From Liolophura sinensis (Eukaryota > Mollusca > Polyplacophora > Chitonida > Chitonidae): a stretch of DNA of 64,000 nucleotides. The position numbers and the translations under genes were made by a program. Below are positions 1 to 64,000 of the stretch, piece by piece. The DNA lies in the NCBI RefSeq assembly GCF_032854445.1, contig NC_088301.1:6556044-6620043 (forward strand), in the 5' to 3' direction. Under the pieces are notes generated by a model. That model had not been told where the DNA came from and searched no databases. It saw only the letters and a list, made by a program, of their open reading frames with translations. The number at the start of each line of letters is the position of its first letter. Within the stretch, counting starts at the first letter, position 1.

Positions 1-94
1 TAGTTAAGGGCTTGCCTAGCAAGGTGCACTTCATGAAACCTTCCTCAGAGAAGCAGCTAATGATGACCATGCAATGTGCTGACCTCCAGAAGAG

Positions 95-359
95 CGAGTG
101 AGTGAGTGTTTGGGGTTAAACATCGTACTTAATGTGTTTTCAGTCATATGACGACAAAGAATGCAAGTAAGCTACCCAGCCTGAGCCATTATACTGATAC
201 GGGTCAACCAGTCGTTGCACTATCCCCTTCATGCTGAACGACAAGTGAGGAAGTTACAACTTCCTCTTTTAAGGTCTTGGGTGTCACTCGAACCAGGATT
301 GACCCTGGATCTACCACTCCCTAAGCGGATGCTTTACCAACTGTGCTATCGGGGCCGGT
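95..359 (-). mobile_element. tRNA-headed SINE (type 2), full insertion with 12-bp TSD
   Basis: On the minus strand the head reads ACCGGCCCCGATAGCACAGT then TGGTAAAGCATCC, with a Pol III A-box-like segment and a B-box-like GGTTCGAGTGACACC. The tail ends CCCCAAACACTCACTCACTC. Perfect 12-bp target duplications, CCTCCAGAAGAG, lie at 83-94 and 360-371. It sits in the CFAP57 intron at the left edge. Confidence 0.85.
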
Positions 360-591
360 CCTCCAGAAGAGTATGCCAATTACAACCCATGCAGCCTTGG
401 AAGGGTATGTACATACACTAAGAAGCGTACATGTGACAAGAAGTACCCCGAACCTCTTACACAGAATATTTCATACTATCCATTCCATATCACTTTTGAT
501 GTTATGACCAACAATCAAACGAGCCTGTATTCGTGTATTGCGTTACCCTAGGAGGAAAAGCACGACTCAAAGTACGCCTGATTATCTTTAC

Positions 592-3500
592 CTGCATAAT
601 GCGGACATTATCAGCTCTGTGGATCTCAGAGTCCTTGGTGAGTTTCTTGCGGAGAGAGGCCACAGACCGCTCCAGGTGTTCTCTTTGTCGGCTGTATTCC
701 TTCTGGATGTCTGCATCAACACTAGCTGACTCCGTCTGTGGGAGAGAATCATACACACAGTGACATCTCAACACAAAAACTGTGCCCAAATCATTCACCA
801 TTAATCTTGTTTTCTACATGTCTGCATTTCACACAGAAACTTCACATGATTACAGTTTCACACTTCCTCCTGCCTCCTTTACTCAATAAAGGAAAAACAT
901 GGTAAATCAATGGACTGGCACAAAAATCACAAAATGATTTCACGCATAAAAAACACATGTAAATTAGAACTGTTGAAATGTACTCACAATATCTTCTTGC
1001 ACATGCTTCTGGTAAAGTGCCTTAATGCTCTCCTTCAACATTTTGGGATCCTGGATGTAACCCACACAGTTGTGCAGATCTGTCTTAAACCTGCGCACCA
1101 CTGCCTCCACATCACGCACCCGCTGTCTCTCCTGGTGCATCTCCTTGTCCGTGGCCTTCAGCTTCTGTCTCAGCTCAGTGATGTTCAGCTCCAGCTGGGT
1201 GTTTTGTTTGTGGAACCGCTCAAGCTCACTCTCCATCTGTAGGCACAGCGTTATATAGCTTGTTATTATTCACAACTTCTTATATGCACTAGGTGTATAA
1301 ATGTAACAAGAACCTTGTTATCACCATATTTGCTGGATACATGTAATGAGAACCTTGTTTCACCGTAACTGCTGGATACTTGTAACAAGAATATAATTAT
1401 TACCATAGTTGATGAGTTGTTGTAACAAAAACATTCACTGTTACAACTTTACAATGTGCACCGACTGTGAACTTGTACCAAGAATCTTCTTATCAGCTTA
1501 TCCGATGTGTCCTTTTATACTTGTAATATTGTTACATTGTATTTCCTGTGTACATAATATCCAGTTCGTCATGATAGTTTATAGCTTTACATGTTACATC
1601 CTCACATTTTTACGATCAAAAATGCATTTAAAAAATGTTTATTATGTCATGAAGCTGGGATAACTCACAAACGGGGATTTTTATGAACATATCTAAACCA
1701 GTTGCTCCACTATGCAGGTTAGCAGATTTCTGGCTTTGTTTCTTGACATTAACTTGATTCTGATAATTAACACATAGCCTTCCTTCATATGTCAGCATTT
1801 CAGAAGTATAAAAGCCATGCCATTTTAATTCCTCCCGTAATAAAACCTCACCTCTTGAATTTGTTCTTTCATATTCTTGATATCGTTTTCTCTTGGCTCA
1901 ATCTGTTTCTTCAATTCCTTGATCTTGTAATCCAACACAAACTTGAACTTCTCCAACTCCTGGTTTTTCTTTTTCAAATCGTAGATTCTCTTCTCCTTGT
2001 CTTGAATGGTTTCATCTCTCTCCTGTATTTCCTTTTTCAAGCCGGCAATGTCTTTCTCCAGATTACGTATGATATTGTTCAGCTTCTGCGTCTCAGCCTG
2101 GTACTTTTTAATCTCCTCTTTGTGATCATCAATCTCTTTCTGCAGACTGGTGAACTGGACAAATAGTACAAATAGTAAACCATCAGTATGTGTATCTGTA
2201 ATGTCACAGTCATACCCGACATCTATATGGAGGGAGTAATATGTCAACCTTTTTCCTTAATAAAGCGCAAATTTGCAACAGGTGCAACATCTTGCTAACA
2301 GTCAACCGCTTAAGGTACATATGTTTTCCTACTTTTCCCACTCAGATTTCTTGTTGTGTGAATGGCCCATGTTGATAGATTTAAATAAAAAATTTGAAGA
2401 ATTGTCTGAAAGACACACAGAGCTCTTTATTTATTTGATTAGTGTTTTGTGCCTAGCTCAGGGATATTTCACTTATACGATGGCAGCCAGCATTATGCAG
2501 AGCCATAACTGAACTAAATCCTAAACAACACTACAGAAACCTCAGAGGAGTTTTGAAAAATTTACTGCTAACAATTGCTGTCTGTGTGACATAACAGGGT
2601 AAAATATAAGCGCTATCTCGATGCCAGCTGGAGGGAAAATTCCTTCAGTGTAGTGGAGAGAGAGCCAGAGTCTAGTAGAGAAACCTGGACTCAGAATCTA
2701 GAAAGTGCTGTTTTAAGTTTGCAACTGGAAATCCCAGTCACAGTCATGAAGTACACTGATGTGTGCTACAGTCCCAGCTGTTGTCAATGACACATGCAGT
2801 TACCTTCTTTTTCATGATGCCTGTCTCGCCCTTCAGTCTCATGTTAGCCTCTTTCTCATCCCTCAGTCTTCGCTCATATTTGTTTTTGATGTCCAGTATT
2901 TCTCTGTCAGCATCCTCCTCAATCTGACGTTTGGTCTCTTCATACTCCCGACTGTGCTGCCTGGCTTCCTCACTGGACTGTGGGTAGAAACATGATGCCA
3001 ATTGAAGTCAAAGCACATACATACTGATCACTTAATTGCTACTGGAAAGACTTTCCATTTTGACACCTAAAATCTATAAATCCCTGTCTCGGGTGACGCA
3101 TTTGCCAGTTTTTATGACCTTTCTCTTGATGCTCACTTTATTCCTTTGAAGTTAAAAATTTGAATCATTTCTGCCTACATGCTTTTGTGACTCTGAACAG
3201 CCTAAAAACTGAACTTTCATAAGGTTTACCTTCACTGGAGTTTACATTTTCTGGAAGTGCAAGTTTAAATTTTGATAAAAGACAACATTGATGAGGTGGT
3301 CAAACTTTTCTTTTCTATACACAAAAAAATAAAAGCTCTAAAATCTTATTTTCAAACTCTGAATAGTTCATTAAATTGGCTTTGGTTGTGTTGAGAAACT
3401 GTAGATGCCCAGACAACTGAACCATGGCAAGGGTTCACAGTCCACAGCATACAGTTAATATGCACATAGCTGTTGTTACCTGTTCTAACTTAGCTGTCAT

Positions 3501-6500
3501 TTCCTGTAGCTTAATTTCATAATATTCAGTCAGCTCCTCTTCGGAGCGTGCCTTGGTTTCCTCCATCTCTTGGAGCTGACGCTCATAATCTTCCTGCATC
3601 TTCATCATCTTAGCCTGCTGCTCCTGGAATTTCTCATACTCCAGCATCAGCTTCTGGTTGTTAGCGGATTCTGTAGGTAAGACACAATGCAGATATTAAC
3701 ACCCAAGATCATTTGGTATCTCAAGCAGATCTTACAGTACACCATTTACAACAATAACTCCAGCAGATCTACCAAACTGTATCTTCACTTCATTGTATCA
3801 CACAATAACTTTATGATATCCTACAAGAACTCCACCAAATCTACAATCCGACCTCATCAGAGCTTACTCTGAATTTACAAGGTCTTATAGAAGCTTACCC
3901 AGATCTTGTAATTCCTTAGCCTGCTTTTCCATTAGTTCTGCTGTTTCTTCCTCGTGTTTGGCTTCTTCCTTATCTTTGTCAGTTTTTAAAACCTACAAAA
4001 GTGACACCATATGAGTTAAACAATATAATACAGAATTACCCATAATATTTTAGGTATTGATTATCATTTTTTGGCCTAACAACAAAAAACATTCTTTAGA
4101 TATACCCTGAAACAGATTTATGTCAATGTTGTTTTCCAATTCTAATATCTGCATTATAAAAGGTTTTATTTGGCAGCCAGTTTTCCTATTGACTAGAAAC
4201 ACGTTACTCATTTGTGTACACTTTCATCCTACACTTGTATGTAGCTTTTGTTTTTCTCATTTCCTCTCACCTGGTTTTTGGTTTTCAAGGATTCCATCTC
4301 CTGGATAAACTTTTCTGTCAGTTCTTTGATCTTTTCATTGTAGTTCATGTCCTTCAGTCTCAGTTGGTATTCATTTTCCATTTTTAACTCCTCTACTCTG
4401 GTTTTCAGTTCTGCCATCATGGAGTTCTTAAAGATAAGGAACAAACTACATGTATATCATTCTTCAGCCCTGTATCTCTGGTAGTCAAACGTAAATATGT
4501 AAAGAAGAAGGATGCTGGTTTGAACACATTTCCCCTAAAGTCAGAAAAATGACCAACTCACTGACAACCTGGGAGCAGCCATTTGCCGGTACCAGAAGAT
4601 CTGCTTATACGGTATAACTTATCTTAAAACCACATATTTATGTTTAATATCCCTTCATCCACTTTAGGCATGATATGGCATTCAAGTCCTATAATATCAG
4701 AGTTTCAAATTTGCACAGCAGACGTCATGGTGAAGAGGGGAGCCTAATCAGTGCAGCTTAACGTGGGCGGGTGTATACAATAATTAATACTACCCATAGT
4801 TCTTATTTCATGAAATATTTAGGTTAGAGGATTGTTTGTCATTTAAAAATTTTTAATTACTGTGTATACATACCCATGTTAAAATGCACTGATCTGCCCA
4901 CCCATGCTGTAAAGTGATGTCACATCCCAGAAGAACATCACCATGGTGTCATCACTTGAAATTTCAGTATTCCTTCAGGTTAGTTTCATCACCTGTTCTC
5001 TTCCATATGTCATTAAGCTCTAAAGATTCCTTCACAAGCTCACCATGATCTCTTCCCCAGCATGAGTTTTTATTTTTGTTTATACAAGTATTCCTTCATC
5101 TTATGACATACCTTCTCCTCCAGGTCACTCTTGGTGATGAGAATCTCCTCAGCCCAGCCCACCTCCTTGTCCCTCTTCAGGCCACGTCCTTCTTTGTCCT
5201 GAATCTTCCACAGGATGATTGACGAATCCTCGGCCACAGTTATTAGGTACTGGTCATCATATGTTATCTTCATCTGTGGAAGGTGAAAACTGATTCTTTT
5301 GCATGATATTCCTTTAGTTTTTACGTTCACAACAGGTGAAAAAAACACAGGTGCAAAATCTTGTTAGTGAGTGAGTGAGTGCTTGGGGTTTAACGTTGTA
5401 CTTAACAATTTTTTATATGGTGTCATATGATGACGAAGGAATCTTTAGAGTGCATGTAATTTGCCTCCTTGTTGCTGGACGCATTTCCATCACTCATTTA
5501 TCTAGTGTTGCTTCACTGTGATGCCTTACCAAAGGCAAGTAAGCTGCCCCGCCCGGGCCATTATACTTATACAGGTCAACCATTCATTGCCTTATCCCCT
5601 GCATGCTGAACGACAAGCGAGGAAGTTACAACTGTCTCTTTTAAGGTCTTAGGTGTGACTTGATCCAGGATTGACCCTGGATCTACCACTTCCGAAGCGG
5701 ATGCTCTACAAACTGTGCTGTCAGGGCTGGTTAAATCTTGTTAGTTTTGAATTTTACTTAATAACATATTTTGATAACAGACTTTGATAATATGAGAATT
5801 CAAATTGTGTGTGTGTTTAAGGAAAACATGTACAATGTTCAACTTTAACAAGGCTTATCCCCTCTTTGCCACAGTTGTTCCCCCTTAGTGTGACCAATTA
5901 TCAAATGAGACTTCCATTTGCCTAAACATCCACAAAAGATATTAAGTTAAGTGTCATACCTTAGTAATGGCCAATCCATGACCCTGGTGATCCTGCCACG
6001 CCCCAGGGCTGGTCAGTGGGTATTGGACAGACCAGAGAGACCCCATGTTTGTACCACCGAACAACATACGACCAGAGTGGGACAACACCACAGACGTAAG
6101 CATATGCTCCTGGGTAGACATCTCTCGCAGAATCTGAAGAGTAAGAAATAAAATCTGCTTGGTCAAAATGGCTGTAAAAAGTCTATAAAAAGCTTGTACA
6201 AATGTCAAATGTAAACATTCAGTCTAAACTGCTGAAAATTCAAACAAACCCAAACCTCTGACTTTGACAATGATTTTCTCTTTCTGTTTGGGATTTTGAA
6301 TCTACATTTTAAATCAGTGGTAAGCACTGGTAAATCAATCATAGACATTTCTAAAACAGAACATGGTGCAAAACTAGTAATATATGTGTCATGACATTGA
6401 GATGTTTGAATATTTAACTCCTTTTTTTTTCCATATTAATTCACCTTTTTCTATGGTTTTCACCTACTGCATTGCATAAAGTTTGTTTACCGTAGAATCT

Positions 6501-9500
6501 GCAATCTCTTTCAAGGAGCGATCAGATCCCACAGCGAATGTTGTCTTGCCATCTGGGCTGACGGTGACACAGGTATAACTGCAGGATTTGAGGACACTCT
6601 CCCCGACTCTCTTGGATGAGACCGTGTCCCATTCATAGACGGCCCCGTCCATGCCACAAGACACCAGCTTCATGTCGTCCGTGCTCCAGACGACTGAGCG
6701 CACTTTGCCATTGTGACCCTTCAGGTTACTGACATTCTCAAAGGTTGTTGTGGAGAAGATGTGAATGACGTTACCATTCACAGCAGCGAACATGTGACCA
6801 CCGTTACTGAAGGCACACTGAAACACACACACATCATCTTACCATTAACATTGAAAGCAAGCTTAGTGTTGAGGGCACATCAAAAGTGACACCATACTCA
6901 AGACCAGTGTCAAAATTACTACTGTAACCTGTAATCAGACATTTTTGGGACAGATATATTGTAGGAAACTGTGGGGTTGTTGGACTATTCAATACCAAAC
7001 ATCACTGTAGGTTTAGCACTTTTCAGCTGGCACATTTTGCTTGATTCTAACTGATTCATCCACTTTTTGTGAAGTTTAGCCAATTTCTTATCAGAAAAAC
7101 TGAATTGCTGGCATCAGGACTATCATATATTGCAAGTCTTTAAGTGCTTCTGAAAGTACATTCTTTACGAAAAACAAACTTAAAGTAAAATACAGTTTAT
7201 CAAATATGAAAAACTTAACCCAAAGTTTTAAAAAATTACATAGTTATTTCCTTTAACCTTCTAAAACTAATTCAGTAACTGCCCAAGTGTTTCGGAGTTC
7301 ATGTCAGTTTCAATTCACAGTCACTGATACCAATCTGTGCATATAACTGAATGTAAACCGTTGGTGGTCAAAACTAGTGAGTCATTTTTGACGCACAAAA
7401 ATATAATGGGTAACTAAGGCCTATTTCTCACCTCCCTGCAGCCGCGGACAGTGAACTCCTTGAAGGTACGGATATCATCAATGAGAATGTTCATTAGCCG
7501 CAGTTTATCACTGAAGCCCACCAGTATGTACAGGCCAGAGGGGTGTAGAGCAATGCTATAGGCCTCCTCAGCAAACTCTTTGTACAAATCCAGATTGCTG
7601 TAAACATTACAACAACAATTACAATCTAACAGTAAATTTATTCCCCCAAAAAACCATTATGTCACATGTGCTCCTTTTCCTTCACTGATATTCCAGGACT
7701 GGGATATAGGATACCTTATCTAAACTACATAATAAATAGTTGAATTCAACAAATTATTTAATGCCTTCATTTCCCCTGAATTTATGAAATGGAAATTTAA
7801 CTGAGCACTGACTAATGGAATAACGTTTTTAATGATGCTAAGAGGCATTTGAGAAGAACCAACCAGCTTTCATAATTCCAGATGCGAATGGAGCGATCCA
7901 TAGAACATGTGGCCAAAAGTGGTTTCCTCATGCAGACATCCAGGCCTGTGACATTGCCGTGATGGAAGGGCTGAGCTAATACCTCAAAGTGGGCCAGGTC
8001 TCCCTGATAACAAGAAAAACATGTAGCATTTATGTCCTGACACAGCTGAGATATTGCCAATGTGCCAATAAATCCCAACATTTGCTGGATAAATTAGTAA
8101 AAAAAAAAATACAGGTTATGAAGTCAAGGCATAAGACAGTATGTCCTGTGGAATTAGCAGTTTGAGGTATTTTTTTCATTGATGGAGATATATACATTTA
8201 CTTTGAAACTCTATGTAGCCTAACTTTTGTTTCAATGAATCATTTTTGCCTGTATAACTGCTTTTGGGTTTATATCATGGAGGAAAACTATTTCACCAAA
8301 CTAAGACTCTCAGAAAATTCCATGTCATTGACACCTATCTTCTGCCGTAGGACACATCACTACTTGGACCTGCACTGCTCACATGAATGACGTGAATCCC
8401 TAATTGTGCTTGTGCAGCTCAAGCGATGCCTACCTTGCTGAGGTCAGCACTAGAGAGGGCGATGTAGTAGAGCTGGTTAAGATCTGTGCTGGCAACCAGT
8501 GTCTCCTCCGATGGACTTACAGTCAGACAGGTGATGATCTGGCGCGTGGCACGACTGGGATCCGCGCTGCTTGTGTCTGATGGAATCTGAACAAATAAAA
8601 TACATGTATGAAATTAAAAAGGTCATCTATACTTTGAACACATTTTGAATATGGACCACTTTTGCTGTTATTATTGCAAATTTCACAAGTAACAGTGTGG
8701 ATCAATTGAATTCACTCATTTTCTCTACAGAAACTCAATGGCACCAAAGTGAAGCACCTAAAAATTTCATAACATAAGGCCATAATCTATTAAATTAATA
8801 ACTGTAAGTCAGCAAAGCTACACACAACTGGCCCTTTGTGTTATCAACAGTCAAAAAAGAAACATATAACACAGCATTAAATATTCACGTGTGACATTCC
8901 CCACACTCCTTACCACCCCCCACCCCCATTCATTCATTCTACCAATCTAATTTAGTGTGAAATAACATCAAGCAGTTGCTTTAAAAATCCTTTTTGATTG
9001 ATGATGAGGATGTATAATTATTATGCCGCTCAAATCCATCCATGAAACATCAAGAAATCTGACAATGCCATTAACAAACCAAAATACCATTTATACCTTT
9101 ATTTCCCTAGTTCGCTTGAAGTAATCACGGTCATCTGTTTTTTCATACAGCAGGACAGAGCCTGGTCCATTAGCGCAGGCAAAACCTTTGGAGTAGGCTA
9201 CAACAGCAGTGATCTGTGGAGGGCCACTCAATTCATCATCCTTTGACCTGGACAAAACAAAAAACATCTTGAAAATCGAGCACTTGTAGAGAGGCGGTAC
9301 ATCAATATTTTAAGTTAGTTCTCTCGAACAACACAAGCCCATTATTTAAAAATGCTTTGTGCATGTTGCACTTCTTTACAAATATCTCTCCCACTACAGA
9401 TCATTACACATAAGAGTAAAAGCAACAACAAAGAGAGAAAATAGATGTACTTAACTGCATTCTTCAATAATCAAAATATTGTCCTTAAGCTGAATAAGAA

Positions 9501-10597
9501 AAAAAAAACAACAAATAAAACAGAACAAATAATTGTGAAAAATCTGTATAAAAGTTTGTACCTGTCCTCCTTTTTGTCTGTAAGACTAAATTCATATTTT
9601 TGTTCTCCAGATTCAAAGAGAAAGAGTCTCCCACTATCAGTCCCCACAATAACTCTCTCGTCTGACACCCATGCATGACACAGGTAGTTCTGAGGGTCTA
9701 TCTTCTGGAAGTTGAAAGGCTTCAGGTTTCCTTCACTGTAGCGGAAGTGTTTGAAAATTCCATTGCCAACAACACATAGCTGGGTGTTGTCTTGTGGGTT
9801 AAAGGATACCTGGGTGGGACCAAAACAAAAGTACATGTATTTGGACTTTCTTGGCTGACACACAATATATTGCACTCCATTTGGGACATTACTGAGTTAC
9901 AGATTCCGCCCCCCCCCCCATTTTCTTTATACTGTATTTATCACAGAACAATACCATCAGAATAAAATCATGTATAGATATTACTCCTCAATGTACTTGT
10001 CAACTCATTGGTATAGTGAATCAATACTTCATACCCAATAACTCATATATGCCATACAAATTACATGGTACATACTTCAAGAAATATGTTGTATTTCACA
10101 TTGCAATGCATATGCAGCTCTATTACCTGATAAATGGGGGGATTGTTCTGTGGGTTGGATGTTTTGGTCATAGCTAGAACTTTCGATTTTTCCCAGGTCC
10201 AGTAAAGCAGAGTCCAGTCTGGTTTGCCACCTTGTGCCACCAGGTATTTTGAGTCTGGTGAGAAAGCCAAACTGACATACTCTGTTGACTGAACATCTTG
10301 AGATGTCAACACTTTCTTTTTTCTCTGAGAATGCAAGTCATAGATAGTTATGGTCGGCTTTTCTCCCTTTTCAGCAATTGCAACATATCTTCTGTTTGGA
10401 CTGACAGCCAATACTGTCATCCCCTCTCCCTTATCACTGCCTGGGATGAATTTCTGTGATTTCTGGTCAATGTTGTACAAAATACAATTTGACCCTGACG
10501 GGTATACAATTGTCTGTTCATCATGGTAGCAGATGTTATTGGCTACCTTGGACTTAAGCCCAAATATGTGCTTTGCGCTTGCTAGAGCAATAGACAT
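592..10597 (-). CDS. CFAP57: Cilia- and flagella-associated protein 57 (WDR65), 3' end outside window
   Basis: Axonemal WD40/coiled-coil protein; the family is linked to assembly of ciliary inner dynein arms and regulatory structures. Coding exons, 5' to 3' on the minus strand: 10597-10127, 9809-9562, 9247-9097, 8586-8434, 8003-7864, 7597-7432, 6817-6491, 6133-5960, 5273-5112, 4426-4271, 3992-3899, 3670-3480, 2977-2804, 2154-1852, 1236-988, 735-592. All junctions are GT-AG and phases agree, giving 1,101 residues. Residues 1 to about 640 are WD40 propellers (for example [13 protein letters not shown] and [10 protein letters not shown]). From about 655 it is highly charged coiled coil with near-identical family blocks such as [20 protein letters not shown] and [20 protein letters not shown]. 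The start [21 protein letters not shown] aligns with the vertebrate start. Order and motifs match vertebrate CFAP57, about 1,250 aa, so about 150 C-terminal residues lie beyond the left edge. A 5'UTR exon ends at a GTAAGC donor at 11161/11160 and splices to an acceptor at 10622. Confidence 0.97.
2425..2503 (-). mobile_element. SINE type 1 tail fragment
   Basis: Reverse of the type 1 3' end (TTATTTATTTGATTAGTGTT then TTCACTTATACGATGGCAGC). Short and truncated, inside a CFAP57 intron. Confidence 0.6.
5368..5732 (-). mobile_element. tRNA-headed SINE (type 2), second copy with 12-bp TSD
   Basis: Same family and orientation as the copy at 95-359, with about 100 bp more in the body. Flanked by AAATCTTGTTAG at 5356-5367 and 5733-5744, a perfect 12-bp duplication. 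In the CFAP57 intron between exons 6133-5960 and 5273-5112. Confidence 0.85.
6995..7200. mobile_element. MITE family D, second copy
   Basis: Shares the core order TTTTGCTTGATTCTAACTGA, AATTTCTTATCAGAAAAACT and TAAAGTAAAATACAGTTT with 18618-18840. In a CFAP57 intron. Confidence 0.5.
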
Positions 10598-11161
10598 CTT
10601 TCCTGTGTAAGTCAGGCCAAGCTAGAACAGGAAAAAAGAACAAAAAACGATGAATAATTAAATGAATGTTCGTATCTTTGTCTCATGACAAATACTGCTA
10701 AAAAAATAGTTAAAATCATTAACAATAGCATGCACACAATATGGTAACATATTAATTTCTATTTCTATAAATGTATAGCCTACTTAATACAGTATAGTAA
10801 AGTATAGCATAATAGAGGTCTACTTGTTTAAATTTTAAATACATACATGTGCAATATTTAAGTTGACAAATGGATCGTATTAAGTGATAAATAATATTAC
10901 AAATACCTACTATTACAAATTTTCAACCATATAATTATACTAAACAACCATGCACTTATCGTCAGTCGTCACTTGAGTGAAAATTACACAGAGGGAGGAA
11001 AGTATACAAGCAGGCGTGTGGCATATCCTGGAGATCGTGTCAAATGTTGACGATGACAACTTTGTAACTGCACGAGTCGGAAGCCGAAAATAATTCCACC
11101 GACATGATTTGCTACCTCGCACGCATATTCATCCAACAGAGATGGACGAAATCTGCTTACC

Positions 11162-11376
11162 TACTTGTTTGCGGTTTCGACTCCTGTCAATTAAGACTAA
11201 AATGAGTTAAATTTGATGCTTAACACTGGTCTCCCGACAGACTTGTTAGAACTTGGTTGCTAATGACAACTTGCGCAGTCGTCAGCAGCGCCACTGTCAA
11301 ACTTCCGGGTCAAAGAGGTCAACTTCCCCCCCCCGTAAATTTGCAGACGACGTGTTATGCAGCTGAAACTGAAGTC
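11162..11376. promoter_or_regulatory. Bidirectional promoter between CFAP57 and ALKBH7
   Basis: The CFAP57 5'UTR exon (minus, ending 11161) and the ALKBH7 start codon (plus, 11377) are about 215 bp apart and diverge. Between them lie an ETS-type ACTTCCGG at 11301-11308 and an X-box-like imperfect palindrome at 11256-11270. No TATA box is evident. Transcription start points are inferred, not seen. Confidence 0.65.
11256..11270. promoter_or_regulatory. RFX X-box (GTTGCTAATGACAAC)
   Basis: The 15-mer GTTGCT-AAT-GACAAC fits the X-box form RYYNYY-N(1-3)-RRNRAC at every position. RFX factors bind such sites in promoters of ciliary genes, and the site lies about 95 bp from the first CFAP57 splice donor. 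Function is inferred from motif and position. Confidence 0.6.
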
Positions 11377-14300
11377 ATGTCGTTGGCCGTGATAACTCGC
11401 TCAAAACGGCTAACCAAAACGTTGTTTGCACATCTGAACTTGTGCTCGTTGTCGATCAGGTGGATAAAGCATGAGTTTTGTACTCTGTCTAACCGTTTAC
11501 ACTCACCAAATGCATCGATGTCATCACCCCAACACGAACGAGTGTGTCCGGATTACTTAGAAGCCAGCGACAGCAACACTGAAGAAATTTTGTCAAAAGA
11601 CATGCTCGTTCACAAAGACTTTATAAGTGAAGAAGAAGAACATCATTTACTTGAAGAAATGATTCCTTATCTCTCTAGACTACGATACGAATATGCCCAC
11701 TGGGATAATGTTAGTATATGTCCCTCAACTTCCTCACCTAAAACCTTCCAAAGTAGCCCTGTATGACTACGCCATGCTCTTTTTTATTGTTCTGACGCTC
11801 GCGGAGTCATGGCTGGGTCCCCTTCGACCCGGTGGGATGAATTGTAAAATTTCGGAAAACAGGCAATTACTAACCTGCCACGCCAGCCAAGTCACTCCTT
11901 TACAATGCTTAGGATTCTAGGGCACCCGACTTAAAATCCCAAGAGGGGGCGACCGTGGCTCAGTTTGTTAGCGCAGCGTAATGACCCAGGAGTCTCTCAC
12001 CAATACGGTCGCTGTGAGTTCAAGTCCAGCTCATGCTGGCTACCTCTCCGGTCGTATGTGGCAAGGTCTGCCAGCAACCAGCGGATGATCGTGGGTTTCC
12101 CCCGGGCTCTGGCCGGTTTCCTCCCACCATAATGCTGGCCGCCGTCGTATAAGTGAAATATTCTTGAGTACGGCGTAAAACACCAATCAAATAAATAAAT
12201 AAATAAAATCCCAAGATGTCGATCATCCCAAAGGAAAATATTCATCCATATTTATTGAAGTCCAACATATCTGCTCACTTGTCCATTACGAAATCGCTGC
12301 CATCTACGGCAGCTGGATACGAAACAGCTGACCCATACTGCCCTCATTTGTGAAGGCTCCCATGTCCAGGCAACAGCACATGCTCTAGTTTGGTTCCCTG
12401 GCACGCGATTTGTACATCTAATGTCAAGGGGACAAAAAGCAGCCATCGCATGATCGTATGACAACAAAAGGACGTCACAAGTAGCATTAGAAGGAAGAGA
12501 TAGCTTCATACCCAGCTGTTTGTCGGCCATTTCGTAAATGGCAAATGAGCAGAGATGCTGCACTTCAATAAATATGGATGGATATTTACATTTGGGATGA
12601 TCAGCATCTCAGGATTTTAATAGTTGGGTGCCCTAGGACCCTAGACATTGTGAAGGAGTGACTGGGCAGGCGTGGTAGTTTAGTTATCTACTGTTTTCCG
12701 AAATTTTACAATTCTTCCCACTGGGGGGAAAGGAACCCAGCCATGACCACGTGAGCATCATAAAAAAAAAATAAATAAAAAAAAAGAGCGTAGCGTGGTC
12801 ATCCAAGGCTGATCCAAAACTGTTTGAACTGTCAATCTCATTGATAAATCATGATAAAGTCTTGTGTAGTAAGTCATTCATTGTGGAAACTTAACCAGTT
12901 TTAGGACTGGTAAAATTGAAACTTTTAATTGAAAACAAGCAAATTTCTTTACGATGCATTGAATTATACTCCTACCTAGATAGCAATTTACCTCAAGTGT
13001 ATTTCCCCGCCCTCTCTGTTTGTGTAGTGTGATGGTGGCAGTTAGCTGTCAGTGACAGTAATATGGCCGTTCATGCAATTTCACATTTGCTGACAGTGAC
13101 ATGCATGTGGCCGTTCATGCAGTCCCATATTTGCTGACAATGACACTCATGTGGCCGTTTATGCAGTCCCACATTTGCTGACGGTGACACTCATGTTGCC
13201 ATTCATGCAGCCTCACATTTGCTGACGGTGACACTCAAGTGGCCGTTCATGCAGTCACACATTTGCTGATGGTGGCACTCAGGTGGCCCTTCATGCAGCC
13301 CAACGTTTGCTGATGGTGACACTCAAGTGTCAGATCATGCAGTCCCACATTTGCTGACAGTGACACTCATGTGGCCGTTTCTGCAGTCCAACATTTGCTG
13401 ATGGTGACACTCATGTGGCAGTTCAAGCTGTCCCATGTTTGCTGACGGTGACACTGAAGTGGCCGTTCATGCAATCCCACATTTGCTGACGGTCACACTG
13501 AAGTGGCCGTTCATGCAATCCCACATTTGCTGACAGTGACACTGAAGTGGCCGTTCATGCAATCCCACATTTGCTGACAGTGACACTCGTGTGGCCGTTT
13601 CTGCAGTCCCACATTTGCTGACGGTGACACTGAAGTAGCCGTTCATGCAGTCCCACATTTGCTGACGGTGACACTTATGTGGCTGTTCATGCTGTCGCAC
13701 ATTTGGTGTCGGTGACACTGAAGTGGCCGTTCGTGCAGTCATGCATCTGCTGTCGGTGACACCCATGTGGCCATTCATGCAGTCCCACATTTGCTGATGG
13801 TGAGGCTCAAGTGGCTGTTTCTGCAGTCCCACATTTGCTGACGGTGACACTGATGTGGCCGCTCATGCAGTCCCATATTTGCTGTCGGTGACACCCATGT
13901 GGCCATTCATGCAGTCCCACATTTGCTGACGGTGAGGCTCAAGTGGCAGTTTGTGCAATCCCACATTTGCTGACAGTGACACTGAAGTGGCCGTTCATGC
14001 AATCTCACATTTGCTGACGGTGACACTGATGTATACTAAATCGCATACTTTGTTCTTGCTGCATAAGATGATTATTAAGACTCAAACCCAGTTCTTGCTT
14101 GTTCGCGGCTGCAACCTTAAGTCGAGAGGTTTGTTAGGTAACGGGCAAACAGCAGTAATTTGCTTTCCCCATTATTTTGAGCGCCTAGAAATCAATTAAA
14201 ACTTACCAGAAATTATCTTAAGGTAGTTCATCAGAGATGATTTCAGAGAAAATAAATATTTTTGGAATGTTCAATAGGCAAATAAAGGAAATTATAAAGA

Positions 14301-16801
14301 AGAAAGTGATGTGACGTAACATTGCTTTGATTTGATCCAAAAAGACCACCATAATTTATCCTACGTTAAATGCTTTTACTGATGCAGTAAGTGGCAAAAA
14401 TTCGATAAAAGAAATATACACCTTATAGAAATAGTTTCAGGCTGAGTTTACCCCTGTTGTTTTGTATGGAACAACTTGCCCATATTCTTTATGTAGACTT
14501 AAAGCATTCAGATTTGTGAATACATGTAGTATCTGTTTCAGGTCTTCATGTGTTTCTGTAAGTGCATTACAGCGAGTTAGTATTATATGCAGAAACGCTA
14601 TTCTGATATTTTTAGGCAATTCATGGTTATAGAGAAACAGAGAGGAAGCACTGGACAGCCAGGAACAAAGTGATACTTGAACGGGTGAAGCAGTTTGCCT
14701 TCCCACCTACTGTGTCTGCATTAGCCTATGTCCACATCTTAGATTTGGCTGAAGATGGTTACATCAAGCCACATATAGATGCTGTTCGGGTCGGTATTAA
14801 CTCTATTGACTAGAAAATTCTAGATGCAATAAATTGGTAAAATTTTTTGTTGTAAGAATTCTTGTTGCTGAGCAAATTTTTGTTCAAATTTGCGCATTAT
14901 GCTGCTGCTACCTTTGATTTAGTCTGAGTTGAGAAATACTTGGATACGCCATATTCATGGCTGCGCAACCACTGTCAGAGTCAAGCATATTTGTCTCAAT
15001 GGTGCGGCATGGGTAGCAGCCCAAGTAACCACTTCACTTACCTCTAGCTGGTCATATCCACATCATAGCACATATCCTTTCAATTGCCACACAAAATTTT
15101 GTAATGATAATCCAGTGAAGTATGATTTCACACGTAAAATGCTTCCAGGCCATACTATCATCAGTGATTTGAAAACAAATGCTGTGTGGCAAATGGAAAG
15201 TGTTACGACGGCATTTACACAGGAGTGGTTATTGGGGCCGCTACCCGTGCTACCTCAAATTTGCTCAGATCTGACTGTGGTTGAGCAGCCATGAATATGG
15301 CGCATCCAAATATTTGTCAACCAACAGCCAGTTTACTCAAACTACCTTTGATTTGGTGTTGCTGTTTAATATCCAGTACATTGATACCTGCTTATTTGCT
15401 AAGTCATGTAAGTGGCTGTGACATTTATTCCTTTCAGTTTTGTGGTGACACAATTGCAGGCCTGAGCTTATTGTCACCTTGTGTCATGAGGCTGGTGAAT
15501 GACAAAGACAAGATGAAGTTTGCCAACATCCTTCTACAGCCAAGATCCCTGTACATCATGAAGTAAGTATTTCTATATTGGCTACATAAATCCTTTAACG
15601 GAAAAGAGTAGCTGAGTAGTTGTGCCCAACTGTAATGATCTTTCCCAGTCCTCACAGTAGCTCGAGTTGACTCTTTTTTCTTTTCCTGCGGCATTAGAGT
15701 GCTCTTCCTCATCATTTACTTATTTATATATATATTTATTTGTTTGGTGTTTTTGGCAGTACCGGTACTCAAGCACATTTCACTTATGCGACAGTGGCCA
15801 ACATTATGGTGGGAGGAAACCGGGAACAGCCCCAAGGGGAAACCCATGACCATCTGCAGGTTTCTGGAAAACTTTCACACATACGACTGGGTCACTGCAC
15901 AGTGCTGACGTGCCTAACCACGTCGGCCACGGGATGCACCCATATCATTTACTAATTGCTACTTTTAAGGCGTTAAATTTATCTAGCCTGTGATAAATGC
16001 ATTGTAGTAGGGAGTGGACAAGTGGAGACATTATCATTTTTTTTTCCTCGAGAAATTTCCTTATAAATATATAAGTAGCTGCGTTAGAACATGTTACTTG
16101 CATTAATCATTTGTTCAGGAATACCTAATGACTTTGAGGATGCTTCATGGAAATGGGCACTATTATAAAAGTTTTAATTATATTTCATTGAAAAAGGTTT
16201 CAAAGGGCAACAGCATGGTTATTTTTACATTACTGTCAGCTTTTGGAATTCAGCTCTTGAATTCTACTGGATTAATTTGAAGTTTTTAATCATAGACAAT
16301 AGCTGTACGTCAAACTTTACTTCAGACTACAGTGCTTTACTTCAGACTACGGTACTTGTACTGCAATTTAAAACATATCTCACTGAAATCCCACTGAAAA
16401 AGCTGTCATACAATTGAAATCAATTTGCCAACCCGGAAACTTTTCAAAATTACACACATTTGTCATTAATAATTTAGTATCCTTTGGGACAGTTTGATAC
16501 CATTGATGTTTGGGGTTTGTCAGTTTAAGTTTACCTGGATAATATTCCAAGTGTGTCAGGAGAGGTCATTGTACCTCCCTATTGAAAAGTACAGGATCTC
16601 CCATCTTCTGCACTTAGGTCTCTCAACACATGCTATGACTGAGAGACCTTATTAGATTACATGTAGATGGAAGATGTTATGGTATGTAGTTTTTTCTTTG
16701 GTTCCGTGGTTCACACAGGCTTTAAATAGCTTGCTCATACATGTATCTTAAAAACTAACTAGAGGAGATTCATAAAACTCAAAGGTTAATTATTCAGTTA
16801 G

Positions 16802-16863
<62 letters not shown>

Positions 16864-17371
16864 AATCAAACATTTAAAATTCTGCATGGTGCCTTTGAAT
16901 TTACTTGTAATACATGTCCTATATGCTTTCTGATGTATCAAAAGCACGTTGTGGGGCACTGATACTCACCATCTTTGATTGACTCATCTTGGGTTAGGAT
17001 TAAACCTATCTTTCTTATTACATGCAGGAGGTTGGTTAAAGTTACATTGTTACAGTAAAAAAAATCAAATATCAAATATCTGCTTTGTATTGAGTTCATT
17101 GAAGGTAAATAAAATGAACTGTCGTGGTTTTTTCATATAACCCTCACCAAATACATCTCAGTCTTTAAAACCTGATTTGGACTGTATAAGATCCAAATTC
17201 ATTTGCTTGGGCTAATTCATTGTTTTCTTGTCTTTCAGGGACAGAGCAAGATATGAATACACCCATGAAGTTTTGCCGGGGCATTCTTCTGTGTTTAAAG
17301 GCCAGAATGTACCTAAAACTCGAAGAATATCAGTCATCTGTCGAAATGAACCAGAAGAAATTGACCCATGA
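11377..17371 (+). CDS. ALKBH7: Alpha-ketoglutarate-dependent dioxygenase AlkB homologue 7, mitochondrial
   Basis: Mitochondrial AlkB-family Fe(II)/2-oxoglutarate dioxygenase, implicated in programmed necrosis and mitochondrial RNA processing in mammals. Exons 11377-11709, 14616-14789, 15438-15562 and 17239-17371, GT-AG with phases 0, 0, 2, give 254 aa (human 221). The basic N-terminus from MSLAVITRSKRLTKTLFAHL looks like a mitochondrial presequence. The iron ligands are present: H164 and D166 in IKPHIDAV and H220 in YEYTHEV. R240 and R246 in RRISVICR have exactly the human spacing for 2-oxoglutarate binding. The ALKBH7-type blocks RYEYAHWDN-AIHGYRETE and FCGDTIAGLSLLSPCVMRLV are intact. An in-frame ATG at 11257 would lengthen the N-terminus, but it overlaps the promoter and the X-box, so 11377 is preferred. 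The large first intron holds a MULE-like MITE, a SINE and a 44-bp minisatellite. Confidence 0.95.
11754..12811. mobile_element. Long-inverted-repeat MITE (MULE-like family A) in ALKBH7 intron 1
   Basis: The two arms are inverted copies: TAGCCCTG...GTCATGGCTGGGTCCCCTTC on the left and a matching GGAACCCAGCCATGACCACG on the right. The arms share ATCATCCCAAA and ATATTCATCCATATTTATTG. The left arm carries a later SINE insertion. The element begins only 44 bp past the ALKBH7 exon 1 donor. No transposase frame. Confidence 0.75.
11945..12204 (+). mobile_element. tRNA-derived SINE (type 1), full length with 12-bp TSD
   Basis: Head GGGGCGACCGTGGCTCAGTT, B-box-like GAGTTCAAGTCC, a conserved central block GTTTCCTCCCACCATAATGC, and tail TAAAACACCAATCAAATAAA. 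Target duplications AAAATCCCAAGA at 11933-11944 and 12205-12216 are perfect. It is inserted into the MITE arm and so is younger than it. The type resembles SINEs abundant in mollusc genomes. Confidence 0.88.
13040..14031 (+). repeat. 44-bp minisatellite in ALKBH7 intron 1
   Basis: About 22 units of GTGGCCGTTCATGCAGTCCC then ACATTTGCTGACGGTGACAC then TCAT with a few substitutions per unit. A minus-strand open frame across it is a by-product of low stop density and has no family signal. Confidence 0.9.
14926..15330. mobile_element. Palindromic MITE (family B) in ALKBH7 intron 2
   Basis: Left arm TTGAGAAATACTTGGATACG then CCATATTCATGGCTGCGCAA; right arm TTGAGCAGCCATGAATATGG then CGCATCCAAATATTTGTCAA. 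The arms are inverted copies of about 100 bp around an unrelated core. No coding capacity. The same arm sequence recurs at 50543-51517. Confidence 0.7.
15735..15925 (-). mobile_element. SINE type 1, 3' portion
   Basis: On plus it reads ATTTATTTGTTTGGTGTTTT, then CACTTATGCGACAGTGGCCA and ACATTATGGTGGGAGGAAAC. This is the reverse of the type 1 tail and central block. The tRNA head is decayed. Intronic in ALKBH7. Confidence 0.7.
16805..16849 (+). repeat. (AT)n microsatellite
   Basis: A run of about 22 AT dinucleotides followed by a T-run, in ALKBH7 intron 3. Confidence 0.95.
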
Positions 17372-18610
17372 CAAATTCTGGTGTTAAATCTGAATTTTAT
17401 TGGAAAGTTTTTATTTTACTGTGACATTCTTTTTGAGAATACCAGCTTTATGCAAGGTGAACATACACTTGATTATCATTAGCAATGTTTCAGCAAATGT
17501 TTGTACTCTAATGATTTATACTTGGCAGGTTAGTGTAGGTAACATACTGATGATTTCATTGCTACTAGTCTTGAGTAAGTGGAATTAACGGCACCATATT
17601 ATATCTCAGGTTTCAACATTTGGTTACTGGCTCATGAGATAGTTTTCGTGATTCAGACGTTTAGCCCTGGGCCAGTGTGGTTGCATGTTCAAATCCCACT
17701 TGGGTCAACTCATTGTTGTCTTAAGAGGCTTTGGAGTGCTTTAGGTAATAAATCTGTTAAGGGAAGACTTTGTGGCAGGAATGTACCTGAAGACAGGTGG
17801 CCCTGTACCATTAATGACAGCCAGCAATTTCATAAAACTCCAGTCAAATACATTAATAATTACTGTATCTGCGGAACAGTATGTTTCACGGGATGTTAAA
17901 GAAATGATTTACACATTTGTTATGCACGTAATATAATTTTGAACTTCTATCAAAAGTCTGATTTTTGTAAAGAACATTCGGTATGAGTTTAAATACTGTT
18001 AATAAAGTAAGTTTTAAGACACATAGCTGTATGTATGAACTTCTCAAGCATTGTTCTGCAGTGAAAATCAGCTGCCCTCCACAAGTCATCATCATTGGAC
18101 AAGTGTTAGTTGTTGCTTATTGGCAAGGCAAGGTACCCTCTTCTGGTCGCCTTTCTGGCAGATTAATGTGTGAGACCTATGATCTGTTTGTATATTGATG
18201 TAAAAGATTGTGCTCTCTTGTCCGAAACACAGCTGGACCTGTTAGCAAATGAAGATAAGGGGAAGAAAAATAAAGTAACTGCTATTGTTTTGAGACATGT
18301 TTTTGTTTGTGTTTTTTTTTTTTTTTTTCAAAAATAATGACAAGTGTTTTTTGTTTTTTTTTACATATTTTATTGATATGTGCTATGCTTACAAACTGTA
18401 GCATAGAAATGTGGTTTTGTGTGACCAGACACATCTGTGTGGTCTATAAATTGTTTAAAGCGCCTCCCTTTATGGTGGCTCTGACACCTCCATCTTGAGT
18501 TTGGCATCATGACACGTGATGCAGATGAATGTGTAGGTGAAGTATGTTTCAAGTGATGTACACAGTAGTTTCCCAGTTTTCTTCAAGCTGAAGTGCTTCT
18601 GAATTATTAT
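17372..18610. other. ALKBH7 3'UTR and intergenic DNA
   Basis: Contains AATAAA at about 17747 and 18001 as possible polyadenylation signals. A tRNA-like GCATGTTCAAATCCCACTTG near 17683-17702 may be a SINE relic. No gene seen. Confidence 0.5.
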
Positions 18611-18617
18611 AATTTAT

Positions 18618-18840
18618 CACACCGTATTTCACGTGAAGTTTAGCATTTTTCAGGTGATGCATTTTGCTTGACCCTCATTAATTCATCTACCTAATTGTGC
18701 CACTTAAGAGTATATATTTTAATTTTGATCAATTTCTAATCAGAAAAACCTAAGTGTTTGCATCTAAAGTATCATTTTAAGATCTTGATCCACTTATGAA
18801 AGTGCATTTGTACCAAACTTAAGGTGAAATACAGCATCTC
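18618..18840. mobile_element. MITE (family D), inverted ends near GTATTTCAC
   Basis: Left end CACACCGTATTTCACGTGAA and right end TTAAGGTGAAATACAGCA are inverted. The interior (TTGATCAATTTCTAATCAGA then AAAACC) is shared with segments at about 6995-7200 and 34590-34820, so it is a dispersed family without coding. Confidence 0.6.
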
Positions 18841-19322
18841 CTTTTCATGATTAATATTCCTTTCTTGCGGGGGGTTTGCACAGAAATGTTTGAAAATCAG
18901 TTCTTTTACCCCAAAGCTAGATTTGTATATAGACTACTTCCCTAGCAATATACGGTAATTCGGATGGTTCTCTCCTCAGTGTAATGATAAATTTGTTTAA
19001 GCTGTCAATCACTTCAAGGTCATTATTCCACTATTTCTCAATTTTTTTCTCCCAAAATATATGCATATTGTTGGACATGCAATTGTAAAAGAGACAGGAT
19101 GACCTAAAGTCTTTTTGTACAGAGTGGCCTATTAATCAACAAAAATTTCTACCATTCGTTCATTCTTCCATCTACTGAACTCGCTCAGTGATAAGTATCA
19201 TCCTTATAATTTTTTGTTAAATTTGAAAATTTTTGGAAAAGAATTATGATCACAAGGATCACAAGTCCTGTCTCGGGGCCTGTAAGAGTTACGTCCCCTG
19301 TTTCCACAACGCCACTAGGGCA

Positions 19323-19334
19323 TCAAGATGGCGG
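19323..19334 (+). promoter_or_regulatory. YY1-like motif overlapping the NDUFB6 start codon
   Basis: The sequence CAAGATGGCGGG at the initiator ATG matches the core AAGATGGCGG of the YY1 element, which is common at starts of nuclear mitochondrial and ribosomal protein genes. It may fix the transcription start within a very short 5'UTR. Inference from motif only. Confidence 0.45.
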
Positions 19335-22300
19335 GGCCGGACAAGGACTTGGAGAAACCTTGGCAAAAGGAACGGCGTATGGTACAACATGACATTAATA
19401 GAGGAAGCAAATATCCACCGTTCTCAATTGAACATATGCCCCGTGAACGACAAAGGCTCGCTGGGGCTGGTATGACAGATGCTGACCGTGCATTAAGACG
19501 TCAGTGGCTGAAGGATCAAGAGCTGTCTCCACATGAACCCAGGGAAATACCTGAGTTGAAACCTAGAAACATCGTTAAAAGAATTTACGGCAAGCCGTGG
19601 GATATATTCTTTGGGGCTCTTCGTCCAATTGTGGTAATGTCAAACACTTCAACTAAGTCTGATTAAGTCCATATGCATGTGTAGCCTAACCACTTTTGTT
19701 ACATTTAGACACTCAGGCACTGAGGTATCAGCATGAGATGTTGCCTTTCTTGGCACTCCAGTAGAATGAGATACAACATTATATTTAAAAAGGCGAGTCG
19801 GCATTTCAGGAATCTCGCGAGTTCATGTTGGTTAAGGCGAGACAGGGTGAGGGCTCCCGCGAACTAACGCGGCTAACACATTAGTGCTAGACCACGGTCT
19901 AGGGATATCTGATAAGCGGGAACCGATGGCCACACATATCCTGGGAAGTATGTGGACCAGATTCTGGTATAATGCTTACAAAGAACTACCTTTGCGTTCA
20001 ATTCTGATGCAGTCACTTTACTCTCTGTCTGTCCAAACTGACAGGAAGCTGATCAAAACGTAGTGATGTTGTGAATGGTCAACCACGAATGCAGGGGTAG
20101 GAACAACCTGATTTATTAGGTCATGATGTTGACACAGCATGTGAGCATAAGGCACAAGTGTGAATTATGATGGATTTATTGTTCGTAAAGGCTACAGAAT
20201 GCGGAAAAAATTGACAGAGAAACAGAGAATGTCTTGGTGGACATACTTTATTGGAGGTTTGCCTGGTTAATGCATGTATTGGTTCATTTTGCATGTATTT
20301 TTGTTGCGCAGTTTCTCCATGCTAAGCTGTTCTTGAATACCAATATTTTTAACCTAGATGACTCCTCGGCTGTGATCTATGCCAAACCCCATATTAAAAG
20401 ATCACAGCCTTGACTGATCCTTGACTGCTAAAACATGTGAAAGGCGTAATTTTACGGTAGCTGCAGACTTGGCTATGCGAGATGTGTATATTCTAACAAG
20501 TACTGTAAAATCTTGCCTTTTAGCTGTGTTAGTTTGCGTATCTCTATCTCGTCCTTATTTTTAGTACCAGAGTTATGCTACCTTGTACCTACCAGGCAAA
20601 CTACATACCTGCACAGATATGTGTGCAACAGTTTTGGCGGCCACACCGTTATACCTTTATGAGCAGCCTGTTTAACTTGAAGCTCAAGGTCAGGGGTCTT
20701 GCAACTAACACTAACTACGGCTAAAAGAATATACAATTCACATAGTCCAGTCTGTCATGTCTGTGAGCTGAATGGCTCTTGTAAAATCCCATCTTTTAGC
20801 CATGTTAGTTTATGAAATCTCCCACCTTATCCCAGGTTAATTAATTTGTAGGAACATGTGGTTGTTACTGATTTATGCAAGGGAAGATTTAATGCGTCTA
20901 CAGTGTGTGTGAACAGCGCTTAATGTTCCTTACAGTCAGTGCGACACATTTGGGGCTGTTTACCTTTTCGCAGCTACATTGGAATAATCAGCATTGCCAG
21001 AGCCTACAAGTTTCAGATGAGACAAGATGGAGACTGTTGCAAGCTAATCATGGCAACACATTTAAACTTTGCTGTGCTTTGCTATATATGTAATATACAT
21101 TTTGCATAGTTGGGTCTGTTGGCTCAGCCAGCAGTGTCAGCACCTACAAGATCTAGGTGTTACCTGTTTTGAGATTTGTATTCCAGACCGCGGACGTACA
21201 GGCACTTCACTAACATGTAGCAGCAGCAAGATAGCTAGGGAAGATATAGGGAAGTGAACACATTTGGACGATTGTTTTGAGAATTGCGATAGATAATAAC
21301 CAGAAGCTACCATATGTAAGGCAACATAACAATCTACACATATGTAAATTATGAACGTCAAAAAACATCCAAAAAATACTGTTTGGACCCATGAAGCCTT
21401 TTTTCTTTATTAACTCTGACATCCTGTTTTTATTGCCATGTCCGCACAGATAAAACGTGTTGGCTTGTGTACAGTGGTAAATGTGCAGATGTCCGGTCAT
21501 GAATAATCTGAAACGAGCCATATCAGAAGTCCAACTTTTTTTATCTTGTTACAGTTAGGCTGAAAATATGACATTAAGGAAAACATGTCGCAATACCTAT
21601 AATTTCAGTCAAACTGAAGAAATTTTATTTCCCAAACTTTCAGGGTAATTACGGTGCAGCTGCAGGAAGGTTTTTGGTTCCGAAGACTTTGATGTTCTTA
21701 GGCGGTATCTGGGCCTTTTATTACCATCTCAAGTACAACGCCAAGGTGTGTATGGGGCATTTAAAACCAGCCAGTTACATTTTGTAATTTGTGGAAAAAC
21801 ATACCATACATTTATTTATTCATCGATTCATTGTCATTTACTCTTATTACATACACAGTGTAAATTTGATAATTTTCATGTTCAGAGCATCCACCATGAT
21901 TTCTAGATCAATCCCAGGTAATTTCAGTTCATTCAAGTGAAATGAAGAACTTTCTTGGACAAGGAATGTCTACTTCTCCCGTCTTATTGATTGTCGGGCT
22001 TCTGCAATAATAAGCTGTCAGTGGTGCTTGTGAGACCATTTGTGTAGCGTTTTGTTCGTCAAAAACCACTTAACCTCTTTCACCAGTATGACATGCAAGT
22101 CTATACACCACTCGACTACTTATTCAAGGCCAAATTCAGGGTAATCTTATGATTCGCAAAGCTGTTAATTTCAGATATTGGAATGACACACATGAAAATG
22201 TCTCTTGACAGGTTCAAAAATGAATCTGGTCCTAACTAATATGGCTCCTTACTGACTTGCCAGAGGACAGTGGTTTTACTCTGGGCTCTAAGGCCCTCTC

Positions 22301-25062
22301 CACCCACCAAACTAATCACCATGGTATAAGTGAAAAAAGAAATATATTATAAGAAAAAATACATCCCCTAATTCCTCAACCATTTCGCATATGAAAGAGC
22401 AACTTTCAGTGTAATTTATGAAAATTTATAGTTAAATTGTTGAGACAAAACTTTATTGGTTGGATTGACCAGGTTCAGGGATTCATTGAAAGTATTTATC
22501 AGTGTACAAAGAATTATGCCTTTAGAATATGCTCTAATAAACACCTTGCAAAAATGTGAAAACGTTGAAGAATTTCAGTATGTAGAATCTAATAAATTAA
22601 GTGAATGAATAAACTGCCAAACAAACAGCTGTCAGTGACACTTCTTGATTTTGTGCAGTGCTTATCTTAAAGCCATTTGAAAGGACTGATGAGATTGGTA
22701 TCTGGGATATTGTTACTCGATTGGATGTCTTTCATGCTGGACACGTGCAGACTGTGTTATCTCTTTGTGGTAATAATATAAACATAATGATACATGATGT
22801 ATCAAGTAACAGAGATGGAGGACAAGCAGAGAGTATTAATATAAATAACAAGTTTGAAGAAGATAGAAGTAGTTTCTTTAATGTTTTACTCTGTTATTTC
22901 AGACTTGGGAGAAGAATGAAAGCTGGGATATAATTACGAATCGCGATGAAATGCTGTATGTAAGTATAGATACACAGATTTGTCATGGGGAAACGCCTTG
23001 AAATGGAGACCACAGAATCAACATGAGCTACTGTGTATACTATGCCTGACAGAAATTCTTTTCAAGCATCTTTAAAATTTGCTTATTATGCTGCTTTTGC
23101 ATTTGTAAAGGAGAGAATTGAAGTAATTAAGGTCATATTACATTGATTTACCCTACTTCTTCTATCTTTTGGGACACCTGGTCTGCTTATTTTAGCCAGT
23201 GTACATGTAATTGTAACAGGAATATTTAGTTTCTTTTTTTCTCACACCAACTAATGAACAACATACTCCTATCTTTAGTTTTCCAAAAAGCTGGGAAAGA
23301 AATGTAATATTCAGCACTGCTAAGATCTGTCCCAAAAGTTAAAAGAATTAAGGTAAGAGTGTATAAGTAGCACTGCATGGGAAATGTGAATTCTGGATAT
23401 GGAAAAATCTTAAAAAAGCTTAGATAGTTGAAATTTAGAAAGTGTAGGAATCCTGAGAAAGCAGTTAGTTGGAGATGCTGTTTGTGAGGATTCATGCAAA
23501 TACAGGAATATGTGCTGATTGGGATACTTCACACTGTGCTGTGGGATTCACTCAAATTGATGTACTGGAAATCTTTAAACTTTTCAACCTCCAATTTGCT
23601 GAAAAGCACTTTTTTCGTGTCACTAAAGATGTTAACTGCATAAACCTGTGCAAATTACATCCGATAATTCCTTTGGAATGTTTCGAAACATCGATTGTAG
23701 GGGCAGTTGAAAAGGTTATTTAAGGTTCAGAAGTCTTTGTGTTTCTTCTTTTTTTAATCCTTTTCATTCTGGTGTACTACTACTCATTTGGTAACAGTAG
23801 GTTGAAGTTCACATTATTTAATCATAATGATTTCAATACATGTACATGTACTTCACAGCAGGTGCACCTTGACTGTTTTATGACCACCATTTTGTGATAA
23901 CTGAAACCTCAGAGAAAACTCCCTTGAGATAACTACCCAGTAGCCTATCTTTTAATACACATATGGGGTGTCATGTCCAATGTCTTTGTAACTGCTCTTC
24001 ATGTACAAAACTATAACAGAATTTAATACTTGCAAATTGCCATCAGATGAAGATGTCAAACTAAGATTAAAACGACACCTACACACATGCGTTTGTCATG
24101 CTGCAGCTAAACATTTCCTGGTCATTCTGATATAATTTGAAGGATTCCTGTCAACTTCCACCCATATTTCATAAACATGAATACTTAATTTATTGTTGAT
24201 TGAGTTCTGTCGGATGAAATGGTCAAACTGATTGTTTTCATCTAGGTACAAGCCACCTATGATCACATTATTCGAAATTTCCATGTGTCCGTCCATCATT
24301 GACATCATTTGTGCCAGTGAATGACAAAAAATAATCTCACCTGGCTGGCTACAAGTAGATTACGTTTGTGGCAAATTTGCATACCATTAGACGTAAAGCG
24401 TGCACTTTTTTCTATATCGCCAGTAGCTGAAATACATATGTACAAATATAGTGCTGTAAGAGGTTACTTTTATGTAATTCAAACCATCATTATATTGAGG
24501 TCTGCAGTGTGACAAAATTTGCAGGTTTGTAATAGTCATGGCCTGACTTGATCCTTTCTTGGGTTGAGTTTGTGGGTACTATAATTATATATCTACATGT
24601 ACTACTTATAAGGTCTGCACACCTCACTGTCAGTGACTTCACCCCACGTGGCGAGGGTTAGCATCAGAGTAATAAAACAGGAAGGGGGTTAATCACCCTC
24701 TTCTGTCATCTTGCCATCAACTCGGACCGTGCAGTAGTAAATGACAGTAACCAACATGCAAATTCGTCATAGGCAGTGGATATCTCAACTCTCCCCCTTG
24801 TTTGAGAATTTTACATTGTACCCTACCTCTTTTGAGTTAAGTTCATTTCTGGTTCAAAATTCAAAATGAATCCACTTGTATATACGAAATACAAATCAGA
24901 ATACAGTGGAAAGAAAAGTAAACTCAGATGAATTATCAATAACACTGACAATTTTCATCTTCACAGGATCAACGCCTGCCACCAAAAGCACATGATGACT
25001 TTGTTGACAGAGGATTCAAGTCACGAACAGCTCTGAGAGATCTAAAAACCAGTGCTGCGTAG
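19328..25062 (+). CDS. NDUFB6: NADH dehydrogenase [ubiquinone] 1 beta subcomplex subunit 6
   Basis: Accessory single-pass subunit (B17) of mitochondrial complex I, in the membrane arm. Exons 19328-19633, 21644-21745, 22903-22959 and 24967-25062, all phase 0 with GT-AG borders, give 186 aa; the human protein has 128 and begins further in. The diagnostic block is RRQWLKDQELSPHEP near residues 57-71, nearly identical to vertebrate NDUFB6. Exon 2 encodes the one hydrophobic helix (FLVPKTLMFLGGIWAFYYHL). The C-terminus from exon 4 (DQRLPPKAHDDF) resembles the usual soluble tail. The start MAGPDKDLEKPWQ has no upstream in-frame competitor and sits in AAGATGGCGG, a YY1-type context. Intron 1 (2 kb) and intron 3 (2 kb) show no further gene. 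Confidence 0.93.
22370..22580. mobile_element. MITE (family E), ends TTCYTCAACCNTTTC
   Basis: Left AATTCCTCAACCATTTCGCA and right GTGAAAACGTTGAAGAATTT are inverted. The copy at 28886-29095 is collinear over its length. NDUFB6 intron 2. Confidence 0.65.
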
Positions 25063-27150
25063 AAACTTTTGCAAAGACTGTAGTCATATTCCAGATTCAA
25101 GATGTGTGCACTTTTTTGACTTTAATACCGACAATTATTCAGAGGTCTGGCCACACAGCTGATCTGTCCACATTAATAGTGCTAATGACATTGCAGGATA
25201 CTTGACTGTGTGAATTTGTTTATGATGTGATTTGAAACTCTTCAATTAAAAATAATAATAATAATAATAAATTCAATATAGCCAATTGTTTTGAAATATA
25301 GATTGGATTTTATTTCCTTCTTAACAAAAGCTTTCTAGACCTTGCCTAACTGTCAATCAAGAACATGCAGTTGACCAATCATAAGCAGTGTTGTTGCAAA
25401 TAGGTTAACCGGATGTCCCACACATTGGTCACAAATGTTCAATCTTTGTGTGATGTCACGTCGTCACAATTGCTTTCACCAGGAATGGAATGAAAAGTTA
25501 CATTTTCACGAGGAGTTGGACATCGGATGTGTTGGATCCATCCATTAGACAAAAAAAATGATACACTACATCCAGTCCAGCAATATCACATTAAGTTTAA
25601 AGAGAAGGGAAACAGTGAAAAGAACTAAATGTCAGATGTAAAACTGTTCAGCATTGTATGGTAAAAAAAGTCCATTTAGGTGTCTGACTGAGTCAAATCC
25701 TCTTATACAAGATTCTTTGTTATCTGTTGGGAAACATTAGGTATCAGTTACATCACACCCATATATTTTATGTATAATATTTCCTTTTACAGTCTCTTCT
25801 TAGTGCTGGATATATGCATTTTGAATGCAGAAGACTTCCAGTTTTCAGTGTTTAGTTGCAAAAACCTGACATTACGTCACTGGTCACAATATAATCATTT
25901 TACTTGCATGAACATTTTCTTAAGAATCAATTTTCGTGTAGAGTATGTTATGCATGGTTTTTCATCTGACATATTCTATGTGTTGGTGTTACGTTTGCAC
26001 TTATGGGGCTTTCGTGGCACGCCAGTGCGACGCAATGACACAAGAGCCTCTCATCAATGCAGCCATTGTGAGTTCAAGTCCAGCTCATGCTGGTTTCCTC
26101 TCCTGCTGTACGTGGTGAAGTCTGCCAGCAACCTGCGGCACTGTTTTATAAGTGAAAAATTCTTGAGTACGGCATAAAACACCAATCAAATAAATAAATA
26201 AAATCCTTAAAACTGGTGCCTTGATAACTGGTCAGTATAATGTGACAGGGTGGAGCATCATGTCTGGTGATTTCGGCATGATACTTCAGTGGAGGCAGCA
26301 CTTTTACTCACCCTGTCACAAGAAGACACAATATATATAATCACACCTAATGACTCCTCATCGTTGTATGATTGAACAATTGTTACGTACGACGTTAAAC
26401 CCAAAGCATACAAACAGTACAGGTCTGATATAGACGAGCCTGATGTCTGTATACTGTGACACTGAGGCAGCACTAAGAATATATCAGCGTTGTTTTCAAC
26501 ATTAGGTCCTATCACAATGATGTCTACATGCAAACCAGTTCCAAGACTGACTGTAGTGCTGCATCACTACAACACTGTGCTAGAGACATGTTACAAAAAG
26601 AGATAGAGAAAAATAAGTACTTGACAAATGACCTAAAATTTCTCCCCATCACTAAGATACTCATTTTGTTAGATTGAGAATCCTGTTGATCTTGAAAAGG
26701 TGTTTTGAGGTTTGTTTGGATGAAACTGAAAATAAGTTTCAGCTGCAAAAGTAATAATTTATGACGTATTTCCTTTAAAATGCACTGTTTAGAGATGAAA
26801 TTCTAGGTCCTTTACGATCCACAGAAGTCATTCGGTGTACAGTTCTGAGAAGTCTGCTTATTTTCCAAAATTTGGTTACTTGCAGTATATTTCTAAAATT
26901 CTTTGCAAACTACCACCTTTGCTACAGTGAAAGAAGTTTTAAATAACAATTTCTTTGGTTCAGAAATAATCTCTAAAATTCTATTTGGAATTAGAATGAC
27001 AACATGACATCCTGTTGTCAGGTGTAGCTGCAATCCCAGTAATGCTGAAGTGGCATTAAGGCGTAATCATTTATTCAAACCTTGGCTTCCTTAGGAGAGC
27101 AGACAAATCTTCATGTGACAAAACATTGCATGTATAACAACATACTCCCG
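25063..27150. other. Intergenic DNA after NDUFB6
   Basis: Contains an (AAT)n run near 25247-25268, probable NDUFB6 3'UTR, a SINE (25995-26203) and a type 2 SINE tail fragment (near 26385-26405). Short open frames here have no splice partners or family motifs. No gene seen. Confidence 0.7.
25995..26203 (+). mobile_element. SINE type 1 with internal deletion
   Basis: Head GGGGCTTTCGTGGCACGCCA, B-box GAGTTCAAGTCC and tail TAAAACACCAATCAAATAAA are present; the central TTTCCTCCCACCATAATGC block is missing. In the intergenic region after NDUFB6. Confidence 0.75.
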
Positions 27151-27155
27151 CTTGT

Positions 27156-27985
27156 GGAGATGTAAACCTGGTTAAACCTGAATGTTGTAGTCAGATTAGC
27201 TGGAGTCGAGATATAGGCCTTCAGACTGATCCTGTCTGGTGGAGGAGGAGTAAAATTGGCTGAACCTGGAGTGACGTGGATGTTGCAGTCAGATTACCCC
27301 GAGTCTAGATATACTGACTGATCCTGTCTGGTGGAGGCGTAAACTTGACAGAACCTGGGGTGACCTGACTGTTGTGGTCATGTCAGTGAGGGCCTAGATG
27401 TACTGACTGATCTTGTCTGGTGGAGGAGTAAACTTGACAGAACCTGGGGTGACCTGACTGTTGTGGTCATGTCAGTGAGGGCCTAGATGTACTGACTGAT
27501 CTTGTCTGGTGGAGGAGTAAACTTGACAGAACCTGGGGTGACCTGACTGTTGTGGTCATGTCAGTGAGGGCCTAGATGTACTGACTGATCTTGTCTGGTG
27601 GAGGAGTAAACTTGACAGAACCTGGGGTGACCTGACTGTTGTGGTCATGTCAGTGAGGGCCTAGATGTACTGACTGATCTTGTCTGGTGGAGGAGTAAAC
27701 TTGACAGAACCTGGGGTGACCTCACTGTTGTGGTCATGTCAGTGAGGGCCTAGATGTACTGACTGATTTGGTGGAGGAGTAAACGGGTGATCTGAGTGTT
27801 GTAGTCATGTTAGCCAGAGCCTAGATATACCAACTGATCCTGTCTGGTGGAGGAGTAAACCTGGCTGAACCTGGGGTGACCTGAGTGCTGTAGTCATGTC
27901 AGTGAGGGCCTAGAAGGACTGACAAGATGTTTTGTCTGGTGGATTAGTAAACCTGGCTGAACCTGGAGTGATTATTTGCTACAAA
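27156..27985 (+). repeat. 89-bp minisatellite
   Basis: About nine units. The central four or five (27411, 27500, 27589, 27678) are almost identical: TCTTGTCTGGTGGAGGAGTA then AACTTGACAGAACCTGGGGT then GACCTGACTGTTGTGGTCAT. Flanking units are diverged, so the middle has been recently homogenised. Intergenic. Confidence 0.9.
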
Positions 27986-28083
27986 TCCCTTTTCTTTTCC
28001 ATATAAGGGTAATGCTGGCTGATCAGTGGGTAAACCTGTATTCTGCAAGTTGCTAGCCTCAAGGACAAGAAGCCTTAAGGATT

Positions 28084-28185
28084 GGTGTTTTAGGCTGTGC
28101 TCATGAATATTTCACTTATACCACGGCAGCCAACATTATGGTGGAAAGAAACCGGTCAGAGCCCAGGGGAAACACACGGTGTTCT
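28084..28185 (-). mobile_element. SINE type 1 fragment
   Basis: Reverse of the tail and central block: GTGTTTTAGGCTGTGCTCAT, CACTTATACCACGGCAGCCA, ACATTATGGTGGAAAGAAAC. Head missing. Confidence 0.6.
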
Positions 28186-28527
28186 AGGTGTAAACAAAGA
28201 GAAATTTAACAACATATGAGTGTTTTCAAATAAATTTCAATTTGCATACTAAAAGAACATTTATTTAGCTGCAGAAGCTAACAGAACATAAAATGCCTTC
28301 AAATTGATTTCAGTTTGCATAACAACAGAACATTTATTTGGCCACAGAAAGGACAACTTTGGAAAAAACTGAAAATAAATTGTAACTTTAAATACATGTA
28401 AGATATGTAAATCAAAAATTAACTCCTAATTAAACACCAATTATGTATCATACATATGTATATGGGAGACTCCCATAACAAAATTACCAAACCAGTCATC
28501 CCATATTAGAGCCCTGTTGTTCAAAAG

Positions 28528-28701
28528 TGTATCAGTGACTGGCAGATCTGGTATTACCTTTAGACTGGACAAAAGGCCACATTAACTTTGCATCAAGATG
28601 AGAGTAGTATATTAAAAGTGTATCAGTGATTGGCAGATCTGGTATTACCTTTAGACTGGACAAAGGCCACATTAACTTTGCATCAAGATGAGAGTAGTAT
28701 T
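28528..28701 (+). repeat. Two-copy direct repeat of about 91 bp
   Basis: GTGTATCAGTGACTGGCAGA to GATGAGAGTAGTAT appears twice in tandem with only two or three differences. Intergenic; recent duplication. Confidence 0.85.
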
Positions 28702-28885
28702 AAGATTTAGGTCTACCTTAACTTTTGAGCAACTGGTCCCTGTATCATACCTAGGTATAAATTGGTAGATAAACATCATTTTATTTATACATGTAGCTAA
28801 ATGGAACTTATCAGGCCAGTGGTGAAAATTATCTCTTTTGGAAACATAATTCTTGAAGAGCATCTACTTAACACACTGTCTTATA

Positions 28886-29095
28886 CTACTTCTTCAACCT
28901 TTTCACATATGAAAAAACAACTTTCATCTCCATTTATGCACATTTTAAATTTGATACTGGGGAAAAAACTACACTGGTTGGCTTGGCCAATTTCAGGGCC
29001 TCACAAAAAGTATAAATTTATTTCTTAATAGAATAATGCCCTCAGAAAATGCTTGAATAAACATCTTGCAAATATGCGAAAAGGTTGAAGATTTA
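28886..29095. mobile_element. MITE family E, second copy
   Basis: Left CTTCTTCAACCTTTTCACAT and right ATGCGAAAAGGTTGAAGATT are inverted; the body matches 22370-22580. Intergenic. Confidence 0.65.
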
Positions 29096-29909
29096 CAGTA
29101 TTGTACATTTGTGCCACTGGTAATTCTTGTCATATAGACAGATGAATATTGTTAATAGGAGAGACCACTTTTTGAAAGAGCCAGCACGGCATTCCAAGAG
29201 AGATACATGTAAGAAAGGAGCCAAGGATATCATTAGCTTGAAATATTGATTAAAATTTGCACATCTGTACACACATGCACTTATGCTTCACCTCCTGGTA
29301 GCACCCTGATTGGTTCATAAGTGACCGCCTTCTAATCACTTCTCGGATAGTTCTCCCATGTGTTACTGAGTGACCTACTTTGTACATCAGTTTCCTGTGT
29401 ATTGTCTCACAAGTGACTAATTTATTCTCTGTCCACCAGTAGTTCTCACAGAGGTTATTGACTGACCCATGGCACTTTGTATACCATGGTAGTTCTTTTA
29501 AAGGTTACTCTCTACTTATACTACATCCTCTGGTTGTTCTTTCAAAGGTCCTCTGGGTCCCATGACTGACCTACATATACCACACCTCCTTGTACAAGTA
29601 ATTCCCTTATAGGTCACCAACTAATTGTACTTTATTCAATCCCATGATAGTTCTCTCATAGATCACTTATATTTTATCCACTGGTAGTTCTCTCACAGGT
29701 CATGGGCTGACCTATTCTATCCACTGTTAGAGCTTTTACAGATCACTAGCTGACCTACTCTTCCTACTGGTAGCTGTGTCACAGGTCACTGGCTGACCTG
29801 GAATACCCACTGGTAGTTCTCTCACAGGGCCTTAGTGCCTCTGACTGATCTCTATATACCCAACCTCCTTGTACACGTAATTTCCTCCTATGTCACCACC
29901 TAAGCAATC

Positions 29910-30332
29910 CTAATGGTATTCCATCTGCTGGTATTCCTCCCCTACCTCCTCTTCCTGCTCTCCCCCAGGCAGATACTTCTCTACAACCAGCAACAGTTCC
30001 TCAATCTGTTCTTCTGTCAATCGTTCCTCACTCTCTTCAACGATCAACTGTATTTCAACAGCAGACACAGGCCGATGGTTCAGCAGTTGCAACTTCTCTG
30101 CCTTTGTTAATTTGTAAGGCTTCAGCGCTTCCATAAAGTTCTGTATGACCTCTGGGGTTTGATGCACACATGTTGTGTTTCCCAAGTGTTTGGTTGTCTC
30201 GTATACAATGGTAGATAACTGCTCTTGGTGCTTCCCTGGTTTCTCCTGGCTTTTCCCATGCTGAATATCCTGCAGTAGTGAGAACACCTCATAGTTACTC
30301 AGCATAGCAGCATTATCCTGTATAACTTCCAT
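29910..30332 (-). CDS. CRCP: DNA-directed RNA polymerase III subunit RPC9 / CGRP receptor component
   Basis: RPC9 (yeast Rpc17) pairs with RPC8 in the stalk of RNA polymerase III and takes part in initiation; in vertebrates the protein is also called CGRP receptor component. One open exon gives 140 aa (human 148). The signature AEKLQLLNHRPVSAVEIQLI and the following VEESEERLTEEQIEELL are almost unchanged from vertebrate CRCP, as is the N-terminal LSNYEVFSLLQDI. The start MEVIQDNAAML at 30332 aligns with the family start and has A at -3 and G at +4. The C-terminus is acidic, as is usual. The coding part has no introns; the only intron lies upstream, between 31419 and 30503, and splices a leader that encodes a separate 55-residue smORF. 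The intact reading frame and promoter argue against a dead retrocopy. Confidence 0.95.
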   Translation of the reverse strand: MEVIQDNAAMLSNYEVFSLLQDIQHGKSQEKPGKHQEQLSTIVYETTKHLGNTTCVHQTPEVIQNFMEALKPYKLTKAEKLQLLNHRPVSAVEIQLIVEESEERLTEEQIEELLLVVEKYLPGGEQEEEVGEEYQQMEYH

Positions 30333-30415
30333 TCTCAAACGTTTTTGGCCAAGCCACTTCAGAAAGTGTGGATCCTGTGAGCTATTGTCCCTGGTTCAAC
30401 ATTTGGGCATTTGGC

Positions 30416-31500
30416 TCATATTTTCTGCAAATATTTTAATGATGCAAATCGCCCAGCCACTATGACATAGCCCCAAGCCAATAGAACAATCACCAGTAGC
30501 AGCTAGAAAAAAGAAAACAAATGCACATGTTAAACTTCATGTAAATACAATTTAAAGTTTTGTAAAGCTACAAAAATATATTTACACTTCAGATACTTAT
30601 GAGGCTTTTATCAAAGAACGTGGCGTTTTACTGGCAAAAAGTGATTGACAGTACTTGTATAGCTGTCCTGGTGTCTTGTATTCAGCTTGCAAATGGTTTG
30701 GGATTACTAGATATGGGATTTTCGGATTACTTGATTGGGATGTACTCAAGAATATTTCCCATGTTCAATGGCAGTTAGCATTACGGTGGGAGGAAACCTC
30801 CCAGAGACTGAGGGGAAACTCACAACCATCCACAGATTGCAGGCAGACCTTCCCACATGCAGCTGGAGAGGAGGCCAGCCCATGAATTATTATGGAAGGT
30901 GTATGTCACTTAGGAATCTCAATAAAATAAATAAATTTTACAGTATACATGTTCAGAATATTTTGTCAGATTCTTGTCAAAGGCCGATGGTTTACTCTGG
31001 GCACTCTGGCATAATCCATAAACTGGGCAGCATTGTGAAGCGTCTGAGTGGAACATTCTTGAATGCAGCTTAAAGTTAAACCGAAATAAAATTAACAAAT
31101 AATAAATAGTAATCAGCTTATAATGTTGTATTTATCCAAATTATTTTGTTACTTGAAGCAACAGACTGACCAGCAGTAGGATACAGGTGACGCATATAAT
31201 TATAAATGATGTGAGCACCACATGGGTTTTATCAAAAGATATCCAACATAACAACAGTCAACGTTCTACATGCTTTGACAAGTTCTGATTTCTGTCTCCA
31301 GCTTTGTGGTCCAAATGACAGAAGATCATCACCAAAACAGTCAAAACAGTCTAATTACACTAGAATGTGATGAAATTGCTTACAAAATTCAGAATCCAAT
31401 CCACGTGACGCTTGCTTACAACAATCATACTGAACTTAACCCAAAACAATTGCCACTTCCTAAGGCTTTTGAGCTTTTGCCACTCGTGGCGCGTTGTCAT
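30416..31500 (-). CDS. Unrecognised 55-residue single-pass membrane microprotein (upstream cistron of CRCP transcript)
   Basis: Two minus-strand exons, 31500-31420 and 30502-30416, join at phase 0 (donor GTT|GTAAGC, acceptor TTTTTTCTAG|CTG). They encode 55 residues ending in TGA. The N-terminus MTTRHEWQKLKSLRKWQLFW is basic and aromatic. Residues about 23-43 (FSMIVLLLVIVLLAWGYVIV) form one hydrophobic helix, and the tail AGRFASLKYLQKI is short and basic. The splice junction falls inside the helix and keeps it continuous, which supports real coding. The start lies a few bases from an ETS site in the promoter shared with LMBRD2. Its stop is 83 nt from the CRCP start in the same exon, so one mRNA would carry both. 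I do not recognise the family; no function is assigned. It could be a fortuitous uORF. Confidence 0.6.
30736..30935 (-). mobile_element. SINE type 1, diverged copy in the smORF-CRCP intron
   Basis: ACTCAAGAATATTTCCCATG, GCATTACGGTGGGAGGAAAC and CAGGCAGACCTTCCCACATG are reversed type 1 blocks. It lies inside the single intron of the smORF-CRCP transcript. Confidence 0.65.
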
Positions 31501-31634
31501 GAAATACCGGAAGTGTAAACTGTGCAGCAATGCCACTGACGTGGAGAGTGCGTGTTGACGTCACACGAATTTGACGGCTGCTCTATCAAAATGAGTTGTT
31601 GATGATATTTTGATGTTTTAAAACGGTTTCAAAG
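31501..31634. promoter_or_regulatory. Bidirectional promoter and LMBRD2 non-coding first exon
   Basis: Between the minus-strand smORF start (31500) and a plus-strand splice donor (TTTCAAAG|GTAAAT, 31634/31635) lie an ETS site ACCGGAAGTG at 31506-31515 and a full CRE, TGACGTCA, at 31556-31563. The donor fits a 5'UTR exon joined to the LMBRD2 acceptor at 33570-33571. Transcription starts are inferred. Confidence 0.65.
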
Positions 31635-32167
31635 GTAAATGTCTATTTATGAGACGTATTGTTAGTAATTTATACGTCTTTGATTCAGAATAAATTTGGT
31701 TCTGAGAGTTTGGTGGGATACAAAGTAAGGAAAATGCAGTTCAGGACTGACATTATCACAGTATGGCGTTGTTGTTGTTTAGGTCGCTGTAATTCATTCA
31801 TTTTGGTCACGATCATCTGTATAAATAAAAGCATAAGTTAGTGTACGGTGTATGTGTCGATTATTTGTTTCTTTTGAATGGCGAAGTATTTTTCTTTCAT
31901 GTACTTCCTTGTTTGTTCACTGTGGTAACCTTAATAACATAAGTGATTTTACAATTCATGCATTATTTTACATTTAGCTACCAGTATCAGTATATTTATT
32001 ATACAGTATACAGTACTTAATCTTACTAGCAGGTTACACGTTTACTTTTAATGCATGGAGTCATTGACATTTTTAGAATTAAAACATTTATTTTGACGTG
32101 TATATCAAACTCATCTCCTGGGCTCCTTTCAGCAAATAATACTGTTCTCATTTCCTACCATCACCAG

Positions 32168-32862
32168 TAGCCCTGAGTGACAACGCTCGTAGGGCATCGC
32201 ATAGTCATGGGTCAGCCCCCTTCATCCCGATAGGATGAATTGTAGTTTCGGAAAGCAATAGATTGCTAACCTACCCTGCCCATCCAGCCACTCCTTTACA
32301 GTGTTGAGGGTACCAGAGCACCTGACTGAATCTCAAGATGTAGATCATTCTGAAGGTAAATATACATCCATATTTATTGAAAACCCATCTCTGCTGACTT
32401 CGTATTACGAAATGGCCGCCATCTACACAGCGTGCAAACACAGCCAGGCAGCTGGATAATGGATAATGAAATGGCTGACCCGTACTGACCTTTTTAAACC
32501 AGCCAGTATGTGATCGTATAACAACAAAAGGACTTCATAGCCAGCATAATTGAAGGGAGGGATAGTTTCGTATACAGTGCCTGCCGTGCCACGTAGATGA
32601 CAGCCATTTCGTAAATGAGAAGTCAGCGGAGAGGGAGACTTTAATAAATATAGATTGGATATTTGCCTTTGGGATAATCGATATCTCAGGATTTTAACAG
32701 CCAGGTGTCCTAGAACCTTAAGCATTGTAAGGGGGTGGCTGGATGGGATGGGGTAAATAAGTAATCAACTGCTTTCTAAAATATTACAGTTCATCCTACT
32801 GGACTAAAGGGGGAATGATCCATGACTATGCGAGGCCCTACAAACGGTATTATCCAGGGCTA
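32168..32862. mobile_element. MULE-like MITE (family A), intact ends with 9-bp TSD
   Basis: Arms TAGCCCTGAGTGACAACGCT and ...CGGTATTATCCAGGGCTA are inverted, with the matching interior CATCGCATAGTCATGGGTCA versus ATCCATGACTATGCGAGGCC. The perfect 9-bp duplication CATCACCAG lies at 32159-32167 and 32863-32871. Long arms and a 9-bp duplication are typical of Mutator-like elements. No transposase. LMBRD2 intron 1. Confidence 0.8.
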
Positions 32863-33596
32863 CATCACCAGTTATTCTAATTAATTAACAGTTTTCTGGT
32901 CAAAACAGCTAGATCTTTGAAAATACTGAACTGCTTCTTGTCAGGTTGGCATTGAGAAGTATGAACCTGACTTTGTCTCACAGCAAGCGCATTGGTCAGA
33001 GGCTCCTGTGTCATTGCAGTGTGCTAGCAGTAGCCCAAAGCTAAGCTGGACGTTACTACTGCAACGCCCAACTTTGGTCATATAGGCTTCCACATGGACA
33101 ATTTCACAAAAGAAAAAAGGGCATGAACCCTACCTTATTTTTGCCATCTACTGATTATCTAAAATGCTTGAAATGTAATGTGTCAAAGTCAGCACTGGTA
33201 AACCATCTTTCAGCAGTAATCCAACCGTTCAGACTTTCGAATGAGATAACTCAAATCAACACCTGCCATGTTTGGAATTATTCCAACTTGGGGCAAGATA
33301 AAGGGCCGCGAAAATTTTATCCCACCCAACATTCTGTTTACAGGGCATGCAATCCTTCAAGAGAAAAAAAATGTTAGTAAAATGTTTCTTGTTTTTCCCC
33401 AACCAAACGTACGTGTTCCATATCAGAATATTCAATGAATTTTGGTAAACTGTTATGAAAGGTTCACAGTATAGTGCACATGTACTTTTATTAATATATT
33501 TATTATTTTTTATTGTATATCAGTGTCCATTGTGCACTGTACAGGTATGATCATGTTATGTTTTCTTTCAGAACTTTGGAAATCAAGAAACAAACA

Positions 33597-36500
33597 ATGA
33601 GTTATGGACCTCTGGTTGTGGAGATTGTATGTATATTCATAGTGACAGCTTTTCTTCTCCATCACTATGGTAACCTGAGGAAACAACGTGTCCTTGTGAC
33701 TGTGGGTGCCTTTGTGGCTTGGTATTTCTCTTTTATGATCATCTTCATCCTTCCATTGGATGTAACCTCAGTAAGTAGTTAATGGAGTAGTGCACAATTC
33801 ACTTTCTCTTTCCAACTGATAAACTTCACAAAGTAGACTATTGTGGCAACTCCAACAAATGACGCAAGGCCATACATGATTCAATAAAGAAAGAATTCAT
33901 TCTTGAAAACTTCGAACAAATGACATTTGATTTGAATAAAAAATGAAAGTGATTAAAATAAAATTGGAATATTAAATCATGTGTCCACTTGTGTCATTTG
34001 TATTAGTGACCACAGTAGCCAAACTGTACCCTTATCAATCTGGGTGAACCCCACTAGTCATATTTAGAGAGATGAGGAGTGAGATCAAAATAAAATTTTG
34101 TGTAGTCTTTTTTTCCTCCAGTCTTTAACTCTCCTGTATAGAGTACAGCTACCTGTATGACATACCCTGAGCATCAGCATGTGTCTCCTACAGGCAAGCT
34201 CTTTGGTAGCCTTGCCAGCAAATCTAAGCTGTGAATTGATATACATGTGTTTTGATATTTTGTTTTGTGTACTTCAGACATATTACCGCCAGTGTTTAAG
34301 AGAAAGCAAGTATGATGTGAACACATTCTCTCCCACATCTGCCAATGTGACATCCTCCGGCGTGACAACACCCTCTCCGACAACACCCAATGTTAGCGGT
34401 GCAGAGGTGACAGAATCAGAGTCCAAGGTGACAGGAGAGCCAACAGAGCCAACGAGTGTATGTCAGGTCCCCACTGGTCACGTACCAGACTATGTCCTCC
34501 CCACTCTCTGGCATGTTGTCTACTGGACATCACAGGTGTTAACTTGGTGAGATGAACTGAAAAATAACTTGTTTGTACTGCATGTACTTTATTTCACTCA
34601 GTTTAGTTTTTTTTCAAGTGACACATTTTCCTTGATTCTGATTGGTTTATTCTCCTTGTGGAGCTGTTAACAGGGTTTTTGTGAAGTGTCATTAAATTTT
34701 TATAGGAAAAACTGAAGTGTTCCAAAAGTATCCTGTTAAGGACTTTATGTCCTTTTGAAAGTTCATGACATTAATTTAATACATGTAGTTAGTTTACTCT
34801 AGCTTAATGTTGTGTTAAGAAAAAATGATAACTTTGAAAACTAAAGTTTGAAGTATTGGAGATATTTTGATACCAATCAGCTTGAATAATACTAGGTCAC
34901 ACCATCAGTGCTATCAGTCTAAATGTTTTGCTTGAACTTAGTTATATGATACTGTAAATGCCTTTTTATTTACATGGTACTAACATTCGCGGATTTCGCG
35001 GCAAACACATTTCTGCGAAAATAAGTGTTATCGAATATTAAACCCATGTAAGTAATTTATTAATGTAGCATGCGTTACAGTTATAAATTTGTTAACAAGC
35101 ACTACAGTTCTAATACTTTTACAGACACGTTAATGAGAAATAGCTAATTAGAATGTATTCCGACTTATGCAAATCCAGCTTAATTGATCATCAGTTAATC
35201 TTGCTTTCTTTTAAGGAGGCTTAGCTCCGTCTAAATATCGTCACATTGCGACGTTGTTGTTGTTGTTGATTTATTGTCACAGTTACAATTCGACATACAA
35301 ATTGATAAATTGTACTGGGCATGTGTACATGATACAATATACATACAATGAGAAAGTGGGGTTTATTTATATCACATTTAATCCTTCGTCATCTCCCGGA
35401 GTGAGTGACATGAATATTTGCTCACACAGCAGGTAAGGGCTAAGTGTTATAAACATTAACAGACTTCAAAAGATTAAAAGCTTACGATTAACTTCCTTTG
35501 TCTGTATTGTATAGTATTGTATTGTATAGAATTTTTGTCACATCTTACAGGTAAAAACAAGTTTAAATGATAACATTGTTACTTGAATGCTTGAATTGTT
35601 TTATTACTTGACGTTTCTCTATTGATGTTTAATTTTCGTTTATCAGTTGTCCCAAAATTCTGCTAAGATCCGCGAAAGTTGATTTTCACAAATGTGTCTT
35701 GTTACCAAATCCGTGAAAGTTTATACCCGTGAATAAAAAGGCATTTACAGTATTAGTACTAATAAAGATAAATATCAACATTTTCAGAAGAATTTACCTT
35801 TCAAACATTCACCGCACTGGGCCCACTTGTTTGAAAGTGTATTAGCTAATTTTAAGTCATATTTTATATTTAATTTTTTAGCCAAACTCAGCAGTCAGTG
35901 CAGGTCCCCAAAGTCAAAGTATAACAGCAGCAGTTTCAGTTCGTATTTAATATAATGTTACATTATTTTTTTCTTAGACTAAGTACAAAATTGAAGGCTT
36001 GGCTTAAAGTTAAATCTGGTATTAAGTCTTAAACCAGTTTTGAACAACTGGGCCTAAGTCATCAACAGTGCATTGTGTTATTCTTAGACTATAAACTTTA
36101 TTTATTCACCTTCAGGATTATTTTACCAATGATGCAGTCCTATTCCAATGCTGGAGACTTCAGTGTGGCAGGTAAACTGAAGACCTCTCTCATACAGAAT
36201 GCCATTTATTACGGGACATACCTACTAATCTTTGGGGTGTGTCTTATCTATGTGGCTGCCAGGCCGGATCTGGATGTTGATGCGTGAGTTCTTTTTCTCA
36301 GTTATGTTCATTGCGTTTTATTGTTGTGAAGTTGTTTATATTTTGGAAAGCATTGGCTTTTGATAGAAGTTTATGGGTGATGCAGATCATGAACTGTAAC
36401 TCTGCAAGTCCATCATGGTCCTGAGGAAATGAGATTTGTGTAAAGGTTTGGAGCATACATGTACTTTAAGAGCATGGCTTTAAGTTTTCCTAATGCCCCA

Positions 36501-39500
36501 GCAGTCAGCCCGTAAAAAAGTAGCTTGTTGTAGTAACATCCCAGTATCCTCAATGTTGATGTCATTTCTAAGAACATGGTGAAGAATATGCCTAAAATTG
36601 AGAGGTAATGAAGAGGTATTATGTATGTCTCAAAAGTAAAAATAAAAATTATGGTAATCCATCCAGAATTCCTTTTCAACTATTTTTTGAATACACCAAA
36701 CAACAATTGTAATATGTAATGATTAGACTTCAGATTTGTAATCTGGGTGACAGTGTACAATACAAGGTATATTATTTTGATTTTAGCAATGAGATCTCCC
36801 CACTTTTGCCATGTACATGTATGTTATTGCCCTGCTATGTATTTGTACTATTCCCTCATATTACGTATTTATAATTTACCTAACAGCGAGAAGCTGAAGG
36901 TGATAGGTGTGACAGCCAGTAACACATGGGGCTTGTTTCTGCTAGTCTTACTGCTGGGATATGGGCTAGTGGAGGTGCCGCGATCTATCTGGAACAACTC
37001 CAAGCGAGGTTACACGTTGTCCAAGACTCAGTTCAAAATTGCAAAGCTGAGCACGGAGAAGTCAGAGGCTGAGGAGGAACTGGAGGATGTCCTAGAGGTA
37101 CAAACATGATTTAAGATACAAATTTGCTTTACTCAAGGTCATTCAGTTGAACATTTTGACTGTAGATGTGCCTTATTTGAGGTTTAAGCAAAGTATTTAA
37201 TTGATTTTTTTTTCTCTGTTGTGCAACTAGGTTTTACATTGCTTCAACAGTTCTAATCTGACGGAGCATTAAATCATTTTAAAAGTAAATATAATCCTAT
37301 ATATATATGCTTGTATGACCAATGTTAATTAAAGATTTGGAGATTTAAGATTTACAACTTCTGTAATTCTTGAGCCTTGTCTCCAGTTACTGGGATATAT
37401 TTGTAGGCATGTTCTGAGGGCATTACTAGGTTTAGACTGATAAAACATGCCTTTTATGAGGCCCTGTCATTGAACAACACAACCACTGTAGTTTTACATC
37501 CAAAATTAAAGTACTAAGATGTATTTGGAGTTTACATTTTATTTGTGAAAACATGTAAAGCAGACACAGTAAGAGCAGACAGACATTTATACAACAGAAA
37601 ACAATAGGTCCTAGCTCAGTGAGTAAATGAAATTTAAAAAAAAAAAAAGGAAATGGACTGAATTTTCTTAATTTTATACATAACCAGAATTTTTTATATA
37701 GCGTTACTTATCATGTAAGACAAGCAAAAGCTCTTAAAATGAATGTTGTTATGTGTACATTTAACATGTTTAAGACATGGCTACACTGAATTATACTGCA
37801 AGAACTAAATACATTTGCAAACCACAAATAGGCAACATTACAACAAGCAGACAAGGACACAGCAAATAAGATTACAGCAAATGGAGAAGGGTTACAACAG
37901 GTGGACAAAGTGATACTGGTTCAGAAATTGAAACCGGAATGCACCCAAATGTCAGGGATAAAGCAGAGAGACATGGTGATAAAAGAAGTCCAGATATTTA
38001 CACTAAGCATGCATTGAAGTACATGTAAAAAGATTATTAGAACCTGTACCACTCCTTCAATCTCTGATGGAGTTCACAGAGGTGTTTGATTATGGTAGTA
38101 GTAACATGTTTCAACTTAAAGTGGTAGTGCAAAGCTTTGAACCTGTTGCACTTTGTTAAAATGTTACATTTGCCGTTTATGTCAAGAAAAAATTGATGGT
38201 TTGTCTTCATTTTTTCCCTGTAATGCCCCTATTAAACAGTGGTAGGTCTGGGTAGATTTTGTGAGTTAGAATGACCACATAAGGATGTTTTATGTTGTGT
38301 GCTTAATGCTTTTCATGTTTTATTAATTTTATGCCTCATGATTTTCATGTTTTGTCAATTGCAGGACATTAAGAAAGCTGCAGAAAGCATTAAGTACAAC
38401 CACCCACTGAGGAAAAATGTAGACACTATCTTAAGAAAGGTAATTATTTCATGTTTGGCAGTTTCCAGTCACCACCAGCCTGCTACTGTGTTAAAATTTT
38501 GAGCAGGTAACCATGTACTTTGACCAAAGCTCGTTTTTCACTTTATTTTTATGGCTGCCAGATAGCCAGCTACTTACCCAATGTAGCCTTCTACTCAAAA
38601 TACACTGTAAGCCCTGCATTCCCCTTTATCCTTTTTCTGCTTGCTCCCGAAACAGACAAAAATGAATATGGAGAGTTAAACTTGTTCTCACATACGCTTC
38701 CTCTGTCTCACTTTTTCCAGTGCCCTGAGTCGTTCCTGCAGACAATAAGAAACATGGACGACTACCAAGACTACAACATGTCCACGGAGACTCCTACGCA
38801 AAAGTCACTGATCCGCCTCCACTGTAAGCTGATCCGGGCCTCACAGAACCAATTCCGCACACGCTGTCAGTGGAACATGCTGATAGAAAAGGCCTTAGAG
38901 CTGGAAGATTTGGCTGCCAATGAGAACAACACGGATAAGAAATTCAGGAAGGCCTTAGGGCAGAATAATTATCACCAAATCTTTAGAATGGTCTACACAC
39001 CAACTGTTGGTGAGGTTTTTATTTGAACATTTTGCATGTTATTGTCTGTCAAGAATTAAATAAGACATAACTCTTTATTTTAATATCTTCTCTTCTTAGT
39101 TTTTTTTTTTTTTTAAACGATATGCATTCAGATATTAGAACTCTAAGCTAGATTCTAAGTGCCAACAATAATTGTACATACATGTCAAGGGAAAGTACAG
39201 TAATTTTAGTTGTATGGTCGAGGTTGTATTCTTTTGGAAAGTCATAATAATCATGGATGAATGCCTGTCAGATTACTCCGTTCTTTCATTGACACTCTCT
39301 CACTTCATTTTGTAAACTATTTAACTCATTGGCACGTATTTGGTATGTTACATTCACTGCCCAGTGAAACAAGGACAGCAAAGATATCTGCAGTTTGTAT
39401 TCTGGTCAGTGCTGCACTTGCATTTCCTGGATTACATACGTCACATATTTTATTCCCTTGACAGAGTGGTACTGGAAGGTTCAGTTTCGACCAATCACAA

Positions 39501-42500
39501 TGAAGGTGTTCTCTGTCCTGCTGATGATCTTCTCTTTTATGGTCGTCTGGTCTGAATGTCTCTTCTTCATCAAAGAGCCAGTTCTCTCCCTTTTCGCTGT
39601 CTTCATCAACTTGGCCAAGGAAAACTATGACTACCTGTATATTGAGGTATCAGAATTTTCTTGATTTTTAGAGAAGAAATAGACCAATAATGTGTTAATG
39701 CCATTTTGTTTAAGTAGACTTTAATTAATTATTTTATTTAGCGTGTTAGAGTTGCACAGTGATGGTCAGTTTGTCAATTTTATAGGTTGAGAAATCACAG
39801 ACCTTTGTCTGGCACCTGACAACTTCTTGACCTTATTTTTAAACTGAAACGACCCGGCCTTTATTGAGTGAAATCAAGCAGCAAAGGCCCTTTATTATTT
39901 GACAGCTTGAGTTCTGTTCTATCTGTAAAGTTACTTTTATGTGTAAATGGGTGAAAATGGTAATGCTTTTATTAATATTTTTTTTGTTATTGTAGCTGGC
40001 CAGCATCATTGTCATAGGCTATCTGTGTATCTGTGCCTACTCCAGTATCTTCCAGATTCGCATCCTCAACTATTATTACATTGCCCCGCATCACCAGACC
40101 GATGAGAACAGCCTGCTCTTCTGTGGAATGTATGTATACGTGTAATTGTACTGTACACACACCCTAATTCTTTAACCTTTTCAACCACCACAGTGACTGA
40201 TATTTTGAAACGTTCTGAGTAAACTATGTGGTGTAGTAAACTATGAGGTGTAGAGAACAAATCTGCAGTTTTATGACGCTTGCATCTTTACTGACACAAA
40301 CAAATCATTTTTGGTGTCATTTTCATAATATTTGTATGCAATCATGGATGATGTATTACAGAGATTTATTGTTTTCCAGAATGTGAATTAAGAAGGATTC
40401 AAATGTTATTGGTGTTGTTCATGTATCACTCACCTTATGTAGAAACATATTACATGTGTATGTACTTGTGTTTCTTGTGGTTCAAACATATATTTCTGAT
40501 TTAAGACATACTATGGATTATCATCAGCGTGTCACCTGGCTATCTGGCCTGGTGTAGATCTTCAAGACAAAACATCAGGCCATATACATGTACTTCACAA
40601 CAAATTGATCTAGTGGAGCATTGTACAAAGGACTGTTTTTAAGCCAATGCACACAATGTTTTCATGTGCCTATGAGGCCAGTGTCATGGCTCACATGATG
40701 GGAAAAGAGAGTTTGTTGTAAATATTTAAAATCATCCTGAGGCAGGTTGATCTATCAATCAGAACTCTAGAATTTTCTTTGAATTCTGATAAAATCTAGT
40801 ACAATGTTTGATATAAGCTTTGTAAGCTTAATTAGCATTTATTCAATCTGTGAATGTGTAAAGGAATGAATTAATTTTGCTGGCATTAACCTAATTACAT
40901 GCGAGATTTATAAATGTTTGATTGATAAATTTGTTACCAGGATGCTGTGTCGCCTAACCCCGCCTATGTGTCTAAACTTCCTGGGACTGATCCACCTGGA
41001 TAGTCATGTGATCCACGAACACCTAGAGGAGACTTCCTACACTCAGGTGTGTTCAAAGTGTAGGCTCATGGAATAAGAACATGGTTGTTTGGCTGACACA
41101 GCTTGTAAATATTTATGGTGTGGTGATGTTGAAGTAGGCCTATATATTTATCAGCGGAAAAAATAGTACGATGAGACATTCCGTTGATATTATGAGGGTT
41201 AACTGCTAATTTTCATCTGAAAAAAATTATTCTCACTGAATTACTGATTGTACGAAGACGTCTTTTTGACAAGCAGTTAACACCGTGTTATTCTGGAACA
41301 AATACATATACAAAATGCTTTGTTCTCTCTTCAGATCATGGGTCACATGGATGTTGTATCATTCATCTCTGATGGGTTTAACGTCTACTTCCCGATCGCC
41401 ATTGTCCTGCTGTGTATCTTCACTTACTTCAGCCTGGGCAGTCGTATTCTCCACTTCCTGGGTTTCCAGCAGTTTATTGGAGAGGATGACATGACGCAGG
41501 AGCTGGTAGACGAAGGGAGGGAACTCATCAAGAGAGGTATGTATGCGGAAGTTGACATGTAACATTTCCACTGCATACTTAAAACTACACAATGTCACAC
41601 ATACTTACAGCTCTACCACTCAATAGGTTGTTCATATTTACAACCTCCATATAATGCTTCACAGACTGGGGGAAAATGATGTGGGCTTTTATGAAACAGA
41701 CCAGTATGATACTCTTGATATTGCTTCCTCTTGACAAAGAATCCAGCTCCAGTTTAACAGTTACAGCTTTAACTGAGCCGAGGGACCTAGCTGGCCAAAG
41801 GTCCAAGGAAACAAATATCTGCTACTTCCCTAGCCCTCAACCTCAGGTAAACCCAGGTCCAGCTACATCTGTACTGAGGAGTGGAGGCCATACTTTGGCC
41901 AAGGGAATTAACAGCTTCTACTGAATGTCCCCTGCCTGCCTGCAATGTATCTGTGATTCCAGGTGATCCTCCAACTGGTTCAGCAGATTTCTGTCCACCC
42001 ACAAACTGCAATGCCATCAGATTTTTGAAAAATTGTCGAGTTCATTGTTATACATAAATCAAAGAAATATATGTGTCAGTGGTTTTGTTGGAACCTGACT
42101 AACTGCTGACATCATGCCAAAACATTTTGGAATGGCATAAAACACCAGTGAAATAAATTAATATTGAGTTGTAAGATGCAATTCATGATTCAGACAGTTG
42201 GATGCTGGAATGCTTTTCAATTTTATTTCTGATCGTTTAAAAACAATGTAATGTATATTTGAGCTTGACATCGACAATACATCTTATAACTGCACATTTG
42301 GATCCATAGAAACTATATAAAGTTATAGACTATCTTTACAAGTCACTGCTTGGTGGGCGTTTGAGACATGTCAGAAGGTTCCTCGGGGATTTTTCCATAC
42401 ATCTGTGTGGTGGAAACTTCGGTTTCCTCCACGTATTAAACTGGCATTTAACAGCAAATAATCAAGGAAAATAAATTTTACAAGTGTGTTGTTTTCTTCA

Positions 42501-45149
42501 TTATAGAGAAGAGGAAAAGAGAGAGAGTTATTGAAGGAGAGGAAAGACGACGAATGTGGAATGAACGATTTGGAGATGAGCGGTCTGGAGATCATCGTAT
42601 CGACCAATTAGAATCTCATAAAAGAGGTACGTAAAATAAGTTTTTATTTTCTGTGAAGAATTTATAATCTTATAGATAATACATGAATGTAAAGGAGTAA
42701 ATTTTACTTTTAAACTAGAAATACATTTAAAACCTCATTTAAAATACAGATATACTGTTTTGTGGCTGTAAGTAAACAGTGATTTTTATAATAAATTGAT
42801 ATCCATGTAAAGATGTTACAAATGTTGTCTGCTTTGATCCACAGCACCAGACTCCCCACTTCCAGGTATTAATCAAAGACTTTGCTTTTACTAACACATT
42901 TCATTTCTTTAAAAGAGACATTTAAAAGACTAACTTCACAGGGCTTGTATATGGATAATAACTTCTGATTCATTCATTCTCAGTGTTTCGGTGTACATTC
43001 TAGCATTGACATCTCCTTGACCGTGATATTAGAATGTACATCAAAGTGCTGTGTGTACTTATTAATAAGAAGTTGTTATCCATATTCAACTGTTGTGATG
43101 TGACACGTTTTCAGTTCTCAGCTTCCTGCTAACACTGAACTATGCTTACCTGCAGATTGTATTCTCTTCCAGCTCATATTCAACATGTAGTTCCAGGGGC
43201 CGGTTTTTCACTAGCAATTTTTTGGACATCAAACTGATCCTAGGGCTGGAAATGCATAGCTCCCTGTTTTATTAAGGGCCACACAAAGTTGCATTCAGTC
43301 TTTTAGCAATGTACCTTCAACAGTTGCCTTCATGTAATTCTTCAACCTGTTTAACTACCACTGTGACCAACATTTTGAAACATTCTGAGACAGCTAAGGT
43401 GTGAAGCCAAATAATCTGCACATTTTTGGTAAACTTGCATCATAGTGGAAAACACAGATTATCTTTGGTGTCATTTGTAGCTCGCCTGAACGAAGTATCA
43501 AAGACCACAGCAAGTTTTTACTTGAACACACAACAGTGAAGTTTTTTATACTACCATAGCTAGCTCAACACTTGCTCAGCCATTCACAGTGTTGGAATTT
43601 TTCACAGATTATTGCATGCATTTGACAATTGCATAGCATAGCCCACTGCCTCAGTTTTGTGCAGGAATTCCCCACAATGACGTCTTTACCACCACAACAC
43701 TTTTATAATTTCTATCTTTATTCTTATTCCACTGTCTAGTTGACTGCTATAGCAAGTGTGCTATTGTGATTCTCTGAATGCCTTGCTATAATAATTGTAG
43801 GCATAAATTCCACTTAAAAAAGTGATTTAGAGGTCGAAAAGGTTGAAGATTTACAGCAAGCACACATTGAAAATTTTAAAGTGGCCAATAAGTCAGTATG
43901 TCATTTTCTTATAACTGTGAATAGTAAACTTATGTCAGAAATTTCTGGTGAAACCAGCTTCAGATTCTGTCTTTGAGCTGAAACAAATGTACATGTATAT
44001 TTATGTAATTGTATTGTATAAAATGGTCAGATCTTTAATTATTGAAGCTATCGATAACTCTCTTAGGTTCTCTATATGAAACTAAACTATTAAAATATTA
44101 AGCAAGTTAATAATGCCTCATCACAAACATCATCTATACTTGCTGAAATCCGAAACGGAAAAAAATTAAGGTATGCGATCTGTATATCCATTTGTTTCAG
44201 CTCTACCTTATCCCTGTAGAAAGCAATTCCCAATTCATACTGTTCTCTGTAGAAATGATTTACCCATATTCTTCAACTCTTTCAACCATGTAAACTCAAC
44301 TTTGAATGCAAATCAATAAGGGATAATAAAGGGAACATATAAGTTAATGAAAGCCCTACCTTTGGTTTTATGTAGTTCTGCACTGTAAACTGGCCAAGGG
44401 GATTACCAGCTCCTGTGGCTAATTATACTTCATTGTAAAGTTTCCAGATTCTTTGAGCACAGACCCTGCATCTTTTCACAAGCCCATGTTGCAAGGAAAA
44501 TGTACATGTAGCCAGTCAACTGTGTAATTCTTCTTTGCTGTCCTCTCTGCCAATACACCTTTATCTATTTTCAAAATGGGGTCTTAAAGTATGGGTATTA
44601 AAGCAGGTATCACATTGCCTGTCACAAACTGTTGCATGTCCCATTCATATTTTGTGACCTATTGAGGCAAACTGTGACAAAATGCAAGTCTAGCTTTACG
44701 ATTATTGTTTAGACTCCTGAGGGCAAATAGGAAGATATTTACCAAAGTTATAAGTCTAGCTTTACAATTATCATGTTGCCTTCTGTTGGATAATAGAAAG
44801 ATATTTACCAAACATTTACATCTGGCAGGATGATTATTATTTAGTGTCCTGTCAGAAATATTACTTGGTAAATACTTAGGGTAAATAATGAGGGAGTGGA
44901 GTTAACATGTAAATGTGCACATTTTCGCATTTTCCAGGTAGACACAAAGTGGCCCGAAGTCCAGATGAAAACGATCGCACTGAGCTGTTGAAAGAAGCAG
45001 AGCCCGTGGACTACACAGGGCAGGTAACTGATAGCCCTGACCTGATGTCTGAGCGTTACCAACCTTCGGGGTATCGGTCCCAAGTGGGTCGCTACGGAGC
45101 AGCAAGATCTGCCTCCCGTCCTCCTCGAGGGATATTTGATGATATTTAA
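33597..45149 (+). CDS. LMBRD2: LMBR1 domain-containing protein 2
   Basis: Multi-pass LMBR1/LIMR-family membrane protein; LMBRD2 has been tied to beta-2-adrenergic receptor signalling. Coding exons: 33597-33770, 34278-34546, 36116-36283, 36887-37097, 38365-38439, 38721-39009, 39465-39646, 39996-40129, 40941-41046, 41335-41536, 42507-42626, 42845-42865, 44938-45149. All splice sites are GT-AG and phases agree, giving 720 aa (human 695). Family blocks are clear: [76 protein letters not shown] and [15 protein letters not shown]. The C-terminal tail is basic coiled coil, then [14 protein letters not shown] and a final GIFDDI. Odd points are a 7-residue microexon in the tail and a Ser/Thr/Pro-rich first loop (residues about 72-118) longer than in vertebrates. 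The 5'UTR exon begins in the promoter shared with CRCP; its acceptor lies at 33570-33571. Confidence 0.96.
34590..34820. mobile_element. MITE family D, diverged third copy
   Basis: TTTATTTCACTCAGTTTAG, TTTTCCTTGATTCTGATTGG and AGGAAAAACTGAAGTGTTCC align with the other copies. LMBRD2 intron 2. Confidence 0.45.
34949..35753. mobile_element. TIR element ATACTGTAAATGCCTTTTTA
   Basis: About 22-bp inverted ends: ATACTGTAAATGCCTTTTTA at the left and AATAAAAAGGCATTTACAGT at the right. Sub-terminal CGCGGATTTCGCGG and ATCCGCGAAAG are also inverted. About 800 bp, no long open frame. LMBRD2 intron 2. Confidence 0.75.
40166..40320. mobile_element. MITE family E-like fragment
   Basis: TTCTTTAACCTTTTCAACCA followed by a stretch parallel to 43335-43480; no right end seen. 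LMBRD2 intron. Confidence 0.45.
42124..42163 (+). mobile_element. SINE type 1 tail fragment
   Basis: GGAATGGCATAAAACACCAG followed by TGAAATAAATTAATA matches only the type 1 tail. In an LMBRD2 intron. Confidence 0.45.
42845..42865 (+). other. LMBRD2: 21-nt microexon of LMBRD2
   Basis: Flanked by ACAG and GTATTA, the exon CACCAGACTCCCCACTTCCAG is phase 1 in and phase 1 out, so it can be skipped without a frameshift. It adds about APDSPLP to the cytoplasmic tail between the HKR and GRHKVAR segments. Likely a regulated cassette; not proven by sequence. Confidence 0.65.
43335..43855. mobile_element. MITE family E-like, larger copy in LMBRD2 intron
   Basis: Ends AATTCTTCAACCTGTTTAAC and GAGGTCGAAAAGGTTGAAGA are inverted. 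The left third is shared with 40166-40320 (ACTGTGACCAACATTTTGAA versus AGTGACTGATATTTTGAA). Confidence 0.55.
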
Positions 45150-47700
45150 TAGGCCAGAGAGCTTTGTGAGATCAACAGCTGAGCAGGTTGTATTTTTATA
45201 TAACCAATGCTCAGGGTTATAGAAGTTATTGTGTTTATGTTGCTGATTCAGCAAACCACATGCGTGGGGCAAGTGTAGGAGCATGGCCTATATTCTTCTA
45301 CCTGACCTTCAGGGTAGTTTTCTTGTTGTTTTTTTTTTCAGTCTAAAAAAAACAAGCTGAAAAAAAAAATCAAACCATTTTATTTATCATAGAAAAATAA
45401 GAATCTGTGTAGCTTCATTACACACATTAAGTTAATATCTGGCCTGATTAAATGATCATATGCACGGGTTCATTTCTCTGTGCAGTGTTGCATACATGCA
45501 GCAAGCCACAGTTACCCAACTTCTATAGTATTTGTTGCCTTGGTGTCAGCCAGTGTAACTGAGAAGGCTCCAAAGCTGATTTGTAAATTAAGTAACATGT
45601 CAAAGCTTTTCAAGTAGCATAGTCTCAGGTTTTAATTTTTACAAACTGAGGTTAATTTATGCCTTGCATGTGAATCTTTAGCTTACCATTGAGTGGGAAG
45701 ATTATTTTAAAGTCAGGGCAGACTGTATGGCTGTTTTACATAACAGAAGTATGAACTTCCAAGGGATATTGCTCAGGTCTGAATCTTCAGTCCATGACCA
45801 GTTATTTGTGTTCCAGTATCATCTGGTAATGAACATTTAAACTTTAGTGCACAATATAAACAAGCTCTATAATGGCTGTGTGGTGTGTTGTTTATTCAGC
45901 CAGATAATCTACATACACAGTTGTTTTACATATTGTACAGGTTTAGAGCATGTATAATGTATAATTCAACTACATGTAATGCATGTACATATTTTTTGTT
46001 AAGCATAATAAGAATTGAGCAATTTGTTTATATGTACATGTATGTATTTAATGTTCAGTTGGTATCTTATGTTTTAAGGACATCTGCTTTTTACGTTGGT
46101 ATTTCCCTATAGGCATTCAGTGAAAGTAGTATTTTATACAGGGGAAATCTTCCTTCTCTGCACCTACATTAACATACACTACCTGTAGTGCTAGAGGTAC
46201 TGAGAGATATGTATAGACTTGTATGTATTTGTCACTCTTGAGTTGTAGAAATGCTCTGATTTCAGATGTTCATTGAAAATGCATAACTATTTTCCAGGCT
46301 TTTGTCGGTTATCGGTAGTTGGAATTGTTTTTTCTTATCATAAATAAATCTAATTTATCTTTAACACAAAATACACATACTTGTATATGACTTAGGTTCT
46401 GCTCATGACAAAGTTGCACATTTTGACTGATTCGGAAAGCTCTATTGATCTTAGAAAGTTGTTTCAGGATTTGTTTTAAAGGTAGGAAGATGTCCTTCAG
46501 GAAAAAATGTGATTGTAGCAACAACAGTAATATTTTATGACATTTATTTGCAATTTGGAAATACATTTTTTGGGGTGAAATTTTATGTCATTTCCATAAA
46601 TTGTATATTTTCCAGTCTCTTGTTTATTCTTGCCGTCCATGTTGTGAATACAAACTCTGTTTTTCATTTGCACTTACTCTCCCTATGATGCAGACTGTGT
46701 GCATTAATTCCTATAGGATGTTGTAAACTGAAGCATTCCAATTTCTCAGCGAGCAGTTTTGTGCTCTGCAAACTAACATATCTGAAGAAGCAGCAAATTA
46801 CAAGTAGGTGTTCATGTATGTTATTATTGTGCACATTATATTCATGGAACTTTGAATTCCATGTTAATTTATGGATACTGTCAGTGATGTAATGTGACAA
46901 AAAGACATCTATGAGATATCCGTGTTATGTCAAAACACTTTGTCAGTCTTAAGCTGCCCTTCCAATTGTTTCTGATCTTTTTGCGACGATGTAAAAAATT
47001 GAAAAATCCCAGTTACATTACATTTTTGTATGGATTTAGCAATCCTGGAGAAAAATAAATACGCACTTTCGTGTGGTCACAATTTGTTTTTTATTTATTA
47101 TTTGTTTTGTTAGCATCAAAAAATAATATGTTACTTTTAGATCAGGTAACAGATTTCAGTGTTGACTACTTGTCAGCTTATGTACATTTTCTTAACAGAG
47201 TCTCTGAATTTGCTTACAAATTAATCTCTAAACCAAGATCCTGACAGATTTACCAAATAATTCCTCAATTTTACACACAACATCACTGTATGGGTTTTTG
47301 TTCTCAAATTCTGGTGATCTAGCTGAAATGTTTCCAGGGCATATTTCATGGTGTAGGCTTATATACATATACTTGTATAGTTAATATGGTATATTAAATA
47401 AGTGTGTGTCATATCTGCTATTTTCTTATATTTAACTGTTGTAGATAGTTTAGCTGTTAGAAATATATGTAGGCATAACTTAATGACATCTCCTTCTGCC
47501 GTTAACAATGAAAAAACAAAAACTACATGTATAATTTAAGTGTTCATAGTAACTGCACTTAAATACACAAATATATTTGTGGTAATGGGTAAAAAGAATG
47601 ATGTTACTATTGCAGGTGTCATGTTCAGGACTAAGTTTGTTGTATTAATTGCAAACATACTTGTATGTTCACATTAAATGCAATTTATTAAACTATTGTT
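45150..47700. other. LMBRD2 3'UTR and intergenic DNA
   Basis: AT-rich, no exon with splice sites and family signal on either strand. Probably contains the LMBRD2 3'UTR; several AATAAA-like signals are present, and I cannot choose between them. Confidence 0.55.
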
Positions 47701-47713
47701 TATTAACTTAAGG

Positions 47714-47718
<5 letters not shown>

Positions 47719-47764
<46 letters not shown>

Positions 47765-47816
47765 GCATTAATATATATATATATAGTGCATTAATATATA
47801 TATATATATATAGTGC
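47719..47816 (+). repeat. Compound (TA)n microsatellite
   Basis: Three TA runs separated by GTGCATTAA and AGTGCATTAA spacers. Intergenic. Confidence 0.95.
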
Positions 47817-48099
47817 AGTAAGTTATGTTTTATTTATTCACAAGTCTTGTATGTTGTATACACTATATCCCATCTGTGATTATGTATATTCGCATCTGAG
47901 TTACTGATTTACCGATTTGCAATCAACTGCCATTTCTAGTCCATGTTGCTTCCCAAATTAGTTGCCCATACTCCACAGGGTTTACCTTTTTTAGAAATGT
48001 TTATATTGTGAAGTGCAAAAGTGTTTTTATTTTCTATGGTATCTGTTGATTGATGTTGCTTTCTCCTATAATATAATTCTTGGAACTACACACTGTACA

Positions 48100-48560
48100 G
48101 ATCTGAATTATATGTACAGCAAGACATTGCACCACACACATCTGAACTACATGTAGGCCTACAACACATTCACAGCATACCTGAACTATATGTACAACTC
48201 ATTTACAGCACACATCTGAACTACATATACAAGACATTCCACAGCACACATATGAAGTACATGTACAAGACATTCACAGCACACATATGAAGTACATGTA
48301 CAAGACATTTACAGCACATATCTGATTTACTTGTACAAGACATTTACAGCACACATCTGAACTACATTTACTACAACACATTGACAGCACACACCTGAGC
48401 TACATGTACAAAACGTTCACAGCACACATCTAAACTACATGTACCTTTTCATCAAGGCTTTGCACTTTATGCATTGGAATTACATGTACAACAAGTTATA
48501 CTGCACTCATCTAAACTACATATAGAAGGAATTGCACTATATATGTCTGAGCTACAGGTG
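48100..48560 (+). repeat. 35-bp degenerate minisatellite
   Basis: Units of form ACATTCACAGCACACATATG then AAGTACATGTACAAG, about twelve copies with length variation. No gene seen. Intergenic. Confidence 0.8.
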
Positions 48561-48928
48561 TATCATCTTGAGGTGTTCGATTGATGCATTTTGTTGTGAC
48601 CTGGTATTGAGATAGTCTACCTAGCCAAGAAGTGGCTTGAGTGGCTCTGTTTAGAATTACTTTGTGTTTGTTCAGCTGTTTATTGCAAAAGGTCCACTGG
48701 GTATTAAACTGTAAATGTAGGCTACATAATATCATCATGTGGTTTTCTGTTGACATGCAATTCTTTATGTGTAATAACCCTATTTGTATGTACCCTGGTG
48801 ATAATGTGGGACCATGCAACCAGAACAAATACAGTCTTGTGTACTTGTGAAAGTCTTTGTTTTTGTTCTTAATAAACCATGTTTATGGGAATGCATACAG
48901 TATGCATACAATTACATAACTTTGTGTG

Positions 48929-49190
48929 GGGCCTCCATGGCCTGGTGGTTAGCATGCTAGCTCAGCACAATGGCACAAAAGCCCCTCACCAATGCAATTG
49001 CCGTGAGTTCAAGTCCAGTTTATGGTCGAAGGTAGGAAGGTCTGGTTGGCAGCAGCCTACAGATGATCATGGGTCTCACCCCTGACTCCAGCCCGGTTGT
49101 CCAATTTCCCCTCACCATAATGCTGGCTACCGTTGTATAAGTAAAATCTTATTGAGTAAGGTTTAGAAAGATCGATCAAATAAAGAAAAA
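48929..49190 (+). mobile_element. SINE type 1, nearly full length
   Basis: Head GGGGCCTCCATGGCCTGGTG, B-box GAGTTCAAGTCC, central block CCTCACCATAATGCTGGCTA, diverged tail GATCGATCAAATAAAG. Intergenic, between LMBRD2 and NOL10. Confidence 0.75.
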
Positions 49191-50287
49191 TGCATGTTAC
49201 ATTATTACCCCAATTCTTCAAAGTGTTGGGACAAATATTAGTAGTGCCGAAAGCAGAATATTACATTTCTTTCAACGCTTTTTGTTAAAGATATGAGTAT
49301 GTTGTTCATTATTTGGTCTAACTATGTGAAAAAAAAGAAACTAAATATTCTTACTACATTTACATGCATATTGGCTAGAAAGAGCAGGCCAGGTGTCCCA
49401 AAAATTAGAAGAAATAGGGTAATATTCCTGCAATTAATTGTGGTAAATAACAAATTGCAGACTATATAGAAATCTTTTATTGCATAAATAGGTTTTAAAA
49501 TGTTAAATATTAGAGTTGTGTAGTGCTTTTAGACTGAAACATTCATAAATTCACAGCTTTATAATAATGGATGGAGTGCTGGAATTTGGATATGGATGGA
49601 GATCTGAACTCAAATCCCTGTGACCCACAGACGGCATTGGCTAGGTTGCAGTGTAGATATATGTAGACTTTACATGGACAAAACTAGAATTATTTTTGTT
49701 GTTGTTTAATGCCATACTCATGAATGTTTTGGTAAGTTTTACGGGTAGAGGTAATCAAAGTGCCACTGACCTGTAGCAGCGTGTTACTCGTCTTCAAGGA
49801 ACGCCAAACAGCACAATTATCAACCTCTTACTGTTACCAAGGCCCTTGCGGGAATCTACAAATTTTCTAGGATGGAATTGAACATGTGCCTTGCGTGCCC
49901 TGGGCTGAGCCCGACTCCAAACCAGTGAAACTGGTAATCCTTTACCCATTAACTCTTGTTGTTGCACACAGTGATGTGAAATAAATAATTTTATCAACCA
50001 GTCTCTTGTTGGTTAAAATTCTTTTTTGTTTTTCTTTTTTGAGGTGGGTGGGTAGGTGTGGACCTACTACATAAGCCCTAGACCTACCACGGGACATCTA
50101 TTTGCCAAGTCACGCTGTGTAACTTCAACCTATGTTAATTATACTTTGCTGTGGGTTACCTCCCCTTACATCGCTCTTGTGTAAAACATGTCCGCGACCA
50201 GTGACGGCAACGTGTGTTTCCGACTCAAAGTTGTTTGTCTGTGATTATTGGTATATTTTATATTGTACTAAATTCTGTGTGCTAATA

Positions 50288-53200
50288 ATGCAAGTCTCCA
50301 ATCCAAATAATGTGAAAATCTACAATCTGAGTGCAGGAAAGTCCTTGCCAGAGGTAAGATTATGTCACATTTGCAACAACAACAGGGCTATGTACGTGTT
50401 TATTAATCTTAAGTAGCCCAGGTTGACTGTGTTAGCTTTTTTATATTTAGACGGCGCTCGGATAGTCATGATTACTGCCATTCACCCATGCAGGATACGT
50501 AGTAAAATTTCGGAAAACATAATTGACATCCCCGTAGTCCTGGTACACTGACTGTTGGTTGAGAAATATTTGGATGCGTCATATTCATGTAGCATTCCCA
50601 CCTAAAAAATGACCAAAAACTGTACTCGCGAAATCCATGTATTTAATGAAAAAGGCTGCTTCAAAATACACAAAAAGCGAAGTGGTCAACAGTTTGTTCT
50701 CGCGGGGCGATCAAGGGCAGGTAACTCTGACGAGAAAATCTGAAAAAATAGAGAAAAAGTAACCTCACAATATATTAAACAAATAAAATAACATATTATT
50801 ACCAAAACAATTTTATTTTACTTTTTTTAGGCTTAGACTTAATTTCCAGCCCATATGTACAACAAAAACCCATTGTTTTTGAAAATCTATCACTGTTTTA
50901 TGGAGATTTCAACTTTTTTCACAATCCCTGAAATCACTCTTGGCACATGTACTCTGAGAAAGCAATACCCAATTCATACTTCCCTCCGTGTACTGAGACT
51001 GAAAGACAAGTGAATTAATACAATTGAGTAAACTGAAAATTTCCTTTATCTGTGAGGGCAGACCCACTTGCAAAACTCATTAAGGACTGTGGAAGAGAGA
51101 GAGAGAGAGAAAAATCATTATTAGAGACATCAATCAGTGGTCAAAACCCCTAGTATGTTAATTGTCACATTTAATATATGTAATAAATTCAGTTTTAGTG
51201 TTTCAGTTTTGTTAAACTGTATAATTGATGTAGTGAACACATGTACTTCAGTACTCCTAAATCAACCTGAACTGATGTAGAACAAAAACTTCACTGCAGC
51301 AGTGTTGTATCATGGACAGCTGGAACTGGTGTAGTTGATTCACATAATTACTGTGAAAAATATGAGTGAAGTAAATTGCTGTAATAAGAAGATTCTGTCA
51401 GTTAGGCTAACGAGGTCAGCTTCTGCTATTTTCACTTTCGCCTACCCCTAGCGCCACCTGCCAGCATGTGGGAATGCTATTTCATGGTTGCTCAATGTAT
51501 GCCAACGGTCAGTGTACTCCTTAAGCTCCTTTACAATGATTAGTGTGGTAGACAGCCAGACAGATAAAATCCAGAGCTGTTGATCATCCCAAAGGTAAAT
51601 ATTCATCCATATTATTTCATCAAGCTAAACCTGTCTGCTGATTCCAAGTTCCCAAAATGAGCACTGTCTTCTGTCGGTTATGACGCTAGTTATGCCTTGC
51701 GACTCCAGTTGTGTGACCCAGGAACCTGGATGTGTATATGATTGGCGGCCATTTTTGTGAAGTACAAGTAAGAACTTGATGATGAGGTTGAACTTGATAA
51801 TGGATATTTACTTTTGGGATGACCGCCAGCTCGGGATTTTATCTGTGTGATGGTCTAGGAACATTGTAAAGGTGTAACTGGACAGGCCAGGGAAGTCAGA
51901 CAGTAATTGACTGTTTCTGAAATTTTACTATAAAATATCCTATCCTGTTTACTTTTTACCTCGTCTTACGAAGTAAGGAGAGGTACTGTGAGAGTGGGAT
52001 CAGGTCCTGTCAGTGAAGGTGTCAGTGTCCAGTTTGGTTAAAGTTTTTGGCCAATCATAGGGTTGCAGTAGTCACAGATTGTACATAGATAGACAATGAT
52101 CTGTAGCGATTTGCATATCAAAGACCAAGGGAGTTGTTTACCTCATTCACAGCTCAACATTTACTTTGCCAGCTACAGGTATTCTCTGAATGCTTTGTTT
52201 ATATCTGGACTGGTGATTGCATATTCATGGCTTACTGTAATTCACCCATGTTGGATACTGAGTAAAGTGTCTCCACTCTTAGCCAATCAGTGTTTACTCT
52301 GTATCCCTTTAAGTCATTCCACTCCCCTCCCCCCAATTACCACCTCCCTCCCCCAACCTCCCAGCCTTACATTCATCACACATTACCATGCATGTTGATG
52401 TTCATCATGGGATAGGGGGATATGTACATGACATGTTGTAAAGTTTGTTATTTAGGTCAGTAGGCCTATGTTCCAAAGGCTGATGGTGTACTCCAGACAG
52501 GAATTCCTGTTTACTGCTCTGTTAAAAATTTATAGTTCTTGCATAATTGAAATATTTTTTCAGTATGATTTTCAATACCTATCAAGCACATATAATTTGT
52601 TTACTTTATTTTTATTGGTTACTTCATTATACCAAATTCTAAATGAGTGAGTAACTATGCTCACATTTTCTTATTTCTGTAGTGGCTTTCAGAAAGAAAG
52701 AGGAGGGCACTACAGAAGCAAGATGTTGGTAAGTTGCAGAGCATTTATTCTAAACAAAGTGAAATGATATTAGCAAGGACTTACTATAAACACTGTGTAT
52801 GCTGCTATACGTGATCTTCATAAACTTATGTCATGTTCATAATCCACGTCAGAGGATCCTTAAAAACTCTTTGATTAATGTAACCCGACTGCACAAAACT
52901 TCGTGCAGTCTGGCTTCCTCTCCGACCGTACGTGGGAAGGTCTGTCAGGAACTTGCGGATGGTTGTGGGTTTCCTCCGGGCTCTGCCCAGTTTCCACCCA
53001 CTATAATGCTGGCCGCCGTTGTATAAGTGAAATATTCTTGAGTATAGCATAAAACACCAATCAAATAAATACATAAATATACAGATGTTCTACCATACTC
53101 CCACACTTTTGCATTACTGATATAATATACAGATGTTCTACCATGCTCCCAGACTTTTGCATTACTGAATTAATATACAGGTGTGCTACCACACTCCCAC

Positions 53201-56200
53201 ACCTTTGCACAACTGTAATAATATACAGGTGTTCTACCATACTCCCACACTTTTGCATTACTGATATGATATACAGATGTTCTACCATGCCCCACACTTT
53301 TGCATTACTGAGTTAATACACAGGTGTGCTACCACACTCCCACACCTTTGCACAACTGTAATAATATACAGGTGTTCTATCATACTCCTACACCTTTGCT
53401 CTAATAAAATACTATACAAGTGTACTATCACACTCCCATACCTTTCACTACTGAAATAATCCTGTTTGTACATGTGCCTTTACTTTGAGAGTGTTTATTC
53501 ATTGAAAAGGCCATATCTATGAAAAAAAGAGTGTGAGGGTTTGACTCTTAACATGATAGGTCGCCTTATGATGGTGCACAAAGAAAGAAATTTTATAAAA
53601 TGTATACCGAAATGATGATCTCTGAGACTTTTTACGTGTAAGTCTGCAGATTAAAGAAATGTTTGAGGAAAACAAAACTTTTTGGTGGTAAACCATTAGA
53701 TTTTTGGTCAATGTACTTGTTAGTTTAAATACAACTTGTTCAGTTTGCGTGCCCAAGTGCTTTCTGAAATTACAATGGCTCTAGTCATGGCCCTGATTAG
53801 CAGTACCTTGGTATACTGTGGGTGCAGTGTCTGATATCTTGAGGATGGTATTAGCACTAAACTGCATTTAACCCTACTATACAGATACACTGTCCTGTTG
53901 TTGATGAGATTACATGTATGTATCATGAGTGTACGGCTACATTCTCGCATACCTGGTCACATTCGTATTTTGTGTGTTCACCCAGATGTTCGACGCAGGA
54001 TCCAGTTGCTGCAGGACTTTGAAATGCCGACAGTCAGCAGCTGTGTACAGGCATCTCAGGATGGAAATTATCTCTTTGTGACTGGTAAGTTCTCGCAGTA
54101 GATGCTGGCCTTTCAATCACTAGGACACGTGAGGCGATAGGTCAATCCTGGCCTTGGGCAGGGATTTTGTAGATTCACGCCCTCTCACTGCTTATGGCAC
54201 CATGGTGACATACACTTTGCGATATGGCTGTTTGCGCAGTCCAGTGTTCAGGCGCCACCATGTTATCAGTTTTAACCAATCATGTGCGAGTTATTTCTGT
54301 ACTATGAGAACATACCCGTTTCAGCTGAGATCAAAGGACTCTGTTTGGCCTTGTACGGCATGATGTTGGTGACACAATAAAAAATTGATTGTTGCAAAAC
54401 AGATCAGAATAAAATGGCTGTTACATAGGTCTGTTACCACCCCAGTGCTGAAATAGTTAAGATTGTATTATTTGTATTATTTCCTGTAGAAAAAAAAATG
54501 CAACTATCTGAGGAGGTGTTTTACAAAACTAGCACATTGTTGTATCACAGGTGATGAATGCTGCTTCAGGTTTCACACTGAGATATAGATGCTGTGCAAA
54601 GACCACCTGTTTTATCTCTCTATCTCTCTCTGTTTGCTTGTCAGGAACGTACAAACCCCGGGTGCGATGTTATGACCTCAACCAGATGTCCATGAAGTTT
54701 GAGCGCTGTTTGGATGCAGATGTTGTCAAACTTCTGACCTTGTCTGAAGATTACACCAAGGTCAGTTTGACCAGTGGGTCACATTTGGTGTGGTTGCTCA
54801 GGGATAGTTGAATATGAATTTGGTTTAGGTTCCTTTAACTATTTGGACTATCTGTAAGCAGAGTGGTTACTTCTGTGGTGGTTTAACTAGCGTACCCAAG
54901 ATTCCTTCTACTTAGAAGTAAAACTGATAGTCAAAGTTTTAGTCTTTCATCTTAAAAAGTATCATCTTCAAAAACAGCCATACAGTTAAAGTGAAGTCAT
55001 TGACTTCACCCCAACAGTGCATTTTTAGAGGCAAATAAAGCTTATGAAATATTACTTTTGGAGAGGAAACTTTTTATTTTTCCAAAAAGATGTGTCATCT
55101 TACCTGCCAAATAAAAATGCCTTTCTAATAAAACTTGCAGGATCTGGCAAAACTTGTAGGTAATTTCCCCTATATGTCAATAAAGCAATGTCCATGTATC
55201 TATAAAGGTCTGAAGATTTCTACATCTTCATTGTAAGTAGCCTTAACTTGTCTTCCTTTCCAGCCATGCTTCTTACAGGCTGACCGCTTTGTGGAGTTCC
55301 ATTCCCAGGGGGGTCGGTACTACAGGACGAGGCTGCCTAAGTATGGGCGGGACATGGCATACCACTCCCCCAGCTGTGACATGTACTTTGTGGGGGTCAG
55401 GTAATTGACTGAGGAGATCCTCTGTTCATACACTTTATGGGGGTCAGGTAATTGACTGAGAAACTTCTGTGTTGATATACTGGTTTAAATCGTGAGCAAG
55501 TATCAACATAAAAATATGTTGTTTATTTTCTTGTGATCACTCTTTTATTTTAATAGAAATTAATTCAACCCTTTGCTGTGTTCTTTTTTTCTAATTGTTC
55601 AACTATGTAGAGTAATGTTTTTTCAGTCAACAACAAGTTCTAGATGATGTTGATTGCTGTGATACATTTTTGACAGTCTTTTTGGCAATCTGTTACTCAC
55701 TAATAATTTTCTCTTTCAGCTCTGAAATTTATAGGCTCAATCTGGAACAAGGTCGCTTTCTCAAGCCACTGGTTGCCTCGGCAACGTAAGTAATCCATTT
55801 TGAATTGAGAGTACCCAGTTAGGAGCAAATCACTAGCATGACATCCTGTGTTAAAAAACTAGACAAACAAATGTTTTCCAATTTCTGAGTTTGGTTTTGT
55901 TCATTGATTTATTAAACTTTCATGTACTTTATTAGTGCCAACAAGCTGTAAATCTTGCTGTCTGTCTGTTAGTCAGTAAAATTTTTGACATCTTATCTTT
56001 TAACATGGATTGATGGTTCAAAGACTTAATATCCTATTCTTTAACATGACCAGCTGTATCAAATTTTTAACAATTTTTTGTTGCAAGTTTGCGCTTGTCT
56101 TTCATTTTGATGTTTTCTTATTTACAGAGAGATAAGCTGCTGTGAGTTCAATCCTGTACATCACCTGTTTGCTTGTGGCACCAAAGAAGTGAGTGAGTTT

Positions 56201-59200
56201 CTATAGATACTCTTGCCATCACGTGATGTGTCGACGCTGGTTAGAGTGACCATCCCACAATATGTCATGTTTACACAAACGACCAGGACTATGCATATTT
56301 TAGCAACACGTAACTGCTAACACGTAAAGCAATATTAAGGATGGTAAAAAAAAAGCTGTGCATGTATTGGGTTCAGGTTTGGCTTCCACTTCACAATAAT
56401 GCATACCATCATGGATGCCCTGTGTGCATGTTAATTACTGTAAATGATTTGGTTTCTTGTGTATTAGAACCAATTTTAAGGTAAATGTTATGGATGTTAT
56501 TTCAAAGAGCACTCTGTGTATTGAGCTCCAGTTTGGCACACATGTTAAAGCAGAATAACATGAGGAGACGTTTCGTCTTTAATGCCCGGTGTGGACATTA
56601 ATTATCGTATAGAACAAAATTCAGGACTTCGTCTGGGCTTTGTCACTTTTGTATTATGAGGTGATGTTCCATTATTGATATCCCGTCACTGTGTGCTTAT
56701 TATTTACCATATAGTGCAAAATTCATGACTTAGTCTCCTGTGTATTACAATCAGTGGTCTGATAAAATCAGCTGAAGTTTTGCAGTCATGTGTCTCCAAC
56801 AGCCTTTGATAGCCTTGCTTCAAAATCTGTCTTATATAAATCTATTACATTTGACACCTTCACATCTTCTTGGATCAGTGCACCCTTTTAGCTCGCCTGT
56901 ACAAAGTAATGCGAGGTATTGTGAGAGGGGGACAAGTGGTGGTGTCAGTGGTGGTGTCCGATTAAGTTTTTTTTTGTTTTTTTTTAAGCTCCTGTATAAT
57001 GGGTGCTCATACATGAAATGAAAGTAAGGTTTTTCTTTTAGCTCCTGTACATGTATAATGGGCTCTCATTTATTGATTGAAGGTTAAGATTTTTTATGTT
57101 TAGCTCTCTAGTCTAAGGTATGGTGTGTAAATGCACCTTCTCAGATGGAAGGTTAAGCTTTTTTTTTTTAAGCTCCTGTATAATGGCAATCATACATGGA
57201 TCTCCAGCGTACAACAATAGAAAGTTATGTTGTTGTTTTTTTTGTATATTTCTTTTTGCCTGTGTACATCTACAAAGGGCCTACTGATAGAAGGTTGAAC
57301 TGTTTTATTGGTTTTGATTTTATAGTCTTTGTGAATCTTTTTAATGATTTTGATAGACTTTCAATTCCAAAATTTGCAAGTTATATAAACTTCAATTTGT
57401 TTTCTGTAGTAAACATGTGCTCTAGAAATTGAGCCTTCATGCAGGGCAACAATTTCTTGTATACAGGGTTTCTCTGACTTTATGGACTGAAATTTATGGT
57501 CTTTACCAGATTTGTCATTTTTGTGATCACGAAAAGTTTCATGTAGGGCTACAATTTTTATGCACTACCTAGGAGAACAAGGAGGGTATTGGGTTCCTCT
57601 GGTGATTTTACCAGTTTCCTCTTTTGTGGACACACATTCAGATTGACTTCATTCTGTTCTCCTGTAAATACGGATTTCTACAAACCTTTCTTGTAGGGCT
57701 ACAGTTTCTTATGCAATCACTTATCTAGATAAGCTTTTTGTCTCTCTGGTTACTTTACCAGATTTGTAGAGTGTAAGAATTTATATTAACGTGTACCAAT
57801 TTGTCTGTAATATGCAGCATCTGTGGAAAGCTTTCCACATCTGTATTAGTACTAGCAGCCTGTGACACTGGCCGATGCATGTGCCTCCCTGTACAGTGAC
57901 GAAATGTTTAAACCATCAACGCAGACAGTGACTATATAGTCAGCTGAGTATTGAAGAGCCCAAAATATGAAACATTTTGCCCCCTGATGTGGCTACATTT
58001 ACATAATAAAGTTGATACGCTGAGGGTTTTGGGATTCAAGGTTTGTACCTAAATGAAATGCTTTTGTGTTTCTCATCACCTTGAGATCAAATCTAAAATC
58101 GTATTACATATAATTTTTGTGTGGATCTGATATTTCACCTAACTCTCAGATATATGATACAAATGCAGCGTCATTATGCAGGCTTTATCACAACATCAGG
58201 TTATTCGGGCTGGTGGAAATAGATAACCTATGTATAAATATGGCTGATGGTGTACAGAATGAACTAAAGATGATGGGTATACTTATATTGTCTTGTATAT
58301 TATTCTTTCTGTATCGTTTACTGGAATATGATGTACGTTACAGTGCTTTCATAGACATAAAATATATTGCCAGAATGATGATAACTGGCTGACTTCATTG
58401 GTGAAATGAACTGATTACAATTAGCCAACAGGGATGTGGTAAGAAAACTTGTGTTTTGAATCTGTATGTTATCCAGTGTATACAAGTATGCTATATTTTT
58501 ATCTTCAGGGTCAGGTGGAGTGCTGGGACCCCAGGACAAGAACTCGGGCTGGGGTGTTAGACTGTGCACTCAGCTCTCATATAGAGGACATGGAGTAAGT
58601 TTCTGGGTTGGGATTCAGCAGGGTGGGGATTCGTCAGCAGGCGTTTACTGTGGCAGTGCGAGAAGTTTACCACTGAGAAAGCTTGATTGTCAATTATTTA
58701 GTTGCCTATTACTGTTTCTGAATACAATGTCTGCCTAGTGTGAAAAAACACACTGTGCTTTCTAGAACTATAATTTCAGTCATGATAATAATTTAAAATT
58801 TGCATGATTATACTGTATTTTTTTTATTTGCTTCTTAACTTTATTTTTTAGTGAACAATTTTTTCCCATGTTTATATTTATTTGGTTGGAATTTCAGAGT
58901 AAACACTATCCCATCCATTACCTCTCTCAAGTACAGGGATGGCCTTAACTTGGCTGTGGGGACCAGTACTGGACATGTAAGTAATGTGATCTTATAGTTA
59001 GCATTGCCTGAGGGACCAATAAGGGTCATGTTAGTTATGTGATCTTATAGTTAGCATTGCCTGGAGGACCAGTATGGGACATGTAAGTTATGTGATCTTA
59101 TAGTTAGCATTGCCTGAGGGACCAATAAGGGTCATGTTAGTTATGTGATCTTATAGTTAGCATTGCCTGGAGGACCAGTAGGGGACATGTAAGTTATGTG

Positions 59201-62200
59201 ATCTTATAGTTAGCATTGCCTGGGGGACCAGTATGGGACATGTAAGTAATGTGATCTTATAGTTAGCATTGCCTGGAGGACCAGTAGGGGACATGTAAGT
59301 TATGTGTATCTAATAGTTAGCGTTGCCAGGGGGACCAGTAGGGGACATGTAAGTTATGTGATCTTATAGTTAGCATTGCCTGGGGGACCAGTAGGGGACA
59401 TGTAAGTTATGTGATCTTATAGTTAACATTGCCTGGAGGACCAGTAGGGGACATGTAAGTTATGTGATCTTATAGTTAGCATTGCCTGGAGGACCAGTAG
59501 GGGACATGTAAGTTATGTGATCTAATAGTTAGCGTTGCCAGGGGGACCAGTAGGGGACATGTAAGTAATGTGATCTCATAGTTAGCATTGCCTGGGGGAC
59601 CAGTATGGGACATGTAAGTTATGTGATCTTATAGTTAGCATTGCCTGGGGGACCAGTAGGGGACATGTAAGTTATGTGATCTAATAGTTAGCATTGCCTG
59701 GAGGACCAGTATGGGACATGTAAGTTATGTGATCTTATAGTTAACATTGCCTGGGGGACCAGTATGGGACATGTAAGTTATGTGATCTAATAGTTAGCAT
59801 TGCCTGGGGGACCAGTATGGGACATGTAAGTTATGTGATCTAATAGTTAGCATTGCCTGGAGGACCAGTATGGGACATGTAAGTTATGTGATCTAATAGT
59901 TAGCATTGCCTGGGGGACCAGTATGGGACATGTAAGTTATGTGATCTTATAGTTAGCATTGCCTGGGGGACCAGTATGGGACATGTAAGTTATGTGATCT
60001 AATAGTTAGCGTTGCATGGGGGAGCCCAGTATTAGGCCTAGTAAGTTATGTGATCTTATAGTTAGCGTTGCCGGAGGGACCAGTAGGGGACATGTCAGTA
60101 ATGTGATCTAATAGTTAGCGTTACCGGGAAGGACCAGTAGGGGACATGTAAGTTATGTGATCTCATAGTTAGCATTGCGCGGGGGAACCAGTATTGGGCT
60201 AGTAACTTAAGTCATCTAATAGTTAGCGTTGCCGGGGGAACCAGTATGGGGCGTGTAAGTTATGTGATGTAATAGTTAGCGTTGCCTGAGGGAATTGGTA
60301 CAGGGCATGGAAGTTATGTGATCCAACAGCTAACATTGCCATGGGACCAGTATGGGACATGTAAGTCAAGTGATCCAACAGCTAACATTGCCATGGGGGA
60401 CCAGTATGGGACATGTAAAGTCATGTGATCCAAGAGCTAACATTGCCATGGGGACCAGTATGGGACATAGAGATTAGCAGTTAACATTGCCATGGAGACC
60501 AAGTTTTTCACATAAAAATGGCAACTGTTTAGGCGTATTCTGTGTGCCGCTCGTTTTGCCTGTTTGTGTCTCAGCAGTTGTTGTTGTATTTTCAGATTCT
60601 CCAGTACTGACATACGCTCCGACAAGCCCATGTTAGTGAAGGACCATCAGTATGGACTGCCCATCAAATCTATAGCATTTCCAAGAGTCACAAGACTTGG
60701 TCCTCTCTAATCGCATCCTGAAAATCTGGAACAGGCATACGGTATTAACTACTGTATATGTTTTTCTGCTGTCTGAAGAGATATGATTCTTTGTTCAACT
60801 TTCCCCAACAAGCCTTAATGTTTCAGAGATCAATCACAGTCGCACAAGAAAACATCCATGATTGTTATTCTTGATGGCTTCTGTGCAACTTGAAAATGCA
60901 AAATCACCCGAAAAAGCAAAAGTCACCCAAAAATGGAAAATAATTGGAAGGGTTTGTAAGATCACCTGAATTTGTAAAAACATTACCTGAAAATGTGAAC
61001 TGTTTGTTACCCAAAAAACAATACACTTAACCCCAAATGGGCAAACTTAACCGGATTTGTTAAAAAGTTAACCGATAATGTGAAACCATCTTAGTGGTTC
61101 CTTACTTTAATGTAGTCTGAAATCTCTTTCCAACAGACAACCCTCTTTGATAGGGCTTTACAACAGACAACCCTCTTTGATAGGGCTTTCTAACTGGCAT
61201 CCCTCTTTGATAGGGCTTTCCAACGGACAACCCTCTTTGATCGGCCTTTCCAACGGACAACCCTCTTTGATAGGCCTTTCCAACAGACAACCCTCTTTGA
61301 TAGGGCTTTCCTGTAGACAACCCTCTTTGATAGGGCTTTCCAGCAGACAACCCATTTTGATAAGACAGTCATTCTTTTCTGTGTAAAACGCATATGAGCC
61401 TCTCCATTTCCCCAGCACCACACCCATCTGACCTGACTTATAAGCCTCTCCATTTCCCCAGCACCCCACCCATCTGACCTGGCTCATAAGCCTCTCCATT
61501 TCCCCAGCACCCCACCCATCTGACCTGGCTCATAAGCCTCTCCATTTCTCCAGCACCCCACCCATCTGACCTGGCTTATAAGCCTCTCCATTTCCCCAGC
61601 ACCACACCCATCTGACCTGGCTTATAAACCTCTCCATTTCCCCAGCACCCCACCCATCTGATCTGGCTTATAAGCCTCTCCATTTCCCCAGCACCACACC
61701 AATCTGACGTGGCTTATAAGCCTCTCCATTTCCCCAGCACCCCATAAGCCTCTCCATTTCCCCAGCACCACACCAATCTGACCTGGCTTATAAGCCTCTC
61801 CATTTCCCCAGCACCCCACCCATCTGATCTGGCTTATAAGCCTCTCCATTTCCCAGCACCCGCACCCATCTGATCTGGCTGATAAGCCTCTCCATTTCCC
61901 CAGCACCACACCCATCTGATCTGGCTTATAAGCCTCTCCATTTCCCCATCACCCCACCCATCTGATCTGGCTTATAAGCCTCTCCATTTCCCCAGCACCA
62001 CACCCATCTGATCTGGCTTATAAGCCTCTCCATTTCCCCAGCACCACACCCATCTGACCTGGGTTATAAGCCTCTCCATTTCTCCAGCACCCCACCCGTC
62101 AGACCTGGCTTATAAGCCTTTCCATTTCCCCAGCACCCCACCCATCTGACTTGGCTTATAAGCCTCTCCATATCCCCAGCACCCCACATCTGACCTGGCT

Positions 62201-63561
62201 CATAAGCCTCTCCATTTCTCCAGCACCCACCCATCTGACCTGGCTTATAAGCCTCCCCATTTCCCCAGGCACCACACCCATCTGACCTGGCTAATAAGCC
62301 TCTCCATTTCCCCAGCCCCCCACCCTATCTGTCATGGCTTATAAGCCTCTCCACTTTCCCCATCACCCCACCCATCTGATCTGGCTCATAAACCTCTCCA
62401 TTTCCCCAGCCCCCCCCCCCCCCCCACCCCACCTATCTGTCATGGCTTATATGGTGATATTTTTGTGAACGGTTTCTTTTCCTGGTGTGAGCAGGCAGAC
62501 TTCAACATTGGTTTTAATTTTTAATTTTCTAAATAATCTCTAGATTAAAGAGAATTGAGACAAATTGGTCACAACTTGGAACCACCAGGATTGTAAGAAA
62601 ACCATTACCTGTGTAGTCTATTCCGAACCACCAGGATTGTAAGAAAACTATTACCCATCTAGGCTGTTTTGAACCACCAGGATTGTAGGAAAACCATTAC
62701 CTGTGTAATGTGTTCTGAACCACCAGGATTGTAAGAAAACCATTACCTGTGTAATCTGTTCTGAACCCAACAGGGTTTTAAGAAAACCATTACCTGTGTA
62801 ATCTGTTTTGAACCACCAGGATTTTAAGAAAACCATTACCTGTGTAGTCTATTCTGAACCACCAGGATTGAAAGAAAACTATAACCCGTCTAGTCTGTTT
62901 TGAACCACCAGGATTGTAGGAAAACCATTACCTGTGTAATCTGTTCTGAACCACCAGGATTGTAGGAAAACCATTACCTGTGTAATCTGTTCTGAACACC
63001 TGTGTAATCTGTTCCTGGATAGCAGGATTGTAAGAAAACCATTACCTGTGTAGTCTATTCTGAACCACCAGGATTGTAAGAAAACCATTACCTGTGTAAT
63101 CTGTTCTGAACCACCAGGATTGTAAGAAAACCATTACCTGTGTAATCTGTTCTGGACCACCAGGATTGTAAGAAAACCATTACCTGTGTAATCTGTTTTG
63201 AACCACCAGGATTGTAAGAAAACCATTACCTGTGTAATCTGTTCTGTAATCTGTTCACCGATATTGTAAGAAACCCATTACCTGTGTGCATGTAGTCTAT
63301 TCTGAAAAAAAAATATGGAAATCACTAATACATTTTGGAATTTAGTTGTTGAACAGTAGAGTGACATACTGGAAATCCAGTGCAGTAAAAGTACCCAAAT
63401 CAATAATTAAAACATGTAATGTTTCTTGTTTTCCCCCCCAGGGCAAGGCCTTCACAGCCGTGGAACCTGGCACTGCACTGAACGACCTCTGTGTGTTCCA
63501 CAACACAGGCTTACTGTTCATGGCTAACGAGGCACCCAAAGTCTTAGCCTATTACATACCC
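50288..63561 (+). CDS. NOL10: Nucleolar protein 10, N-terminal WD40 half; continues past right edge
   Basis: Nucleolar WD40 protein (yeast Enp2) of the small-subunit processome, acting in 18S rRNA and 40S maturation. Exons: 50288-50353, 52683-52728, 53986-54084, 54645-54760, 55264-55400, 55720-55785, 56128-56188, 58509-58594, 58898-58976, 60596-60741, 63442-63561. Family motifs: MQVSNPNNVKIYNLSAGKSL, DVRRRIQLLQDFEMPTV, GTYKPRVRCYDL, SSEIYRLNLEQGRFL, GQVECWDPRTRTRAGVLDCA, SDKPMLVKDHQYGLPIKSI. About 340 of the roughly 690 residues are present; the basic C-terminal half lies beyond the window. Exon 60596-60741 does not read through as given. An extra T at 60608 creates a TGA after ILQY, and an extra C at 60681 restores the frame of the rest (QESQDLVLSNRILKIWNRHT). 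Without these two bases the exon is 144 nt, which fits the phase-0 sites on both sides. The error or mutation is therefore local. Confidence 0.93.
50414..51935. mobile_element. MITE family A copy carrying nested elements
   Basis: Left arm from TAGCCCAGG with CGGATAGTCATGATTACTGC and AAAATTTCGGAAAACA; right arm with GATCATCCCAAAGGTAAATA, then CTTTTGGGATGACC and GTTTCTGAAATTTTACTAT. These match the arms of the copies at 11754 and 32168. A second palindrome (50543-51517) sits inside, and a third (50590-51479) inside that. It begins 60 bp past the NOL10 exon 1 donor. Confidence 0.6.
50590..51479. mobile_element. TIR element with 12-bp ends TAGCATTCCCAC
   Basis: TAGCATTCCCAC at 50590-50601 and GTGGGAATGCTA at 51468-51479 are perfect inverted ends; the outer TA may be the target duplication, as in Tc1/mariner. 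About 890 bp with a (GA)n run near 51094. No transposase frame. Confidence 0.65.
52903..53078 (+). mobile_element. SINE type 1, 5'-truncated, fused to a minisatellite
   Basis: Starts at GTGCAGTCTGGCTTCCTCTC and runs to TAAAACACCAATCAAATAAA then TACATAAATATAC, where the 48-bp tandem array begins. In the NOL10 intron 52729-53985. Confidence 0.75.
53079..53462 (+). repeat. 48-bp minisatellite starting at a SINE tail
   Basis: About eight units of ATACAGATGTTCTACCATAC then TCCCACACTTTTGCATTACT then GATATAAT. It begins directly in the A/T-rich tail of the SINE before it. Both strands are partly open, without coding signal. Confidence 0.85.
56950..57320 (+). repeat. Degenerate tandem repeat in NOL10 intron
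   Basis: Units built on TTTTTTTTAAGCTCCTGTAT then AATGGGTGCTCATACATG and GAAGGTTAAG recur four or five times with unequal lengths. NOL10 intron 56189-58508; nothing else seen in this intron. Confidence 0.6.
58959..60478 (+). repeat. 53-bp minisatellite that includes the NOL10 exon end and its 5' splice site
   Basis: About 28 tandem units of 53 bp, of form GGGGGACCAGTATGGGACAT then GTAAGTTATGTGATCT then TATAGTTAGCATTGCCT. The first unit begins inside coding exon 58898-58976: its last bases GGACCAGTACTGGACAT plus the donor GTAAGT are the template. Most units keep GACAT|GTAAGT. The last units, from about 60290, are degraded. Using any copied donor would read a TAG in the first unit. Confidence 0.9.
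60596..60741 (+). other. NOL10: NOL10 exon with two single-base frameshifts
   Basis: Three frames in turn encode NOL10 homology: residues ILQY (60596-60607), then DIRSDKPMLV to SIAF (60609-60680), then QESQDLVLSN onward (60682-60741). The switches need one base removed at 60608 and one at 60681 or 60682. Compared with the vertebrate protein, two codons also appear to be missing after LVLS. Likely an assembly consensus error next to a large repeat, or less likely a real mutation. Confidence 0.75.
61125..61356 (+). repeat. 30-bp minisatellite
   Basis: About eight units of CAACAGACAACCCTCTTTGATAGGGCTTTC with few changes. As 30 is a multiple of three, all six frames show periodic peptides; there are no splice sites or homology to suggest coding. 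It lies in the NOL10 intron 60742-63441. Confidence 0.9.
61388..62450 (+). repeat. 46-bp minisatellite, CTTATAAGCCTCTCCATTTCC type
   Basis: More than 20 units of a 46-bp repeat, CTTATAAGCCTCTCCATTTC then CCCAGCACCCCACCCATCTG then ACCTGG, with some shortened units near 61740 and a C-run near 62408. Intronic in NOL10, no gene seen. Confidence 0.9.
62573..63310 (+). repeat. 46-bp minisatellite, GAACCACCAGGATTGTAAGA type
   Basis: About 15 units of GAACCACCAGGATTGTAAGA then AAACCATTACCTGTGTAATC then TGTTCT, a third array in the same NOL10 intron. It is unrelated in sequence to the preceding array but has the same 46-bp period. Confidence 0.9.
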
Positions 63562-64000
63562 GTAAGTAGTTGTCATCATCACAGTAGCCGTGCTGATATT
63601 GTGAGAGACTGGAAAAAATGCATGTGGTCTTGCCAATGTGGAAGGTTTTTGCGTTATAGGCGATGTTAATATTATATTGTTATATATGGGCAAGCTGATA
63701 CAAAAAAAATCCAAAATGGAATAAAAATAAAATTGAAAATCCTACTTTTTACTTGTATTTTGTGTGATGTTGATGTTTTATGATATTCCTGTTTTTCAAG
63801 GCTTTACAGTTATGTAAATATGTCGTTAAAAGGAAAAAAAATTGCTGAGGTAGTTCACATTTTGCAGTGTTGATGATTTTCAAGTTTTATTTCTATACCC
63901 TCTTTTGACATTGAGAAAAGATTTATTCTGCACGTAAAACAACGATTTAAATTGGTGTTCCCTTGGCTCTCATTTGAATTAACATGTATATTGAGGGTGG

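What the first reader, a model, noticed from the sequence alone, without database searches (positions are those of the whole stretch)
29910..31500. Candidate dicistronic mRNA: unrecognised 55-aa membrane microprotein upstream of CRCP/RPC9
Two minus-strand exons (31500-31420, 30502-30416) splice at phase 0 into a 55-residue frame. It has a basic N-terminus, one clean hydrophobic helix that the intron interrupts in mid-helix, and a short basic tail. The stop lies 83 nt before the CRCP ATG in the same exon, so one transcript would carry both. The smORF ATG has a poor context (T at -3) while the CRCP ATG has A at -3 and G at +4, which would favour leaky scanning. However, at least two further tiny uORFs lie between, so reinitiation, an internal promoter or alternative splicing may be needed. 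I do not recognise the microprotein. A helix kept open across a splice junction is unlikely for chance sequence.
Basis: partly seen in the sequence, partly recalled or inferred. Interest (0 to 1): 0.8.

Follow-up and report, generated by a model that had tools for sequence, protein, structure and literature searches.

The report
Chiton SMIM27 microprotein upstream of RPC9
A chiton gene appears to encode, in one messenger RNA, a tiny membrane protein resembling the little-studied human protein SMIM27 (often treated as a non-coding RNA) and, just after it, a subunit of RNA polymerase III.

Summary
The finding is real in outline, but its gene model is wrong. A scan of all 68 ATG-open phase-0 donors between exon 2 and position 34000, however, favours a second GTAAGC donor 36 nt downstream (31383). 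With the inner ATG at 31428 (A at -3) it gives a 43-residue protein, MIVVSKRHVDWILNF|LLLVIVLLAWGYVIVAGRFASLKYLQKI. This aligns without gaps, Met to Met, with human SMIM27/TOPORS-AS1: 19 of 42 identical, pairwise E 7e-12, and 0 of 100,000 segment shuffles reach the score. The human sequence was recalled, not fetched, but was written down before this exon was found. Exon 2 also carries an intronless CRCP/RPC9 frame 83 nt downstream, the only copy found in the genome. A CpG-rich, promoter-like region lies at exon 1, none lies between the frames, and the first AATAAA comes after CRCP. A bicistronic SMIM27-CRCP mRNA is the best reading, but no transcript or ribosome data could be seen. The genome is the chiton Liolophura sinensis. 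Retroposition of CRCP into the SMIM27 gene, as proposed for human STREMI/SLC35A4, is plausible but untested.

The parts
31351..32100 (.). Two adjoining CpG-rich runs (31351-31950, 31751-32100), promoter-like; they hold TGACGTCA at 31556-31563 and ACTTCCGG on the minus strand at 31514-31507
   Evidence: TGACGTCA alone is not surprising: 37 of 100 shuffles of the window hold one. Promoter role inferred.
31384..31428 (-). SMIM27 coding exon 1 (corrected): ATG at 31428, residues 1-15, donor GTAAGC at 31383-31378
31420..31500 (-).
30503..31383 (-). Phase-0 intron, strong polypyrimidine acceptor; contains a copy of a dispersed repeat (30777-30856 at least)
30416..30502 (-). SMIM27 coding exon 2: residues 16-43 and stop
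   Evidence: Best SMIM27 match of 7845 open frames in 234 kb of this genome
30382..30419 (-). Tiny frames between the cistrons: MSQMPKC (30419-30396, its ATG overlaps the SMIM27 stop as ATGA) and MLNQGQ (30402-30382)
29910..30332 (-). CRCP/RPC9, intronless, 140 aa; ATG has A at -3 and G at +4
29631..29636 (-). First AATAAA after CRCP, possible poly(A) signal

Best explanation
The locus is the chiton homologue of SMIM27, a single-pass membrane microprotein. Its coding sequence is split by one phase-0 intron, and its last exon also carries the intronless coding sequence of CRCP/RPC9. One promoter near exon 1 makes one mRNA. Ribosomes make SMIM27 from the ATG at 31428; a fraction reach the CRCP ATG, which has a strong context, by scanning past or by reinitiating after the short frames. 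Shown: the frames, the splice signals, the identity of CRCP, and similarity to the recalled human SMIM27. Inferred: the shared transcript, use of both frames, the mode of translation, and the origin (retroposition of CRCP into the SMIM27 gene).
For: SMIM27: ungapped Met-to-Met alignment, 19 of 42 identical, E 7e-12 for the single comparison; 0 of 100,000 segment shuffles reach it. Its donor is the best of 68 upstream and of 2336 on both strands of the window (next 82 against 95). With exon 2 kept and the upstream 30531-34000 shuffled, the best donor reaches 95 in 0 of 500 (highest 85). Exon 2 is the best of 7845 open frames. Shared transcript: CpG-rich runs at exon 1 and none between it and CRCP; no AATAAA between the frames, the first one after CRCP; an outstanding acceptor at 30502; no second CRCP copy found.
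Against: The human sequence is recalled; no call returned it. No transcript, ribosome or related-species data. Five AUGs (six if 31500 is transcribed) precede the CRCP ATG, two of the intervening ones with a purine at -3. The C-terminal tail alone is not significant (1717 of 20,000). An ATTAAA lies in the smORF at 30440. A genome search with human SMIM27 gave no candidate, not even this locus.
Confidence: 0.62

Rival explanations
1. Two overlapping genes: the SMIM27 homologue is real, but CRCP is made mainly from its own transcript, started in the intron or exon 2 or using another 5' exon joined to the same acceptor, so few mRNAs carry both start codons.
For: CRCP encodes an essential Pol III subunit (established knowledge) and sits behind five AUGs, which would lower its translation from a shared mRNA. 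An ATTAAA at 30440 could end SMIM27 transcripts early.
Against: No CpG-rich run between exon 1 and CRCP. The two intercistronic tiny frames lie in exon 2 and would remain in any transcript that uses the 30502 acceptor.
Confidence: 0.28
2. The microprotein frame is not a functional gene: a chance open frame in the 5' UTR of CRCP.
For: One genome, a short frame, no transcript or near-relative data; generic hydrophobic helices resemble one another.
Against: 0 of 2000 shuffles give such a frame with an acceptor as strong. The match to SMIM27 includes VSKRHVDWI outside the hydrophobic core (14 of 100,000 shuffles of the exon-1 part as good), and 0 of 500 shuffled upstream regions yield such an exon.
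Confidence: 0.06
3. The reader's 55-aa form (donor 31419, ATG 31500) is the main product, or the two donors make in-frame variants.
For: Both donors read GTAAGC; the recalled matrix slightly favours 31419 (0.68 against 0.10). The frame is open from 31500.
Against: Exon 1 of that form does not match SMIM27 (3721 of 20,000) and the joint score falls from 95 to 68. The ATG at 31500 has T at -3 and lies 7 nt from the ACTTCCGG motif, so it may lie upstream of the transcript start (inference).
Confidence: 0.12

Closest known systems
SMIM27 (human; [quoted passage not shown] sequence recalled, alias seen in PMC8656283)
   Same: Start Met, VS[KR]R..DWI motif, LLLxIVLxxWG helix, single hydrophobic stretch, similar size (43 and 55 aa)
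   Different: The chiton protein lacks the last 12 human residues and its tail is not significantly similar. Human SMIM27 lies beside TOPORS, not CRCP (recalled).
STREMI/SLC35A4 bicistronic mRNA (PMC13303939; abstract and passages)
   Same: Membrane microprotein upstream of an unrelated, intronless coding sequence
   Different: Different proteins, vertebrates only; there the shared transcript and both products were shown, here neither.
Sloth1/Sloth2 bicistronic mRNA of Drosophila (PMC9681215; search listing only)
   Same: Two frames in one insect mRNA, at least one a small membrane peptide by recall
   Different: Two related peptides, not a microprotein plus a polymerase subunit.
Purriato (PMC10036370; passages)
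   Same: Single-pass smORF peptide reported in protostomes including molluscs
   Different: 77 aa, with conserved stretches in its C-terminus; sequences not compared (not held).
CRCP/RPC9
   Same: Nearly full-length match to RPC9 chains
   Different: Intronless here; that the human gene has introns is recalled.

Membership tests
SMIM27 | N-terminal motif and start Met in register with human | tested here: met
   against a recalled human sequence
SMIM27 | Single hydrophobic helix of matching sequence | tested here: met
SMIM27 | C-terminal basic tail of the human protein | tested here: inconclusive
   Chiton tail is shorter and not significant alone (1717 of 20,000). Whether the tail defines the family is unknown.
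SMIM27 | Same intron position and orthology by tree or synteny | not testable with these tools
   No animal genome other than this one is held; no Pfam model matched recalled SMIM27 above its cut-off
CRCP/RPC9 (RNA_pol_Rpb4) | Rpb4 domain over its cut-off and best matches named RPC9 | tested here: met
   93.2 bits, cut-off 25.6; 4 of 4 matches are RPC9 or its yeast 18-kDa form
Bicistronic animal mRNA | One mature transcript with both frames | not testable with these tools
   Only indirect signs:
Bicistronic animal mRNA | Both frames translated | not testable with these tools
   No ribosome or protein data held
Retrogene (CRCP) | Intronless copy of an intron-bearing parent | tested here: inconclusive
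   Intronless and the only copy found. Introns in human CRCP are recalled; no parent copy, poly(A) remnant or target-site duplication was shown.

The most novel reading that the evidence does not exclude
CRCP was retroposed into the last exon of the SMIM27 gene in an ancestor of this chiton and the parent gene was lost. The animal now depends on a bicistronic mRNA in which translation of SMIM27 and of the tiny frames behind it sets how much of an RNA polymerase III subunit is made, for instance under stress, as the STREMI frame does for SLC35A4.
Probability: 0.25. Interest if true: 0.68.

Novelty: new member of a known kind. Interest (0 to 1): 0.5.

Why it matters
SMIM27 is the protein reading of TOPORS-AS1, which published cancer studies treat as a long non-coding RNA (listing; passages of PMC8021562; alias in PMC8656283). 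A mollusc homologue with the same start, motif and helix would mean the microprotein predates the split of molluscs and vertebrates, so those studies may be following a conserved protein. The pairing with RPC9 would be an invertebrate case of a microprotein sharing an mRNA with an unrelated intronless frame, and would let the retroposition ('gene symbiosis') model be tested outside vertebrates.

Tried and rejected
(2) A first exon at 30883-30824 (MGWPPLQLHVGRSACNLWMV, SW 68, donor 1.8): its bases 30825-30856 are a dispersed repeat with 9363 + 9482 copies within 2 mismatches in the genome; a neighbouring 21-mer at 30777-30797 has 18,668 + 18,549 within 1 mismatch. (3) A paralogue on C457 (E 0.358): the locus is a tandem repeat. 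(4) OSTbeta (E 0.088 for recalled SMIM27) and TB2/DP1 (E 0.29 for the 67-aa form): both below the curated cut-offs.

Led nowhere: CRCP in viral contigs and genome contigs and the 55-aa frame in viral contigs (none confirmed); solved structures for the 55-aa frame and for recalled SMIM27 (none); Rfam on the window (none); SMIM27 against the whole genome (no candidate); paper searches for peptide strings of SMIM27 (none), for CRCP with bicistronic or microprotein (none of the 18 papers holds CRCP), for RPC9 with retrogene (none), and for spliced-leader trans-splicing in molluscs (listing only). That molluscs lack such trans-splicing is recalled.

Mended: the shuffle test kept only donors scoring 3 or more, above the real donor (0.68), so its counts at 'observed strength' are too low. 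I do not use them; one search repeats the test with the right thresholds.

Full report
Where it is. The window is C7:6556044-6620043 of a genome of 609,464,459 bases in 632 contigs. The published Liolophura chiton assembly has 632 scaffolds, 609,495,693 bp, longest 96,433,062 and N50 37,343,639 (PMC11068029, passages). Contigs C1 and C9 have exactly the last two lengths. A correction renames the species from L. japonica to L. sinensis (PMC12441733, whole text).

The observation. Both reported exons exist and join in phase 0 into a 55-residue frame; its stop is 83 nt before the CRCP ATG at 30332. The downstream frame is RPC9: PF03874, E 1.8e-26; RPC9 in solved structures, E 2.6e-41 over residues 1-128 (human by recall). 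It is one uninterrupted frame, and a genome-wide search with it gave one match, itself (2 candidates scored). Of 2000 dinucleotide shuffles of 30333-31700, 41 hold a junction-spanning hydrophobic frame with donor at least 0.10 and acceptor at least 3, 6 with acceptor at least 6, and 0 with an acceptor as strong as the real one (10.0); the real region holds three, all ending in exon 2 (matrices from memory). An earlier version of this test had a wrong donor threshold and is not used. Of the three real frames, one starts inside a dispersed repeat.

What the microprotein is. Among 7845 open frames of 20 aa or more in 234 kb of this genome (the window plus 17 stretches of 10 kb) exon 2 is its best match, 61 against 45 for the next; 0 of 20,000 shuffles of exon 2 reach it. 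I therefore joined every ATG-open phase-0 donor from near exon 2 up to 34000 (68 of 199 GTs) to exon 2. It is also the best of 2336 such donors on both strands of the window (next 82). With exon 2 kept and 30531-34000 shuffled, 0 of 500 reach 95 (highest 85). The added stretch VSKRHVDWILNF matches VSRRTLDWIYSV. From the inner ATG at 31428 the protein has 43 residues and its Met aligns with the human Met: 19 of 42 identical, 29 of 42 similar, no gap, E 7e-12 for the single comparison. 0 of 100,000 segment-wise shuffles reach 95 (highest 66), and the exon-1 part alone is equalled by 14 of 100,000. The human letters were fixed, before this exon was known, so the N-terminal match is a fulfilled prediction and supports the recall. 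Still, no call returned the human sequence: nothing in solved structures or paper text, no Pfam model above its cut-off.

Results against. A genome search with the human sequence gave no candidate, not even this locus, so it cannot tell whether other SMIM27-like genes exist here. With the 43-aa protein the only matches at E up to 10 are its own two exons. No eukaryotic relative could be fetched, so there is no conservation test beyond the human comparison. The tail alone is not significant (1717 of 20,000).

One transcript or two. The window's CpG o/e is 0.36. 32 of 1274 windows of 300 b reach 1.0; of nine runs at 0.9 or more, two adjoin at 31351-32100, at and above exon 1, and none lies between exon 1 and CRCP. 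The first run holds TGACGTCA and ACTTCCGG; TGACGTCA alone is no surprise (37 of 100 shuffles hold it). No AATAAA lies between the frames and the first is at 29636, after CRCP; an ATTAAA lies within the microprotein frame at 30440. This favours one transcript (inference). Translation of CRCP is the weak step. Before its ATG (A at -3, G at +4) come AUGs at 31428 (A at -3), 30468 (G), 30419 (A), 30410 (C) and 30402 (C), and 31500 (T) if transcribed (the added 36 nt hold no ATG). The AUG at 30419 overlaps the microprotein's stop (ATGA). I take a mix of leaky scanning and reinitiation as most likely; another 5' end for CRCP is the main rival.

Origin. In the STREMI/SLC35A4 paper (PMC13303939; abstract and passages) a microprotein and an intronless downstream frame share a transcript; 50% of downstream frames in that human set lack introns, and the authors propose retroposition into a host gene. 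The chiton locus has the same anatomy: a split upstream gene and an intronless downstream one. That human CRCP has introns is recalled. No trace of the event itself was shown, so loss of introns in place stays open.

Known or new. SMIM27 occurs in 6 papers of the library and TOPORS-AS1 in 24. By titles and starts of abstracts, plus passages of PMC8021562 and PMC8656283, I saw none on an invertebrate SMIM27 or on the protein's function. None of the 18 papers holds CRCP. I file the protein as a new member of a known kind, and the arrangement as a probable new case of a known kind of mRNA. Whether the published gene set contains the 43-aa protein was not tested.

Noticed in passing
window 33603-41439, + strand: Exons of an LMBR1-family gene (LMBRD2 by recall) run divergently from the CRCP locus.
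   Followed up: partly
window 30777-30856, minus strand: Copy of a very abundant dispersed repeat in the SMIM27 intron: 18,845 genome matches to a 32-mer and 37,217 to a 21-mer; three more places in the window.
   Followed up: partly
window 29670-29828: 43-bp tandem repeat just after CRCP, probably in or near its 3' UTR.
   Followed up: no
window 27224-27971: 89-bp tandem repeat array, about 6 close copies, with an open frame running through several units.
   Followed up: no
window 10801-11700: Another CpG-rich run with ACTTCCGG on the + strand at 11301: a likely promoter of another gene.
   Followed up: no
L005 (C457) 1-3100: Tandem array of a unit of about 540 bases that filled the stretch read; source of a chance protein hit.
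   Followed up: no
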